DNA from: Mycobacterium sp.
GTDB taxonomy: Bacteria; Actinomycetota; Actinomycetes; Mycobacteriales; Mycobacteriaceae
DNA length: 64,000 bases
Reading direction: 5' to 3'
Assembly: GCF_025965855.1 (NCBI RefSeq)
Contig: NZ_JAOPWB010000192.1
Coordinates: 1-64,000, forward strand
Shown: positions 1 through 64,000 of the stretch, one piece after another
Position numbering within the stretch: the stretch's first letter is position 1
How the letters are laid out: each line of letters opens with the position of its first letter
Position numbers and translations under genes: made by a program
The notes under the pieces: model-generated
Seen by the model: the letters and a program-made list of their open reading frames with translations, nothing else
Told to the model about the DNA's origin: nothing
The model's database searches: none

Positions 1-56
1 GCCGACTACTGACCTGGCACAGTCCGGCACACAACACGAAATTGGAGGATCAACTG

Positions 57-782
57 ATGGTGCGACTGGCTGGCAAGGTCGCCGTGATCACCGGCGGCAA
101 CAGCGGTATCGGGTTGGCGACCGCACGGAGGTTCGTCGACGAAGGCGCCCGCGTCTTCATCATGGGCCGCCGCCGAAGCGAGCTGGATAAGGCCAAAGCG
201 ATGATCGGCGACGGCCTGAGGACCGTCGCCGGCGACGTCACCAACAGCGCCGACCTGGACAAGTTGTTCGCGACTGTCCTCGACAAAGAGGGTGGCTTGG
301 ACATCCTGGTGGCGAATTCGGCCCGGGTGGAGGCCGAAATGCTGGGCAAGATCACCGAGGAGAAGTTCGATGCCACCTTCAACCTCAACGCCCGCGCAAC
401 GCTGTTCACGGTGCAAAAGGCACTGCCGCTGATCCGCGCCGGCGGCTCGGTCATTCTGATCGGCTCGACCTCAGGCCACATGGGCGTTGCCGGTTACAGC
501 GCCTACAGCGCCACCAAGGCCGCGCTGCGGTCCTATACCCGAACCTGGACCCGCGAGTTCAACGATCGCGTCATCCGGTTCAACACGTTGAGCCCGGGCC
601 CGATCGACACTCCGATGTTGGACCGTCAGCCCGACAAGGCACAGTTCGCCGCGGCGGTACCACTCAACCGGTTGGGCCGCCCCGAAGAGATCGCAGCCGC
701 TGCACTGTTTTTGGCCTCCGATGACAGCAGCTTCGTGGCCGGCGTCGAACTGAGCGTCGATGGTGGCATGGCACAGGTCTAA
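57..782 (+). CDS. SDR family oxidoreductase
   Basis: The 241-residue product is a classical short-chain dehydrogenase/reductase with a Rossmann fold. The cofactor loop TGGNSGIG is at residues 12-19, the catalytic Ser is near 137 (GSTSG), and the YxxxK pair is Y150/K154. The usual NNAG element is replaced by NSAR near residue 87, which is atypical but does not remove the catalytic triad. The ATG at 57 is preferred over an in-frame TTG at 42 because GGAGG at 44-48 lies 8 bases upstream of it. Substrate cannot be told from sequence. It is followed after about 120 bases by an F420-type oxidoreductase gene on the same strand. Confidence 0.9.
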   Translation: MVRLAGKVAVITGGNSGIGLATARRFVDEGARVFIMGRRRSELDKAKAMIGDGLRTVAGDVTNSADLDKLFATVLDKEGGLDILVANSARVEAEMLGKITEEKFDATFNLNARATLFTVQKALPLIRAGGSVILIGSTSGHMGVAGYSAYSATKAALRSYTRTWTREFNDRVIRFNTLSPGPIDTPMLDRQPDKAQFAAAVPLNRLGRPEEIAAAALFLASDDSSFVAGVELSVDGGMAQV

Positions 783-903
783 CCACCGCGCGAGCCTGTC
801 GACCTCGAGTACCCCTGCGGTGAAACAGCTTTCGTCCGAAACACGTCGCTCGACGATTTCCCCCGGAATCGTCGGCACAGAACAAATCTAGATAGGAGCG
901 AAT

Positions 904-2220
904 ATGGTTGCGGTTCCCGCCGGCTACGACGATCTGCTTGAACGCCCGCTGTACGGGCATTTGGCGACGACCCGGCCCGACGGTTCGGTGCAAGTGAGTC
1001 CCATGTGGTTCGACTGGGACGGCGAGCTGCTGCGGTTCGCGCATACCACCAAGCGGCAGAAGTACCGCAATGTACAACGCAACCCGCGGATTGCCATGTC
1101 GATCTCGGATCCCGACAATCCGTACCGCTATCTGGAAGTGCGCGGCGACGTCGAGCGCATCTTGCCCGATCCGGCGGCGAGCTTCTTTCGGCGTATCGCC
1201 AACCGCTACAGCGGCGACGAACCTCCGCCCGACGCCCCGCCCCGGGGCGAGGTTCCCTCCGACGCCCCGGACTGGGTGGTCACATGGTGCGCCCGACCGG
1301 GTTCAGCAAGCATTAATACGGCGAGCACACCAATGCCAACACCAAACATCGACCTTGGCCGATTCGGCGTCTTTACCTGGGACCCAGGCAGCAGTTTCCT
1401 CGACCTCGGACTGGCAGTCAGCCCCGAGCAGGCCCAGGAAATCGACCGCCTCGGCTACGGAACGCTATGGGTTACTGGATCGCCGGCCGCCGAATTGTCG
1501 TTCGCCGAGCCGCTTTTGGAGCCCACCACCGCGCTAAAGGTTGCCACCGGCATCGTCAACATCTGGACGGCGGACGCCAAAACCGTCGCCGAGTCGTTCC
1601 ACCGCATCAATACCGCCCACCCCGGCCGGTTCGTGCTCGGCATCGGGGCGGGCCATCCCGAGCACACCGAGCAATATCGCAAGCCCTACGACGCGCTGGT
1701 CGACTACCTCGACGAGCTAGACGAATATGGCGTGCCGGCCAATCAGCGTGTGCTCGCCGCGCTCGGGCCGCGCGTGCTGAGGCTGGCCGCTGGACGCACC
1801 GCCGGGGCGCACCCGTACAACACCACACCCGAACACACCGCACAGGCCCGCGAAATCATCGGGCCGGATGCGCTGCTGGCACCCGAGCACAAAGTGCTGC
1901 CGGTCGCCGACGCCGAGAAGGCTCTCGCGGTCGGCCGCAAGGTTCTGAACACGTACAACTACCTCAACCTCACGAACTACGTGAACAACTTCAAGCGGCT
2001 GGGTTTCACCGACGCCGACCTCGCCCCGCCCGGCAGCGACAAGTTCATCGAAGCCCTGGTCGCCTACGGCACCCCCGACGACATCGCCAAGCGCCTTGGC
2101 GAGCATTTCCGGGCCGGGGCCAACCACGTCGTGATGCAAGTGCTCGGCGGGCCTGACCAGCTGTTGCCGACGCTGACCGAACTGGCTGGGCCGCTTGGCC
2201 TGAAGGCGAGGCCCGCGTGA
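904..2220 (+). CDS. PPOX-type protein fused in frame to an F420-dependent LLM-class oxidoreductase
   Basis: One open frame carries two domains. Residues 1 to about 130 resemble the PPOX class of F420/FMN split-barrel enzymes (LYGHLATTRPDGSVQVSPMW, then RNPRIAMS). Residues from about 144 resemble a TIM-barrel luciferase-like F420 oxidoreductase (GRFVLGIGAGHPEH; C-terminal GTPDDIAKRLGEHFRAGANH). The start has AGGAG upstream (AGATAGGAGCGAAT). An internal ATG at 1333 is a natural start for the second enzyme. The join reads as a frameshift: in the +1 frame the first domain ends with a typical VRPTGFSKH tail and a stop at 1314-1316. The gene may therefore be two genes fused by loss of one base near 1280, or a real fusion. 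Confidence 0.8.
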   Translation: MVAVPAGYDDLLERPLYGHLATTRPDGSVQVSPMWFDWDGELLRFAHTTKRQKYRNVQRNPRIAMSISDPDNPYRYLEVRGDVERILPDPAASFFRRIANRYSGDEPPPDAPPRGEVPSDAPDWVVTWCARPGSASINTASTPMPTPNIDLGRFGVFTWDPGSSFLDLGLAVSPEQAQEIDRLGYGTLWVTGSPAAELSFAEPLLEPTTALKVATGIVNIWTADAKTVAESFHRINTAHPGRFVLGIGAGHPEHTEQYRKPYDALVDYLDELDEYGVPANQRVLAALGPRVLRLAAGRTAGAHPYNTTPEHTAQAREIIGPDALLAPEHKVLPVADAEKALAVGRKVLNTYNYLNLTNYVNNFKRLGFTDADLAPPGSDKFIEALVAYGTPDDIAKRLGEHFRAGANHVVMQVLGGPDQLLPTLTELAGPLGLKARPA

Positions 2221-2770
2221 AGCGCGACGTTGACACCGTGCTGATCTACCCGGCGGTGCTGGGTTAAGTCTTTTTGGTGGCCCTTCAGGCGGGAGTTTGT
2301 CTCGGCCTCGCGGTCATAGCGGCCTGCGTCGTGGTGGTACTGGCGGCGCTGAAAAACCGAGAGATAGAAGCGAATACGTCACCCGCCGCATACCGCGTCA
2401 GCGGGGCCGAAGGGCGCGCCGATCAGTCCGTCGCGAATGGACTGAGAGCAGACGGGATTCCGACTTGACGAGGCAAGCGAGTGCTATCCAGCGACGATCA
2501 GAGAAGTCGTCGAGAGTGACCGCACTTCCGCGTCCGTCTAAGCATCGGAACGGGTTCCATATCGCCTCCAGTCCGATAGCCGAGTCACGGTTAATGGGTC
2601 CCAGCAAAGGCGTCGATCGTGTTTGTCGCGCTGACTGGCTGCGTCGATCGGTTGTTGAAGCGACCAATGACTCGCCGAACATCGTGGGTCGTCGGACAAT
2701 GACTCCCCGCGTGCGTGCACCCCACGATGGGGGAGCACAACGAGCAACCAACCAACCAAGAAAGACCACC
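2221..2770. other. Gene-poor interval with decayed sequence
   Basis: About 550 bases hold no convincing gene. A GTG at 2217 overlaps the preceding stop and opens a 16-codon frame (begins VKRDVDTVLIYP) that may be the head of a lost gene. A frame at 2274-2468 (TTG or GTG start, no ribosome site) encodes one hydrophobic helix followed by a polar tail and could be a small membrane protein, but support is weak. Base composition is visibly less GC-rich than later in the window. Confidence 0.4.
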
Positions 2771-2980
2771 ATGTCAGTGCAAAGCAAACTTCATCAAAAG
2801 GCGGCTGAACATCACGAGCACGCCGCACGGCACCATCGTGAAGCCGCCAAGTTTCAGGAGGCGAAAGATATTCTGGCGGCGGCAGATCAAGCGCATCTGG
2901 CACATGACCATCAGGGCCATGCCATCCGGTTTGCGGCGGAGGCTGCGCGAGAGTACGTGTCGGCGCGCCACAGTCGCTAG
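2771..2980 (+). CDS. Small His/Ala-rich helical protein
   Basis: The 69-residue product begins MSVQSKLHQKAAEHHEHAAR and has no signal peptide or membrane segment. It is rich in His, Ala, Lys and Glu in an order expected for a long amphipathic helix or helical hairpin (HHEHAARHHREAAKF, later HLAHDHQGHAIRFAAEAAREY). The many histidines suggest metal binding or acid buffering, which is inference only. The upstream frame is open for a long way, but the protein-like composition begins at this ATG. Function unknown. Confidence 0.6.
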   Translation: MSVQSKLHQKAAEHHEHAARHHREAAKFQEAKDILAAADQAHLAHDHQGHAIRFAAEAAREYVSARHSR

Positions 2981-3515
2981 CCGCATCGCTGCGAAGCGAT
3001 GACACGCGTTCGGTTGTTGCGGGCACATCGTCGACCCGTCGTGGGCGTTTACGTGGGCCACTAGCATTCCATGCCAGACAGAGAAGTGCTGTGGCAGAGG
3101 TCATTTCGTGACTTTAAGCGACGGATTCCTTGATTACAACGCGCTGCCTGGCCGCGGTGTCGGTCGGGCCTCCCGAAGGACGGCTCGGCTGACGCGGTGT
3201 GGTTCAGTCGCTGTTTCTTCACGGTCGACCAATTTTCAGACGGCCGGCGGCGTCCAGCGCTGGTTTCGCCCCGGACGTTAGGTGTCGATAAAGCAAGTGG
3301 CGTACCTGTACGGCGAAAATACTCCCTGCGCAAACCAGTCACTCTGTACAGGCAGCACATACAAGTTTCGTCCTATTTGTGGGTCGTCAAAGTGCAGTGC
3401 TCGGTGCGCGTAGTTGTGCAAACCCACGCCGGACCAGTCAACGATCATATCAGTGTCGTGCCGCCATTTGGACTGGACAACAAGCTGATTCGCCGACCGC
3501 CGATGGTCTTCGGTG
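2981..3515. other. Intergenic interval with no recognised gene
   Basis: About 530 bases of comparatively AT-rich sequence. Open frames on both strands show no protein-like composition and no ribosome sites. No clear repeat or strong hairpin was seen. Confidence 0.4.
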
Positions 3516-3890
3516 TCACTCCGTCGTCGGCCGGATCAGCAACACCAGTCGGAATTTGCCCATCTGAATCTGGTCGCCGTTGGTCAGCACCGCCCAATCG
3601 ATCGGCTGGCGGTTGACGTAGGTGCCATTGAGACTGCCCATGTCGAAGACCTGCAATTCACTCTGTTCTAAACGGAATTCAGCGTGGCGCCGGCTGACGG
3701 TCACGTCGTCGAGGAAGATGTTGCTACGTGGATCGCGGCCCACGGTCGTGACCGCCTGATGCAGCGGGAACCGCGAACCGGCATCGGGGCCGCGGCTAAC
3801 GACGAGCATCGCGGGGCTGGTCCATTCGACGTCCACTGCGCCTTCGACGATGTTTTCTCGAAACGTCTGGTTGTCCTCGGTCTGGGTCAC
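3516..3890 (-). CDS. GarA-like FHA-domain protein
   Basis: The 124-residue product is close in layout to GarA (Rv1827): a short N-terminal tail, then one forkhead-associated domain. FHA phosphothreonine-binding residues are visible as GR at 51-52, SRRH at 66-69 and LNGTYVN at about 87-93, with the stretch IFLDDVTVSRRHAEFRLE matching GarA closely. The GTG at 3890 is preferred because AGGAA lies just upstream and this start gives a GarA-like tail. GarA is controlled by Thr phosphorylation in an ETT motif of its tail; here the tail instead has TEDNQTFREN, leaving Thr4 and Thr9 as candidates. The gene stands alone among decayed DNA. Confidence 0.85.
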   Translation of the reverse strand: MTQTEDNQTFRENIVEGAVDVEWTSPAMLVVSRGPDAGSRFPLHQAVTTVGRDPRSNIFLDDVTVSRRHAEFRLEQSELQVFDMGSLNGTYVNRQPIDWAVLTNGDQIQMGKFRLVLLIRPTTE

Positions 3891-4132
3891 GCGTTGTTCC
3901 TTCCGGACTGTTCTGGCGGTGTCGCTTGGATCGTGCGTTCCGCGAGTTGACGTCTCGCATCGGGCAACCACACCCGCGGCTACCACGTAAGTCCATCCTG
4001 ACGTCGGCGGGCGCGGCCGTCGCTATGGCGTGAGACAACGTGGCCGGGCCGCCGGTGTAGCGGCGAACACACTTGGCCAATTCGGGATCCTTCGACGGGA
4101 GGTCGTTTGTCTTCAGATCTATCGCCGAAACA

Positions 4133-4282
4133 ATGTATTTCACATCCGCAGACCCGATTGGTTTCACCAGCGGCGCTCCGCAGATCGCCGCTGCCGCCGT
4201 GGCGTTCCCACCAAACCGGTACAACCAGGAAGACGTGGCACGCGAGCTCACCGTGTTCGCCGAACCGGGGTTCATGCGCTTC
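4133..4282 (+). pseudogene. Remnant of a type III polyketide synthase N-terminus
   Basis: About 50 codons read like the start of a mycobacterial chalcone-synthase-like enzyme (PQIAAAAVAFPPNRYNQEDV, followed by ARELTVFAEPGFMRF). The resemblance stops abruptly near 4282, well before the catalytic Cys of this family (normal length about 350 residues). The following codons show no family features. It abuts an oppositely oriented fragment. Family assignment rests on the AFPPxRYxQ pattern and is moderately sure. Confidence 0.45.
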
Positions 4283-4284
4283 GG

Positions 4285-4425
4285 CCAAAGGAAGCAGTCC
4301 AACCGTCGATTGAGCGGCTCGGCAGCACGCTCGCCGTCGGGGTAATCAGACTCGAGGAATTGCACGGCGAGGGCATCAATGTCGCTGTCGACTACATTCG
4401 GCGAATTGCCCCCAACTGCCGTCAT
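4285..4425 (-). pseudogene. Remnant of a small protein, minus strand
   Basis: A minus-strand frame from an ATG at 4425 encodes MTAVGG, then DSDIDALAVQFLESDYPDGE and PLNRRLDCFL. This resembles the N-terminus of a recurring small mycobacterial hypothetical family with a pattern like ALAxxFLxSxYxxxxxxxxPLxRRLDxFL. Similarity ends where the oppositely oriented polyketide synthase fragment begins. Function unknown; family recognition is from memory and tentative. Confidence 0.3.
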
Positions 4426-4957
4426 GCAGGTCCCATCTCGCTTGACGGTTCGCCGACATCGCGTATCGATGAGTTTCACGTGAGCGCCGCCGAATCCGGA
4501 ACAGGATCACCCGGTGAGGCGCAGCCCGTAACGGGTTATCGCGCCCGCTAAGTCAATCGTCGGTTTGCGGCCGCCACGCGTCATCGTCCGGCGATACACG
4601 ATCTTCGACAAGTGGCTAGTCACCAACACAACGCTGGCCGAATCGGCCTAGGGCACAGCGCGCGTCGAAGATCGCTCTTGGGCAGGGTGGCGTCGGCGTT
4701 GTGCTCCACACGTTTCCGTCGTCGCGGGAATCGTGTGCATGTCTCGGGTTTTCGGTACCGGACGTGGTCTGCCCTATCGCCCAGCCGATGCCGGGAAAAG
4801 TGCGGGTCCGTAAGGGCGTTGTCCGCGGGGACAGCGTCGCGACGTAGATGTTGTGTCACGACACGTCGTGATTGTTCACGGCCTAGAGCACTGTTGATTC
4901 ACAGCCGCCGTGGAGGGTTTGGCGGAGCTCTCTCAATCGAAGATATAAGGAGTTCTC
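4426..4957. other. Intergenic interval upstream of the HdeD-like gene
   Basis: About 530 bases with no supported gene. An open frame at 4612-5010 (+) is Arg/Ser-rich, has no ribosome site and overlaps the next gene, so it is not called. A short inverted repeat TGTCC-GCGG-GGACA is present near 4820-4835. The ribosome site ATAAGGAGT near 4945 belongs to the following gene. Confidence 0.4.
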
Positions 4958-5635
4958 ATGAGCGAGACCGGTCGTCAGGCCACCACGACATCCGCTGGTC
5001 CAGTGGGTGATTTCTTCCAGGACGCCGTCTCCAAGACCCGGCTATGGTGGCTGCTGTTGGTCACCGGTGCCGCCTGGATCGTGCTTTCCATCGTGATCCT
5101 GCGCTTCGACTACACCACGGTCGCGGCGGTGGCCGTGCTGTTCGGCGCGTACTGCCTGGTCGCCGCCGTCAACGAGATCATGATCGGGGCGGTGTCCTCG
5201 TCCACTGGCTGGCGCATTGCGCACGTGCTGCTCGCGGCATTGCTCATCGTGGTCGGTGTGGTGTCCTTCATGAATCTCGGCGCCACTTTCGTCACACTGG
5301 CCGCCATCATCAGCTTCTACTTCATCTTCCGCGGCTCCTTCGACATCGTCATGGCCTTCGCGGGCGGCGCGGTATCCGGGTGGTGGGTGCTCTTGATCTG
5401 CGGAGTCATTGAGCTGGCGTTGGGGTTCTGGGCGGCGGGGTCGTGGAACGTCTCCGTGGTGGTCTTGGTGGCGTGGGTCGCAGCCGGGGCGCTGGTGCAC
5501 GGCATCGGCGAGATCGCCCTAGCCTTCTCGATCCACAAAGGGCGACGCGGTGTCACAGCCGCGCAAGGGCTGGCCGATCGACTGGGGGTCACCAACAACC
5601 ACCCAGCACCCGACGCGGCCGTTCCGAGTAGCTGA
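4958..5635 (+). CDS. HdeD/DUF308-family membrane protein
   Basis: The 225-residue product has a polar N-terminus of about 28 residues followed by roughly six hydrophobic segments arranged in pairs, typical of DUF308/HdeD-type membrane proteins linked to acid or general stress. Examples are LWWLLLVTGAAWIVLSIVIL and VLLAALLIVVGVVSFMNLG. The C-terminus (IHKGRRGVTAAQ onward) is cytosolic-like. ATAAGGAGT lies just upstream of the ATG. An Rv1733c-like gene follows 27 bases after the stop, so the two are probably co-transcribed. Confidence 0.85.
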   Translation: MSETGRQATTTSAGPVGDFFQDAVSKTRLWWLLLVTGAAWIVLSIVILRFDYTTVAAVAVLFGAYCLVAAVNEIMIGAVSSSTGWRIAHVLLAALLIVVGVVSFMNLGATFVTLAAIISFYFIFRGSFDIVMAFAGGAVSGWWVLLICGVIELALGFWAAGSWNVSVVVLVAWVAAGALVHGIGEIALAFSIHKGRRGVTAAQGLADRLGVTNNHPAPDAAVPSS

Positions 5636-5662
5636 CCGGTCTGTCTCACCGAGGGAGTGGTC

Positions 5663-6259
5663 ATGCCAAGCGTCGGATACGGCCACAGATGGTGGGTTCT
5701 AGGCGCATGCGGGCGCAATCCGCTAGTGCGTGGCGTCGACCGCCTCGAGCTGTTGATTATTGCGCTGGGAATCTTGGTCGCGGTGTTCAGCGCCGCCTGT
5801 GCGGGGGCGCTGGGTACGGCAGTGCATGATGCGCGCAGCCACGTATACGTCGCGGAGGCTCAGACCCGCCATGCGGTGACGGCCAGAGCCACGGACGACA
5901 GTGTGTTCGTTCCGGGCATCGACGATAACGCGGCGGCCAGGGTGAACGCCCGATGGCAAGCCAATGACACTGAACACACCGGCAGCTTCAACTGGGATCA
6001 CGCCGTCAAAACCGGTGATCCGCTGACGATTTGGGTGGACCCTAACGGCGATCGCGTCGATGCGCCTGCGCCGACGTCGCAGGCCGGCGTGGAAGCGGTC
6101 GGTGTCGCCTACGGGGCGTGGCAAACGGTGGTGTTTGTGGTGGCCGTACTGGTCTGCGCGGAACGCTCACGCCTTGACCGTCGGCGTGATTCGGCCTGGG
6201 AGCGCGACATCCGCTGCCTCATCGACGACGACGGCGGGCGGACAAACCCTAAACCATGA
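5663..6259 (+). CDS. Rv1733c-like two-helix membrane protein
   Basis: The 198-residue product matches the Rv1733c family, a DosR-regulon membrane antigen in M. tuberculosis. Visible family features are RNPLVRGVDRLE near residue 20, a first transmembrane helix (LLIIALGILVAVFSAACAGA), AVHDARSHVYVAEAQTRHAV, an extracytoplasmic domain, and a second helix (TVVFVVAVLVCAE) before a basic tail with ASWxxDI-like WERDIRCL. The ATG at 5663 is chosen over a GTG at 5657 because GAGGGA at 5651-5656 is correctly spaced for it. I saw no convincing DosR box upstream. Confidence 0.85.
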   Translation: MPSVGYGHRWWVLGACGRNPLVRGVDRLELLIIALGILVAVFSAACAGALGTAVHDARSHVYVAEAQTRHAVTARATDDSVFVPGIDDNAAARVNARWQANDTEHTGSFNWDHAVKTGDPLTIWVDPNGDRVDAPAPTSQAGVEAVGVAYGAWQTVVFVVAVLVCAERSRLDRRRDSAWERDIRCLIDDDGGRTNPKP

Positions 6260-6581
6260 CCGCTCGGCCAGAGCGGTCAGTCGCGCTTCCGTTCGCATTC
6301 CGACGGTGCAACGACGCCGTTGTATCTCAATTCCCACTGACCGGCCACCACTTCGCTCGAATTATTGGCGCACGCCGATTCCGCGGCTCACGATGCGTCA
6401 CGCGAGTTTGATGTCACAACCCAGGTCCGTCTGTCCCGGGTGTACCCACCGACATCGGCTGTGGGGCGGACTTGTTGGCGACAACATCGACAGGCGTTGC
6501 GGCCCATCGGACGATGAAGTCATCACACGCAATCGCCGGACTCCAGGCGACTGCTTCACATCGAAGGCAGACAGGATTGTA
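6260..6581. other. Intergenic interval
   Basis: About 320 bases with no supported gene; open frames here lack family features. The only clear signal is CAGGA near 6572, the likely ribosome site of the next gene. Confidence 0.4.
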
Positions 6582-7115
6582 ATGATGGCGGCTCCACAAA
6601 TTCCAAATGCATATCCGGACCTGATCACCGTGCTGGTGTTGGTCGGTCTTCCCGCGGGTCCTGTCCACCGTGAGCTGAGCCGCCACGCGATCGACAGCTC
6701 ACCCGACGGGATCATGGTGAACGTGGTCGACGACCTTGGCCGCCTGCCCCGCTACAACGACACGTTGGAAACCCACGGGACCCCGGACGCGGTCGTGGCC
6801 TTGCGCATGGCCGCTACTGAGGCTGATGCGGTGCTCGTCGTCACGAGCTACCACGGCCGACTTCCCGCGATTGCAAATAGGGCAATCGACTGGCTGACGC
6901 GTCGGTGGCGCGGCGCTTCACTGCATGACAAGCCGCTTGCCGTCATCGGCGCAACCGCTGGGTGCTACAGCGGCGTCTGGTCGCGTCAAATCAACGACAC
7001 CCAGGGAGTTTTGGGCCCCCGGGTGATCGAGCCACTAACGGTGCCGACTTTGCGCGAAGCGGTCAAAAAGCTCGCAGACGAAGTGCACGGAGGCAGCACT
7101 GCAGCAGCGGGTTGA
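6582..7115 (+). CDS. NADPH-dependent FMN reductase family protein, divergent
   Basis: The 177-residue product has the flavodoxin-like fold of the NADPH-FMN reductase family. The central region is clear: ADAVLVVTSYHGRLPAIANRAIDWL corresponds to the VTPEYNGSxPAVxKNAIDWL element, and KPLAVIGATAGCYSGVW to the KPxAVIGxSxGxxGG element. The first FMN loop, normally GSLRxxSxNR, has become VGLPAGPVHREL, so FMN phosphate binding may be weakened. Two ATGs (6582, 6585) are possible; CAGGA lies 7 bases upstream. It is one of three members of this family in the window (others at 14608 and 48099). Confidence 0.8.
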   Translation: MMAAPQIPNAYPDLITVLVLVGLPAGPVHRELSRHAIDSSPDGIMVNVVDDLGRLPRYNDTLETHGTPDAVVALRMAATEADAVLVVTSYHGRLPAIANRAIDWLTRRWRGASLHDKPLAVIGATAGCYSGVWSRQINDTQGVLGPRVIEPLTVPTLREAVKKLADEVHGGSTAAAG

Positions 7116-7350
7116 CCATGAGACCGCGTGACACAGTTCCTCCCCGGCAGGCCAGCACAACCGGCTCGTCGAGGGCCTTGATCTGTGCTGCGTCCGGCGC
7201 CAAGCCTGTGGGTGCGCACCGTTTCCCGTTCTGACGGTATCTGGCGACACCGTTGTGGCTGAGATGTTGTTCTCCCACACATCGGCTCGGCGGGTTTCAC
7301 GGACAAGAATCGGATCAACGAATTCCGGTATCGGCGATCGGGGACTCAGC

Positions 7351-9285
7351 ATGCTCACACAGGTCGAAAACACCTCGGCGGGTGGCGCGCGGGGCGTGAG
7401 GCAATCGGCTCGTATGGCCATCGTGGTCGGTGCGCTTGGTGTCGTGTTCGGCGACATCGGCACCAGCCCGATCTACACCGTCCAGACGATCTTCAATCCG
7501 GACGACCCCCACCCTGTGCCGATCACCACGGACAACGTCTACGGAGTCGTGTCGTTGATCTTCTGGTCGGTGATGATCATCGTGACGCTGACCTATGTCA
7601 CGCTGGTGATGCACGCCGACAACGACGGCGAGGGCGGCATCATGGCGCTCATCGCGCTCGTGCGTCGGTGGGGTGCGCGAAGCGGTCGCATCGCGGTGGT
7701 GCTGGCGACGCTGGGCGTGTTCGGTGCCGCCTTGTTCTGCGGTGACAGCATGATCACGCCGGCGATTTCGGTACTCTCCGCGGTGGAGGGCTTGAAGGTG
7801 ACCGATCCAGGGCTGCAGGGGTGGGTCATCCCGATCACCGCGATCATCATCGTTGCGTTGTTCGCGATGCAGCGCCGCGGAACCGATGCCGTGGGACGCC
7901 TTTTCGGGCCGGTGATGATCGGCTGGTTTGTCGCAATCGGCGCCTGCGGGGTCTACGGCATCCTGGACCATCCGCAGATACTGGCCGCGCTTTCCCCGGT
8001 GTACGCGGTGAAGTTCATGGTGGGCAACTTCGGTACGGCGTTCTTCTCGTTGGCCGGGGTGGTGCTTGCAGTCACCGGCGCGGAGGCGCTCTACGCCGAC
8101 ATGGGCCACTTCGGGCGCAAGGCGATCACCGGCGCCTGGCTGTTCGTGGTCCTGCCGGCAGTGGCCCTCAACTACTTCGGCCAAGGCGCGTTGGTGATTG
8201 CCAACAAGGCCACCACGAGTGCATCGTTCTTTCTGCTCACCCCTGGCTGGGCGCGACTGCCCATGGTGCTGTTGGCGACCGCCGCGACGGTCATCGCGTC
8301 GCAGGCGGTGATCACGGGGGCTTTTTCGCTAGCCTCGCAGGCCGTCGAGCTCGGTTACCTCCCGCGGCTACGGGTGGTGCACACGTCCGCGTCGAGGATC
8401 GGTCAGGTCTACATGCCATGGATCAACGGCCTGCTGATGGCGGCCGTGCTGATCCTGGTGTTCGCGTTCCGCAGCTCGGCGGCACTGGCTTATGCCTACG
8501 GAATGGCTGTGACCGGAACGATCACGATCACGACGCTGCTCTACCTCTACATCGCGCGCAAACGATGGCGGGCGCCGATGTGGCTCATCCTTGGCGGCGG
8601 CGGCGCACTATTGTCTGTTGATTTGCTGTTCTTCGCCGCGAACCTGACGAAGATCGTCCACGGTGCATGGCTGCCGCTGCTGATCGCCGTGATGGTGTTC
8701 ACGATCATGACGAGCTGGCAGATCGGCAGCACGATCGTGACCCGCAAACGTGAGACCGCAGAGGGGCCACTGCAGGCGTTCGTCGATCAATTATCAAGGC
8801 ACCGTGGGCTACTGCGCGTCCCAGGCACGGCGGTCTTCCTCAAACGCGGCGGCAAGACCGCGCCGTTGGCACTGCGCGCAAACGTCGAAAACAACCATGT
8901 TCTTCACGAGCACGTGGTGATCGTGACGATCGAAACGAGGCCAATCCCGCGGGTCAGCGATTCTGACCGCATCGATATCGACCCGCTCGGCGACCCTCAC
9001 GACGGAATCATCTACGTGACCGCACGTTTCGGGTACATGGAGACGCCTGACGTGCGCCACGCGTTACATCTGCTCGAGGCGACGAAAACCGAGGGATGGA
9101 TCGCGATCGATGACGCCTCGTTTTTCTTGTCGAAGATCGAACTGACGAATGGCAGGGAGCCGACCATGCCCGCATGGCGTAAGAATCTCTTCATCGCCAC
9201 GTCCAGGCTGAGCACCGACGCCACCGAGCACTTCCGCTTGCCCCCAGACCGGACCCTCATCGTAGGGTCACGGATCGAAGTTTGA
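7351..9285 (+). CDS. kup: Kup-type low-affinity potassium uptake protein
   Basis: The product (644 residues from the ATG at 7351) is a KUP/HAK/KT potassium-proton symporter. The signature GVVFGDIGTSPIYTVQ lies near residues 28-45, followed by about twelve hydrophobic segments to residue 450 and a soluble C-terminal domain of about 190 residues, all as in Kup. Motifs DNDGEGGIMAL and GDSMITPAISVLSAVEGL are typical. The open frame extends to 7255, but the ATG at 7351 gives a family-like N-terminus. Expected role: potassium import across the cell membrane, useful in osmotic or acid stress. Confidence 0.93.
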   Translation: MLTQVENTSAGGARGVRQSARMAIVVGALGVVFGDIGTSPIYTVQTIFNPDDPHPVPITTDNVYGVVSLIFWSVMIIVTLTYVTLVMHADNDGEGGIMALIALVRRWGARSGRIAVVLATLGVFGAALFCGDSMITPAISVLSAVEGLKVTDPGLQGWVIPITAIIIVALFAMQRRGTDAVGRLFGPVMIGWFVAIGACGVYGILDHPQILAALSPVYAVKFMVGNFGTAFFSLAGVVLAVTGAEALYADMGHFGRKAITGAWLFVVLPAVALNYFGQGALVIANKATTSASFFLLTPGWARLPMVLLATAATVIASQAVITGAFSLASQAVELGYLPRLRVVHTSASRIGQVYMPWINGLLMAAVLILVFAFRSSAALAYAYGMAVTGTITITTLLYLYIARKRWRAPMWLILGGGGALLSVDLLFFAANLTKIVHGAWLPLLIAVMVFTIMTSWQIGSTIVTRKRETAEGPLQAFVDQLSRHRGLLRVPGTAVFLKRGGKTAPLALRANVENNHVLHEHVVIVTIETRPIPRVSDSDRIDIDPLGDPHDGIIYVTARFGYMETPDVRHALHLLEATKTEGWIAIDDASFFLSKIELTNGREPTMPAWRKNLFIATSRLSTDATEHFRLPPDRTLIVGSRIEV

Positions 9286-9622
9286 CATTACTTCGATGTC
9301 CCGAAAACCAACCAAGACATCCCGTTCGAACCCGGATCAGCTCAACCCCGCCTCACCATGGATGGTGCCGGCACGATCGGTCGGAGAAGGCTTTTACACC
9401 CACGTTCGGAACCACAGCGCCCCAAGATGGGTTCAATGGTGAGTGAAAACCGACGCGCCGCCCGCGCCGAGACGATGGCCCGCTCGACAAAGCTTGCTGC
9501 CGATCGTTGTCACCGCCCATATCGACGTGTTCGGAGACCCGCGCGAGGATGGAATGGCTTGGCGTAGAAGTCAAATAGTGCGCTCAGCTCGGAATCCGAC
9601 TGATTACTTGGAGTGAAAGCAC
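9286..9622. other. Intergenic interval before the metabolic cluster
   Basis: About 340 bases without a supported gene; open frames on both strands are short and unlike proteins. It must contain the promoter of the YWTD gene, whose ribosome site GGAG is at about 9609. No obvious operator palindrome. Confidence 0.4.
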
Positions 9623-10558
9623 ATGGTCAGTTCACAAAAGCAGACATCGCGACATCCATCCGGCGAGACACCCATGGTGGGTCGGCTGTTCCTTCTCGAC
9701 CTCAGCGACAACCGCATCGTGACGCTCAATTCGGACGGCTCGGGGCGCAAGGTCATCGTCACCGATTGCAGACTCCCCGATGGCATCGCGGTCGATGTCG
9801 CGGCGGGACATATCTACTGGACCAACATGGGCAACCCCAAGGCGAACGACGGCTCCATCGAGCGGGCCGACCTTGATGGGCGGAATCGAACGTCGATCGT
9901 TCCCCGGGGCTGCACGTTCACGCCCAAGCAGATCCAGCTCGAAAAGAAGAGCCGAAAGCTGTACTGGTGCGACCGCGAGGGCATGCGTGTGATGCGCGCC
10001 GATCTCGACGGCTCCGACATCGAGACCCTCGTGGACACAAGCCAGGGCGACTCCCGACCGGGGCCGGACGCATCGAGGTGGTGTGTGGGCGTGGCCGTTG
10101 ATCTCGATGGCGGAAAGGTCTACTGGACGCAAAAAGGGCCGGACAACGCCGGCAAGGGTCGCCTTTGCCGCGCCGGCATCGAGGTCCCCGCAGGACAGAC
10201 GACGTCCAATCGAACAGATATCGAAGTTCTGTACGACGGGCTTCCCGAGCCGATCGATCTGGACCTCGACCTCAACAACCGGGTCATGTATTGGACCGAC
10301 CGCGGCGACCCGCCGCGCGGCACCACCGTGAATCGCGCCCCGATGGATTCGGACGCGAACGGCCGGCCCGCGCCCGAGATCGTGTTCACGCACTTGATGG
10401 AGGGAATCGGTATCGCCCTGGATCTGAAGGGCGACCGAATGTTCATCACCGATTTCGGCGGCAATGTCCTTTCGGCCAACCTCGATGGCTCGGACGAGAA
10501 GGCCCTGCTCGTCGCTCAAGGAAACCTGACCGGCATCGCCTACACCGAATCTTCGTGA
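9623..10558 (+). CDS. YWTD-repeat beta-propeller protein
   Basis: The 311-residue product is built from LDL-receptor-class B (YWTD) repeats that form a beta-propeller. Repeat signatures are visible about every 45-60 residues: IYWTNMG, LYWCDREG, VYWTQKGP, MYWTDRGD and MFITDFGG, each followed by an LDG or similar turn. No signal peptide is seen, so it is probably cytosolic. A lactonase or binding role is possible but not shown. It heads a tight plus-strand cluster; the next gene starts 15 bases after its stop. Confidence 0.8.
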   Translation: MVSSQKQTSRHPSGETPMVGRLFLLDLSDNRIVTLNSDGSGRKVIVTDCRLPDGIAVDVAAGHIYWTNMGNPKANDGSIERADLDGRNRTSIVPRGCTFTPKQIQLEKKSRKLYWCDREGMRVMRADLDGSDIETLVDTSQGDSRPGPDASRWCVGVAVDLDGGKVYWTQKGPDNAGKGRLCRAGIEVPAGQTTSNRTDIEVLYDGLPEPIDLDLDLNNRVMYWTDRGDPPRGTTVNRAPMDSDANGRPAPEIVFTHLMEGIGIALDLKGDRMFITDFGGNVLSANLDGSDEKALLVAQGNLTGIAYTESS

Positions 10559-10573
10559 AAGGGAGACAACATC

Positions 10574-11548
10574 ATGTCATTCGAAAAACCAATTCGTCGT
10601 GTTGCAGTGGTCGGGACGGGAGTCATCGGTGCCAGCTGGGCGGCTCAGTATTTGGCGCGCGGGTTCGACGTCGTTGCGACCGACCCCGCTCCAAACGCCG
10701 AGGCCAACTTGCGCAAGTACGTCGACGCGGCTTGGGGACAGCTCGAAGAAATCGGCCTGTCGCCCAGCGCATCCCGCGATCGCTTGAGCTTCACCAAAGA
10801 CATGGAGCAGGCGCTTGCGAAGGCCGACTTCGTCCAGGAGAACGGTCCCGAGCGACCTGACTTCAAAATCAGGTTGTTCACGGAAATGGATGAAGCCACG
10901 CCCCTCGATTCGATCATCGCGTCGAGTTCGTCGGGGATAACGCCAAGCGTGATGCAATCGGCCTGCAAGCACCCGGAGCGGGTCATCGTTGGCCATCCGT
11001 TCAATCCGCCCCACATCGTGCCACTTGTGGAAGTAGTGGGCGGGACCAAGACATCGCCCGACGCCATCGAGCAAGCGATGCGCTTCTATGCGTCGATCGG
11101 CAAGAAGCCCATTCGTCTACGCAAGGAACTGCCCGGACACGTGGCCAACCGGCTCCAGGCCGCACTCTATCGGGAGATTCTCCACCTCGTCGAACAAGAC
11201 GTGCTGAGCGTCGAGGAAACCGACATCGCCGTTTCCTACGGACCCGGACTTCGGTGGGGTGTGATGGGCCAAAGCCTGCAATGGCATGTAGGCGGAGGGG
11301 CGGGTGGTATCAAGCACTTCATGGAGCAGCTCATGGACCCGCTTGCGGCAATGATGCAGACACTCGGAAACCCCCAGGTCACGCCCGAACTCAAGCAGAC
11401 CATCGTTGACGGTGTCATGCGCGAAGCCGACGGGCGCCCCGTCGAAGAGCTCGCTCGAGAAGAGAACGAGGTGATAATCGGGCTGCTTCGGCTGCGAGCG
11501 AACGGCGTGAGCGCCACCCTGGCGGCGACGAAATCCGTTGGCGCATAG
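10574..11548 (+). CDS. 3-hydroxyacyl-CoA dehydrogenase family protein (carnitine-dehydrogenase-like)
   Basis: The 324-residue product has an N-terminal NAD-binding Rossmann domain (GTGVIGASWAAQYLARGFDV near residue 15) and the 3HCDH signature GHPFNPPHIVPLVEVVGG that carries the catalytic His. A C-terminal helical dimerisation domain follows. Length and layout match single-domain 3-hydroxyacyl-CoA or L-carnitine dehydrogenases rather than FadB fusions. AAGGGAG lies upstream of the ATG. Being flanked by a CoA transferase fits a CoA-ester catabolic step; the actual substrate is unknown. Confidence 0.88.
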   Translation: MSFEKPIRRVAVVGTGVIGASWAAQYLARGFDVVATDPAPNAEANLRKYVDAAWGQLEEIGLSPSASRDRLSFTKDMEQALAKADFVQENGPERPDFKIRLFTEMDEATPLDSIIASSSSGITPSVMQSACKHPERVIVGHPFNPPHIVPLVEVVGGTKTSPDAIEQAMRFYASIGKKPIRLRKELPGHVANRLQAALYREILHLVEQDVLSVEETDIAVSYGPGLRWGVMGQSLQWHVGGGAGGIKHFMEQLMDPLAAMMQTLGNPQVTPELKQTIVDGVMREADGRPVEELAREENEVIIGLLRLRANGVSATLAATKSVGA

Positions 11549-11601
11549 GGGAACGGTCTAAGCAAGCGCATCACGCAATCGCGAGTCGAAATGGAAGAGG
11601 C

Positions 11602-13146
11602 ATGACTACCGTAATCAAACCTGACCTTAGTCAAGAGGGGTGCGGAAATTCTCAGTTGACCGCGGCGCTCGAATCGGCACTCAACAATCCGGCACAGTCA
11701 GCCGGCTACGATCTGCTGGCGAACACAAACGATGTACTGGGCGACATCGGACTGACTGCCGCGGACTGCGGAGGACGCCTGTCGTTCTACGGGCAGGACC
11801 CGATCCTTCCCAGCCCCCATCGGTTTGGTGCAATGGCCGCGATCGGCCTGGCCGCGAAGTCTGTCGCCGCGGCAGCCCTATGGCGGGAGAGAACCGGAGA
11901 AGCACAGGACATCCACGGTGACGTCCGCAAAGCGCTTCGACGGTTCTGCGGTTTCTTTGACGGGAAATGGGAAACAATGAACGGACGCCCGCCCGCGATG
12001 GGCGGATTCGCGGGCAACCCGTTCCTCGAGATCCCGCTCTTCCGCAAGACACGAGATGGGCGCTACGTGGTCGCGTTGGATTTCTATCCCCGATCGAAGA
12101 CGGACACGCTCAAGTTCCTCAGGTGCACCGATAGCCTCGCGTCCATCGAGAATGCCATATTGCAATGGCGCGCCGACGATTTGGAGGCGGCGGCGGCAGA
12201 AGAAGGTCTCGTGCTCGCGATGGTGCGAACCACCGAAGAGTTTCTCACTGAGCCGCAATACACCGAAATCCTCTCCACAATGCCCTTGATCACGGTGGAA
12301 AAGATCGGCGACTGCGAGCCCATGCCGTTCAACACCGACGGACAGAATCCGTTGGACGGCATTCGCGCGCTCGGCATGGGGCATGTGATTGCGGGAGGCG
12401 CGATGGGACGCGATCTCGCCATGTACGGCGCGGACGTCCTTAACATCTGGCGGCCCAACGCCACCGAGCTCGAGGCCTTCGCCTGGGATGTGCAGGTGGG
12501 GATGCGCTCGACCATCCTGGATGGCTCCGAGGCAGATCGCGCCAAGTTCGACGACCTGCTCAGGAACGCCGACGTCTTCTTCGCCAACAAGCGCCCCGGT
12601 TATTTGGAGCGAAACGGTCTTTCTGCCGAAGAGTTGTGCGCGAAGAAACCCGGACTTATCCACGCCAAGGTGATCCTGCATGGCGACACAGGGCCATGGT
12701 CGAACCGCCCCGGCTTCGACGAGATCGGCGCAGCCGTATCGGGTGTCTTCTGTATCGAAGGGACACCTACTTTCCCCAAATCGCCTGCGATTGTCCCCAT
12801 TTGCGACAACGTGGTGGGTTGGCTCGGGACCGTCGGCGTACTCGAAGCGTTGCGCAGGCGCGCGACGGAGGGCGGCAGCTATCGGGTCGTGGTGTCTTTG
12901 ACCCGAACCGTGCTGTGGCTGCTTTCTCTTGGCATCTTCGGCAAGGAATACGCCGCGGCGAGGGCTGGATCGAGCGACGAGCACATGTATGTCGCGCCCG
13001 ATTTGTTTACCGCAGAAACTCCGCTCGGTACCTACCAGGGAATGACCGACCAGGTGGTCATGTCGCGCACGAAAGAGTCATACCGAACGGTGTTGGTGCC
13101 GCACGGGTCATCGAAGCCGCAATGGCTGGGATCTGACAGGAGTTGA
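11602..13146 (+). CDS. Class III (CaiB/BaiF) CoA transferase with unusual domain order
   Basis: The 514-residue product belongs to the formyl-CoA transferase family, but the halves appear out of order. Residues about 70-235 resemble the central and C-terminal part of CaiB (ALWRERTGEAQDIHGDV with the nucleophile-type Asp, then a DGRYVVAL-like stretch and MVRTTEEF). Residues about 250-510 resemble the N-terminal part (LDGIRALGMGHVIAGGAMGR, YGADVLNIWRP, ADVFFANKRPGYL, KPGLIHAKVILHGDTGPW). Standard members run about 400 residues in the opposite order. The GTG of the pirin gene follows 2 bases after the stop. Confidence 0.8.
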   Translation: MTTVIKPDLSQEGCGNSQLTAALESALNNPAQSAGYDLLANTNDVLGDIGLTAADCGGRLSFYGQDPILPSPHRFGAMAAIGLAAKSVAAAALWRERTGEAQDIHGDVRKALRRFCGFFDGKWETMNGRPPAMGGFAGNPFLEIPLFRKTRDGRYVVALDFYPRSKTDTLKFLRCTDSLASIENAILQWRADDLEAAAAEEGLVLAMVRTTEEFLTEPQYTEILSTMPLITVEKIGDCEPMPFNTDGQNPLDGIRALGMGHVIAGGAMGRDLAMYGADVLNIWRPNATELEAFAWDVQVGMRSTILDGSEADRAKFDDLLRNADVFFANKRPGYLERNGLSAEELCAKKPGLIHAKVILHGDTGPWSNRPGFDEIGAAVSGVFCIEGTPTFPKSPAIVPICDNVVGWLGTVGVLEALRRRATEGGSYRVVVSLTRTVLWLLSLGIFGKEYAAARAGSSDEHMYVAPDLFTAETPLGTYQGMTDQVVMSRTKESYRTVLVPHGSSKPQWLGSDRS

Positions 13147-13148
13147 TC

Positions 13149-14153
13149 GTGCCCGCTGTGACGGCCGACTATTTGCGGTTACCCCGGCTTGATGCGCCGC
13201 CGCTGGACGCTCTTGAGCGTCCCGTGCTGAGCGTGACCACCGCGCCGATCGGCCTTGAAGGCGAAGGCTTTCCCGTCCACAGGGCATTTGCCGGGGTATC
13301 ACGTGCGCTGCTTGATCCGTTCGTGCACATGGACCAGATGGGCGCGGTGCAGTACGCGCCCGGTGAACCCAAAGGCACGCCTTGGCATCCACATCGGGGG
13401 TTCGAAACCGTGACCTACATGATCGACGGTCGCTTTCAGCACCAGGACTCCCATGGGGGCGGTGGGATGATCGAGGACGGGGCCACCCAATGGATGACGG
13501 CCGGCTCGGGGATCTTGCACATCGAGACGCCGCCGGAGGAGCTGGTGATGTCGGGCGGCCTGTTCCATGGTGTGCAGCTGTGGGTGAATCTGCCCGCGAA
13601 AAAGAAGATGATTGCGCCGGCCTACCAGGGCATCGACGCCTCCGCTGTCCAGCTGGCGGTATCTGCCGATGCGGGCGCGCTCGCTCGGATCATCGCCGGC
13701 GAGGTCGGCGGCCACAGAGGCCCGGGGTCGACACATACTCCGATCAGACTGATCCATGCGACCGTATTGCCTGGCGCCCGACTGCAATTGCCGTGGGAAC
13801 GGTCCTTTAACGCGCTCACCTACGTCCTCGCGGGCGCCGGGCGCGTGGGTACCGAGGGGCGACCGATACAGGCCGGTCAGCTGGCGGTGTTCGGCCGCGG
13901 CGACTGGTTCGAGGTCCGCGGCAATGACCATCAAGACTCGCAAAGTCCGGCATTGGAGCTGCTCATCTTGGGTGGCCAGCCCATCGGCGAACCGGTCGCG
14001 GCGTATGGGCCCTTTGTGATGAACACCGCGGCCGAACTGGGTCAGGCACTGGAGGACTTCGAGGCCGGATTGTTCGGTCAGATCCCAACTGATGCGCTGA
14101 TGCCTCACGTCCCCGACCCGGCCCCGATGCGCGCCGAGCAAACCGGGATCTAA
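13149..14153 (+). CDS. Pirin family protein
   Basis: The 334-residue product is a bicupin of the pirin family. The N-terminal cupin holds the metal-binding pattern PWHPHRGFETVTYMIDG, and later ILHIETP with the other expected His/Glu ligands. A second cupin-like half follows (FNALTYVLAGAGRVGTEGRP). Pirins act as metal-dependent dioxygenases (for example on quercetin) or redox sensors; the role here is unknown. GTG at 13149 is preferred over TTG at 13143 because ACAGGAG ends 6 bases before it. Confidence 0.88.
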   Translation: MPAVTADYLRLPRLDAPPLDALERPVLSVTTAPIGLEGEGFPVHRAFAGVSRALLDPFVHMDQMGAVQYAPGEPKGTPWHPHRGFETVTYMIDGRFQHQDSHGGGGMIEDGATQWMTAGSGILHIETPPEELVMSGGLFHGVQLWVNLPAKKKMIAPAYQGIDASAVQLAVSADAGALARIIAGEVGGHRGPGSTHTPIRLIHATVLPGARLQLPWERSFNALTYVLAGAGRVGTEGRPIQAGQLAVFGRGDWFEVRGNDHQDSQSPALELLILGGQPIGEPVAAYGPFVMNTAAELGQALEDFEAGLFGQIPTDALMPHVPDPAPMRAEQTGI

Positions 14154-14607
14154 GGCCTCAACGGCCCCGCGTTGTCGGTTCGGATCATCGACCGCAGGCA
14201 AGAATCACTCCACTGCCGACCATCCCCAATCCACGGTGAGACACGGAGAAGCGACGTCTGCGCGGGCCCCACGAGCCATGAAGGCGGCACGCCTCACCGG
14301 GGTCTCGCCGACCACCGCGAATCGACCGCCGGGCAGTGATCCCCGATCGTTGCCGGCGTGGGTCGTTCGCTAACGGCGGGGCATTGACCGCAGCAGCGGT
14401 GATACGTGAATAACCATGGAGCTACACCCTGATTCGGGCACGACAGGGCATCCCTGACTGGGTCACATGTGTGCGCCTCATACTGTCGGTTGTCGACCGG
14501 CACCACGAAACGGTATCGGCGTTGTGTACGTCGACCTCGACGAGGGACGGGACTTCCAGGATGCTCAAGTTAACCGAATCGAGCGGAGTGGAAGTGGTGC
14601 AAAACGT
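14154..14607. other. Intergenic interval inside the metabolic cluster
   Basis: About 450 bases without a supported gene. It splits the cluster, so the FMN reductase and following genes probably have their own promoter here. No palindromic operator or terminator-like stem was recognised. Confidence 0.4.
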
Positions 14608-15276
14608 ATGAGCGACTATAGCGTTGGCTACATTGTCGGTAGCCTTTCAACCGAGTCAATCAATCGCACGCTGGCGAAGGCGCTCGTTCTATTGTCGCCC
14701 ACACATCTGAAGTTCGTGGAGATTCCGATTGGGGATCTTCCGTTGTACAACCGCGACTTTGACGCCGATTACCCGCCGGCGGGCCGAGCGCTCAAGGATG
14801 CGATCGCGGCGGTCGACGCGCTGCTCTTCGTTACGCCGGAGTACAACCGCGGCATGCCGGGCGTCCTGAAGAACGCCATCGACTGGGCCAGCCGCCCGCA
14901 TGGAACCAACTCTTTCGCGCATAAGCCGTCGGCGGTGATCGGCGCCTCCCCGGGCAAGATCGGAACGGCTGTCGGCCAACAGAGTCTGCGCAGCGCGCTG
15001 AGCTTCTGCGATTCACCACAGATGACAGCGCCCGAGGCTTACATCCAAGCCACTCCTGGCTTGATCACCCAACTGGGGGAGCTGACGGACAAAGGGACCG
15101 AGCAGTTCTTGCGCGATTTCATGGAAGCTTTCGGTGTATTCGTCACCCGTGTCCTCACCGCGCTACCTCACGGGGCTGACAAGAGCGGCGGAACCCATGA
15201 CTGGAACGACATGAACGGTCCCGCGCGGACCTACAGATCGTCGGCGAAATCCGCATGGTTCACATCCCGCTGGTGA
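14608..15276 (+). CDS. NADPH-dependent FMN reductase
   Basis: The 222-residue product has all main features of the NADPH-FMN reductase family: GSLSTESINRTLAKAL (FMN phosphate loop) near the N-terminus, DALLFVTPEYNRGMPGVLKN followed by AIDWASRP, and KPSAVIGASPGKIGTAV. A C-terminal extension of about 30 polar residues beyond the fold ends in SAWFTSRW. The ATG at 14608 gives a family-like start; purine-rich GGAAGTGG is about 10 bases upstream. Likely supplies reduced flavin or reduces quinones. Confidence 0.85.
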   Translation: MSDYSVGYIVGSLSTESINRTLAKALVLLSPTHLKFVEIPIGDLPLYNRDFDADYPPAGRALKDAIAAVDALLFVTPEYNRGMPGVLKNAIDWASRPHGTNSFAHKPSAVIGASPGKIGTAVGQQSLRSALSFCDSPQMTAPEAYIQATPGLITQLGELTDKGTEQFLRDFMEAFGVFVTRVLTALPHGADKSGGTHDWNDMNGPARTYRSSAKSAWFTSRW

Positions 15277-15382
15277 ACCACTGGTGGCAAGTGGTGGCAT
15301 TGTGCCCAGCACCATCGACCAGCCCGATGACTCGCTCGATGATGAAGTTGTCCAGAATCATCTCCTGGGCAGAAAGACTGCG

Positions 15383-15967
15383 ATGACTGCTATTACCGAC
15401 TTCGACCCCAACGCGTTCCTGATCGTCCCGGCCAGGACGTTCGAGGACCTTCGCATCGGCGAAGTCTTCAGGGGCCCCAGCCGCACCCTGACGGACGCCC
15501 ATGCCGCGGCCTTCCAGACGGTCTCTATGGGCAATCACCCGGTGCACTACGACGCCGAGTGGGCGCGCAAGCACGGACATGTCGCGCCGGTTGTCCACGG
15601 CCTCCAGGTGCTGGCTTTCACCGCCCCGGGAGCCACCTTGTTCCCGCACTTCATCGGCGAGGTGTTCATCAGCTTTCTTGAACTGTCCTGCACCTTCCTG
15701 GCCGAGGTGCACTCCGGGGACACCTTGTACCGGGCGCTGACGATCACCGGCCTGGAGCCGAAGGGCAACGACGGCATCGTGGTCACGGCGGTCACCGTTC
15801 ACAACCAGAGTGGGCAACTCGTGCTGTCGGGTCAGCACAAGTACCTGCTTCGGCGTGCTCAAAGATTAGCTACCGACGAAACCCGACATCGGCAACGGTA
15901 TCCGCGTACTTGCGAACCAACGAGACCGCGGCGTTCTCCCGCATCTCGTCGGCTCAGGCCGGCCTGA
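15383..15967 (+). CDS. MaoC-like (R)-specific hydratase/dehydratase
   Basis: The 194-residue product has a hot-dog fold of the MaoC type. The region [20 protein letters not shown], then [23 protein letters not shown], carries the hydratase-like Asp/His pattern. The fold ends at about [13 protein letters not shown] further 36 residues rich in Arg and Pro have no family counterpart and run almost to the next gene, suggesting loss of an original stop. Expected activity: hydration or dehydration of an acyl-CoA. It lies between the FMN reductase and the sigma factor. Confidence 0.82.
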
Positions 15968-16002
15968 CAGCTCCCGCGCTTCAAACCTACGGAAGGATAA
16001 CG

Positions 16003-16641
16003 ATGACCGCGACCCAGTCTCACCCGAGGAAGAACCTGGCCCGCGAGCCTGTTCCGAGAGCGGTCGATGCCGAATTGAGTGCGCGGTTCGGGCGTGAGGT
16101 CATTCCGCTGCGCGGTCTGCTCTACCGGCACGCGCTTCGCATGAGCCGAAATCACGCGGACGCTGATGACCTGGTGCAAGAGACCGTCATGAAGGCGTAC
16201 GTCCATTTCGATTCATTCCGGTCGGGCTCAAACCTGAATGCATGGCTGTTCCGGATTCTGACCAACACCTACATCAACGGCTACCGCCGAAAGAGACGTC
16301 AACCGGTGCCCTACTCCACGGAGCAGCTCACCGATCCGTACCTGACCGAGGCCAGCGCACGCTCGACGGCATCGGCAATGCGCTCCGCCGAGGATCACGC
16401 ACTGGATCTTCTGCCGGACAACGACATCAAAGCCGCGATGCAAGCACTGCCCGGGCAGTTTCGCGAAGTCGTGTACTACGCCGACGTCGAGGGGCTGGCG
16501 TACAAGGAAATCGCGATTCTGACAAATGCCCCGCACGGAACCGTGGTTTCGCGGCTTCATCGGGGTCGGCGACGACTGCGCGAGCTGCTCGGTGGCGTCG
16601 CCGGCCAAGGTAGCCCCCAGACACTTCCCGCTACCGCGTGA
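16003..16641 (+). CDS. SigH-like ECF RNA polymerase sigma factor
   Basis: The 212-residue product closely resembles SigH (Rv3223c). Region 2 is [20 protein letters not shown] followed by [13 protein letters not shown] and [20 protein letters not shown]; region 4 is [20 protein letters not shown] followed by [27 protein letters not shown] at 15991-15997 marks the ATG at 16003. SigH is normally followed by the zinc anti-sigma RshA (HxxxCxxC); no such gene follows here, where the next gene is a DUF732 gene on the other strand. Control must therefore be by expression or an unlinked anti-sigma. Confidence 0.92.
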
Positions 16642-16793
16642 TCTCGACCCTCGGCACTGATCAGGGTCCGCTGCCAGCACACGGACACCCCGCGTAACGC
16701 GGCCGATGAAGAATCGCTGCAGTTCTAGCAGCATTTCTGCAGGAAACTACAGGGGTTCGAGCACCCTTAGCTCCACTCGAGGGACGATACGGA

Positions 16794-17075
16794 TTACCGC
16801 CAGCTGGCCGGCAGGTCGGTGATGTGACTGGGGCACAAGTCCTGGGCCCCCAAGGACATCGCATTCCGCGCGTCCTCGGCAGACATCTTGGCGCGCAGCA
16901 TCATGAAGGCGTATTCGGCTGGCGCGTAACCCGATTCGGGGCCGGCCGGGTCGTCCATCAGCTGGCACGCCTCTTTTTCTTTTTGCTGGCTGGTATCGGC
17001 GTGGGCGACACCCGAGCCGAACAGCGACGCCACGCCGACGAGCCCGCCGGCCGCGATTTTCGTCAGGATTCTCAC
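16794..17075 (-). CDS. DUF732 secreted protein
   Basis: The 93-residue product has a signal peptide (VRILTKIAAGGLVGVASLFG, then SGVAHAD with a likely cut after AHA) and a short mature domain with two Cys and a helical pattern (EYAFMMLRAKMSAEDARNAM) typical of DUF732, a mycobacterial secreted family of unknown function. The GTG at 17075 gives a full signal peptide; GAAGG is about 10 bases upstream. The frame continues further upstream but is not protein-like there. Divergent to the PE gene. Confidence 0.85.
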   Translation of the reverse strand: MRILTKIAAGGLVGVASLFGSGVAHADTSQQKEKEACQLMDDPAGPESGYAPAEYAFMMLRAKMSAEDARNAMSLGAQDLCPSHITDLPASWR

Positions 17076-17176
17076 CGGTTTTTCACCTTCAGTCGCTCTT
17101 CCGCCGGCCCAGTGTAAAGCTCGGCGTTGGCAGGAATTCGTCAAAGAGGTCTCGGCCCTCGCCGTCGTTGACCAGA

Positions 17177-18676
17177 ATGGTCTGGGTGCAGATTGTTCCC
17201 CAGGGACTGGCGTCGGCGGCGGAGGACGTCGGCAAGCTCGGCGCCGCGCTCGAAGAGGCCAACGCATTCGCGGCGCTGCGGACGGGCGGCATCCTGCCCG
17301 CCGGGGCCGATGAGGTGAGCGCGGCGATCACGCCGCTGTTCATCGATCAATCGAGGATCTATCGGGAGCTGGCGGCCCAGGGCCAGGCGTTCGAGCAGCG
17401 GTTCATGCAACTGTTGGGTGAGGCGGGCGTGGCCTACACCGAGACCGAGCAGGCCGCGCAGCAGGCGCTGCGCGACGAGATCGGCGAGCTGGAATCGCCC
17501 CTTACCTCCTTCTTGGCGCAGGCCGAAGGCGTCGCCGCTCCCGCCAGCATTCCGCCGCTGATCGTGCCGCCGAGCGGGTCGGTGGCGCTCATCGTCGGCG
17601 GCACCACGTTCCCCCTGCCGAACGCTCAGTACGTCAGCTCCATCATGACCAACTTCCTGGACAATCCGACGCTGTCGCCACTCACCGGGGCGCCGGGGCA
17701 GTCGATCTTCACACCGGAGCAGTTCTGGCCGTTCACCCCGCAACTCGGGAACCTGACGCTGGGCCAGTCGGTGGCGCAGGGCGTGCAGTTGCTCAACACC
17801 GCCATCAACACCGAACTCTCGGCGGGCAACAAGGTGATCGTCTACGGCACCTCACAAAGTTCCCTTGTGGCCACCGACGAGATCCGCAACCTCATGGCCG
17901 TGGCCAATCCGCCCGATCCAAGCAAACTCTCGTTCTTTTTGACCGGTGACCCCGGCAACCCCAACGGTGGGTTCTTCGAACGTTTCCCCGGCCTGTACAT
18001 CCCTTTGTTCGACGTACTGTTCAACGGCGCGACGCCCCCCAACTCGCCGTTCCCCACGGTGATCTTCACCAACCAGTACGACATGGTGACCAACTTGCCG
18101 CAGTATGTGCTCAACCCGGTCAGCGACCTGAACGCGTTCATGGGGTTCGCGCTCTTCCACGGGACGCACGACTACGTCGACCTGACACCGGGGCAGATCG
18201 CCAACGCGATCCAACTGCCGACCTCACCCGGCTACGCCGGTGCCACCACCTACTACGAGTTGCTGACGCAGAACCTGCCGCTCGTAGCACCGCTGCGCTT
18301 GTACCTGCCGCCGCCATACGGCAACGCCCTGGCCGATCTGCTGCAGCCGGATCTGCGGGTGATCGTCGACATGGGCTACGGGTCGGGGGAGTACGCCAAC
18401 ATCCCCACCCCGGCCAGCCTGTTCGAACTGCCGGACCCGTTCACCATCGTCCCGGATTTGGTTCACGGCGGGGTGCAGGGGCCGCAGGCGGCGCTGGTGG
18501 ATCTCGGGTTCCTGCCGCAGTCGATGATGCCCACCGGCTACCCGTTCAACCCGGCGCTCGACCCCGGCCTGAACTTCCCGCTGCCGCAGTCGTCGGTCAC
18601 CGGCGTCTCGCTGCTCACCGGGTACGAGGGCCAGTTGATGCGCGCGTTGGGTCTGATCCCGAGTTGGGATAGCTGA
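17177..18676 (+). CDS. PE family protein with PE-PPE hydrolase domain
   Basis: The 499-residue product starts with a PE-like helical hairpin (MVWVQIVPQGLASAAEDVGK, about residues 1-95) with YTETE near residue 93, which fits the YxxxD/E export signal of type VII secretion. A PE-PPE alpha/beta-serine hydrolase domain follows; the nucleophile motif is YGTSQSS near residue 230. Such proteins are exported by ESX systems, usually ESX-5, and act as cell-envelope esterases. No PPE partner or ESX gene is adjacent. ATG 17177 is preferred to TTG 17168. Confidence 0.88.
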   Translation: MVWVQIVPQGLASAAEDVGKLGAALEEANAFAALRTGGILPAGADEVSAAITPLFIDQSRIYRELAAQGQAFEQRFMQLLGEAGVAYTETEQAAQQALRDEIGELESPLTSFLAQAEGVAAPASIPPLIVPPSGSVALIVGGTTFPLPNAQYVSSIMTNFLDNPTLSPLTGAPGQSIFTPEQFWPFTPQLGNLTLGQSVAQGVQLLNTAINTELSAGNKVIVYGTSQSSLVATDEIRNLMAVANPPDPSKLSFFLTGDPGNPNGGFFERFPGLYIPLFDVLFNGATPPNSPFPTVIFTNQYDMVTNLPQYVLNPVSDLNAFMGFALFHGTHDYVDLTPGQIANAIQLPTSPGYAGATTYYELLTQNLPLVAPLRLYLPPPYGNALADLLQPDLRVIVDMGYGSGEYANIPTPASLFELPDPFTIVPDLVHGGVQGPQAALVDLGFLPQSMMPTGYPFNPALDPGLNFPLPQSSVTGVSLLTGYEGQLMRALGLIPSWDS

Positions 18677-18683
18677 GGCGAAC

Positions 18684-19492
18684 ATGGATGTGACCACCCG
18701 CCGCAGCCCCTTCCGGGCGGACCTCCTGCAGGGAAAGGTGGCATTGGTCACCGGCGGTGCAACCGGGCTCGGCCTGGAGATTGCCCGCGTTCTGGGCGGC
18801 CACGGCGCCCGCGTCGCCATCTGCAGCCGCAAGGAACCCAATCTTCGGGCGGCGGTTGCGGCGTTGCGGCAGGAGGGGATCGACGCGGCATACGGCGTCT
18901 GTGACGTCCGCCGTGACGATGAGGTCACGGCCGTCGTCGAGGAGGTGCTGCGGACGTTCGGCCGGCTCGACGTCGTCGTCAACAATGCCGCCGGCAACTT
19001 CCCCGCGCCGATAAGCGGGCTGAGCCCAAACGGATTCAAGGCCGTCGTCGACATCGACCTACTGGGGACCTTCAACCTATCGAAGGCGGCGTACGACCTT
19101 TGGCTGCGTGATCACGGCGGCGCGGTGGTGAACATCAGCGCCGCGATCCAATACCGCGGCATGGCCCTGCAAGCGCACGTCGTTTCGGCCAAGGCCGGCG
19201 TCGACGCGCTGAGCCGCGCCTGTGCGATCGAATGGGGCCCCGATGGGGTTCGGGTGAATGTCGTTGCTCCCGGGGCGATGTCAGGAACCGAGGGCGTGAA
19301 GAGGATCGCCGGCGATAACCAGCACCGCATCACCCAGAACCCGCTGCGGCGTCCCGGTTCGACCACCGAGGTGGCCGAAACCGTGCTGTTCCTGGCCAGC
19401 GACGCGGCGTCCTACGTGACGGGAGCCGTCCTGGTCGTCGACGGCGGCGGTTGGTTGACCGCCAGTGGAGTGCCGGATCTGCCCGGCTACCA

Positions 19493-19496
<4 letters not shown>
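18684..19496 (+). CDS. DECR-like SDR (2,4-dienoyl-CoA or enoyl-CoA reductase type)
   Basis: The 270-residue product is an SDR of the peroxisomal 2,4-dienoyl-CoA reductase type: TGGATGLGLEIARVLGGHGA near residue 23, NNAAGNFPAPISGLSPNGFK near 97, and HVVSAKAGVDALSRACAIEW. As in that family, the usual YxxxK Tyr is absent at the expected position (four before the Lys of SAK is Val). Expected role is NADPH-dependent reduction in unsaturated fatty-acid oxidation. It starts 7 bases after the PE gene and overlaps the convergent glgP end by 4 bases. Confidence 0.85.
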
Positions 19497-22012
<2,516 letters not shown>

Positions 22013-22168
22013 CCTGGGTCCTACTCCCTATCGACAGTGGTAGCGCCTGGCCGCGCGCCGGCCGTCAGTCTGGCAGCGGTGTTTGCACATCAGGCGCGCA
22101 ATTGACGTCCGCGAAGTGAACGCCAGCCCACGCGGCGGCGACGAAACGGCGTTCCGGTGGGCAGCCGG

Positions 22169-22408
22169 TTATGCGATGTATCCGCGGGGCAATACGGAGA
22201 AGTCGACGCACGCCGCGGCCAGCATGTCGCCCAGCTGAGGAGCGACCGGCGCGCGGAGTTCGAGCATCGCGCCGGCTGACGGTGCTTTCAGCGTGGCGAT
22301 GTTCTGGTCGGACAGGACGTCGCCCTCGTCACTCGCGCGGCGACGACCGTCGCGTTTCCAAGAATCGGCATGCCGAGATCCTAGGGCCTTAGCGCCCATC
22401 CGTTGCAC
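22169..22408 (-). CDS. Possible small hypothetical protein
   Basis: A 79-codon frame sits between divergent glgP and the transporter gene. The C-terminal half (IATLKAPSAGAMLELRAPVA, then PQLGDMLAAACVDFSVLPRG) looks protein-like; the N-terminal third is basic and may be untranslated, with a GTG start after residue 30 possible. No domain recognised. It could instead be leader sequence for the flanking genes. Confidence 0.3.
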   Translation of the reverse strand: MQRMGAKALGSRHADSWKRDGRRRASDEGDVLSDQNIATLKAPSAGAMLELRAPVAPQLGDMLAAACVDFSVLPRGYIA

Positions 22409-22419
22409 AATCGTTAGCC

Positions 22420-23919
22420 GTGGGGCAAGCCAGGAGCGGTGAACCCGTTGAGCCGGGCCAACTGCCGTTGGCGTCGGCCCGGGCGCGCTGGCTGATCGCC
22501 GCGGCCGTCCTCGGTTCGGGCATTGCGCTGCTCGATGGCACCGTCGTCAACGTCGCGCTGCCGACCATCGGGCGCGACCTGGGTGGGGGTCTGACCGGTC
22601 AACAATGGGTGCTCGACGGTTACCTCCTGACGCTGAGTGCGTTGCTGCTCGCCGGAGGCGCCGCGGGCGACCGCTATGGCCGCCGACGGGTCTTCATCGC
22701 CGGGCTGGTCGTCTTCACCGCAGCTTCTGTCGTCTGCGGTTTTTCGCCGACCATCGGATGGCTGGTCGGCGCCCGGTTGGTGCAGGGTGTCGGCGCGGCG
22801 GCGCTGGTTCCCGGCAGCCTCGCCTTGATCGACGCAGGCATCACCGATGACGACCGGGGCCGGGCCGTCGGGATCTGGGCAGGCATGTCCGGTGTCACGA
22901 CGGCGCTGGGTCCGCTCATTGGCGGCTGGCTTGTCGATGCGGCGTCGTGGCGTTGGGTGTTCTTTTTGAACCTTCCGCTGGCCGTGGCGGTGGTGTGGAT
23001 CGCCGCCCGGCAGATCCCCGAATCGCGCGATCCAACCGCGGCGGGGGGCCGCCCGGATATCCTGGGGACCGCGGCTGTCACGGTCGGGCTGTCCGGGGTG
23101 ATCTACGCGCTCATCGAGGCTCCTTCGCGCGGTTGGACATTCGTCACGGCGACCGCCGCCATTATCGGCACGGCCGCGCTGGTTGCTTTTCCGGCGATCG
23201 AACGGCGCGCGCAATCGCCACTTCTGCCCCTGAAGCTGTTGCGATCCCGGCAATTCACCGGCGCCAACCTGACGACCCTGGCCGTCTACGCCGCCATTGG
23301 CGGCGCGTTGTTCCTCTTGGCCCTGCAGCTGCAACAAAGCCTGCACTACTCCGCGCTCGCGGCGGGGCTGGCGATGCTGCCGACGACGATCATCATGCTG
23401 ATCGGTTCGCCGTGGGCCGGCGCGCTCGGGCAGCGGGCCGGGCCGCGGCTGCCCATGACGGTCGGCCCGCTGATCGCCGCGGCGGGTTTGGCGTTGATGG
23501 CGCGGATCGTGCCCGGGGTGACGTATCTCGGCGCGGTGCTGCCCGCCGTGGTCGTGTTCGGCGTCGGCCTGGCGATCACCGTGGCGCCGTTGACCGCGGC
23601 CGTTCTCTCCGCCGTCCCCGACACCTACGCCGGCACCGCCTCCGGCGTCAACAACGCCATTGCCCGCCTTGCCGGGCTACTGGCCATCGCCGTGCTGCCC
23701 GTCGCGGCCGGCATCCGCGCCGGCCCCGGGCAGCCGCTCGGCCCCGGCTTCTCCGTGGCGATGATCATCACCGCAGCGGTTTGCCTGGTCGGCGCATTCA
23801 TTGCGGCGCTGACGGTGCGCACCGGCGCGGACTTCGCCCACCAGGTGCTGCCCGGAATCAACCACGCGTGCCAAGACCCGTGCACCCGGCAGCCCGGAAG
23901 CGCCCGGGACGCCGCGTAG
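22420..23919 (+). CDS. DHA2-family MFS drug-proton antiporter
   Basis: The 499-residue product has about 14 transmembrane segments and the marks of the EmrB/QacA branch: motif D LDGTVVNVALPTIGRDL, WVLDGYLLTLSALLLAGGAA, motif A GDRYGRRRVF, and motif C-like GVTTALGPLIGGWLVD. It would export hydrophobic compounds using the proton gradient. GTG start without a strong ribosome site; the first hydrophobic helix begins near residue 20, so this start is reasonable. Confidence 0.92.
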   Translation: MGQARSGEPVEPGQLPLASARARWLIAAAVLGSGIALLDGTVVNVALPTIGRDLGGGLTGQQWVLDGYLLTLSALLLAGGAAGDRYGRRRVFIAGLVVFTAASVVCGFSPTIGWLVGARLVQGVGAAALVPGSLALIDAGITDDDRGRAVGIWAGMSGVTTALGPLIGGWLVDAASWRWVFFLNLPLAVAVVWIAARQIPESRDPTAAGGRPDILGTAAVTVGLSGVIYALIEAPSRGWTFVTATAAIIGTAALVAFPAIERRAQSPLLPLKLLRSRQFTGANLTTLAVYAAIGGALFLLALQLQQSLHYSALAAGLAMLPTTIIMLIGSPWAGALGQRAGPRLPMTVGPLIAAAGLALMARIVPGVTYLGAVLPAVVVFGVGLAITVAPLTAAVLSAVPDTYAGTASGVNNAIARLAGLLAIAVLPVAAGIRAGPGQPLGPGFSVAMIITAAVCLVGAFIAALTVRTGADFAHQVLPGINHACQDPCTRQPGSARDAA

Positions 23920-24093
23920 TGGGTCCCCAACGGCGGTGCCTCCTATCGACCGCCACCCGCCTCGAAGCGCGGGCCAGCGCGCGGTGATTTTCCAATAGAT
24001 TCCGGGGTGATGGCAACGACGATGTGGGATGTCGACGGAGCCCCCGCGAGGTTACCGACGCGCTGGTAAGCCTGCTGAATGTGGCTCCCGTCC

Positions 24094-24807
24094 CTAACTG
24101 GTGACGGTCATCTGGTCGTCGCTGCTCGCCCATGACCGTGCGAAGACGTCGATCGGCACCTGCTCGTCCCGGCCCTCCTGTATGCCGCTGTCGTTGAGGT
24201 GCACGACGCCGGCCGCGGTGTCGACACCAGTGACCACCACGGCGTGGTTGGCTTCGGGTTGGCCGTCCGGGGTCTTGTCCTCGACGGGCTCGCGCCAGAT
24301 GAGTTCGGAGTTGACGCCGACGATCACCTTGCCGCCCTTGGCCAGATCCTGCTCGAGCGCCGTCATCCCGGTGGGCACACCGGACTTTGCCGCGCTTTCC
24401 CTGTCGGTTGACCCGGCGCGGACGCCGTAGTGCGCGAGCAGCGCCAGCTCGTCGTCGAACGAGGTGCCGCTGCCGGGCTGGCGCTCCTTCGGCTCGGTGT
24501 AGATCGGTCCGGAGTGCACGGTGCTGGCGGTGGATTGGGCCAGCGTGACGATGGCCTGCTCGGAGGGCTGCTGACCGGTCAGCTCACCGACCACGTCGGA
24601 GACCGCCATTTCCACGCAGTCGTCGTCATATCCCTGGTAGCGCCAGAACGGGGCGGCGGCCCAAGGGTTGCCGTAAACCGTGCCCTCGCCGCGAGGCGGG
24701 CCCGGTGTGGCATGCGCGGTGCCCACCGCGAGGCCCAGCGCGGCCGCACCGGCCAGCATGGCGACGCCGGCGGCGCGGGCCGCGGCCGCAGTGCGGGTGC
24801 CAATCAT
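24094..24807 (-). CDS. Secreted C39-like peptidase family protein
   Basis: The 237-residue product has a signal peptide (AAGVAMLAGAAALGLAVGTA, cut after HA) and a papain-like C39 fold: Cys in YDDDCVEMAVSDVVGE, His in NHAVVVTGVD, Asp in VHLNDSG. Between them lies a segment with EPKERQPGSGTSF. This is the mycobacterial C39-like family of exported proteins of unknown substrate. All three catalytic residues are present, so activity is plausible. Confidence 0.85.
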   Translation of the reverse strand: MIGTRTAAAARAAGVAMLAGAAALGLAVGTAHATPGPPRGEGTVYGNPWAAAPFWRYQGYDDDCVEMAVSDVVGELTGQQPSEQAIVTLAQSTASTVHSGPIYTEPKERQPGSGTSFDDELALLAHYGVRAGSTDRESAAKSGVPTGMTALEQDLAKGGKVIVGVNSELIWREPVEDKTPDGQPEANHAVVVTGVDTAAGVVHLNDSGIQEGRDEQVPIDVFARSWASSDDQMTVTS

Positions 24808-24886
24808 GCCGTGTCCATCTCAAGTCCATTTCGAGAGCGCCTGGTGATTCCTTGAATGTCTGAAAGGAGCGGCGCGGCGTTACTTT

Positions 24887-25093
24887 TTGAAGTCCAGCCA
24901 GGTCAAAGCGCTACCCCGGCGATGGGCTGTCGCCGGCGGGGTCGCCGAGCACGCCGCACAGATCGACGTTCCGGTGCTCGTCGGCTATGGCGTCGTCGAC
25001 GTCTCACCGGACCCGCGCGCGGAGGCCGGCCTGTATCGCCGCAGCCCCGACATCGCCTCTGGCGACGCCTACTCGATGGGGCTGCGATCGTAA
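24887..25093 (+). pseudogene. Possible alpha/beta-hydrolase C-terminal remnant
   Basis: A 68-codon frame contains AVAGGVAEHAAQIDVPVLVG followed by YGVVDVSPDPRAEAGLYRRS. This looks like the part of an alpha/beta hydrolase around the catalytic Asp strand (xIxVPVLVGxGxxDVxPDP). Neither the nucleophile elbow nor the terminal His region is present, and no ribosome site is seen. Probably a leftover of a deleted gene between the C39 peptidase and doxX. Confidence 0.4.
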
Positions 25094-25103
25094 GGTGTGG
25101 ATC

Positions 25104-25568
25104 GTGACCAAGACTCTCGACCGACGTCTCGCCCACTTTGCGCCGGCCGTGCTGAGCGTTTTTCGGTTGGTCTACGGTTTGCTCTTCGCCGCCGAGGGCT
25201 CGATGCTGCTCTTCGGCTGGCCCGTCCGTCCGGCATGGCCCGTCGATGTCGGAGCGTGGCCCGGGTGGTACGCCGGCGTGATCGAGTTTGTCCCGGGGCT
25301 CCTGATCGCAGCCGGATTGTTCACCCGCGCCGCCGCTTTCGTCGCGTCGGGGGAAATGGCGGTCGCCTATTTCTGGATGCATCAACCGAAAGCGCTCTGG
25401 CCCATCGGGGATCCACCGGCCGGCAACGGTGGACTTCTGGCGATACTTTTCTGCTTCGGTTTCTTTCTGCTGGTCTTCACCGGCGGGGGGAGCTGTTCGG
25501 TCGACGCCCTACGCGGGGGGCGCCCTACATCTCGCAGTGGCGGTGCGGTTCCGGGTCAAAACACGTGA
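25104..25568 (+). CDS. DoxX family membrane protein
   Basis: The 154-residue product has four hydrophobic helices with DoxX features: LSVFRLVYGLLFAAEGSMLL, GVIEFVPGLLIAAGLFTRAA, AYFWMHQPKALWPIGDPPAG and LAILFCFGFFLLVFTGGG. GTG at 25104 has AAGG about 8 bases upstream. DoxX proteins are linked to thiol/redox membrane complexes; no SodA/SseA-type partner is adjacent. Its last 44 bases overlap a convergent small gene. Confidence 0.85.
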   Translation: MTKTLDRRLAHFAPAVLSVFRLVYGLLFAAEGSMLLFGWPVRPAWPVDVGAWPGWYAGVIEFVPGLLIAAGLFTRAAAFVASGEMAVAYFWMHQPKALWPIGDPPAGNGGLLAILFCFGFFLLVFTGGGSCSVDALRGGRPTSRSGGAVPGQNT

Positions 25569-25770
25569 CGGTTCCGTAGGGGCACCAGGGCAGGTAGACA
25601 CCGCCGCCTCTCCGCCAGCCCTTCCCGACCAGCTTTCTGGCCAGGTATCGCGCCGCCGTCAACGCTTTCGCTTTCTCCGGCGCCGGGTAAATGCGCGGAT
25701 TGTTGTAAGCGTCGTAGACGTCTTCGGCGAGTGCGTCGATAAGTTCGATGACCTCTCGGGGCGTGGCCAT
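25525..25770 (-). CDS. Small conserved-looking protein of unknown function
   Basis: The 81-residue product is balanced in composition: an acidic helix (PREVIELIDALAEDVYDAYN), a basic helix (EKAKALTAARYLARKLVGKG), and a C-terminal segment with two Cys and two His (YLPWCPYGTVTCFDPEPHRH). The Cys/His tail could bind metal. No domain recognised. It overlaps the end of doxX on the opposite strand by 44 bases. Confidence 0.6.
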   Translation of the reverse strand: MATPREVIELIDALAEDVYDAYNNPRIYPAPEKAKALTAARYLARKLVGKGWRRGGGVYLPWCPYGTVTCFDPEPHRHCEM

Positions 25771-26129
25771 GCTTCATGAGGTTCCCGTTCGCGTGACCAG
25801 GGAATCTTGTCATTGGCAGGTCGTCTGAGCTGGCCGATGATCTCCTCCGATCGCCACCGATACCCTTTCCTGAACGGCGAAGCTATTCTCGCCACGCGTG
25901 CCGGAGGCCGGCCGCGCGCCCACAATCCCATGTGTCACATGAGCCCCAGAGTTGTCGCTGCGAGGCGGGCACCAAGAGTGGTGCTCCCGGCGGCCCGACG
26001 AGTGTGGCGGATGTGGTAGCGAAGCGGAACACGTTGGATCGCAACCTGATTCACGTAGCAGACGCGTCGACGGTGGCCGACATTCGAACGACGGTGCATA
26101 AGCCACCGCCCAGCGGGTAGCCCGCCGGC
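25771..26129. other. Intergenic interval between divergent genes
   Basis: About 360 bases between the small minus-strand gene and the F420 oxidoreductase. Short open frames are unlike proteins. It must hold two divergent promoters, but no operator palindrome was recognised. Confidence 0.35.
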
Positions 26130-27086
26130 ATGACGAAGATCGGATATTTCCTGTCCTGTGAGCAGTTCGGCCCCAAGGAATTGGTCGACCAGGCCAAGCG
26201 TGCGGAGGCAGCCGGATTCGACGCGCTGTGGATCTCCGACCACTTTCATCCGTGGAACGACGAGCAGGGCCAGAGCCCGTTCGTGTGGGGAGTGATCGGC
26301 GCGCTGTCGGAGGCGACGTCGCTGCCCGTCAGCACAGCCGTCACCTGCCCGACCGTGCGGACGCACCCGGCGATCATCGCGCACGCGTCGGCCACCGCGG
26401 CCGTGCAGCTCGATGGCCGCTTCGTGCTCGGGGTCGGCAGCGGTGAGGCGCTCAACGAGCACATCCTCGGCGATAGGTGGCCGTCCGTCGGCGTGCGCCA
26501 GGAAATGCTGGAGGAGGCGGTCGAGGTCATCCGGTTGCTGCACCGCGGCCACGAGGTGAGCCATCACGGCAAGCACTACGAGGTGCAAGAAGCGCGCATC
26601 TACACCCGCCCGGAGCAGCCGGTGCCGATCTACGTCTCCGGGTTCGGCCCGCAGGGCGCCGAGTTGGCCGGGCGGATCGGCGACGGATTCGCGCTCGCCA
26701 TGCCCGAGGCGGAGCTGGTCAAGGTGTTCCGGGAGTCCGGGGGCGGTGACAAGCCGGTGCAGGCCGGTACCAAGGTCAGCTGGGACGCGGATCCCGACGC
26801 CGCGCTGAAGGTGGCGCATCGATTGTGGGCCAACGAGGGGCTCCCGGGTCAGACCTCGCAGATCCTGCCGCGTCCCAAGGACTTCGCCGCGCTCATGTCG
26901 TTGGTACCCCCGGACAAGGTCGCCGAGAGCGTCGCGTGCGGGCCGGATCCGGACAAGCACGCCGCGCAGGTGCGCAAGTACATCGACGCCGACATCGACG
27001 AGGTATACGTGCAGCAGATCGGCCCGGACATGGACGGGTTCTTCGCGGCGTGGGAACGCGACGTGCTGCCGCAGGTGCGCGGCTGA
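26130..27086 (+). CDS. F420-dependent LLM-class oxidoreductase (FGD-like)
   Basis: The 318-residue product is a TIM-barrel F420 enzyme of the glucose-6-phosphate-dehydrogenase-like family. Visible are IGYFLSCEQFGPKELVDQAK, ISDHFHPWNDEQGQSPFVWG, GRFVLGVGSGEALNEHILGD and PIYVSGFGPQGAELAGRIGD. Compared with FGD1, the first strand and the SDHFHPW motif are kept, so F420 binding is likely; the sugar-phosphate pocket cannot be judged. Its stop is 3 bases from the convergent SDR stop. Confidence 0.9.
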   Translation: MTKIGYFLSCEQFGPKELVDQAKRAEAAGFDALWISDHFHPWNDEQGQSPFVWGVIGALSEATSLPVSTAVTCPTVRTHPAIIAHASATAAVQLDGRFVLGVGSGEALNEHILGDRWPSVGVRQEMLEEAVEVIRLLHRGHEVSHHGKHYEVQEARIYTRPEQPVPIYVSGFGPQGAELAGRIGDGFALAMPEAELVKVFRESGGGDKPVQAGTKVSWDADPDAALKVAHRLWANEGLPGQTSQILPRPKDFAALMSLVPPDKVAESVACGPDPDKHAAQVRKYIDADIDEVYVQQIGPDMDGFFAAWERDVLPQVRG

Positions 27087-27089
27087 GGC

Positions 27090-27917
27090 TCAGTCGAAAT
27101 TGGTGCCGCTCGTCAGCTCTTCCCATTTCGCGATCTCGGCCGCGCGGGCGTCCGCGACATAGCGGTAAATGGCCAGGGCGTCGGGGCCGAGCAGCAGGAA
27201 CGCGGGCGGCTCGTCCGATTCGACAGCGGCGATGATCGCGGCGGCGGCCTTGGCGGGATCGCCGGCCTGGTTGCCGTGCATGGTGTCGTTTTCCTTGCGG
27301 CGCTGCCCGGCGGTGCCCGCGTAGTCGTCGATGACCGTGGGCGACTGGGTGAGCGAGCGACCGGCGAAGTCGGTGCGAAACGCGCCCGGCTCGACGACCG
27401 TCACCGAGATGCCCAGCGGCGCGAGCTCACCGCGCAGCGCCCCGCTCATCCCTTCGATGGCGGCCTTGGCCGCCGCGTAGTACCCGGATCCCACCGGGGT
27501 CACCGTCGCGCCGATCGAGGAGATGTTGACGATCGCGCCGCCGCGGCGCGCCCGCATCCCGGGCAGGACAGCCTTGATCATCGCGACGCCGCCGAAGAAG
27601 TGCGTCTCGAACAACTCGCGAACGTCGGCGTCGTCGCCTTCTTCGATGGCGCCGCGATAGCCGTAGCCCGCGTTGTTGACCAGCACGTCCACGCCGCCGA
27701 ACCGCTCGTCGGCCTGGCGCACGGCCGCGGTGACCTGCGCGGGGTTGGTGACGTCGAGCGCGACGGCGAGCACCCGCTCGGGCGCGGCGCCGGCGAGGTC
27801 AGCGACCTTTGCGGGGTCGCGGGCGGTGACGACGGCGTTATGCCCGGCCCCGATGACGGCTTCGGCGAGCGCGCGGCCGAGCCCCGTCGAGCAGCCGGTG
27901 ATGAGCCAGGTCGACAT
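27090..27917 (-). CDS. SDR family oxidoreductase
   Basis: The 275-residue product is a classical SDR: TGCSTGLGRALAEAVIGAGH near residue 6, NNAGYGYRGAIEE, catalytic ISSIGA and YYAAAK. The C-terminal helix pattern (DALAIYRYVADARAAEIAKW) is typical of the retinol-dehydrogenase-like mycobacterial group. The ATG at 27917 has AAAGGGGAG just upstream; the open frame starts 21 bases earlier. It lies downstream of ppk2 on the same strand across a long stem-loop. Confidence 0.88.
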   Translation of the reverse strand: MSTWLITGCSTGLGRALAEAVIGAGHNAVVTARDPAKVADLAGAAPERVLAVALDVTNPAQVTAAVRQADERFGGVDVLVNNAGYGYRGAIEEGDDADVRELFETHFFGGVAMIKAVLPGMRARRGGAIVNISSIGATVTPVGSGYYAAAKAAIEGMSGALRGELAPLGISVTVVEPGAFRTDFAGRSLTQSPTVIDDYAGTAGQRRKENDTMHGNQAGDPAKAAAAIIAAVESDEPPAFLLLGPDALAIYRYVADARAAEIAKWEELTSGTNFD

Positions 27918-27936
27918 GACTCCCCTTTCTGCACCC

Positions 27937-27988
27937 AACGTCGAGTTATTGGGCTATCAGACGCATTCCAGCGCAACAACTCGACGTT
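27937..27988. terminator. Long intergenic stem-loop after ppk2
   Basis: Arms AACGTCGAGTTATTG (27937-27951) and CAACAACTCGACGTT (27974-27988) pair over 15 bases with one mismatch and enclose a 22-base loop. It sits between the ppk2 stop and the next gene on the same strand. No U-run follows, as is usual in mycobacteria. It could end transcription or be a mobile-type intergenic repeat. Confidence 0.5.
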
Positions 27989-27999
27989 CGGTTCGCAAC

Positions 28000-28878
28000 T
28001 CAGTCGGTCAGGGCGCGGCCCACGATCTGAGGGTCCGGCTCGCCCACCAGCTCATGATCCTTGTCGTCGTAGTCGGATTTGGCGAGGACGTAGCGCATGG
28101 CGTTGATCCGGGCCCGCTTCTTGTCGTTGCTCCTGACCACGATCCACGGCGCGTCGTCGGTATCGGTTGCTTCGAACATCGCCTCCTTCGCCGCGGTGTA
28201 GTCGTCCCACCTTTTCACCGACTCGATGTCCATCGGCGAAAACTTCCACTGCCGCACCGGGTCGACCAGGCGGATCGCGAACCGGGTGCGCTGCTCGGCG
28301 GGCGACACAGAGAACCAGAACTTGGTCAGGCTTATCCCGTCTACGACCAGCATCTGTTCGAAACGAGGCGCCTGGTCCATGAATTCGGCGTACTGGTCGG
28401 GCGTGCAGAAGCCCATCACCTTCTCCACGCCCGCGCGGTTGTACCACGAGCGGTCGAACAACACGATCTCGCCGCCGGCCGGCAGGTGGGTGATGTAGCG
28501 CTGGAAATACCACTGCGTTCGTTCGCGTTCGGACGGCTTCTCCAGCGCCACCACCCGCGCGCTGCGCGGATTGAGGTGCTCCATGAATCGCCGAATGGTC
28601 CCACCCTTGCCGGCGGCGTCGCGTCCCTCGAACACGATCACGTGCCGGGCGCCGATGCGCTTGCTGTGGTTCTGCAGCTTCAGCAGCTCAATCTGCAGGC
28701 GGCGCTTCAGGCGCTCGTATTCGTCGCGCGGCATCCGGTGGTCGTACGGGTATCGCTCGCGCCACGTCTCGACGTGGTTGCCCTCCCGATCGAGCAGGAC
28801 GGGATCGTCGTCGTCTTGGTCGTTCACGGTGTAGCCGTGGTCGGGCGTCGAAAGGTCGTCCAGATCTATCTCGGCCAT
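28000..28878 (-). CDS. ppk2: Polyphosphate kinase 2
   Basis: The 292-residue product is a one-domain PPK2 (Rv3232c family). Walker A is FEGRDAAGKGGTIRRF, the lid module has NPRSARVVALEKPSERER, and Walker B is LFDRSWYNRAGVEKVMGFC. It moves phosphate between polyphosphate and nucleoside diphosphates, preferring GTP formation in the mycobacterial enzyme. The ATG gives a family-length N-terminus. Confidence 0.95.
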   Translation of the reverse strand: MAEIDLDDLSTPDHGYTVNDQDDDDPVLLDREGNHVETWRERYPYDHRMPRDEYERLKRRLQIELLKLQNHSKRIGARHVIVFEGRDAAGKGGTIRRFMEHLNPRSARVVALEKPSERERTQWYFQRYITHLPAGGEIVLFDRSWYNRAGVEKVMGFCTPDQYAEFMDQAPRFEQMLVVDGISLTKFWFSVSPAEQRTRFAIRLVDPVRQWKFSPMDIESVKRWDDYTAAKEAMFEATDTDDAPWIVVRSNDKKRARINAMRYVLAKSDYDDKDHELVGEPDPQIVGRALTD

Positions 28879-28908
28879 ACTTCGAGCTATAGCCCGTGCG
28901 GCATCCGC

Positions 28909-30438
28909 TCACACACTCGCGGCGGCACACCGCTCCAGCCGGAAGGTGCGCTTGAAGCCGGCCGGCTGCGTCGTCAGCGTCACTTCCACCGCGCCGCTGG
29001 GCGCGACCACGTAGCGCTCCTCGACGTCCGGGCCCTCACTCCAGCGGCCGACCGGCTGGCGCCCGAGGTCGTCCCGGTCGCGCAGGGCCGGATCGAACGG
29101 GAAGAGCACCGGATCGTAGGGCGTGACGTCGCCGTCGGGCCGCCCGTCGACCAGGCGGCTGCACTCCACGAACCGGAAGTGCCCGATGTTGTGCGCCGCC
29201 CGGTACATCCGCCTGACGACCAGCGGCGTGCGCCCGTCCGCCGGGAGCGACGCGTCCTTGGGCACGATCGGGTCGAAGACCACGTCGGTGCCGGCCTGCG
29301 CCTCGCGGAAGACCCCGAAGTGCCGCGAAAAGCGTTCGGACAGCGCGAAACCCGCCTCCTTGTCGAGGAATACCGCCAGGCCGATGGCCGTCGCCGCAAA
29401 CGGGTGCGGCGAGCGCTTCACCCGCTTCTCACCGCAGGCCGTGCGCAGCATCCGGGCAACCAGCGGGAAGCCCCCGGCCCCGCCCACCACGTAGATGCCC
29501 GCCACCTCCGACCAGGCCACGTCCTTGCCGCCCGGCGCCGGATCGTGCAGAACGCGGTGCAGCAGGTCGGTCGTCTTGTTGACGAGCGGCGCACACGCCG
29601 CGTAGACGTCGTCGATACCGCAGGAGAACGGGGGCCGGTCGGCCGCGTCAATCCCCGTGAGGTCCACCAGGAAACGGCGCGTCTGCGGCCCGACGGCTTC
29701 CTTGCGGGCGGCGCACTCCTCCTTGAGCAGCTCGCGCGTGGGCGGATCCACCCCGTGCAGGTTCAGCCTGCCGAGGACGAGGTCCACGATCGCCTCGTCG
29801 AAGTCGTCACCGCCGAGACGCTGGATGCCTTCGCTGACGACGACTTCGTTCTCGTGCCCGGTCATCCGCAGCAGTGACGCGTCGAAGGTGCCCCCGCCGA
29901 GGTCGTAGATGAGGACGTGCTCCCGTTTGGCGGTGATGGTGGAGCGGTACCGGTGCGCATACTCGAGGCTGGCGGCCGACGGCTCGTTCAGCAGCGCGAC
30001 AACGTGGAAACCCGCCGCGACGAAGGCGTCCAGCGTCAGGAGGCGTTGGGCGCTGGAGGCGTTCGCCGGCACGCTGATCGCGGCCTCGATGGTCTCGCCG
30101 CGCGCGAGGGTGGCGTTCGAGTGCCGCTGCAGGTCGCTTTTCAGCTGAGCCAGAAAACCGGTGAGCAGGTCGGCCAGCCGATGGTCGCGGCCGGCCAGGG
30201 TCACCTCAGTCTGCGGTCCGGCCTCGTTGAGCAGGCGTTTGAACGATCGCAGCACCGACCACCCGGGCTCGTGGCGGACGGCGGCGGCGTCCACCCCGAA
30301 TCGCAGCTGCCCGTCGGCGTCGGCGGCGATGAGCGAGGGCCAGGCGTCCACCCCGTCGAACGAGACGACCGGGTAGTTGCCCCGGTCGACTGCCGCGACG
30401 ACGGTGTGGGTGGTGCCGAAGTCGATACCGACTCTCAT
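28909..30438 (-). CDS. Hsp70-family ATPase-like protein
   Basis: The 509-residue product begins with the actin/Hsp70 phosphate loop GIDFGTTHTVVAAVDRG and carries the second phosphate loop LIYDLGGGTFDASLLRMTG and the adenosine motif YVVGGAGGFPLVARML. The roughly 380-residue ATPase part is complete. The C-terminal part (about 120 residues) does not resemble the DnaK peptide-binding domain and lacks the EEVD-like or lid region. It is therefore a DnaK-related protein with unknown clients. No DnaJ or GrpE gene is adjacent; ppk2 lies 30 bases downstream, likely co-transcribed. Confidence 0.88.
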   Translation of the reverse strand: MRVGIDFGTTHTVVAAVDRGNYPVVSFDGVDAWPSLIAADADGQLRFGVDAAAVRHEPGWSVLRSFKRLLNEAGPQTEVTLAGRDHRLADLLTGFLAQLKSDLQRHSNATLARGETIEAAISVPANASSAQRLLTLDAFVAAGFHVVALLNEPSAASLEYAHRYRSTITAKREHVLIYDLGGGTFDASLLRMTGHENEVVVSEGIQRLGGDDFDEAIVDLVLGRLNLHGVDPPTRELLKEECAARKEAVGPQTRRFLVDLTGIDAADRPPFSCGIDDVYAACAPLVNKTTDLLHRVLHDPAPGGKDVAWSEVAGIYVVGGAGGFPLVARMLRTACGEKRVKRSPHPFAATAIGLAVFLDKEAGFALSERFSRHFGVFREAQAGTDVVFDPIVPKDASLPADGRTPLVVRRMYRAAHNIGHFRFVECSRLVDGRPDGDVTPYDPVLFPFDPALRDRDDLGRQPVGRWSEGPDVEERYVVAPSGAVEVTLTTQPAGFKRTFRLERCAAASV

Positions 30439-30554
30439 CTCGCAATGTTAGGACCGCGCAGCACACTTCGGCGCAATGTTTCCGCCCGGCGCGCCGCTGT
30501 GATGGCGGCGTCCGGCGAGCCGATGGAGCCTTGACCGGTCGCAGGGGTGGGCGG

Positions 30555-30671
30555 TCAATCCTCGAAATGACGGTTGTAGTCGCTACGCTCAAGCCACCAC
30601 TGCAGGTTGTAGATTCCCGTCGCGACGATCATCATCAGCGCAGCGCAAGCTGCAGCGACGACGACGCTCAT
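30555..30671 (-). CDS. 38-residue membrane peptide, translationally coupled
   Basis: The frame from ATG 30671 to TGA 30555 encodes MSVVVAAACAALMMIVATGI, then YNLQWWLERSDYNRHFED. It is one transmembrane helix followed by an amphipathic cytosolic tail. The start overlaps the stop of the preceding gene in an ATGA, so translation is probably coupled. The pattern TGIYNLQxxLERxDYxRHxED recurs, from memory, in other mycobacteria, supporting a real gene. Function unknown. Confidence 0.7.
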   Translation of the reverse strand: MSVVVAAACAALMMIVATGIYNLQWWLERSDYNRHFED

Positions 30672-30967
30672 AATCTGTCCATCTCGCGTGCCATGAGGGC
30701 CTGCTCGAGGAATGCGTAATGCTTCGGGTGGTGCCTTCGCTGCGGGCTTGCTTCATCCGTTGACGTCATGACCATTCGCCGCATGATGGCGACGAATCGG
30801 GCGCCGATGCTCTCGCGGCGCACCCCCGCGGTGGCCGCGGTGCCGAAGACCACTTGCTGTGTGCTGATCAGAACCTCGGTGGACGACGCCTCAACCGATG
30901 GGGCTTGACTTATGGGCTCCTCGACGGGATCGGCTGTGCCAGCGAGTCCCGTTGCTGATACCGACAT
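30668..30967 (-). CDS. Small conserved mycobacterial protein
   Basis: The 99-residue product has a low-complexity Ser/Thr/Ala N-terminus and a distinctive C-terminal half: EVLISTQQVVFGTAATAGVR, then RRHHPKHYAFLEQALMAREM. No signal peptide or membrane segment. The frame could start at 30994, but the ATG at 30967 is more protein-like. It forms an ATGA-overlapping pair with the 38-residue membrane peptide, suggesting they act together. Function unknown. Confidence 0.65.
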   Translation of the reverse strand: MSVSATGLAGTADPVEEPISQAPSVEASSTEVLISTQQVVFGTAATAGVRRESIGARFVAIMRRMVMTSTDEASPQRRHHPKHYAFLEQALMAREMDRL

Positions 30968-31101
30968 TGGTGTACCTCGTTTCCGGTACGGCATCGATGA
31001 CGGGGTGAGTCGGTCGATGGTGCAACTACCGTACGGTCGACGAGCACCTCTGGTCGTGAGTAGTTGACTACCTCTTTCGCGGGAACTGAGCGGGCGGCGC
31101 T

Positions 31102-31121
31102 GCGCTCAAGCTCCTGAGCGC
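31102..31121. terminator. Stem-loop after cstA
   Basis: GCGCTCA and TGAGCGC form a perfect 7-base stem around the loop AGCTCC, 26 bases beyond the cstA stop. No U-run. Plausible end of the cstA transcript. Confidence 0.45.
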
Positions 31122-31146
31122 CAACCGACGCAGGTCTGGACGCCGG

Positions 31147-33399
31147 TTAGTGCGGATCGCCCGGCTCGCCCCTGCCGGCGCCCCACTGCCGTTGCAGCTC
31201 GCGCTCCGCGGCGGTGGGAATCAGGCCGGACGGCGCGAACCGCTTCGACGGCACCGGGTCTTCCTCGGTCAGCGGCCTGCCGCCACCGCGAATTGCGCTG
31301 AGCGCGACGGCAACTCCGGCGATGAACACGACGACCACAACCAGCGCGAAGAGGATCGACAGCGTGCCCTGGATGGACGTGTTCCTGATGACCTCGTCGA
31401 GCTGATGCGGGTTCTTCGCCGCACCGAAGGCGGTCTTCCCCGCGTTCCTTGCGGCTAAGTACTGCGAGTGCTGGGTCCAGTAGCCGACCGCCGGATCCCC
31501 GGAGAAGATCTTTTGCCACGACGCGGTCAGCGTGACCACCAGGTCCCACAGCAGCGGAATCGCGGGGATCCAGGCCCACTTCAGCAGGCCCTTCTTGATG
31601 ACCACCACGGTGATGACGGTCAGTGAAATCCCTGCGAGCAGCTGGTTGGCGATCCCGAACAGCGGGAACAGCGTGTTGATGCCACCCAGCGGATCGGTCA
31701 CGCCCATCAGGAGGGTGGTGCCCCAGGCGGCGACGACGGCGAGGCTGCAGATCCATACGCCGGGGCGCCAGCTTGGGTTTCGCAGTTTGGCCAGCGGACC
31801 ACCGAAGTTTCCCAGCGTGTCGGAAAGCATGAAGCGGTTAACCCGGGTGCCCGCGTCGAGGGTGGTCAGGATGAACAGCGCCTCGAACATGATCGCGAAG
31901 TGGTACCAGAAGGACTTGAGACCGGCGCCGCCGAACACGCGTTGCAGCACTTCGGACATTCCCCAGGCCAGCGTCGGTGCTCCGCCGGTGCGCGACACGA
32001 TCGACTTCTCGCCCACGCTGGCGGCGGCCTGACCGATTTGGTCGGCTGTGGCCGGGGCGCCCGACAGGCCGAGTTTGTTGACATACTCCGCGGCGGTGGC
32101 CGCGGTGCCGCCGGTCTGCGCGGCGGGCGCGTTGATGGTGAAGTACAGGTGCTGGTTGATGATTGACGCGGTGATCAGCGCCATGACGGCGACGAACGAT
32201 TCGGTGATCATGCCGCCGTAGCCGATCAGCCGCATCTGGCTTTCCTTCTCCAGCAGCTTCGGCGTCGTCCCGGATGAGATCAGCGCGTGAAACCCGGACA
32301 GGGCGCCGCACGCGATGGTGATGAACAGGAACGGGAACAGCGAGCCGGCGAACACCGGACCGTTGCCCCTGGTGGCGAACTGCGAGATCGCGGGCGCCTG
32401 CATCTCCGGCCGCGCGATGCAGATGCCGAGCGCGAGCAGCGCGATGGCGCCGACCTTCATGAACGTCGACAGGTAGTCGCGCGGCGCGAGCAGCAACCAC
32501 ACCGGCAGCACCGACGCGGCGAAGCCATAGATGATCAGACACCAGCACAGCGTGAGCGGGGACAGGGTGAACCACGATGCGCCCCAGGATGTTTCGGCGA
32601 CCCAGTTGCCGGACGCCACGGCGGTCAGCAGCAGCGCGAAGCCGATCACGGATACTTCGGCGACCCGCCCGGGACGCAGGAACCGCAGGTAGCAGCCCAT
32701 GAACAAGGCGATGGGGATGGTCATGGCGATGGAGAACACGCCCCACGGGCTCTGAGCCAGTGCCTTCACCACGATCAGCGCCAGCACCGCGATCAGGATC
32801 ACCATGATGACGAGAACCCCGAGCAGGGCGGCCGCCCCGCCCGCGGCGCCCAGCTCGTCGCGGGCCATCTGGCCCAGGGAACGGCCCCGGCGCCGGGTGG
32901 ATATCCAGAGCACCAGGTAGTCCTGCACGCAGCCACCGAACACCGCGCCGACGATGATCCAGATGCTGCCCGGCAAGTAGCCCATCTGGGTGGCGAGCAC
33001 CGGACCGACGAGCGGTCCCGCGCCGGCGATGGCGGCGAAATGATGGCCGAACAGCACGCGCCGGTCGGTGGGCACGTAGTCGGTGCCGTCGTCGAGGACC
33101 TCGGCCGGCGTGGCGCGGTCGTCGCGCGGCCGAACGATCTTCATCTCGATCAACCGGGCATAGAACCGGTAGCCAATGATGTAGGTGCAGATCGCTGCGA
33201 CCACGAACCAGACGGCGTTCACCGTCTCGCCGCGAGCGAACGCGATGATCGCCCAGGCGATGGCACCGAGGACCGCGATCACCCCGAAGACGAGTTTGTG
33301 CCGGATGGTGATGGGGGAGCGGTCGACGATCGCGACGGGCGGGAGATCTTCGTCGGTGTGGATAAAGCTGACGCCTTTGTCGTGCTCTTTGACTGCCAC
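31147..33399 (-). CDS. cstA: CstA peptide/pyruvate-type carbon starvation transporter
   Basis: The 750-residue product matches CstA (Rv3063). It has many transmembrane helices and family motifs GHHFAAIAGAGPLVGPVLAT followed by QMGYLPGSIWIIVGAVFGG, and ARDELGAAGGAAALLG. CstA proteins carry peptides or pyruvate during carbon starvation. The ATG at 33399 gives a short polar N-terminus before the first helix. The position next to ligB matches M. tuberculosis. Confidence 0.95.
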   Translation of the reverse strand: MAVKEHDKGVSFIHTDEDLPPVAIVDRSPITIRHKLVFGVIAVLGAIAWAIIAFARGETVNAVWFVVAAICTYIIGYRFYARLIEMKIVRPRDDRATPAEVLDDGTDYVPTDRRVLFGHHFAAIAGAGPLVGPVLATQMGYLPGSIWIIVGAVFGGCVQDYLVLWISTRRRGRSLGQMARDELGAAGGAAALLGVLVIMVILIAVLALIVVKALAQSPWGVFSIAMTIPIALFMGCYLRFLRPGRVAEVSVIGFALLLTAVASGNWVAETSWGASWFTLSPLTLCWCLIIYGFAASVLPVWLLLAPRDYLSTFMKVGAIALLALGICIARPEMQAPAISQFATRGNGPVFAGSLFPFLFITIACGALSGFHALISSGTTPKLLEKESQMRLIGYGGMITESFVAVMALITASIINQHLYFTINAPAAQTGGTAATAAEYVNKLGLSGAPATADQIGQAAASVGEKSIVSRTGGAPTLAWGMSEVLQRVFGGAGLKSFWYHFAIMFEALFILTTLDAGTRVNRFMLSDTLGNFGGPLAKLRNPSWRPGVWICSLAVVAAWGTTLLMGVTDPLGGINTLFPLFGIANQLLAGISLTVITVVVIKKGLLKWAWIPAIPLLWDLVVTLTASWQKIFSGDPAVGYWTQHSQYLAARNAGKTAFGAAKNPHQLDEVIRNTSIQGTLSILFALVVVVVFIAGVAVALSAIRGGGRPLTEEDPVPSKRFAPSGLIPTAAERELQRQWGAGRGEPGDPH

Positions 33400-33438
33400 G
33401 GCGAAAACCCTACGCGCGCAAGGTTGACAACGTGTGTT

Positions 33439-34977
33439 TTAGTACAGCGCGCGCACCGCGTCGATGGTGTCGGCTTCGGCGGGTCCTTTGTCGTTGCGGT
33501 AGCGCACTACCCGCGCGAACCGCAGCGCCAGGCCGCCGGGGTAGCGCGACGATTTCTGGACACCGTCCAGGGCTACCTCGACCACCTGCTCGGGGCGCAG
33601 CTCCACGACATAACCTTCTCTACCGCTTATGGCGAGTTCGCTGAACCGGGCCGTCTGCCAGTCGAGCATGGCGTCGGTCATGCCCTTGAAAGTCTTTCCC
33701 ACCATGATGAATTCGCCGGTGGCCGGGTCACGCGCGCCCAGGTGGATGTTGGAGAGTTTTCCGCGGCGGCGCCCCGATCCCCACTCGACGGCGAGCACCA
33801 CCAGATCCAGGGTGTGCACCGGCTTGACCTTCAGCCAGCCCGCGCCGCGGCGCCCCGCGAGGTACGGCGCGTCCGGCGCCTTGGCCATCACCCCTTCGTG
33901 GCCGGCGGCCAGGGTGGCGTCCAGGAAGGCGGCGGCCTGCGCCGGGTCCGACGTCATCAGCCGATCGACCCGGTGCACGGGAGGCACCAGGGCGTCCAGG
34001 GCGGCCAGCCGGTCGGCGGTCGGCGCGTCCAGCAGGTCCAGGCCGTCGCAGTGCAGGATGTCGAAAAAGAACACCGAAAGGCGTTCGGCCTCTTGGGCGG
34101 CAAGGGCCGCCGCCACATCGACGGATCGGCCGAACCGCGAGGCGGTGACCTGGAAGCGGTGCGGCCGGTTGTCCGGCCGCAGCGCGATCGCCTCGCCGTC
34201 GGCGATCAGGTCGGTTGCCGGCAGTGCCAGCGTGGCCTCGACGACCTCGGGGAGCCGGGCGGTGACGTCGTCAAGGCTTCGGGTGTACACCGTGACTTCA
34301 TCGCCGGAGCGGTGGATCTGCACTCGCGCGCCGTCCAGCTTCGCCTCGAAAATGGTTGTGCCGCCGTGACGTTGGAGTGCGTCGGCGACGCCGGTCGCGG
34401 TCTGCGCCAGCATCGGGCTGACCGGCCGGCCCACGCGCAGGGTGAACGCGTCCAGTGCCTCCGCCCCACCGGAAAGACCGGCGGCCGCGACCGCCGGCAA
34501 ATCCCCGCCCAGCATCGTGGCGCGCTGCACCGCGGCGACCGGGATCCCGGTGGCCTTGGCCACCGCGTCGGCCATGATCCCCGCCAACGCACCCTGGCGC
34601 AGCTCGCCGCCGAGCAACCGCACCAGGAAGGCCTGCTCGGTTTCGGTTGCGGCGGCGAACAGACCCGCGACGAGTTCGGCGCGCCTGGCCTGCGCGCCCT
34701 TGCCCGATACGGACCCGATCTCGGAGAAGGTGGCGTCGACACCGAGGACGGTCAGCGTTGGGTGCGGCGCCGGCGGCGGACGGTAGCGCAACGACGCCCA
34801 GCCGACGCCGATCTGGCGTTGGCGCAGCTCACCGGAGAGCCACGACACGATGATCCCGACCGCACCGGGGTCGGCGACGGCACGGCGCAGCAGATCGTCG
34901 ATGTGGGCGACCTTGGTCAACCGCGACGACGTCCCGCCGACATCAAGCGACGTGGTTGCGACGTCGAGAAGGAGCAC
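33439..34977 (-). CDS. ligB: ATP-dependent DNA ligase LigB
   Basis: The product (512 residues from GTG 34977) matches LigB (Rv3062). The adenylation motif I is [14 protein letters not shown] with the reactive Lys in EAKLDG; further motifs are [30 protein letters not shown] and WLKVKPV. An N-terminal DNA-binding domain and C-terminal OB fold are present. The open frame reaches 35007, but [20 protein letters not shown] aligns best with the known N-terminus. Non-essential ATP ligase for repair; the replicative NAD ligase is elsewhere. Confidence 0.94.
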
Positions 34978-35087
34978 GCGACTCAGCTTGGCATGGCTCG
35001 CCGACAACCCTGCCGGACGGACACGCTAGCGTGCCTACCTAACGTTACAAATTTCAAGGATTCTGACAAGCCTAAAAGGAGGTCCGG

Positions 35088-35855
35088 ATGGAGATCAACG
35101 GGAAGAAGGTCGTCGTCATCGGCGGCGCATCGGGGATGGGTCGCGCCAGCGCCGAGTTGCTGGCCGAACGCGGGGCGGAGGTCGCGATCTTCGACCGCGA
35201 GGGCTCCGACGGCAAAGAGGTAGCCGAAGGCCTCCGTGGTGGGGGTGGCGCGTTCTACCCGGTCGATGTCACCGACTTCGCCGGAACCGAGGAGACGTTG
35301 CAGACCGCGGTCGACAAGCTCGGCGGCCTGCACGTCATCGTGACCACCGCCGGCGGCGGCATCGCCAAGCGGACGATGACCAAGTCCGGTCCCCATGACC
35401 TCGAATCCTTCCAGTCCGTGGTCGACCTCAACCTCGTCGCGACCTTCAACATCAGCCGGCTGGCCGCCGCGCACATGGCCAAGAACGAGCCCGAGGACGA
35501 CGAGCGCGGCGTCATCATCAATACGGCATCGATCGCGGCCTTCGAGGGCCAGATCGGGCAGGTCGCCTACACCGCCGCCAAGGCCGGGATCGCCGGCATG
35601 TGCCTGACCATGGCGCGTGACCTGGGTTCCCTGGGCATCCGGGTGCTGGCGATCGCGCCGAGCCTTTTCGCCACGGGGTTGACCCAGGGCATACCGGATG
35701 AATTCGCGGCGGCGCTCACCAAGGACGCGGCCTTCCCCAAGCGCCTCGGTCGGCCCATCGAGTACGCGAAGCTGGTGGCGGCCATCGTCGACAACCCGAT
35801 GCTCAACGGCCAGTGCCTGCGGCTGGACGCCGGACAGCGCTTCGCGCCCAAGTAA
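35088..35855 (+). CDS. SDR, type-2 3-hydroxyacyl-CoA dehydrogenase-like
   Basis: The 255-residue product resembles HSD10-type SDRs: GGASGMGRASAELLAERGAE, catalytic NTASIAAFEGQIGQVAYTAA followed by KAG (YxxxK), and APSLFATGL. The usual NNAG is TTAGGG. Such enzymes oxidise 3-hydroxyacyl-CoA. An ideal ribosome site AAAAGGAGGT precedes the ATG. It sits just upstream of fadE22, in keeping with beta-oxidation, and is an addition compared with the M. tuberculosis order. Confidence 0.88.
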   Translation: MEINGKKVVVIGGASGMGRASAELLAERGAEVAIFDREGSDGKEVAEGLRGGGGAFYPVDVTDFAGTEETLQTAVDKLGGLHVIVTTAGGGIAKRTMTKSGPHDLESFQSVVDLNLVATFNISRLAAAHMAKNEPEDDERGVIINTASIAAFEGQIGQVAYTAAKAGIAGMCLTMARDLGSLGIRVLAIAPSLFATGLTQGIPDEFAAALTKDAAFPKRLGRPIEYAKLVAAIVDNPMLNGQCLRLDAGQRFAPK

Positions 35856-35882
35856 CCACCCCCGGCGGAGGCCCTTCCCGGG

Positions 35883-35898
35883 AATGAGTACACTCTTT
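35883..35898. promoter_or_regulatory. Candidate FadR-type operator upstream of fadE22
   Basis: AATGAGTACACTCTTT is an inverted repeat centred on GAGT-AC-ACTC. The core AGTACACTCT is identical to one in front of the DUF35/thiolase pair (38551-38570). The pattern NGT-NN-ACN fits the FadR subfamily of GntR regulators, and a tandem regulator of that family lies at 39827. Confidence 0.5.
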
Positions 35899-35907
35899 AC
35901 CCAGCCG

Positions 35908-35930
35908 CCCCGCTCCCCCTCGGAGCGGGG
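35908..35930. promoter_or_regulatory. GC-rich hairpin in the fadE22 leader
   Basis: CCCCGCTCC and GGAGCGGGG form a perfect 9-base stem around CCCTC. It lies 35 bases before the fadE22 start and after the preceding SDR stop, so it may terminate the SDR transcript or act in the fadE22 leader. Confidence 0.45.
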
Positions 35931-35964
35931 CAGGCAGTCAGCCCGGTAGCGAGGAGGCCCCCTC

Positions 35965-38130
35965 ATGGGTATCGCCCTGACCGACGACCATCGCGAACTC
36001 GCCGGGGTGGCCCGCGCGTTCCTGACGTCACAGAAGGCGCGCTGGGCGGCGCGATCCCTGCTCGACGCGCCCGACGAGGGCCGGCCCGGCTTCTGGCAGA
36101 ACCTGGTGGAGCTCGGCTGGCTCGGTCTGCACGTCGACGAAGAGCACGGCGGCACCGGCTACGGCTTGCCCGAGCTCGTCGTGGTCGTGGAGGAACTCGG
36201 CCGCGCGGTGGCACCGGGACCGTTCGTGCCGACGGTGATCGCGTCGGCGGTGATCGCCAAAGAGGGCAGCGCAGAGCAGAAGTCGCGGCTGCTGCCCGGG
36301 CTGACCGATGGAACCGTCACCGCGGGGATCGGCCTACAGAGCGAGGTCCGGGTCAAGGACGGCGTGGCGGACGGCGACGCCGGGATCGTGCTGGGTGCCG
36401 GGCTCGCCGACCTGCTGGTGGTCGCCGCCGGTGATGACGTGCTGCTGCTGGACCGGGCGCGCGACGGCGTGTCGGTGGACGTGCCGGGCAACCTCGATCC
36501 GACCCGGCGCTCCGGACGCGTGCGCCTGCAAGGCGTGAGCGTCACCACCGACGACATCTTGGCGGGCGCGCGGCTATCGGCCCTGGCCCGGGCGCGGACG
36601 CTGCTGGCCGCGGAGGCCGTGGGCGGGTCGTCGGACTGCGTCGAGGCCGCCGTCGCCTATGCCAAGGTGCGCCAGCAATTCGGGCGGACCATCGCAACCT
36701 TTCAAGCGGTCAAGCATCACTGCGCGAACATGTTGGTGGCCGCCGAGTCGGCGACCGCCGCGGTATGGGACGCCTCGCGCGCGGCGGGGGAGGATGAGGA
36801 GCAATTCCGCCTGGTCGCCGCGGCGGCGGCGGCGCTGGCGTTTCCGGCCTACACGCGCAATGCCGAACTCAACATCCAAGTCCACGGCGGCATCGGCTTC
36901 ACCTGGGAGCACGACGCGCACCTGCACCTGCGCCGCGCGCTCGTGACGGCGGCCCTGTTCGGCGGGGACGCACCGGCGCGGGACGTCTTCGAGCGCACCG
37001 CGGCCGGCGCCGTCCGGGACAACAGCCTGGACCTGCCGCCGGAGGCGGAAGAGCTGCGCACCCGGATCCATGCCGACGCCGCCGAGATCGCCGCCCTGGA
37101 CACGAAGGCGCAGCGCGACAAATTGATCGAGACGGGTTACGTGATGCCGCACTGGCCCAGGCCCTGGGGTCGCGCGGCCGACGCGGTGGAGCAGCTCGTG
37201 ATCGAGGAAGAGTTCCGGGCCGCGGGCATCAAGCGCCCCGACTACTCGATCACCGGATGGGTGATCCTGACCCTGATTCAGCACGGAACCCCTTGGCAGA
37301 TCGAAAGATTCGTGGAGAAGGCGCTGCGTCAAGACGAGGTCTGGTGCCAGCTGTTCTCCGAACCCGAAGCCGGGTCGGATGCGGCGTCCGTCAGGACCCG
37401 CGCCACCCGGGTCGACGGCGGCTGGAAGATCAACGGGCAGAAGGTGTGGACGAGCGGGGCGCAGTACTGCGCCAGGGGCCTGGCCACCGTGCGCACCGAC
37501 CCGGACGCTCCCAAGCACGCCGGCATCACCACCGTGATCATCGACATGAAGGCCCCCGAGGTCGAGGTGCGGCCGCTGCGTCAGATCACCGGAGGCTCGG
37601 AATTCAACGAGGTGTTCTTCAACGACGTGTTCGTGCCCGACGATGACGTCGTCGGGGCGCCGAATTCCGGGTGGACCGTCGCGCGGGCGACGCTGGGCAA
37701 CGAGCGGGTCAGCATCGGCGGCAGCGGCTCGTTCTACGAGGGCCTGGCGGCGAAACTCGTCGAACTGGCGCAGAAGCATGCGGATCGGTTGGCGGGCGCC
37801 GAAGTTCGGGTCGGCTACTACCTCGCCGAGGATCATGCGCTGCGGCTGCTGAATCTGCGTCGCGCCGCCCGCAGCGTCGAGGGAGCGGGTCCCGGTCCAG
37901 AGGGCAACGTCACCAAGCTGAAGCTGGCAGAGCACATGGTCGAGGGCGGCGCGATCTCGGCGACGCTGCTGGGGCCCGAGGTCGCGCTGCTCGACGGGCC
38001 CGGCGCGGTGGTCGGCCGGATGATCATGGGCTCGCGCGGCATGACGATCGCGGGCGGCACCTCCGAGGTGACCCGCAATCAGATCGCCGAGCGCATCCTC
38101 GGGATGCCGCGCGATCCGCTGATCAACTAG
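35965..38130 (+). CDS. fadE22: FadE22-type double acyl-CoA dehydrogenase
   Basis: The 721-residue product carries two acyl-CoA dehydrogenase modules, as in FadE22 (Rv3061c). The first (to about residue 330) has AYAKVRQQFGRTIATFQAVK and NIQVHGGIGFTWEHDAHLHL. The second has WCQLFSEPEAGSDAASVRTR, INGQKVWTSGA and the C-terminal MTIAGGTSEVTRNQIAERIL with its EXXXN/Q type active region. GAGGAGG precedes the ATG. FAD-dependent first step of acyl-CoA oxidation. Confidence 0.93.
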   Translation: MGIALTDDHRELAGVARAFLTSQKARWAARSLLDAPDEGRPGFWQNLVELGWLGLHVDEEHGGTGYGLPELVVVVEELGRAVAPGPFVPTVIASAVIAKEGSAEQKSRLLPGLTDGTVTAGIGLQSEVRVKDGVADGDAGIVLGAGLADLLVVAAGDDVLLLDRARDGVSVDVPGNLDPTRRSGRVRLQGVSVTTDDILAGARLSALARARTLLAAEAVGGSSDCVEAAVAYAKVRQQFGRTIATFQAVKHHCANMLVAAESATAAVWDASRAAGEDEEQFRLVAAAAAALAFPAYTRNAELNIQVHGGIGFTWEHDAHLHLRRALVTAALFGGDAPARDVFERTAAGAVRDNSLDLPPEAEELRTRIHADAAEIAALDTKAQRDKLIETGYVMPHWPRPWGRAADAVEQLVIEEEFRAAGIKRPDYSITGWVILTLIQHGTPWQIERFVEKALRQDEVWCQLFSEPEAGSDAASVRTRATRVDGGWKINGQKVWTSGAQYCARGLATVRTDPDAPKHAGITTVIIDMKAPEVEVRPLRQITGGSEFNEVFFNDVFVPDDDVVGAPNSGWTVARATLGNERVSIGGSGSFYEGLAAKLVELAQKHADRLAGAEVRVGYYLAEDHALRLLNLRRAARSVEGAGPGPEGNVTKLKLAEHMVEGGAISATLLGPEVALLDGPGAVVGRMIMGSRGMTIAGGTSEVTRNQIAERILGMPRDPLIN

Positions 38131-38140
38131 GCCCGGTTCT

Positions 38141-38211
38141 CCCCGCGAGCGTGCGTGTCTGTACAAAGACACGCCGCGCAACGCGGCATTCTGCGCACGC
38201 TCGTCGCGGGG
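38141..38211. terminator. Branched stem-loop between convergent fadE22 and DUF35 genes
   Basis: Outer arms CCCCGCGAGCGTGCG (38141-38155) pair with CGCACGCT (38194-38201) and CGCGGGG (38205-38211), with a 3-base bulge. Inside lie two more hairpins: CGTGTCT/AGACACG (154-160 with 167-173, loop GTACAA) and GCCGCG/CGCGGC (173-178 with 182-187). The whole can fold as a multi-branched structure. It fills the gap between two convergent stops, so a two-way terminator is likely. Confidence 0.55.
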
Positions 38212-38214
38212 GAA

Positions 38215-38547
38215 TCACGCGGGAGCGAATAGCGGCGCGCCCCCGCTGCCCTTCTCGGGCCGGATAGCCACGGGCATGCCGCACGTCACCGAATCCGGTT
38301 CGCAGCCAACGATGTTGGCGGCCACCCGCAGCCCGCTCTGTTCGGCGAGCTCGACGATGGCGATCACGTAGGGCGTCGGGATGTCCGGGTTATACGGGTG
38401 ATGATTCACCGTGTAGGTGAACACGGTGCCGCGTCCGGATACCGGCCGCGCCACCAGCGGGCCGCCGCAGTCGCGGCATTCCCCGGCGGACGGGTGCACC
38501 CAGCGCGCGCACTCATCGCAGTGTTCGATGAGCAACTCGCCGGGCAC
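38215..38547 (-). CDS. DUF35 zinc-ribbon/OB-fold protein
   Basis: The 110-residue product has an N-terminal rubredoxin-like zinc ribbon (CDECARWVHPSAGECRDCGG) and an OB fold (GTVFTYTVNHHPYNPDIPTP). DUF35 proteins pair with thiolase-like proteins to make acyl-CoA aldolase/thiolase complexes. It is divergent from just such a thiolase-like gene. GTG 38547 is favoured over TTG 38553 because the TTG falls inside an operator-like palindrome. Confidence 0.88.
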   Translation of the reverse strand: MPGELLIEHCDECARWVHPSAGECRDCGGPLVARPVSGRGTVFTYTVNHHPYNPDIPTPYVIAIVELAEQSGLRVAANIVGCEPDSVTCGMPVAIRPEKGSGGAPLFAPA

Positions 38548-38550
38548 GGC

Positions 38551-38570
38551 CAATACAGTACACTCTATTG
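38551..38570. promoter_or_regulatory. Candidate operator between DUF35 and thiolase genes
   Basis: CAATACAGTACACTCTATTG is a 20-base palindrome with a single mismatched pair (C/C). It lies between the divergent starts and shares AGTACACTCT with the site upstream of fadE22. It fits NGT-NN-ACN, the FadR-subfamily half-site layout. Confidence 0.55.
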
Positions 38571-38611
38571 ATTCGGACCTGGGCGGCGGATTGCTTGGAC
38601 GGGCGGTGCAT

Positions 38612-39805
38612 ATGACCTATTTCGAAAAAGACGCGATCTTGTCCGGCCTCGGCATCTCGCGCATCGGCCGTCGCACCGGCATCCCCGGCCTGGAGCTGAC
38701 CATGGAGGCGGTGCGCGCCGCCATCGAGGATGCCGGCCTGGCGCCGGCCGACATCGACGGGATCGCCACCCTCGGCGACACGCCAGCCGGGGACGTCAAC
38801 GCCGAACTGCGGATCGAGGCGGCCGACTGCGGAGCGGGCTTCGGCACCGGCGGCCTGCTGAGCCCGGTGATGTCGGCGTGCCGCGCGGTCGCCGAGCGAC
38901 GCGCGCACCATGTGGTGGTCTACCGGACGATACAAATGCTCGGCGGAACAGTCCCGGTCAAGCGGGACGAAAATGCGCCCGCGCCGGCACTTGCGCGGAT
39001 GTTCGATAGCCCCGAAGGCGCGCTGCGGCCGGCCGTCGGCGCGATGGACGACGTCAACGATTTGGTTGCGGCCCAGGCATATTCCGCCGCGAACTGGCTG
39101 GCGCTGAACTGCCGTCGGCACATGGAGTTGTACGGGACCACCAAGGAACAGCTGGGCTGGGTGGCACTCAACGGCAGGCGCAACGCCGCGCTGAATCCCC
39201 TTGCGGTCTACCGCGGGCCGATGACCATGGCCGACTACCTGGGCGCCCGCCCGGTTTCGACCCCGTTCGGGCTGTTGGACTGCGACGTCCCCATCGACGG
39301 CTCGATCGCGGTGGTGGTGTCGAACGCGGAGTACGCCCGCGACTGTCCGCACCGCGCGGTGGCGGTGGAGGCGATCGGCGGATCCGACGGTGCCGGTGGC
39401 TGGTTCCACCGCGACGACTACCCGAAGATGGCGATGTCGGACGCGACCGCGCAGATGTGGTCGCGCACGCAGTTGACGCCCGCCGACCTCGATCTGGCCG
39501 AGTTGTACGACGGTTTCACATTTCTCAGCCTCGCGTGGCTGGAGGCCCTGGGGGTATGCGGCGACGGCGAGTCCGGGCCGTTCGTCGAGGGCGGCGCGCG
39601 GATCGCCCGCGACGGCCAACTGCCTCTGAACACCTACGGCGGCCAGCTCTCGGCCGGGCGCATGCACGGCTATTGGGCGCTCCACGAAGGGTGCCTACAG
39701 CTGCGCGGCGAGGCGGGGGAGCGCCAGGTGTCGAAACGTCCCGAGGTCGGCGTGGTGTCCGTGGGCGGCGGGCCCGTCGCGGGATGCATGTTGCTGACAT
39801 GCTGA
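38612..39805 (+). CDS. Thiolase-like protein (lipid-transfer/SCP-x thiolase type)
   Basis: The 397-residue product has the thiolase-like fold: SGLGISRIGRRTGIPGLELT near the N-terminus, DIDGIATLGD, then DLAELYDGFTFLSLAWLEAL and LPLNTYGGQLSAGRMHGYWA. The N-terminal nucleophile Cys of degradative thiolases is not clear; ADCGAGFGTGG is in that region. Such proteins act with DUF35 partners in steroid or fatty side-chain cleavage. The partner is divergently encoded 64 bases away. Confidence 0.85.
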   Translation: MTYFEKDAILSGLGISRIGRRTGIPGLELTMEAVRAAIEDAGLAPADIDGIATLGDTPAGDVNAELRIEAADCGAGFGTGGLLSPVMSACRAVAERRAHHVVVYRTIQMLGGTVPVKRDENAPAPALARMFDSPEGALRPAVGAMDDVNDLVAAQAYSAANWLALNCRRHMELYGTTKEQLGWVALNGRRNAALNPLAVYRGPMTMADYLGARPVSTPFGLLDCDVPIDGSIAVVVSNAEYARDCPHRAVAVEAIGGSDGAGGWFHRDDYPKMAMSDATAQMWSRTQLTPADLDLAELYDGFTFLSLAWLEALGVCGDGESGPFVEGGARIARDGQLPLNTYGGQLSAGRMHGYWALHEGCLQLRGEAGERQVSKRPEVGVVSVGGGPVAGCMLLTC

Positions 39806-39826
39806 AATAACCTGCGGGAGAGTGCA

Positions 39827-41272
39827 ATTGAGCCTCAACTGAGTCTCGAGCCGGACGCCGGCCGGGCGAACAAACTGGCTTCGAAGGTTGCCCGCCACAT
39901 CGAGGCGGATATCGTTCGCCGCGGCTGGACCATCGGCGAATCGCTCGGCTCCGAACAGGCTCTGCAACAACGCTTTCGCGTGAGTCGATCGGTACTGCGG
40001 GAGGCCGTTCGCCTCGTCGAACACCACCAGGTCGCCCGGATGCGCCGCGGACCGGGCGGCGGCTTGCTGATCTGCGAGCCGGATGCCGGCCCCGCGACCC
40101 GTGCCGTGGTGATCTACCTCGAGTATCTGGGCACGACGCTGGTCGACCTGTTGAACGCGCGCCTGGTGCTCGAGCCCCTAGCGGCGTCCCTGGCGGCGGA
40201 ACGGATCGACGAAGCCGGCATCGACCGGTTGCGGGCGGTGTTGCGGGCGCAGGAGCACTGGCGGCCGGGTATGCCGGCGCCGCGCGACGAGTTCCACATC
40301 GCGCTCGCGGAGCAGTCGAAAAGCCCGGTCCTGCAGCTGTTCATCGACATCCTGATGCGGCTCACCACGCGATACGCCCTGCAGTCGCGGGCCGACTCGG
40401 CGACCGAGGCCATCGAGGCGATCGATCACATGCACCACGACCACTCCGGGATCGTCGCCGCCGTCACCGCCGGCGACGCGGCGCGGGCCAGGACGCTCAG
40501 CGAACGACACGTGGAAGCGGTGACCGCCTGGCTGCAGCGGCATTACCCCGGCGGGGGGAGCCGGGCGCGCGGGCCGCGCCGGCTCGACGCTGACGTACCC
40601 CACGGCAAACTGGCCGAGATGCTGGCGGCCACCATCGGCGACGAGATCGCCGCCGACGGCTGGCAGGTCGGCTCGGTCTTCGGAACGGAGACGGCGCTGC
40701 TGGAGCGCTACCGCGTGAGTCGCGCCGTGTTCCGGGAATCAGTGCGGCTGCTCGAATATCACTCGGTCGCGCAAATGCGTCGCGGGCCCGGCGGTGGGCT
40801 GATCGTCACCAAACCCCACGCCGATGCCAGCATCGACACCATCGCCCTGTACCTGCAGTACCGCAAGCCGACGCGGGAAGACTTGCGCTGCGTCCGCGAC
40901 GCCATCGAGATCGACAACGTCGCCAGAGTCGTCAAGCGGCGAACCGAGTCGCAGGTGGCGGCGTTCCTGGCAACCCATCCCGGCACGCAGGAGGGCGACG
41001 TGCGCAAGGCCGTCGCCGAGGAGGTCCGGTTCCACCTCGGCTTGGCGCAACTGGCCGGCAACGCGCTGCTGGACCTTTTCCTGCGGATCATCATCGAGCT
41101 GTTTCGCCGGCACTGGTCCAGCACCGCGCAAACCGAGCCGACCTGGGCCGACGCCGTCGCCGTGGAGCACGCACACCTGCGGATTCTGCAGGCGATCGAG
41201 GCCGGCGACGACAGCCTCGCCCGCTACCGCATCCGTCGGCACCTGGACGCCGCGGCCTCCTGGTGGCTGTAG
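39827..41272 (+). CDS. Tandem FadR-type GntR regulator with probable ATT start
   Basis: The protein has two complete GntR/FadR units in series, as in Rv3060c (about 490 residues). Helix-turn-helix 1 is SEQALQQRFRVSRSVLREAV; helix-turn-helix 2 is TETALLERYRVSRAVFRESV. Each is followed by a MRRGPGGGL wing and an FCD effector domain. The first domain begins upstream of the first GTG (39980), and back to the stop there is no ATG, GTG or TTG in frame. ATT at 39827 has CGGGAGAG 6 bases upstream and gives 481 residues. It probably controls fadE22 and the thiolase pair. Confidence 0.85.
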   Translation: MEPQLSLEPDAGRANKLASKVARHIEADIVRRGWTIGESLGSEQALQQRFRVSRSVLREAVRLVEHHQVARMRRGPGGGLLICEPDAGPATRAVVIYLEYLGTTLVDLLNARLVLEPLAASLAAERIDEAGIDRLRAVLRAQEHWRPGMPAPRDEFHIALAEQSKSPVLQLFIDILMRLTTRYALQSRADSATEAIEAIDHMHHDHSGIVAAVTAGDAARARTLSERHVEAVTAWLQRHYPGGGSRARGPRRLDADVPHGKLAEMLAATIGDEIAADGWQVGSVFGTETALLERYRVSRAVFRESVRLLEYHSVAQMRRGPGGGLIVTKPHADASIDTIALYLQYRKPTREDLRCVRDAIEIDNVARVVKRRTESQVAAFLATHPGTQEGDVRKAVAEEVRFHLGLAQLAGNALLDLFLRIIIELFRRHWSSTAQTEPTWADAVAVEHAHLRILQAIEAGDDSLARYRIRRHLDAAASWWL

Positions 41273-41379
41273 GGCCCCGGGCCCGCCTCGATGTGATGCG
41301 TTCGTGCGCATACCAAAGGCCCTTCGGGGGTATGGGGAGGGGGACAACGGATGGCCGGTCCAGCAGGGGGTTGGCACTT

Positions 41380-42384
41380 GTGATCGAAAGCGAGAGCGCG
41401 AGGGTGACGGGGGGTTTGGGGGGGACGGGAACCGGCCAATCGGGTTTCGTTCATTCCGCGCTGCTCTACCGGTCGCGGTGGGAGTACCTGGACTTCGTGG
41501 TTCGCTTCGTCGTCGACGGGTTGACGCGGGGCGAGGCGGTTCTGGTGGCGGTCCCGGGCGACAAGCTGGCCTTGCTGCGTGACGCGTTGCCCGGCTCCGG
41601 CGGCGGATTCCCGGCGGAGCTGCGGATGGCCGACATCGCCGAGATCGGCCGCAACCCGAGCCGGTTCATGGCCATGGAGGGTTCCTTCGTCGACGAGCAC
41701 CCGGGTCGGCGGGTGCGCATCGTGAGCCAGCTCGCCTGGCCGGGACGCACCGACGATGAAATCGTCGCCTGCGTCGAACACGAGGCGCTGGTCAACGGGG
41801 CCCTCGACGGATACCCCGCAACCGCGTTGTGCCTTTACGACGCGAGCCTGCTGGACGACGACGTGCTGGCGGATGCCCGTGCGACGCACCCCCTGCTGTG
41901 GAGCTGCGGTGCGCTGCACCGCAGCGCCGAATATGCGCCCGACGACGTCCTGGACCGCTGCAACCGACCGCTCGCCCCCAAACCCGGGGCCGTCACGTAC
42001 ATGGTCAGGAAGTCCGCGGACCTTCGCCCCGCCCGTTCGTTCGCCGTCAACTACGCCGGCTGGGTGGGAATGTCCCAGGATGGCATCGAGGATCTGCAAC
42101 TGATCGCAACCGAGCTCGCCACCAACAGCTTGATGTATACCGACGGAGCTTGCCGACTGGCCTTCTGGCGGCAAGACGAGCATCTGGTCTGTGAGGCGCG
42201 CGACAGCGGGCGGCTGGCCGACCCGCTGGTGGGACGCCTGGACCCGGGCCCGAGCGGCCCCGCCAGTCGCGGGCTGTTCCTGGTCAACGCCATATCGGAC
42301 TTGGTGCGCACACACACCACGCCGGCCGGGACGACGATCCAGGCCTACCTGCGGGTTGACGCGTCGGCTGGCCCGAACGGATAG
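41380..42384 (+). CDS. MEDS-domain protein with anti-sigma-type ATPase domain
   Basis: The product (334 residues from GTG 41380) has an N-terminal MEDS-like sensor domain (FVHSALLYRSRWEYLDFVVR, later ADARATHPLLWSCGALHRSA) and a C-terminal GHKL/HATPase domain of the RsbW class: DLQLIATELATNSLMYTDGA, ARDSGRLADPLVGRLDPG and RGLFLVNAISDLV. Such proteins bind anti-anti-sigma partners or act as switch kinases. No STAS partner or sigma gene is adjacent. The start is uncertain, since the frame is open from 41263. Confidence 0.8.
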   Translation: MIESESARVTGGLGGTGTGQSGFVHSALLYRSRWEYLDFVVRFVVDGLTRGEAVLVAVPGDKLALLRDALPGSGGGFPAELRMADIAEIGRNPSRFMAMEGSFVDEHPGRRVRIVSQLAWPGRTDDEIVACVEHEALVNGALDGYPATALCLYDASLLDDDVLADARATHPLLWSCGALHRSAEYAPDDVLDRCNRPLAPKPGAVTYMVRKSADLRPARSFAVNYAGWVGMSQDGIEDLQLIATELATNSLMYTDGACRLAFWRQDEHLVCEARDSGRLADPLVGRLDPGPSGPASRGLFLVNAISDLVRTHTTPAGTTIQAYLRVDASAGPNG

Positions 42385-42667
42385 GGGAAATCGCGCCGGA
42401 TCGGTGGCCGCGAAGTCGTCGGGCGTTGCTTCGCACCGGATGCTTGTCGGCATCGACCACGAAAGCATCTGTCCGGCAAGGCTTTACCGTTCCGCGTGAA
42501 ATGGATTTGCATTGCCCGCGCGCGGCGTCTAATGTTGGCGCTCGTGCGTCTTCTTCAGCGTGCCGTAGCCAGCACCCGCAGCGGGGTCTGATCCCAGACC
42601 GACCCCCCGCTGTGGGTCGGACGCTACTACCGTCGGTCGCTCCTGCTGATCAGAGAAGACCGACACC

Positions 42668-43195
42668 GTGCCTCTTTCCAAATCACTTTCCATCTCTCTT
42701 TCCGGGCCTGCCTCGTCATTGGCGCGCGAGTGCCCCGCGGCCTCCTGGTTCGGCCACCACTTCGGCGCCTTGTTGCCGCGCGGTCTGCGGGAGGAGGCCG
42801 ACGCCATGTCGTGGGAGGGTTTCGTCGCCACCTATGGCCACGCGGCCGGCCCGCTGCGGCTGGGGCACTGGGCCTGCACCGACACCGAGCGGCCCGCCGG
42901 GCGGCTCGGTCCGCAGGCCCGTAACTTTCGGGCCATGATCGCCGTCGGCGATCACATCGGCACGTCGACCGCCGCCGCCAGCGGTCCGATCGCCGCTCTC
43001 ACCGCGATGCTGCACGAGCGCGGGATAACGGTGGAGACATTGCGGTTTCACCAGGTGCGCTCGGGCGCGGTGACGGTCACGTTTATCCGCGGCAGCGACG
43101 GGGTTCGCGCCGAGTGGGCGATGGGCCTCTCGGAGGATCCGACCCAGTCGGCGCTGCGCGCGGTGATCTCGTGCGCCAACCGGCTGGTGGCCTGA
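42668..43195 (+). CDS. Stand-alone LeuA regulatory-domain-like protein
   Basis: In the 175-residue product, residues about 85-175 resemble the C-terminal regulatory/dimerisation domain of 2-isopropylmalate synthase: AMIAVGDHIGTSTAAASGPI, then AALTAMLHERGITVETLRFH, and SEDPTQSALRAVISCANRL. The catalytic TIM barrel is absent. The N-terminal half (ARECPAASWFGHHFGALLPR, WEGFVATYGHAAGPLRLGHW) is unlike LeuA. It may sense leucine or a related acid, or be structural. GTG start, weak ribosome site. It ends 6 bases from the convergent cyp136 stop. Confidence 0.7.
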   Translation: MPLSKSLSISLSGPASSLARECPAASWFGHHFGALLPRGLREEADAMSWEGFVATYGHAAGPLRLGHWACTDTERPAGRLGPQARNFRAMIAVGDHIGTSTAAASGPIAALTAMLHERGITVETLRFHQVRSGAVTVTFIRGSDGVRAEWAMGLSEDPTQSALRAVISCANRLVA

Positions 43196-43201
43196 AAGGC
43201 G

Positions 43202-44683
43202 TCAGAGCGGGCGCAGCACGATCGGCATCCCGTCCTTGGGCACCGGCATGCCGCCGTAGTCCCACTCCGCCTTGTATCCCGGGCGGGGCAGCTCGAGCCG
43301 ATAGCCGCGCAGCAGGCGGTGCAGGATCGTCTTGATCTCCAACTGCCCGAACACCATTCCGATGCACTTGTGCGCGCCGCCGCCGAACGGCGTGAACGCG
43401 TAGCGATGACGCTTGTGCTCGTTGCGCGGCTCGGTGAACCGGTCCGGGTCGAATTTCAGCGGGTCCGTCCAGAGTTCCGGCAGCCGGTGATTCATCCCCG
43501 GATAGGCGATGACGTTGGTGCCCTTGGGGATGTAGTAGCCCAGCAGGTCCGTGTCGCGCACGGTCTGACGCATGGCCCACTGCACCGGTGACACCAGCCG
43601 AATCGACTCGTTCATCACCAGGTCCAGCGACTCCAGCTTTTCCAGGGAGTCGATGTCGAGCGGACCGTCACCGAGGCGGTCCGATTCGTCGCGGCACCGC
43701 TCCTGCCACTCCGGGTGGGCGGCCAGTTGGTAGACCATCGTGGTGGCCGTCGACGTCGACGTGTCATGCGCGGCCATCATCAAAAAGATCATGTGATTGA
43801 CGATGTCCTCGTCGGAGAACTTGTTGCCGTCCTCGTCCTCGGTTTGGCACAACACCGACAGCAGGTCGTTGCCGTTCTTCCCGCGTTGTTCCCTGACGCG
43901 ATCGCGGAAGTAGTTCTCCAGCAGTTCGCGCGCCTTCAGGCCGCGCCACCAGGTGAACGGCGGGACGCCGGTGCGAATGATCGCGTTGCCGGCGCGGGTG
44001 GTGACGGCGAACGCCTTGTTCACCTTGGTCACCAGCTCGCGGTCGGCGCCCGGCTCGTGCCCCATGAACACCATCGAGGCGATGTCGAGGGTCAACTCCT
44101 TCATCGCCGGATAGAGGAGGAAGCGGGCATCGTTGACCACCCAGTCGTTGGCGACCGTCTGAGACACGACCTTGTCCATCTGCTCGACATAGGAAACCAG
44201 CCGGGACCGGACGAACGCCTCCTGCATGATCCGCCGGTGAAACATGTGCTCTTCGAAGTCGAGCAGCATCAGCCCGCGGCGGAAGAACGGCCCGATCACC
44301 GGCACCCAGCCCTGCTGCGAGTAGTCCTTGTTGCGGTTGGAGTAGATGACCTGCGCCGCGTCGGGGCCCAGCGCCGCGACGCCCGGCAGGACCGGAGAGT
44401 CACCGAAGACGACCGGGCCCTTGGTCTGGTAGAGGAACATCAGGTAATCCGGTCCGCCGCGCAGCATCTCGATGATGTGCCCGATGACCGGCAGCCCCGC
44501 ATCACCGAGCACCGGCTTGAGCCCGCTTCCCGGCGGCGGATCGGCGAGCTTGTGCTCCGGAAACTCGGTGTTCAGCAACCTGCGTTCGACGAGGCCCATG
44601 CCGGGGAAGTTGTTGATCGACGGGGTCAATCGGCGCCGCGCCTGATCAAGCAGGTAGTGCGGGGTGCTGATGGTGGCGGGCAT
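43202..44683 (-). CDS. cyp136: Cytochrome P450 CYP136 family
   Basis: The 493-residue product is a P450: I-helix MMAAHDTSTSTATT, ExxR in NESIRL, and heme loop FTPFGGGAHKCIGMVFGQLE with Cys as axial ligand. Order and size match Rv3059 (cyp136). ATG 44683 is chosen because AAAGGAG lies just upstream; the frame is open to 44734. A perfect inverted repeat between it and the divergent TetR gene implies TetR control. Confidence 0.93.
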   Translation of the reverse strand: MPATISTPHYLLDQARRRLTPSINNFPGMGLVERRLLNTEFPEHKLADPPPGSGLKPVLGDAGLPVIGHIIEMLRGGPDYLMFLYQTKGPVVFGDSPVLPGVAALGPDAAQVIYSNRNKDYSQQGWVPVIGPFFRRGLMLLDFEEHMFHRRIMQEAFVRSRLVSYVEQMDKVVSQTVANDWVVNDARFLLYPAMKELTLDIASMVFMGHEPGADRELVTKVNKAFAVTTRAGNAIIRTGVPPFTWWRGLKARELLENYFRDRVREQRGKNGNDLLSVLCQTEDEDGNKFSDEDIVNHMIFLMMAAHDTSTSTATTMVYQLAAHPEWQERCRDESDRLGDGPLDIDSLEKLESLDLVMNESIRLVSPVQWAMRQTVRDTDLLGYYIPKGTNVIAYPGMNHRLPELWTDPLKFDPDRFTEPRNEHKRHRYAFTPFGGGAHKCIGMVFGQLEIKTILHRLLRGYRLELPRPGYKAEWDYGGMPVPKDGMPIVLRPL

Positions 44684-44688
44684 TGAGG

Positions 44689-44705
44689 CTCCTTTGCGCT
44701 CCTTT
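44689..44705 (-). promoter_or_regulatory. Duplicated ribosome binding site of cyp136
   Basis: On the minus strand the leader holds two exact copies of GCAAAGGAGC in tandem, giving AAAGGAG at 44689-44695 and again at 44699-44705. The nearer copy is correctly spaced for the ATG at 44683. The second is an oddity that could act as a ribosome standby site. Confidence 0.6.
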
Positions 44706-44753
44706 GCGGGCCCGGGGCGGGTGACAGCGGTCACTGATCAACATCCTTCGGGA

Positions 44754-44777
44754 CAAACTTGACGGCTGTCAAGTTTG
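44754..44777. promoter_or_regulatory. TetR operator between cyp136 and its regulator
   Basis: CAAACTTGAC and GTCAAGTTTG form a perfect 10-base inverted repeat with a GGCT spacer. It lies 71 bases before cyp136 and 33 bases before the TetR gene, an ideal place for an autoregulated divergent operator. Confidence 0.7.
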
Positions 44778-44809
44778 CTTTTGCGGCGGCGTGGTGCAAG
44801 GTCGAGGGC

Positions 44810-45466
44810 GTGAGCAGCCACCCCGCCAACTCGGAGCCGGGCGAACCGGCCCTTCGCCGGCGGGGCGACAAACACCGGCAGGCGATCATGCAGGCGGTGC
44901 GCGATCTGCTCGAGGAAAAGCCGTTCGCGGAGCTGTCGGTGAGCACCATCAGCCTGCGAGCCGGGGTGGCCCGATCCGGCTTCTACTTCTACTTCGACTC
45001 CAAATACGCGGTGCTCGCCCAGATCATGGCCGAGGCCGCCGAGGAACTCGAAGAGCTCACGCAGTACTTTGCTCCGCGCCAGCCCGGCGAGTCGCCGGAG
45101 CAGTTCGCCAAGCGGATGGTCCGCAGCGCCGCCGCGGTCTACGCGCACAACGACCCGGTGATGGCGGCCTGCAACGTGGCCCGCCACACCGACATGCAGA
45201 TTCGCGACATCCTGGAGGGGCAGTTCGAGGTGGTGCTGCGCCAGATCACCGCGATCGTCGAGGCGGAGATGACGGCGGGGACCGCGAATCCGATCAGCGA
45301 CGACGTTCCGACGCTGGTGCGCACCCTGGCGGGCGCCACCGCCCTGACGCTGAGCGGCGACCCGCTCCTCGCCGGGCGCGAAGGTCATCAAGGCGACGTG
45401 GAGCGCCGGGTGCGGGTGCTCGAGCAGCTGTGGCTGAATTCGCTCTGGGGTGGCGGCCCGAAGTAA
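44810..45466 (+). CDS. TetR-family regulator (Rv3058c-like)
   Basis: The 218-residue product has an N-terminal TetR helix-turn-helix (LSVSTISLRAGVARSGFYFY, then FDSKYAVLAQIM) and a helical ligand domain. The GTG at 44810 is preferred because the longer frame from TTG 44759 would place coding sequence inside the operator at 44754-44777. Divergent to cyp136 and 6 bases upstream of an SDR gene, so it likely controls both. Confidence 0.9.
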   Translation: MSSHPANSEPGEPALRRRGDKHRQAIMQAVRDLLEEKPFAELSVSTISLRAGVARSGFYFYFDSKYAVLAQIMAEAAEELEELTQYFAPRQPGESPEQFAKRMVRSAAAVYAHNDPVMAACNVARHTDMQIRDILEGQFEVVLRQITAIVEAEMTAGTANPISDDVPTLVRTLAGATALTLSGDPLLAGREGHQGDVERRVRVLEQLWLNSLWGGGPK

Positions 45467-45472
45467 CGCGGT

Positions 45473-46399
45473 ATGGTCACGGCCATGGCACCAAGGCTTC
45501 CGCGGGCGGCCGGGCGGTATTTCGCGGGAAAGCGGTGTCTTGTCACCGGCGCGGCCAGCGGCATTGGGCGTGCGACCGCCCTGCGGTTGGCCGCGCAGGG
45601 CGCCGAACTTTATCTGACCGACCGCAACCCGGAGGGTCTGGAACTGACCGTGGCCGACGCCCGCGCGCTCGGCGCGCGGGTGCCCGCCCACCGCACGCTC
45701 GACATCGCCGACTACGACCAGGTGGTGGCGTTCGCCGCCGACATCCACGCCGAGCACTCGAGCATGGACGTCGTGCTGAACATCGCCGGCGTGTCGGCGT
45801 GGGGCACCGTCGACCGGCTGACCCACGACCAGTGGCGCAAGATGATCGCGATCAACCTGATGGGTCCGATCCACGTCATCGAGACGTTCGTTCCTGCAAT
45901 GGTGGCGGCCGGCCGGGGTGGCCATGTGGTCAACGTGTCGTCGGCGGCCGGGCTGGTGGCGCTGCCGTGGCACGCCGCCTACAGCGCGAGCAAGTTCGGG
46001 TTGCGCGGCCTTTCCGAGGTGCTGCGCTTCGACCTGGCGCGGCACCGCATCGGGGTGTCGGTGGTGGTGCCGGGCGCGGTGAAGACCCCGTTGGTCGACA
46101 CGGTCGAGATCGCGGGCGTCGACCGCGAGGACCCCCGGGTCGCCCGCTGGGTGGACCGCTTCAGTGGTCACGCCGTGTCGCCGGAAAGGGCGGCCGAGAA
46201 GATCCTGGCCGGCGTCGCAAAGAACCGATACCTGATCTACACGTCGCCGGATATCCGCGCGCTGTATGCGTTCAAGCGGCTGGCGTGGTGGCCCTACAGC
46301 CTGGCGATGCGCCAGGTCAACGTGATCTTCACGCGTGCGCTGCGGCCCAGCCCGGCGCCGCTACCGCGGCATGGCCAGCTCGAGTCGCACGCCGAGTAA
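45473..46399 (+). CDS. SDR family oxidoreductase (Rv3057c-like)
   Basis: The 308-residue product is a classical SDR with TGAASGIGRATALRLAAQGA, NIAGVSAWGTVDRLTHDQW, SSAAGLVALPWHAAYSASKF (catalytic Ser, Tyr, Lys) and VPGAVKTPLVDTV. A second ATG at 45485 is also possible. Follows the TetR gene by 6 bases, so one transcript. Its last 39 bases overlap the convergent dinP gene. Confidence 0.9.
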   Translation: MVTAMAPRLPRAAGRYFAGKRCLVTGAASGIGRATALRLAAQGAELYLTDRNPEGLELTVADARALGARVPAHRTLDIADYDQVVAFAADIHAEHSSMDVVLNIAGVSAWGTVDRLTHDQWRKMIAINLMGPIHVIETFVPAMVAAGRGGHVVNVSSAAGLVALPWHAAYSASKFGLRGLSEVLRFDLARHRIGVSVVVPGAVKTPLVDTVEIAGVDREDPRVARWVDRFSGHAVSPERAAEKILAGVAKNRYLIYTSPDIRALYAFKRLAWWPYSLAMRQVNVIFTRALRPSPAPLPRHGQLESHAE

Positions 46400-47398
46400 G
46401 CGAACCGGGCGGTCCAGCTCGAAGAGGTCCAGGACGCGCAGGGCCGCGTCGGTGATGGTGTCGGCGTCGGTGGTCGGCTCGGGCAGCTTGCGAATTTTGG
46501 TCCGGGTGTAAAACGTCGCGGTCCGCACGGTGACGGCGACGCGGGTGACGATCCGTCCCGCGACCAGCACGTCGTCCAATGCGTGGCGCGCCAATCGCGT
46601 TACCGCCGTATCCATTTCGGCCCGATCGGTGAGGTCGCGCGGGAAGGTGACGACGTGGCTGCGGGAGCGCGGTATCCACGGTTCGGCGCTGACGTCGGTG
46701 TCGCCGCCCCCCTTGGCCAGCAGCAGCAGCCACAGGCCGGTGCTCGGGCCGAACGTGGAGATCAGCGGCTCCGCGTCGGCGTTCGCAAGCTCCCGCACTG
46801 TGGTGATATCAAGGGCCGCAAGCTTTTTCGCCGTCTTGGGACCCACCCCCCACAGCGCATCGACGGCACGGTCCGCCATCACCGTCATCCAGTTCGCGTC
46901 GGTGAGCGCAAAGATCCCGGCCGGTTTGGCGAAGCCGGTGGCGACCTTGGCCCGCTGTTTGTTGTCGCTGATGCCGACCGAGCAGGACAGCCCGGTTTCC
47001 GACGAGACGACCGTCCGGATCTGTTCCGCCACCTCGGTCGGATCCCCACCCTTGACGCCGACGTAGGCCTCGTCCCAGCCCCACACCTCGACCGGGTGTC
47101 CCAGGTCGCGCAGCAAGCCCATCACCTGGTCGGAGGCCGCGTCGTAGGCGGCCGGATCCGACGGCAGGACCGTGGCCCCCGAGTTTGGGGGGCAGCGGCG
47201 GGCGGCGGTGCGCAACGGCATGCCGGCGTGCACTCCGAATTCGCGGGCCTCATACGAGGCGCACGTGACGACCTTGCGCGGTTCGGTCGGATCACCGCTG
47301 CCGCCGACGATGACCGGCAGCCCGGCCAGTTCGGGGTGGCGGCGCAGCTCGACCGACGCCAGAAATTGGTCGAGGTCCACGTGCAGGACCCAGCTCAT
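46361..47398 (-). CDS. dinP: Y-family DNA polymerase IV (DinB/DinP)
   Basis: The 345-residue product has the Y-family catalytic motifs: HVDLDQFLASVELRRHPELA (first Asp), SYEAREFGVHAGMP, and WGWDEAYVGVKGG holding the second acidic pair in place of the usual SIDEAYLD. The helix-hairpin-helix ALWGVGPKTAKKLAALDITT follows, then the little-finger domain. Matches Rv3056. ATG 47398 begins MSWVLHVDLD. It follows the TetR gene by 7 bases on the same strand. Confidence 0.92.
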   Translation of the reverse strand: MSWVLHVDLDQFLASVELRRHPELAGLPVIVGGSGDPTEPRKVVTCASYEAREFGVHAGMPLRTAARRCPPNSGATVLPSDPAAYDAASDQVMGLLRDLGHPVEVWGWDEAYVGVKGGDPTEVAEQIRTVVSSETGLSCSVGISDNKQRAKVATGFAKPAGIFALTDANWMTVMADRAVDALWGVGPKTAKKLAALDITTVRELANADAEPLISTFGPSTGLWLLLLAKGGGDTDVSAEPWIPRSRSHVVTFPRDLTDRAEMDTAVTRLARHALDDVLVAGRIVTRVAVTVRTATFYTRTKIRKLPEPTTDADTITDAALRVLDLFELDRPVRLLGVRLELAMPR

Positions 47399-47405
47399 GC
47401 GGCCC

Positions 47406-48008
47406 TCACCGCCCACAGAGCTTGCGCGCCAGGCTTTCCCAGGCGTCGCCGAGCGTTTCCAGGGTGTGGCCGCCGTCGCTCAGCCGATGCTGCACGTAAT
47501 CGGCGTCGAGCAGGGCCAGCAGGGCGTCGGCCTGGGCATCGAGGTCGCCGGTCGTTCGCGCCGACTGCAAGAGCACCCGCACGTGGGTGCGCTGCACCGC
47601 GACCGCCGCGGCGTGGCGCAGCTGCGGATCGCGGTTGGTTTCCGACAGCAGCTCGTGGTGGGCGTGGACGAAGCGAATCCGCTCCCGGCCAAAGGCGACC
47701 AGCCGATCCAGTGGTGGGGCATCGGGTCCCAGCGGCGGCGGGCCGAACAGAAAAGCCTGCTGGCTGGCCCGCTCGTCCTGGTCGAGCAGCACCATCATCA
47801 GGCCGGCGCGGCTGCCGAAGCGGCGGAACAGCGTGCCCTTGCCGACGCCCGCCGCGGCGGCGACGTCGTCCATGGTGACCGCGTCCGCGCCGCGCTCGGC
47901 GACCAGGCCGCGGGCGGCCTCCAGCAGGAGCGCGCGATTGCGCGCCGCGTCGCCCCGTTCCTGAGGAATGGATACGGGTAACTCGCGCGACCGCTCGACA
48001 CTGCTCAC
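47406..48008 (-). CDS. TetR-family regulator (Rv3055-like)
   Basis: The 200-residue product has a TetR helix-turn-helix (VTMDDVAAAAGVGKGTLFRR followed by FGSRAGLMM) and a C-terminal helical domain. It is divergent from an FMN reductase gene across a perfect 20-base palindrome and is followed at once by dinP, so the DNA polymerase may be co-expressed with the repressor. Confidence 0.9.
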   Translation of the reverse strand: MSSVERSRELPVSIPQERGDAARNRALLLEAARGLVAERGADAVTMDDVAAAAGVGKGTLFRRFGSRAGLMMVLLDQDERASQQAFLFGPPPLGPDAPPLDRLVAFGRERIRFVHAHHELLSETNRDPQLRHAAAVAVQRTHVRVLLQSARTTGDLDAQADALLALLDADYVQHRLSDGGHTLETLGDAWESLARKLCGR

Positions 48009-48034
48009 ACCTGCACTTTAGCGCCGCCGGAATA

Positions 48035-48054
48035 AACCGGACTATAGTCCGGTT
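48035..48054. promoter_or_regulatory. Perfect 20-base palindromic operator
   Basis: AACCGGACTATAGTCCGGTT is fully self-complementary. It lies 27 bases from the TetR start and 45 bases from the FMN reductase start. Its centre GGACTATAGTCC also matches 12 of 14 positions of the DosR consensus core, but its place between a TetR gene and its partner makes TetR binding the simpler reading. Confidence 0.7.
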
Positions 48055-48098
48055 CGTGCGTGGGAGGATGTAGACCAACAACCGAAGGGAACCGTTCA

Positions 48099-48665
48099 GT
48101 GGAAGAGAACTCCGACATCAAGGTCCTGGCGTTAGTGGGCAGTCTGCGCGCGGCGTCGATCAATCGCCAGATCGCCGAGCTGGCGGCGGCGGTCGCTCCA
48201 GCGGGTGTCACCGTCACGGTGTTTGAGGGCCTGGGGGAGCTGCCCTTCTACAACGAGGACATCGACGACGCAATGAGCACCGACGCCCCGCCGGTGGCTC
48301 CGGTGGCCGCCCTGCGCGCCGCCGCGGCTGGCGCGGACGCCGCCCTGGTGGTGACCCCGGAATACAACGGCAGCTTTCCGGCGGTCGTCAAGAACGCGAT
48401 CGACTGGCTGTCCCGGCCGTTCGGCGACGGCGCGCTGAAGGGCAAGCCGTTGGCGGTCATCGGGGGCTCCTTCGGTCAGTACGGCGGGGTCTGGGCGCAC
48501 GACGCGACCCGCAAGTCGTTCGGAATCGCCGGTGCCCGCGTGATCGAGACGATCAAACTGTCCGTGCCCTTCAAAACCCTGGAAGGCAAGGCGCCCGCGC
48601 AAGATGCCGAGCTCTCGGCGAATGTGCGTGACGCCGTCGGCAAGCTCGCCGCCGAAGTCAACTGA
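48099..48665 (+). CDS. NADPH-dependent FMN reductase (Rv3054c-like)
   Basis: The 188-residue product has every family motif intact: LALVGSLRAASINRQIAELA, DAALVVTPEYNGSFPAVVKN, AIDWLSRPFG, and GKPLAVIGGSFGQYGGVWAH. GTG 48099 has GAAGGGA upstream at ordinary spacing. Likely a quinone or azo-type reductase induced when the divergent TetR repressor binds its ligand. Confidence 0.92.
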   Translation: MEENSDIKVLALVGSLRAASINRQIAELAAAVAPAGVTVTVFEGLGELPFYNEDIDDAMSTDAPPVAPVAALRAAAAGADAALVVTPEYNGSFPAVVKNAIDWLSRPFGDGALKGKPLAVIGGSFGQYGGVWAHDATRKSFGIAGARVIETIKLSVPFKTLEGKAPAQDAELSANVRDAVGKLAAEVN

Positions 48666-48731
48666 ATACATTTAGGGATAGTCAACAACCCGCTTCGCCG
48701 GTGACCAGCATCGTTTCGATAGCCGGATAGA

Positions 48732-48761
48732 CAAAGCCGCCAGCTGAAGCTGGCGGCTTTG
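48732..48761. terminator. Strong intergenic hairpin before the nrd operon
   Basis: CAAAGCCGCCAGCT and AGCTGGCGGCTTTG pair perfectly over 14 bases, separated by GA. The arm ends in CTTTG on the plus strand. It lies 67 bases after the FMN reductase stop and is the best terminator candidate in the window. Confidence 0.75.
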
Positions 48762-48855
48762 CTGGTGCCGTGCTCGGCGGCAATCGCGCCCCGGCGTTGT
48801 CGGTAGCCGGTGATATACCAATCCGCATGGACGTCATCGACCCCGTTGTGATTTG

Positions 48856-48876
48856 CGACACGCCGAGCGCGTGTCG
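48856..48876. promoter_or_regulatory. Hairpin upstream of the nrdH promoter
   Basis: CGACACGC and GCGTGTCG form a perfect 8-base stem with loop CGAGC, about 40 bases before the first NrdR-like box. Role unknown. Confidence 0.4.
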
Positions 48877-48916
48877 GTCTCAACGCTTACGACCAGGGAA
48901 TTTCAGAATTGTTATT

Positions 48917-48930
48917 CAGAACATCTTGTA
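48917..48930 (+). promoter_or_regulatory. NrdR-like box 1 upstream of nrdH
   Basis: CAGAACATCTTGTA matches CACAA-N4-TTGTG at 8 of 10 fixed positions. Its centre is 32 bases from that of box 2, about three helical turns, as expected for NrdR. Confidence 0.5.
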
Positions 48931-48948
48931 TCTGCAGATCTTGTCAGC

Positions 48949-48962
48949 CACTAGGTGTAGTG
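48949..48962 (+). promoter_or_regulatory. NrdR-like box 2 upstream of nrdH
   Basis: CACTAGGTGTAGTG is a perfect inverted repeat CACTA-N4-TAGTG and a good NrdR box. It lies 213 bases before the nrdH start, so the leader would be long. Confidence 0.6.
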
Positions 48963-48983
48963 TCTCGAGCACCGGCAGATCCC

Positions 48984-49016
48984 AGGTTCACCAGGCCGGC
49001 CGGGCCTAGTGAACCT
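48984..49016. promoter_or_regulatory. Long stem-loop in the nrdH leader
   Basis: AGGTTCAC-C-AGGCC pairs with GGCCT-A-GTGAACCT (8 plus 5 base pairs with one mismatch) around GGCCG. It lies just downstream of the NrdR-like boxes and would be transcribed if the promoter is there. It could be a leader regulator or a pause/terminator. Confidence 0.5.
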
Positions 49017-49175
49017 CCCAAAATCGGCTCGTCAGGTCCTTCGACCACGACAGCCGCAGGACGGGAATCTGGGAGCCTGACGGGCCGCTGAACACAGCGA
49101 AGACCGAGTTTTTGCAGTAACCAAGTAGTTGCCAGTCCGTGACACGTTCCCACCTTCCGCAAAGGAGCGGCATCC

Positions 49176-49415
49176 ATGAGCATCACCGTGTACACCAAGC
49201 CGGCGTGCGTGCAGTGCAGCGCGACCTTCAAGGCCTTGGACAAGCAGGGCATTGCTTACCAGAAGGTCGACATCACGCTGGACGCCGAGTCGCGGGACTA
49301 CGTGATGGCGCTGGGTTATCTGCAGGCTCCCGTGGTGGTGGCGGAAAACGACCACTGGTCGGGTTTCCGGCCCGATCGCATCAAGGCGCTCGCGGGGTCG
49401 GCGCTCAGCGCCTGA
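49176..49415 (+). CDS. nrdH: Glutaredoxin-like NrdH redoxin
   Basis: The 79-residue product has a thioredoxin fold with active site CVQC (KPACVQCSATFKALDKQGIA) and the C-terminal WSGFRPDRIKAL typical of NrdH. It donates electrons to the class Ib ribonucleotide reductase NrdE. AAAGGAG precedes the ATG. First gene of nrdH-nrdI-nrdE. Confidence 0.95.
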   Translation: MSITVYTKPACVQCSATFKALDKQGIAYQKVDITLDAESRDYVMALGYLQAPVVVAENDHWSGFRPDRIKALAGSALSA

Positions 49416-49456
49416 GCAGTTAGCGGCAGGCATTAGGTCAGGAAGGTTGCGGTGCC

Positions 49457-49909
49457 ATGGACATCCCCGGGCGCAACCTGGTCTATTTCTCTTCGGTGTC
49501 GGAGAACACCCATCGCTTCGTGCAGAAGCTGGGTGTTGCCGCCACGCGGATACCGCTGCACGGGCGCATCGAGGTCGACGAGCCGTACGTGTTGGTACTG
49601 CCTACCTACGGTGGCGGCCGGGCCACGCCGGACCTCAACGACGGTGGCTACGTCCCTAAACAGGTCATCGCCTTTTTGAACAACGAGCACAACCGGTCGT
49701 TGATCCGCGGCGTCATCGCCGCGGGCAACAACAACTTCGGGGCCGAATTCGCCTATGCGGGCAACGTCATCTCCCGCAAGTGCGACGTTCCCTACCTCTA
49801 CCGCTTCGAACTGATGGGGACCCCGGACGACGTGGATGCCGTCCGCGCCGGTCTCGCCGACTTCTGGAAGGAACAGACGTGCCACCAACCGTCACTGCAG
49901 AGCCTGTAG
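49457..49909 (+). CDS. nrdI: Ribonucleotide reductase flavodoxin NrdI
   Basis: The 150-residue product is the NrdI flavodoxin: [20 protein letters not shown] (FMN phosphate loop), [10 protein letters not shown] and [20 protein letters not shown]. It activates the metal-tyrosyl radical site of NrdF. Its 3' end overlaps nrdE by 31 bases, so the two are translationally linked. Confidence 0.95.
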
Positions 49910-52044
49910 CCGCCGGCACGCATGTGTCGCCCGAAGAGACGGACTACCACGCTCTGAACGCGATGCTGAACCTGTACGACAAGGACGGCAGGATTCAGTT
50001 CGACAAGGACGTGCTCGCGGCGCGCCAGTACTTCCTGGAGCACGTCAACCAGAACACGGTCTTCTTCCACAATCAGGACGAGAAGCTGGACTACCTGATT
50101 CGCGAGAACTACTACGAGCGTGAGGTTCTCGACCGGTACTCGCGCAACTTCGTCAAGGAGTTGCTGGACCGTGCCTACGCCAAGAAGTTCCGCTTCCCAA
50201 CGTTTCTGGGCGCGTTCAAGTACTACACCTCGTACACACTGAAGACGTTCGACGGCAAGCGGTACCTCGAGCGCTTCGAGGACCGGGTCGTCATGGTCGC
50301 GCTGACGTTGGCGTCCGGTGACACCGGGCTGGCCGAGAAGCTGGTCGACGAGATCATCGACGGGCGTTTCCAGCCGGCCACCCCGACGTTCTTGAACTCC
50401 GGCAAGGCGCAGCGCGGCGAGCCAGTGAGTTGCTTCCTCTTGCGCATCGAGGACAACATGGAGTCGATCGGGCGATCCATCAACTCCGCCCTGCAGCTGT
50501 CCAAGCGCGGCGGGGGAGTTGCGTTGCTGCTGAGTAACATTCGCGAGCACGGCGCACCGATCAAGAACATCGAGAACCAGAGCTCGGGTGTCATCCCGAT
50601 CATGAAGCTGCTGGAGGACTCGTTCTCCTACGCCAATCAGCTGGGGGCGCGCCAGGGCGCCGGCGCGGTGTATCTGAACGCTCACCACCCCGACATCTAC
50701 CGCTTCCTGGACACCAAGCGGGAGAACGCCGACGAGAAGATCCGGATCAAGACGCTGAGCCTGGGGGTGGTGATCCCCGACATCACCTTCGAGCTGGCCA
50801 AGAAGAACGAGGACATGTACCTGTTCTCGCCGTACGACGTCGAACGCGTCTACGGCGTGCCGTTCGCCGACATCTCGGTGACCGAGAAGTACTACGAGAT
50901 GGTCGACGACGCGCGCATCCGCAAGACCAAGATCAAGGCGCGGGAGTTCTTCCAGACGCTGGCCGAGCTGCAGTTCGAGTCCGGCTATCCGTACATCATG
51001 TACGAGGACACCGTGAACCGGGCCAACCCCATCGAGGGCAAGATCACGCACTCGAACCTGTGCTCGGAGATCCTGCAGGTGTCCACGCCGTCGTTGTTCA
51101 ACGATGACTTGTCGTATGCCAAGGTGGGCAAGGACATTTCGTGCAACCTGGGGTCACTGAACATCGCCAAGGCGATGGACTCACCGGACTTCGCCCAGAC
51201 GATCGAGGTGGCCATCCGCGCGCTCACCGCGGTCAGCGACCAGACGCACATCACGTCGGTGCCCTCAATCGAGCAGGGCAACAACGATTCTCACGCGATC
51301 GGGCTCGGGCAGATGAACCTGCACGGTTACCTGGCGCGTGAGGGCATCTTCTACGGCTCCGAGGAAGGCATCGACTTCACCAACATCTACTTCTACACGG
51401 TGCTGTATCACGCTTTGCGGGCCTCGAACCGCATCGCGATCGAACGAGGCACGCACTTCAAGGGTTTCGAGCGGTCCAAGTACGCGTCGGGGGAGTTCTT
51501 CGACAAGTACACCGAGCAGGTGTGGGAGCCGGCGACCGACAAGGTGCGCCAGCTCTTTGCCGATGCGGACATTCGCATCCCCACTCAGGACGACTGGAAG
51601 CGGCTGAAGGAGTCGGTGGCCGCACACGGCATCTACAACCAGAACCTGCAGGCGGTGCCGCCGACCGGGTCGATCTCCTACATCAACCACTCCACATCGT
51701 CGATCCACCCCATCGTGTCGAAGGTCGAGATCCGCAAGGAGGGCAAGATCGGGCGGGTCTACTACCCGGCGCCCTACATGACCAACGAGAACCTGGAGTA
51801 CTACCAGGACGCCTACGAGATCGGTTACGAGAAGATCATCGACACCTACGCCGCGGCCACCCAGCACGTGGACCAGGGGCTCTCGCTGACGCTGTTCTTC
51901 AAGGACACCGCCACCACCCGCGACGTGAACAAGGCGCAGATCTACGCCTGGCGCAAGGGGATCAAGACGCTGTACTACATCCGGCTGCGGCAGATGGCGC
52001 TGGAGGGCACCGAGGTCGAGGGCTGCGTCTCCTGCATGCTGTGA
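49879..52044 (+). CDS. nrdE: Class Ib ribonucleotide reductase large subunit
   Basis: The product (721 residues from GTG 49879) is Nrd[56 protein letters not shown] (catalytic Cys), and the C-terminal redox pair GCVSCML. It reduces ribonucleoside diphosphates. GGAAGGA at 49866-49872 supports the GTG, which lies inside nrdI in another frame. Its partner nrdF2 is 8.4 kb away on the same strand. Confidence 0.96.
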
Positions 52045-52133
52045 CGCCGCGCCGGCACGGCGGTGCCCACAAGCCAATTAGTCGTCGGCAAGCGCCGCGT
52101 TATCGCGGGCTGACGCGACCGCCCCGTGCCGAG

Positions 52134-52178
52134 TGTGAATCTGGCGACGGCTCGGCGTGTCGCGTCGTGAGATTCACA
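52134..52178. terminator. Stem-loop after nrdE
   Basis: TGTGAATCT (52134-52142) pairs with AGATTCACA (52170-52178), and CGACG with CGTCG inside. It begins about 90 bases beyond the nrdE stop and before a TetR gene; likely a transcript end or 3' stabiliser. Confidence 0.5.
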
Positions 52179-52230
52179 ATCGCGAGCCGCGGAACGCCCG
52201 GTCTGCCCAGGTCAGCGACTCCTGCGCGGT

Positions 52231-52980
52231 ATGGTGCTTGATGTGGTGAGAATTCCCCGACCCTCTCGACCCCATCCGAGCGTGAAGCCCGGGGTGAAGG
52301 TCGACGCGCGCAGCGAACGCTGGCGCGAGCACCGCAAGAAGGTGCGCGGCGAAATAGTCGACGCGGCGTTCCGGGCCATCGACCGGCTGGGTCCTGAGCT
52401 GAGCGTGCGGGAGATCGCCGAAGAGGCCGGCACCGCCAAACCGAAGATCTACCGGCATTTCCACGACAAGTCCGACCTGTTTCAGGCCATCGGCGAACGT
52501 CTGCGCGACATGTTGTGGGCGGCGATCTTCCCGTCGATCGACCTGAGGACGGATTCGGCCCGCGAGGTGACCCGGCGCAGCGTCGAGGAGTACGTCAACC
52601 TCGTCGACCAGCACCCCAACGTGCTGCGTGTCTTCATCCAGGGCCGCTCCGCAGCGAGCCCCCAGATCCTCGACGAGGGCCGCGGGATCACCCTGGCCAT
52701 AGCCGACATGTTCGACAACGAGCTGCGGGAGATGGAGCTGGACCACGCGGCGATCGAACTGGCCGGCCACGCGGCCTTCGGATCGGCCGCGTCGGCCACC
52801 GAATGGTGGTTAGGCCCCGACGCCAACAGCCCGCGACGCATGCCGCGCGAGCAATTCGTCGCGCACCTGACGACCATCATGATGGGGGTCATCGTCGGCA
52901 CCGCCGAGGCGCTGGGCATCTCCTTGGATCCCGACCGGCCGATTCACAGCGTGGTGCCCAGCAACCCCGCCGCCAGCTGA
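52231..52980 (+). CDS. TetR-family regulator (Rv3050c-like)
   Basis: The 249-residue product has a TetR helix-turn-helix at about residues 45-85 (LSVREIAEEAGTAKPKIYRH followed by FHDKSDLFQAIG) and a helical C-terminal domain. Several starts are possible (ATG 52231, GTG 52246). It precedes a flavin monooxygenase gene by about 100 bases that contain a promoter and operator-like repeat. Confidence 0.88.
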   Translation: MVLDVVRIPRPSRPHPSVKPGVKVDARSERWREHRKKVRGEIVDAAFRAIDRLGPELSVREIAEEAGTAKPKIYRHFHDKSDLFQAIGERLRDMLWAAIFPSIDLRTDSAREVTRRSVEEYVNLVDQHPNVLRVFIQGRSAASPQILDEGRGITLAIADMFDNELREMELDHAAIELAGHAAFGSAASATEWWLGPDANSPRRMPREQFVAHLTTIMMGVIVGTAEALGISLDPDRPIHSVVPSNPAAS

Positions 52981-52991
52981 CACCCGCGGCG

Positions 52992-53019
52992 TTGACATCG
53001 CCGCGGCCGTCGATAACAC
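52992..53019 (+). promoter_or_regulatory. Promoter upstream of the monooxygenase
   Basis: TTGACA (52992-52997) and TAACAC (53014-53019) are separated by 16 bases and resemble a housekeeping promoter. The predicted start of transcription falls just before the operator-like repeat at 53032. Confidence 0.5.
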
Positions 53020-53031
53020 TCGCCTTATCCG

Positions 53032-53051
53032 ATACCCTGGGTACTGGGTAT
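53032..53051. promoter_or_regulatory. Operator-like repeat before the monooxygenase
   Basis: ATACCCTGGGTACTGGGTAT holds ATACCC/GGGTAT ends and two exact tandem CTGGGTA units. It overlaps the expected start of transcription, a natural place for repression by the upstream TetR protein. Confidence 0.5.
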
Positions 53052-53082
53052 TTGCGTGAGCCAACAGGAAGACCGATCCACC

Positions 53083-54648
53083 GTGACCGATGCCATCACA
53101 CAAGCCGAGGCCTATCCTCTGTCGGGGCATGAGGCCCCGACGCCGGTTCATACCCGCGCCCTCATCATCGGGACCGGGTTCTCCGGTCTGGGCATGGGGA
53201 TCAGGCTGCAACAACAGGGCGTGGACTTCGTCATCCTGGAGAAGGCCGACGACGTCGGCGGCACGTGGCGCGACAACAGCTATCCCGGCTGCGCCTGCGA
53301 CATCCCCTCGCACCTGTACTCCTTCTCGTTCGAGCCCAAGCCCGACTGGAAGAACCCGTTCTCGTATCAGCCCGAGATCTGGGACTACCTCAAGGGGGTC
53401 ACCGAGAAATACGGGCTGCGCCGCTACATCGTGTTCAACTCGCTGGTCGACCGGGGCCACTGGGACGACGACGAGAACCGCTGGCACGTGTTCACCACCG
53501 ACGGACGGGAGTACGTCGCGCAGTTCCTGATCTCCGGGGCCGGCGCGTTGCACGTTCCGTCGTTCCCCGACATCGAGGGCCGCGACGAATTTGCCGGTCC
53601 CGCTTTCCATTCCGCGGAATGGGACAACAGCGTCGACCTGACCGGCAAGCGGGTGGCCGTGATCGGCACGGGCGCCAGCGCGATCCAGATCGTGCCCGAG
53701 ATCGTCGGGCAGGTCGCCGAACTTCAGCTCTACCAACGCACCCCGCCGTGGGTGGTGCCGCGGTCCAATCCCGAGCTCCCCGCGGCGCTGCGCCGGGCCA
53801 TGGCGAACGTTCCCGGGCTGCGTGCAGCGGTGCGTCTCGCGCTCTACTGGGCGCAGGAGGCGCTGGCCTTCGGCATGACGAAGCGACCGAACACGCTGAA
53901 GTTCATCGAGGCCTACGCGAAATACAACATCCGGCGCTCGGTGAAGGATCGCGAGCTGCGCCGCAAGCTGACCCCGCTCTACCGCATCGGTTGCAAGCGA
54001 ATCCTGAACTCCTCCACGTATTACGGTGCGGTGGCCGACCCGAAGACCGAACTTGTCACCGACGGCATCAGCCGGATCACGCCCGACGGGATCGTCACGG
54101 CGGACGGCAGGGAGCGCAAGGCGGACGTGATCGTCTACGGCACCGGCTTTCACGTCACCGACTCCTATACCTACGTCCAGATCAAGGGGCGCAACGGCGA
54201 GGACCTGGTCGACCGCTGGAACCGCGAGGGCATCGGCGCGCATCGGGGTATCACCGTCGCCGACGTGCCGAACCTGTTCTTCCTGCTGGGCCCCAACACC
54301 GGGCTCGGCCACAACTCCGTGGTGTTCATGATCGAATCCCAGATCCACTACGTGGCCGATGCGATCAAGACCTGCGACAAACTCGGCGCCCAGGCGCTGG
54401 CCCCGACGCGCGCCGCGCAGGACAAGTTCAACGACGAGTTGCAGCAACAGCTGAAGGGCTCGGTGTGGAACAGCGGCGGCTGCAGCAGCTGGTACCTCGA
54501 CGAGCACGGCAAGAACACCGTCCTGTGGGGCGGCTACACCTGGCAGTACTGGCGGGCGACCCGATCGGTCAAACGCAGCGAGTACCGGTTCTTCGGCGTG
54601 CGGACAGGATCCCGCGCCAAGCACTCAGCGGTGGCCGCTCAAGGCTGA
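53083..54648 (+). CDS. Baeyer-Villiger-type flavin monooxygenase (Rv3049c-like)
   Basis: The 521-residue product has GTGFSGLGMGIRLQQQGVDF (FAD site), LEKADDVGGTWRDNSYPGCA, the BVMO fingerprint FAGPAFHSAEW, a second GxGxxA site (IGTGASAIQIVPEIVGQ) for NADPH, and LLGPNTGLGHNSVVFMIESQ. It inserts oxygen into ketones. GTG 53083, with AGGAAGA upstream, gives an N-terminus like Rv3049c; GTG 53056 is an alternative. Confidence 0.92.
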   Translation: MTDAITQAEAYPLSGHEAPTPVHTRALIIGTGFSGLGMGIRLQQQGVDFVILEKADDVGGTWRDNSYPGCACDIPSHLYSFSFEPKPDWKNPFSYQPEIWDYLKGVTEKYGLRRYIVFNSLVDRGHWDDDENRWHVFTTDGREYVAQFLISGAGALHVPSFPDIEGRDEFAGPAFHSAEWDNSVDLTGKRVAVIGTGASAIQIVPEIVGQVAELQLYQRTPPWVVPRSNPELPAALRRAMANVPGLRAAVRLALYWAQEALAFGMTKRPNTLKFIEAYAKYNIRRSVKDRELRRKLTPLYRIGCKRILNSSTYYGAVADPKTELVTDGISRITPDGIVTADGRERKADVIVYGTGFHVTDSYTYVQIKGRNGEDLVDRWNREGIGAHRGITVADVPNLFFLLGPNTGLGHNSVVFMIESQIHYVADAIKTCDKLGAQALAPTRAAQDKFNDELQQQLKGSVWNSGGCSSWYLDEHGKNTVLWGGYTWQYWRATRSVKRSEYRFFGVRTGSRAKHSAVAAQG

Positions 54649-54710
54649 GGCCCCGCCGGTTAGGCATAACCCCAGTTCAGGACTGTTAAAGGGAAACCAC
54701 TCAGTAATGG

Positions 54711-54724
54711 GGGACTGAAGGCCG
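54711..54724 (+). promoter_or_regulatory. Possible DosR-like box upstream of uspA gene
   Basis: GGGACTGAAGGCCG matches 11 of 14 positions of the DosR core GGGACTWWAGTCCC. It lies 81 bases before a universal stress gene, a class often in the DosR regulon. Weak second half-site. Confidence 0.35.
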
Positions 54725-54804
54725 CGGCGGCTCGGGGCTATTCACCGATTCGTTCTTCTTCGTCTGGCGGTTGAACCGTTGTCGGGCTTTACACTGGGAG
54801 GGAA

Positions 54805-55263
54805 ATGAGCGCCTATCAGACCGTCGTGGTCGGCACCGATGGCTCGGATTCGTCGCTGCGTGCGGTCGACCGCGCAGCCGCGATCGCTGCGGACCACGGC
54901 GCGAAATTGATCGTTGCGACGGCGCATCCCCCCGTCCCCGAGGAACGCGGTCGCTACGCCATCCCGCCGGGGAGCGACCACGGTCAGGACTACCGGACGG
55001 TGGGCGAGGCCCCCTTCTACGCGATCCTGCAGAACGCCAGGGAGCGCGCGCACCGAGTCGGGGCCAAGAACGTGCAGGAGAGGCCGATCGTCGGTGCCCC
55101 CATCAATGCGCTGGTGCAGCTCGCCGAGGAGGTCCATGCCGACCTGCTGGTCGTCGGCAACGTTGGGCTCAGCAGCGTCGCCGGCCGGCTGCTGGGGTCA
55201 GTCCCGTCCGAAGTCTCCCGCAGGGCCAAGACCGACGTCCTGATCGTCCACACCGCCGACTGA
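54805..55263 (+). CDS. Universal stress protein, Rv1636-like
   Basis: The 152-residue product has one UspA domain, closely like Rv1636 (TB15.3), a cAMP-binding universal stress protein. Visible are YQTVVVGTDGSDSSLRAVDR near the N-terminus and the nucleotide loop VVGNVGLSSVAGRLLGSVPS. GGGAGGG precedes the ATG. It is the first gene of the segment that separates the monooxygenase from nrdF2. Confidence 0.92.
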   Translation: MSAYQTVVVGTDGSDSSLRAVDRAAAIAADHGAKLIVATAHPPVPEERGRYAIPPGSDHGQDYRTVGEAPFYAILQNARERAHRVGAKNVQERPIVGAPINALVQLAEEVHADLLVVGNVGLSSVAGRLLGSVPSEVSRRAKTDVLIVHTAD

Positions 55264-55373
55264 AGCATGTTCGGCCTCATTGAGGTCGATAAGCGTCACC
55301 GCCTCATGATCAGCGAACCCGAACGTCTAGCAGGTCCTCGTTTAAAGTTGTCAGTTGTACCCGGGCTAATCGC

Positions 55374-56312
55374 CTAGACGTCGGCTGAAGTTACCTGCGC
55401 GCCGTGCCGTTCCGTTGACTCCGAGCCTTTTGCAAAGGACCGAAGGTTCAGGCGCACGATGCGGTCCAGGACCCGGTCGGACACCACGCGGGCGATCCGC
55501 ACGAGGATCGCGGCGTCGCGTCCGACGGTGTAGCGAGTCCGGGGACGAGATGCGGTCGCGGCCTTGGCGATCACCATTGCGGCGTGTTCGGCCGAAACGC
55601 CGATGTCGTTGAACGACCGGGCTTGTGCGGTGACGGCTGCGATGAGATCGCCGTAGCGTGCGAGTTGCGTCGCGGTCATGTTTGCCTTCAGTCCCTCCGC
55701 GGCGGCGATGCCGCGCTCGGCCATCTCGGTCTTGACTGCGCCCGGTTCGACGACGACGACCTTGATCCCGGCATGGCCGAGCTCGCGGCGCAGCGCGTCA
55801 CTGACCGCCTCGAGCGCGAACTTCGAACCGGCGTATGCGCCATAAGTCGGCAAGACCACCTTCCCGCCAACGGAACTGATGTTCACGACGGTGCCCGAGC
55901 TACTGAGTAGGGCCGGCAACAATGCCTGGGTCATCGCGATGTGACCGAACAGATTGACCTCGAACTGGCGGCGCCACTCGGCCGGCTGCAGCGTTTCGAC
56001 TGGCGCATTGATCGCGATCCCGGCGTTGTTGATCAGCGCGCGAAGGGGACGATGGAGCGGATCTCGCGCGACGCGGTCTGCGATCGCGGCCACGTCCGAT
56101 TCAACGGTGATGTCGAGGATTTGCGGCTCGATGCCTCCGATGCCCTCAATGCTCAAGCCGCGCAGCGCGTCGGCGTCGGCCTCGCGGCGTACACCGGCGA
56201 GCACGTGAAAACCCTTGCGGGCCAATTCTTTAGCTGTGGCTGCGCCTATACCGGTCGAGGCGCCGGTGACGACGACCAGCTCACGACGGCCGGCGCGATT
56301 CGAGGCATTCAT
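55374..56312 (-). CDS. SDR family oxidoreductase under TetR control
   Basis: The 312-residue product is an SDR: TGASTGIGAATAKELARKGF, NNAGIAINAPVETLQPAEWR, SSVGGKVVLPTYGAYAGSKF, and EPGAVKTEM. ATG 56312 has GGAG seven bases upstream and is preferred to ATG 56324. Divergent from a TetR gene; two copies of a TTGAGTTGAC palindrome lie between them. Confidence 0.9.
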   Translation of the reverse strand: MNASNRAGRRELVVVTGASTGIGAATAKELARKGFHVLAGVRREADADALRGLSIEGIGGIEPQILDITVESDVAAIADRVARDPLHRPLRALINNAGIAINAPVETLQPAEWRRQFEVNLFGHIAMTQALLPALLSSSGTVVNISSVGGKVVLPTYGAYAGSKFALEAVSDALRRELGHAGIKVVVVEPGAVKTEMAERGIAAAEGLKANMTATQLARYGDLIAAVTAQARSFNDIGVSAEHAAMVIAKAATASRPRTRYTVGRDAAILVRIARVVSDRVLDRIVRLNLRSFAKGSESTERHGAQVTSADV

Positions 56313-56336
56313 GGCGGTCTCCATCCGATGGTGGGC

Positions 56337-56363
56337 GTTTGAGTTGACGCTGTCATCTCAAAC
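56337..56363. promoter_or_regulatory. TetR operator, copy 1
   Basis: GTTTGAGTTGAC (56337-56348) and GTCATCTCAAAC (56352-56363) are inverted with one mismatch. Its centre is 31 bases from that of copy 2, about three helical turns. Confidence 0.65.
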
Positions 56364-56369
56364 TAGCAG

Positions 56370-56392
56370 TTGAGTTGACGTTGTCAACTCAA
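56370..56392. promoter_or_regulatory. TetR operator, copy 2
   Basis: TTGAGTTGAC and GTCAACTCAA form a perfect 10-base inverted repeat around GTT. It lies 21 bases before the TetR GTG at 56414. Confidence 0.7.
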
Positions 56393-56413
56393 GCGGCGGC
56401 TTATGCTCGGCGA

Positions 56414-56986
56414 GTGACGACACGATCGGAGAGTGCTGCGGCCACACGCCGTTCGTTGCTCGAGGCGGCGGGGGTCCTCCTCGACCTCGGCGGGGTCGAG
56501 GCTGTGACGCTGCGCGAGGTGGGTGCTCGCAGTGGCGTGTCACGCTCGGCGGCATATCGCCACTTCGCGGACAAGGAATCGCTGCTCACAGTTCTGGCCA
56601 CCAATGCCTTGAGCGAACTGGGCGATGCGCTCGAGGTGTTGGTCAGCAGCGGCGACTCCCCCGAGGAATCCTTGCGATCCGCTCTGCTTTCGCTGGTCAC
56701 CCTCGGCCGCACCCGGCCCCACCTGTACCGCCTGATGTTCACCACGCCGGCGGGTGATCCGGCCGCAGCGGTCCAGGCAGCCGAACGCGCTCAGGACCTG
56801 TTTCTCGACATCGTGGGTCGCATCACCGGTCCCCGGCGGGCGAGACGCTATGGAGCGCTGGTTTTGACCAGCGCCCACGGCATCACGGGTTTGGACTTGA
56901 GCGGCCACATGGATTTGGATAAGTGGCACACCAGCGCCGAGGAACTCATCGACACTCTGATCTCGGTGTTGCCAAAAGCTCGATGA
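56414..56986 (+). CDS. TetR-family regulator
   Basis: The 190-residue product has a TetR helix-turn-helix (VTLREVGARSGVSRSAAYRH then FADKESLLTVLA) and a helical ligand domain with a WHG-like region. GTG 56414 avoids the operator that the longer frame from 56375 would include. Divergent to the SDR it probably controls; overlaps the convergent next TetR gene by 41 bases. Confidence 0.9.
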   Translation: MTTRSESAAATRRSLLEAAGVLLDLGGVEAVTLREVGARSGVSRSAAYRHFADKESLLTVLATNALSELGDALEVLVSSGDSPEESLRSALLSLVTLGRTRPHLYRLMFTTPAGDPAAAVQAAERAQDLFLDIVGRITGPRRARRYGALVLTSAHGITGLDLSGHMDLDKWHTSAEELIDTLISVLPKAR

Positions 56987-57503
56987 ACGCCCGCGCGGCA
57001 GCGTCCACGCCGGCATCGTCATCGGTGGCCACCAGATCCAGCAGCAGGCCACGAGTGACGGCCAGCCCGAGCCTTGCCATCGCGCCGTCGTAGGGAACGT
57101 CGGCGGTGGCCTCGACCTCGCGCAGCCAGCCGTCGACGGCGCCGGGAATCATTCGCGTGAACGGCTTTTCGCCCTGGGCGGCGCGCGAATAGCACTCGAA
57201 GAAGAGGCGTTCCAATTGGCGCAATTCGGGGCGACGGAGGTCGGCCCACATCACGGCGAAGCCGTCGGCCGGATTCACCGGCAAATCGGGGACGAGGGCC
57301 ATCTGGCGGCGCTCGGCCTCCTCGACGATCGCAATCAACAGGCCTTCTCGAGAACCGAAGTGGTGCAAGAGCATCCGGTGACTGGTACCGACCTTGGCGG
57401 CGACATCGCGCAGAGAGCGGTCGCCGATGCCGTTCGCGGCGAACTCGTCGAATAGCGCATGCAGTAGTTCCCGGCGCCGTTCCAGGTCAGGCGTGCGGGC
57501 CAT
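56946..57503 (-). CDS. TetR-family regulator
   Basis: The 185-residue product has a TetR helix-turn-helix (RSLRDVAAKVGTSHRMLLHH then FGSREGLL). Its start lies inside the preceding SRPBCC gene (17-base overlap), so the two are translated together. A palindrome at the SRPBCC start is its likely operator. Confidence 0.9.
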   Translation of the reverse strand: MARTPDLERRRELLHALFDEFAANGIGDRSLRDVAAKVGTSHRMLLHHFGSREGLLIAIVEEAERRQMALVPDLPVNPADGFAVMWADLRRPELRQLERLFFECYSRAAQGEKPFTRMIPGAVDGWLREVEATADVPYDGAMARLGLAVTRGLLLDLVATDDDAGVDAAARAFIELLATPRSECR

Positions 57504-57933
57504 TGGCGCGGCTGGCCTGCTCGGACCGGGCCTTGAGGCCCCTGGCCTCCATGGCGAGGAAGCGCTTGGTGCGCTTGACCGTCAACTGCCCGACCAGCGC
57601 GCCGAGGACACCCCGCTGATCGAGCTCTTGGCGCACGAGGGTGCGGCCGCCAGGTAGGGCGGTGACGTAGTGGCGGGCGGTCACCAGCACGCCGGGGGAG
57701 CGGTGCACCCACGTCCAGGATGTGCCGGGTTCGATCTCGGCGACCTTCCAGACCAGCTTCTGCAGGCCGGGTTGCTTGATCGCGAACCGTTTGCCGACGG
57801 CGAGGGCGGATCCGTCCTGTCCGGTCAGGGAAGTCACCGACGCGGTCCACTCGGGCCAGCGCTCGACGTCGCTGAAGACATCCCATACGACCTGCGGCCG
57901 TGCATCTATCTCGATGCTGCCTTGGGTAAACAT
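57487..57933 (-). CDS. SRPBCC (START/polyketide-cyclase-like) family protein
   Basis: The 148-residue product starts MFTQGSIEIDARPQVVWDVF and then SDVERWPEWTASVTS, typical of the SRPBCC hydrophobic-pocket fold, with the helix TVKRTKRFLAMEARGLKARS at the end. Likely binds a lipid or aromatic ligand. Its ATG lies inside an operator palindrome, implying a very short or absent leader. Confidence 0.88.
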   Translation of the reverse strand: MFTQGSIEIDARPQVVWDVFSDVERWPEWTASVTSLTGQDGSALAVGKRFAIKQPGLQKLVWKVAEIEPGTSWTWVHRSPGVLVTARHYVTALPGGRTLVRQELDQRGVLGALVGQLTVKRTKRFLAMEARGLKARSEQASRANGPHA

Positions 57934-57949
57934 GTACCAAATGGTACAT
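57932..57949. promoter_or_regulatory. Operator palindrome on the SRPBCC start codon
   Basis: ATGTACCA and TGGTACAT form a perfect 8-base inverted repeat around AA. It covers the SRPBCC start codon and the bases just upstream. The co-transcribed TetR protein is the likely binder. Confidence 0.6.
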
Positions 57950-57974
57950 CCACATTGGGGTCTTGCATATGCCC

Positions 57975-59549
57975 TTACGCGACGCGTGCGTTGAGGTGCT
58001 TGAGGGCCGCCTCGGCACCGTTCCATCCGGGGATGCCGGTCACCCCGGGACCCGGGTGGGTGCACTGGCCGCACAGGAAGAGCCCTTCGACCGGAGTGGC
58101 GAACTTGTCGGCGCCCTCGACGACGCGGCCGGTCCACAGCTGGTTGGGCTGCAGCAGGCCATGCGAGTAGTCGCCGGCGTGTGCGCTGAAGGTACTGCCG
58201 AAGTAGCGGTTGGAGAACACGACGCGGTTGGTGACGGAGTCGGCGAACCCGGGCGCGAAGTTGTCGAAGATGCGCACGCAGGTGTCGGCGTATTGCTCCT
58301 TCCAGCTACGGTTTTCGTCGGCGTCCAGCCCCGTCGGGAAGTACGGGGTGAAGATGGTCGCGCTGTGCCTGCCTTCCGGCGCCAACGACGAGTCGACCAT
58401 GCTGGGGATGTACAGGTAGGTAGGCGGCGCGTCGGGAAGCTGCCCCTTGCGGTATTGCTCCCATGCGTCGCTGATGTACTCCGGCGACGGGGCGTAGGCG
58501 ACGGTGGGGCACCATTGGCCGTTGTCGTGCATGTAGGGCTGCAACCGCTCGATCCATTGGGGGGCTTGGTCGATGGTCAGGTGGGCCTGTATGTATCCCA
58601 GGTTGAAGTTGATCTCCTTGATCTTCCGGATGTAGTCGGGCGGAAAGTTCTGCGCGCCAGCCAGATTCACAAAGGTCGTGTACGGGTCGAGCGAGGAGAG
58701 CACGGCGTCGGCCGAAATCGTTGTGCCGTCGCGCAATTCGACCCCGGTGGCGCGTCCGTCGGTGACCAGGACCTGCTTGACGTGCTGTTTCATCTGCACC
58801 TCGGCGCCCAGCGATTCGGCGCGGCGGCACAGCGCCGTGCTCAGCGAGCCGATGCCCCCGCGCGGCATGATGTATTCGACGTTGCCGCCGCCAATCAGGT
58901 AGTGGTACAGCGTCGACGCGTTCGAACCGGGGGTCCAGGGGCCGCCGTCGAACGCGTCGATGGACATCGCCGCCAGCGAGCCCTGGATGCAGCGGGCCTG
59001 GTCGGGCGCCAGGAAGCGCCGGACGGTGTCCATCGTGCTGCCGTACCACATCTGGGCGAAATCGTGGCGGTCTGCGGGCGTGGGCTGGGAGGCGATCACC
59101 TCGATGATGTCGGGCGGGGGACCGAACGCCGAGTCGACGAAATACGGTGCGAACCGCCCGATGTGGGCAAACAGAGAGCCCAGGGCCGCCGCGGTGTCGG
59201 CTCCGTGATCGTCGAGCAGGTGGCGCGCCATGCGCTCGAGGTCGTTGTACATCACGAAGGGGGCGTCCTGCGCATCGCCGAACGTGCACGTCGACGTCCA
59301 CTGATCCATCAGCTCGAAGCCCCACTTGGTGAGCTCGAGCCGTTCGGTCATCTCCTGCCGCCAGATCAGCACGGCCCAGGCGCCCACGCTGTGCTTGTAT
59401 CCATCGAAGAGTTCGCGGGTCGCGGCCATCCCGCCGAGGAAGTGCGCCCGTTCGGCGACAAGCACTTTCGCGCCGCCCTTCGCCAGCACGTTCGCGGCGA
59501 CCAGACCGTTGTGACCGGCCCCGATGATGATCGCGTCATAGTCCGCCAT
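57975..59549 (-). CDS. FAD-dependent oxidoreductase, phytoene-desaturase/PYROXD2-like
   Basis: The 524-residue product has an N-terminal FAD site DAIIIGAGHNGLVAANVLAK and GGMAATRELFDGYKHS, and the C-terminal flavin motif GLFLCGQCTHPGPGVTGIPG. Layout matches the CrtI/PYROXD2 amine-oxidase-like branch. No carotenoid gene is near, so a carotenoid role is unlikely. The SRPBCC-TetR pair follows 41 bases downstream on the same strand. Confidence 0.9.
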   Translation of the reverse strand: MADYDAIIIGAGHNGLVAANVLAKGGAKVLVAERAHFLGGMAATRELFDGYKHSVGAWAVLIWRQEMTERLELTKWGFELMDQWTSTCTFGDAQDAPFVMYNDLERMARHLLDDHGADTAAALGSLFAHIGRFAPYFVDSAFGPPPDIIEVIASQPTPADRHDFAQMWYGSTMDTVRRFLAPDQARCIQGSLAAMSIDAFDGGPWTPGSNASTLYHYLIGGGNVEYIMPRGGIGSLSTALCRRAESLGAEVQMKQHVKQVLVTDGRATGVELRDGTTISADAVLSSLDPYTTFVNLAGAQNFPPDYIRKIKEINFNLGYIQAHLTIDQAPQWIERLQPYMHDNGQWCPTVAYAPSPEYISDAWEQYRKGQLPDAPPTYLYIPSMVDSSLAPEGRHSATIFTPYFPTGLDADENRSWKEQYADTCVRIFDNFAPGFADSVTNRVVFSNRYFGSTFSAHAGDYSHGLLQPNQLWTGRVVEGADKFATPVEGLFLCGQCTHPGPGVTGIPGWNGAEAALKHLNARVA

Positions 59550-59587
59550 GCTGACTCCTCCGGTGATGATCCCTCGACAGAAGGCAC

Positions 59588-59625
59588 AATGTCACATCTG
59601 ACATATTTGCGTCAATGGTGACATT
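59588..59625. promoter_or_regulatory. Operator-like cluster between oxidoreductase and TetR genes
   Basis: AATGTCAC (59588-59595) and GTGACATT (59618-59625) are exact inverted copies. Between them are further TGTCA/TGACA pairs (TGTCA-CATC-TGACA at 59590-59603). The dense half-sites lie between two divergent starts, so binding by the adjacent TetR is likely. Confidence 0.5.
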
Positions 59626-59642
59626 TGGTGTCTGCTTACACC

Positions 59643-60245
59643 GTGGAATCTCGTAGCCGGCGCACGCATCAGGCGCTGCAACAGGCGGCAATGAAGCGCT
59701 TCGTCGCCGACGGCGTGCACCAAACCAGCGTTTCCGATATCGCCGCCGATGTCGGGGTCACAGAGCGAACCTTCTATCGGCACTTCCCGTCTAAGCACGC
59801 GGTGATCTTTGCCGACTACGACATTGGCTTCGAGTGGTTCGCCCGCGCGCTGGCGTTGCGCCCGCACGGGGAGCCCATCACCGCGTCGGTGCGAAAAGCC
59901 GTGGACGCCTTCCCCTTTGATTTCGCGATGGTCCGCGAAGCGGCCACCATCCGGTCGCGCGACCTCGACCAGGACATCATCACCAGCCACATTCGACGGA
60001 TGCGCGATCAGGTCGCCGACGAGATCGGCCGCTTCATCCATGAGCGTTCCAGACCCACCGCCGACGGAGCGATGATCGCCGACATCGCGGCGCACAGCCT
60101 GGCGACCGCGGTGTTCGTCTCGCTGGAAGCGTGGATGAGCAAAGGCGGGGACGACATCGACGAACTGAGCCGCCTCACCGATATTGCGTTGAGCGCACTG
60201 GAAGACGGCCTGACGCATACCTTGCGGGACGTGGGACTGGACTAG
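59643..60245 (+). CDS. TetR-family regulator
   Basis: The 200-residue product has a TetR helix-turn-helix (TSVSDIAADVGVTERTFYRH then FPSKHAVIFADY). GTG 59643 is preferred over TTG 59625, which falls within the operator cluster. Divergent to the FAD oxidoreductase gene, which it likely represses. Confidence 0.9.
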   Translation: MESRSRRTHQALQQAAMKRFVADGVHQTSVSDIAADVGVTERTFYRHFPSKHAVIFADYDIGFEWFARALALRPHGEPITASVRKAVDAFPFDFAMVREAATIRSRDLDQDIITSHIRRMRDQVADEIGRFIHERSRPTADGAMIADIAAHSLATAVFVSLEAWMSKGGDDIDELSRLTDIALSALEDGLTHTLRDVGLD

Positions 60246-60255
60246 TAACGCCAAG

Positions 60256-60317
60256 CGCCGAGCGTGCACTCGCTGCGAAATTCCGCCCGGTTTTTCGCAC
60301 TGAGTGCACGATCGGCG
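60256..60317. terminator. Long intergenic stem-loop before the nrdF2 promoter
   Basis: Three paired blocks: CGCCGA/TCGGCG (60256-60261 with 60312-60317), GTGCACTC/GAGTGCAC (60264-60271 with 60302-60309) and TGCGAAA/TTTCGCA (60274-60280 with 60293-60299). It begins 10 bases after the TetR stop, so it likely ends that transcript and insulates nrdF2. Confidence 0.55.
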
Positions 60318-60341
60318 AAACGGAAAACCGCGACACGCAAA

Positions 60342-60355
60342 CACAACTGCTTGTG
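60342..60355 (+). promoter_or_regulatory. NrdR-like box 1 upstream of nrdF2
   Basis: CACAACTGCTTGTG is a perfect CACAA-N4-TTGTG inverted repeat, a strong NrdR box, 82 bases before the nrdF2 start. Confidence 0.65.
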
Positions 60356-60373
60356 CTGCGCCGCCTTGTCGGA

Positions 60374-60387
60374 CCCCAGGGGTAGTG
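60374..60387 (+). promoter_or_regulatory. NrdR-like box 2 upstream of nrdF2
   Basis: CCCCAGGGGTAGTG keeps the TAGTG half-site and 3 of 5 positions of the CACTA half. Its centre is 32 bases from box 1, the same spacing as at nrdH. Confidence 0.5.
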
Positions 60388-60425
60388 TTTGTGGCCTAGA
60401 TAACTGCAAGCAAACCAGCAGGTGA

Positions 60426-61412
<987 letters not shown>

Positions 61413-61486
61413 TCGGATCGTGAACGCCGCATGAATTGTCGGGGCGCTGCAACCCCGCGCAAGCGCCGCGCCGTGAGACTTATGAC

Positions 61487-61888
61487 GTGACTTCAACCCA
61501 CGCTAACCACAAGCACGCCAAGTTTCTCCGGTCAGTGATCCGTTGGCTGGACGTCGGGTACCCCCAGGGCGTCCCGGGGCCGGACCAGGTGGCGTTGTTC
61601 GCCCTGCTCAAGAGCACGCCGCTGACCCAGGATCAGCTTGAAGAGGTGGTGCACAAGATCACCAAGGGGTCTGACGGCGAAAACCCGATCAACCGCGAAG
61701 AGATCGCCGAGTTCATCTCCGAGACGACCCACAAGGACCCCGGGCGCGAGGACATCATTCGGGTGGCCGCGAGGCTGGCCGCCGCTGGTTGGCCGTTGGC
61801 CGGCATCGATGTCAGCGAGGTTATTCCCGGTGATGAGGACGGGGAAGCAGCCGAAGAGATTGCGGCACGCGATTCGTCACAAGCTTGA
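61487..61888 (+). CDS. DUF3349 family protein (Rv3046c-like)
   Basis: The 133-residue product begins [20 protein letters not shown] and continues [20 protein letters not shown], then [13 protein letters not shown] and [11 protein letters not shown], typical of the small helical DUF3349 family. Function unknown. GTG 61487 gives a family-like N-terminus. Overlaps the convergent adhC stop by 12 bases. Confidence 0.88.
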
Positions 61889-62917
61889 GATATCAATCAC
61901 GAAGCGGTAGCGCACGTCGCTGGCGAGCACGCGCTCGTAGGCCTCATTGATGTAGTCGGGCTCGATGAGCTCGATCTCGGGCGTGACATCGTGCTCGGCG
62001 CAGAAGGCCAGCATCTCCTGCGTCTCGGCGATCCCGCCTATATTCGACCCGGACAGGCTGCGCCGCGCCAGGGCCAGCGGGAACGCCGGCACCTCCATGG
62101 GGTGCTCCGGGATGCCCAGCTCGACCAGCGTCCCGTCGACGTCCAGCAGGTTGAGGTAGTCGCCGAGGTTCAGGTTGGCCGACACGGTGTTGAGGATCAG
62201 GTCGAAGCTGCCGCGCAACTTGACGAAGGTGTCGGGATCGGCCGTCGCGTAATAGTGGCTCGCGCCCAGGCGCAGTCCGTCTTCCATCTTCTTCAGCGAC
62301 TGCGACAGCACCGTCACCTCGGCGCCCATCGCCGCGCCCAGCTTGACGCCCATGTGGCCCAGCCCGCCCAGGCCTATGATCGCCAGGCGGATGTTCTCGC
62401 CGGCTTTCCAGTGCCGCAGCGGCGAGAACAGCGTGATGCCGGCGCACAGCAACGGCGCCGCCTTGTCCAGCGGCAACGAGTCGGGGATGCGCACGGCGAA
62501 GTTCTCGTCGACGACGACCGCCTGGCTGTAGCCGCCCTGTGTCGGCGTGCCGTCTTTGTCGATGGAGTTGTAGGTGAAGGTCGCGCCCGGCTTGCAGTAC
62601 TGCTCGAGCCCGGCCTTACAGCTGCTGCACTGGCCGCAGGAGTTCACCATGCAGCCCACGCCGACGTGGTCGCCCACCTTGTGCTTGGTGACGTCGGAGC
62701 CGACCGCGGTGACCACACCGGCGATCTCGTGGCCCGGGACCACGGGGTAATTCGGTTGACCCCATTCGCCTTTGACGGTGTGGATGTCCGAGTGGCAGAT
62801 CCCGGCGTACTTGATGTCGATGGCGACGTCGTGCGGGCCGGGGTCGCGACGGTCGATGGTGGTCTTGGTCAGCGGTTCAGTCGCCGAGGTGGCGGCGTAC
62901 GCCGAAACTGTGCTCAT
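61877..62917 (-). CDS. adhC: Zinc-dependent NADP alcohol dehydrogenase AdhC
   Basis: The 346-residue product is a zinc alcohol dehydrogenase of the cinnamyl-alcohol/YahK group, matching Rv3045. Catalytic-zinc residues are in [20 protein letters not shown] and GHEIAGVV; the structural zinc is bound by [15 protein letters not shown]; the coenzyme loop is [23 protein letters not shown] 62917 has AGAGGGA upstream. Confidence 0.94.
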
Positions 62918-62955
62918 GAATATCCCTCTTTGATTTCGATGCGTCATCAAGAAGT

Positions 62956-62963
62956 TTAGCTAA
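62956..62963. promoter_or_regulatory. TTAGCTAA palindrome upstream of adhC
   Basis: TTAGCTAA is self-complementary and is followed by GGTAA, partly like the iron-regulator IdeR box. It lies 39 bases before the adhC ATG. Only about half of a full IdeR site matches, so the assignment is weak. Confidence 0.3.
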
Positions 62964-63046
62964 GGTAATGTTCTCGGGCCACTGGGCCGGGTGGCACACC
63001 CGAATGCCAGCTTATGACGATGCGTGCCCGGCGGCCGCGCGGGCGG

Positions 63047-64000
63047 CTAGTTGATCGCGGCGTTGACCAGGCGCAGGTCGTCGACGATGCCACGGGCGGC
63101 GATCAGGCCCTCGCCGGTTTGCCACACCTCGTCGTTGACGACGTAGACCCGGTTGTCGTGATTGGCGGACAGCTTGCGCCACGGGTCGCTGTCCAGGACG
63201 GCGGCGGCCCGATCCGCGGCGGCCGGCGTGGCGCACGACACGTAGACGACGTCGGCGTCGGCGGCTGAAAGATCCGGATTCTTCGCGAGGTCGGCGTCGG
63301 TGGCGCCGATCTCGATGTAGGCCTTGTCGGTGAACCGCTGGGCGGCCGGCCGGTCCACCCCGACCGCGCCGAGCACACTGGCGGGGAAGTTGTTGGCCCC
63401 GTACACCCGGATCGTGGTGGTGGTCAGCTGCACGATCGACGCCTGGAAGTGGGACGCGTCATGCGTCGCCCCGATCTGGGTGGCCCGCTGCGTGAAGCCG
63501 TTGATCAGCGCGTCGACGGCGGCGGCGCGCGCCGTGGCGGCGCCGACACCACGCAGGTTGTCCTGCCAGGCCGCGCCGGGCGCGGCCGTGAACACGGTCG
63601 GGGCGATCGCGGCGAGGCGCGGGTACAGCCTGGGGGTCAGGCCTTGCGACCCCAGGATCAGGTCGGGGTGGGCCGCGGCGATGCCGGCCAGGTCGGGGTT
63701 AGTGCGGGTGCCGACGCCGGGCAGGCCGTGCACCGCGTTGCCCAGATACGAGGGCTGGCTCGACGAGCCGTCCGGCAGCGCGGCGGCGACCACCCGCGAT
63801 TGCAGGCCAAGCGCGCACAGGGCGTCGAGCTGGTCACCGGAGAGCACCACGATGCGCCGTGCGTCGGCAGGGACCGCGACCGTGTCGGGGGTGACGCCCG
63901 CGGCGTTGCGGGCCTGTCGTGTCGGCGACCCCGGATCGGCCGCCGCGGCATCACGCGCGCACGACTCGTCGGGCTTGCGATCGTTGCCCAGCACCCCGGC
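63047..64000 (-). CDS. fecB: Periplasmic iron-siderophore binding lipoprotein FecB, partial
   Basis: The frame runs off the right edge, so the N-terminus (signal/lipoprotein region) is missing. The visible 317 codons match FecB (Rv3044): LGNDRKPDESCARDAAAADP, RIVVLSGDQLDALCALGLQS, AAHPDLILGSQGLTPRLYPR, and RVYVVNDEVWQTGEGLIAAR. It belongs to the type III solute-binding family for iron-siderophore complexes. Lies upstream of adhC on the same strand. Confidence 0.92.
   Translation of the reverse strand, partial: AGVLGNDRKPDESCARDAAAADPGSPTRQARNAAGVTPDTVAVPADARRIVVLSGDQLDALCALGLQSRVVAAALPDGSSSQPSYLGNAVHGLPGVGTRTNPDLAGIAAAHPDLILGSQGLTPRLYPRLAAIAPTVFTAAPGAAWQDNLRGVGAATARAAAVDALINGFTQRATQIGATHDASHFQASIVQLTTTTIRVYGANNFPASVLGAVGVDRPAAQRFTDKAYIEIGATDADLAKNPDLSAADADVVYVSCATPAAADRAAAVLDSDPWRKLSANHDNRVYVVNDEVWQTGEGLIAARGIVDDLRLVNAAIN

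Follow-up and report, generated by a model that had tools for sequence, protein, structure and literature searches.

A class III CoA transferase with reversed domain order, probably derived from two fused partial CaiB copies

A CoA transferase encoded in a mycobacterial genome presents the parts of the class III fold in an unfamiliar order. Its small-domain half precedes its large-domain half in the chain, in place of the large domain, small domain and C-terminal return that characterise the class. The gene occupies positions 11602-13146 on the + strand of the window, by which is meant the whole 64,000-nucleotide stretch of DNA that was analysed, and runs from an ATG at 11602 to a stop at 13146, specifying a protein of 514 amino acids (Table 1). 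From the domain order, the overlap between the halves, the distribution of the catalytic aspartate, the conservation of the family and a confident predicted fold, we infer a history in which two CaiB copies were fused and then suffered complementary deletions, leaving one complete active site per chain. This is the simplest and the best reading of the protein, and is probably correct.

Domain order and predicted fold

Pfam recognises a single family in the whole 514-residue protein, CoA_transf_3 (PF02515), which is matched in two stretches (E 1e-41). The score, 143.7 bits where the cut-off is 23.3, places the protein in the superfamily by sequence. The better of the two stretches pairs residues 251-453 with positions 1-214 of the 366-position profile. 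When the N-half was searched alone, residues 83-222 matched profile positions 170-325 (E 2.3e-4), and the N-halves of eight of nine other diverse members also matched PF02515, with profile starts of 141-171, ends of 264-324 and E-values down to 6e-8. Alignment of the family profile by hhalign gave the same picture, residues 73-223 of the N-half falling on the later part of ordinary CaiB (E 2.8e-12) and residues 248-466 of the C-half on the first part (E 4e-44). Named NCBIfam enzymes (formyl-CoA, carnitine, mesaconate and succinate-glutarate CoA transferases) were not matched at their equivalog cut-offs, the best score being 61 bits against cut-offs of 413-750.

An earlier note on this DNA had assigned residues 70-235 to the later part of CaiB and residues 250-510 to the first part, coordinates that proved nearly exact. 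The former assignment agrees with both the Pfam and the hhalign matches of the N-half. The latter holds for residues 251-453 but fails for the last ~60 residues, which resemble the CaiB C-terminal segment instead. A full-length CaiB domain in one half, which the note had named as evidence against its proposal, did not occur; by PF02515 each half is only partial.

AlphaFold2, supplied with 47 sequences, produced a confident single-chain model of the full-length protein (pLDDT 92.5, pTM 0.93). Every PDB match that Foldseek lists for this model is either a class III CoA transferase or a racemase with the same fold. Most of them align over ~200-260 columns with a query-normalised TM-score of ~0.35, the highest listed value being 0.43, over 378 columns, for a subunit of BbsEF. 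Among these listed matches the full-length model has no end-to-end counterpart in any solved structure. The C-half alone also adopts a confident fold (pLDDT 91.1), which Foldseek matches to the CaiB large domain with a TM-score of ~0.64. Structure prediction and alignment, proposed in the earlier note as a check, thus bore out its expectation that the ordinary order is absent.

Table 1. Features of the CoA transferase gene, its neighbours in the window and related tandem fusions of the same genome
Feature	Position	Strand	Basis
YWTD beta-propeller protein	9623..10558	+	Pfam Ldl_recept_b; present in several close-relative loci
L-carnitine-dehydrogenase-like 3-hydroxyacid dehydrogenase	10574..11548	+	Best NCBIfam model PRK07066 L-carnitine dehydrogenase, 313 bits, cut-off 414
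Rearranged class III CoA transferase, 514 aa	11602..13146	+	Pfam; AlphaFold pLDDT 92.5, pTM 0.93
Putative copy A, residues 73-110: central helix and GxGQDI strand, repeating the Asp-helix region but lacking the catalytic Asp	11818..11931	+	hhalign to ordinary CaiB; no Asp in catalytic column
Putative copy A, residues 117-235: small domain and return	11950..12306	+	PF02515 170-325 match; hhalign
Putative copy B, residues 250-445: large (Rossmann) domain	12349..12936	+	PF02515 1-216; PDB sequence matches YfdE, Rv3272 and formyl-CoA transferase; C-half Foldseek TMq ~0.64
Codon of Asp402, candidate catalytic nucleophile	12805..12807	+	Invariant in 47 relatives; aligned with the Asp in every ordinary CaiB tested
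Putative copy B, residues 456-511: likely C-terminal segment, joined directly to the large domain with no small domain between	12967..13134	+	hhalign to CaiB 387-434, E 0.008, 0/200 column shuffles as good; no Pfam match alone
Pirin-family protein overlapping the CoA transferase stop codon	13143..14153	+	Pfam Pirin and Pirin_C
Six tandem CaiB-CaiB fusions	Loci L153, L154/L171, L155/L173, L156/L168, L167/L169, L172		G000 contigs C199, C12, C187, C15, C291, C168

Active site and oligomeric state

Asp402 lies in the helix that follows the Rossmann core, in the column of the catalytic aspartate, as is expected of the class III superfamily, and is invariant in 47 sequences of the family. The catalytic aspartate aligns in all 15 of the C-halves tested. 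In the N-half, 14 of 15 members, the window protein included, lack an aspartate in that column, and the aligned aspartate of the fifteenth (locus L124) may be an alignment slip. The earlier assignment of the nucleophile to the region GEAQDIHGDV was wrong; the candidate is Asp402 in the C-half.

In YfdE, the aspartate and the substrate-loop histidine of each site are contributed by different subunits, the site forming at the interface between the small domain of one subunit and the large domain of its partner (PMC3720670). Family III enzymes have chains that are threaded through one another (PMC9813914). It had been suggested from the sequence that an interlocked dimer would explain how a chain of this order can still work; by analogy this seems sensible, agreeing as it does with the supply of aspartate and substrate loop by different subunits (PMC3720670).

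In the history proposed here, copy A (residues ~30-240) would have retained its small domain along with the region of the central helix, but lost the Rossmann domain together with the catalytic aspartate. Copy B (residues ~245-514) would have kept the Rossmann domain with Asp402 and the closing C-terminal segment and lost the small domain. Since an ordinary site takes its aspartate from the large domain of one subunit and its small-domain loop from the other subunit, a single complete site should be present in each rearranged chain, with no interlocked partner needed. Judging by this anatomy and by published structures of the ordinary enzymes, Asp402 would attack the acyl-CoA to give an aspartyl-acyl anhydride, CoA would return to form an aspartyl-CoA thioester, and an incoming carboxylate would then take the CoA from this thioester.

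There is perhaps an even chance that the family as a whole represents a widespread and undescribed branch of self-contained, single-chain, one-site enzymes, each in effect a 'half dimer', freed from the interlocked-dimer architecture by complementary domain loss from two fused copies. The strongest competitor is a homodimer in which two rearranged chains pair by swapping their small domains, so that each of two sites is built from two chains. This arrangement is compatible with the proposed domain anatomy. It would be in keeping with the interlocked dimers seen in the class III enzymes whose published structures were consulted (PMC3720670, PMC9813914), and in some loci two such genes do stand side by side. 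One chain with one copy of each domain is nevertheless predicted with a pTM of 0.93, and pairing of this kind appears somewhat unlikely.

Fusion of two copies versus permutation of one

Positions ~165-216 of PF02515, a stretch of ~50 profile positions comprising the Asp helix and the next strand and helix, are present in both halves of the protein, as judged by the match of each half to ordinary CaiB. Direct profile comparison of the N-half with the C-half gave no significant repeat (E 0.058). At the other end of the chain, hhalign with a larger reference set places the last ~55 residues on the C-terminal segment of CaiB, which in the ordinary enzyme comes after the small domain (E 0.008); none of 200 column shuffles reaches the score. 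Against a small reference set the tail gave an E-value of 0.11, the register test being reached by 13 of 200 shuffles and the top score by 1 of 200; searched alone against Pfam, it matched nothing relevant. By its sequence, the tail is likely the CaiB C-terminal segment.

These observations bear on whether a single CaiB chain could have been circularly permuted, its old C-terminal part moving to the front and its new termini opening in the linker between the large and small domains. The main blocks do run in the order that such an event would produce, later part and then first part, and a route through duplication and partial truncation could leave an overlap of this kind. A circular permutant should, however, contain each segment once and join the old termini internally. 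Here the central segment occurs twice, and the C-terminus of the chain probably carries a copy of the segment that ought to connect the halves. The repeated central segment and the C-terminal-like tail therefore fit two overlapping partial copies better than a circular permutation, which we consider unlikely. The earlier note had left the choice between a permuted and a half-duplicated chain; the reversed order it described stands, while on the two grounds just given 'half-duplicated' is the better supported term. Some points tell against the two-copy reading: the tail match is weak, the trees do not set the family beside the tandem CaiB-CaiB fusions, and the fetched loci show no intermediate architecture.

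Gene neighbourhood and substrate

Two genes upstream of the CoA transferase gene encode a YWTD propeller protein and a protein resembling L-carnitine dehydrogenase. By its sequence, the latter is a relative of L-carnitine dehydrogenase and not a member of that family (Table 1). A carnitine-dehydrogenase-like gene is found near the CoA transferase gene in 13 of 80 loci, and a YWTD gene in fewer, all of these being closer relatives. On conjugative plasmids of Sinorhizobium chiapasense and Bradyrhizobium sp., a dehydrogenase-like pair of genes stands immediately upstream, arranged in the same way, and from its size and position the first gene of the plasmid pair would encode the YWTD protein. On both plasmids the gene at this position is annotated as a 3-hydroxyacyl-CoA dehydrogenase, which the Pfam match of the window protein does not support. 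The setting of the YWTD (LDL-receptor class B) propeller protein in the window is that of a bacterial catabolic operon.

Carnitine dehydrogenases act on free beta-hydroxy acids, so that the CoA transferase may serve to activate a beta-hydroxy or beta-keto acid that is then broken down further. The gene neighbourhood suggests an acid of this type as the CoA acceptor in the closer relatives only. More distant relatives are found in other gene settings, and substrates therefore probably differ across the family.

The pirin gene overlaps the stop codon of the CoA transferase gene by four bases, which suggests that the two genes are translationally coupled. Such a gene also adjoins the CoA transferase gene in other mycobacterial loci (L068, L181), and none was seen beside more distant relatives.

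Loss of the aspartate in one copy, and the fact that the search turned up no assayed member, might be taken to indicate a non-catalytic CaiB relative which only binds acyl-CoA, but the invariance of Asp402 across the 47 members and the placement of the gene in metabolic operons make this highly improbable.

Distribution and phylogeny of the family

Full or partial members of the rearranged family occur in approximately 28 of the 298 genomes of the genus, a count that omits C-half-only matches at ordinary-CaiB scores. Eighty loci were kept from the named genome collection, with identities ranging from 87% to 30%. The same order occurs in at least five phyla, Actinomycetota, Pseudomonadota, Bacillota, Acidobacteriota and Chloroflexota, as well as in archaeal metagenome-assembled genomes (MAGs), the binning of which may mislead. 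Across the fetched loci, which were chosen by similarity to the window protein, 135 frames have the small-then-large order, 38 the large-then-small order and 12 two full tandem copies, some frames being counted twice. Homologues of the same domain order, which the earlier note had proposed seeking, were found, and the order is conserved over phyla. In trees of either half the rearranged family forms a single clade (support 100/99 and 100/100); its sister group is not settled by the tree of either half. In plasmid records its members are annotated just as 'CoA transferase' or not at all.

This conservation already refutes a frameshift, chimaeric assembly or wrong gene call as the source of the unusual order: although the window comes from a draft genome of 362 contigs and a few relatives are frameshifted, the same uninterrupted order recurs in about a hundred frames from complete as well as draft genomes.

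Several loci depart from the common pattern. At L108:6884-10186 and L179:1574-4876, two family genes of small-large order, sharing ~40% and 28% identity with the window protein, stand in tandem and possibly work together. Members at L178:1501-2800, L114:6740-8396 and L047:1053-2664 appear to be frameshifted, either within a half or between the two. Separate genes for the two halves were sought; L178 and L114 look like frameshifts rather than clean splits. Frames comprising only the C-half, 63-71% identical to the window protein, occur at L105:1-771 and L107:327-1130 on contigs binned as Nitrososphaeraceae archaea; as they lie at or very near contig ends, a binning error or truncation is likely.

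A published description of the rearranged architecture was not found in the literature searched, which lacks most subscription journals. The family is apparently a new variant within the class III CoA transferases, with neither a description nor a characterised member found.

Relation to known class III enzymes

Class III CoA transferases are textbook interlocked dimers, with sites common to two chains. A large family with seemingly one complete site per chain would test the need of interlocking for activity, and the rearranged chain would offer a simple scaffold on which to study a site normally tied to the interlocked dimer. It is also apparent that PF02515 matches labelled just 'CoA transferase' conceal a distinct architecture across many phyla.

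The rearranged protein shares with CaiB, FRC/YfdW, YfdE and Rv3272, all of PF02515, the same domains and the same position of the catalytic aspartate, and is ~24-31% identical to the solved class III structures over the aligned part of the large domain. The ordinary enzymes have a large domain, a small domain and a C-terminal return in each chain, and two interlocked chains form two sites. In the rearranged protein, by contrast, the small domain heads the chain and each domain is present once, apparently contributed by two partial copies.

Another parallel is offered by the tandem CaiB-CaiB fusions, six of which, of ~800 amino acids, are encoded in the same genome as the window protein. Like the rearranged protein they have two copies per chain, and the polarity of the aspartate is the same: it is lost from copy 1 and kept in copy 2 in all six. 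The tandem fusions, however, retain both full copies, whereas the rearranged protein misses complementary parts and is left with one large and one small domain. The aspartate polarity in the tandem fusions makes it plausible that the parts of a dead site were lost in the rearranged family. Trees of both halves, used to test for descent from the mycobacterial tandem fusions themselves, do not show it, as they do not place the rearranged family next to those fusions. The DMSP CoA-transferase DddD is likewise of the tandem CaiB-CaiB fusion type. Finally, the benzylsuccinate CoA-transferase BbsEF (PDB 9fn0) resembles the rearranged protein in that two unlike copies cooperate, although in BbsEF these are two separate full-length subunits and in the rearranged protein they are combined in one trimmed chain.
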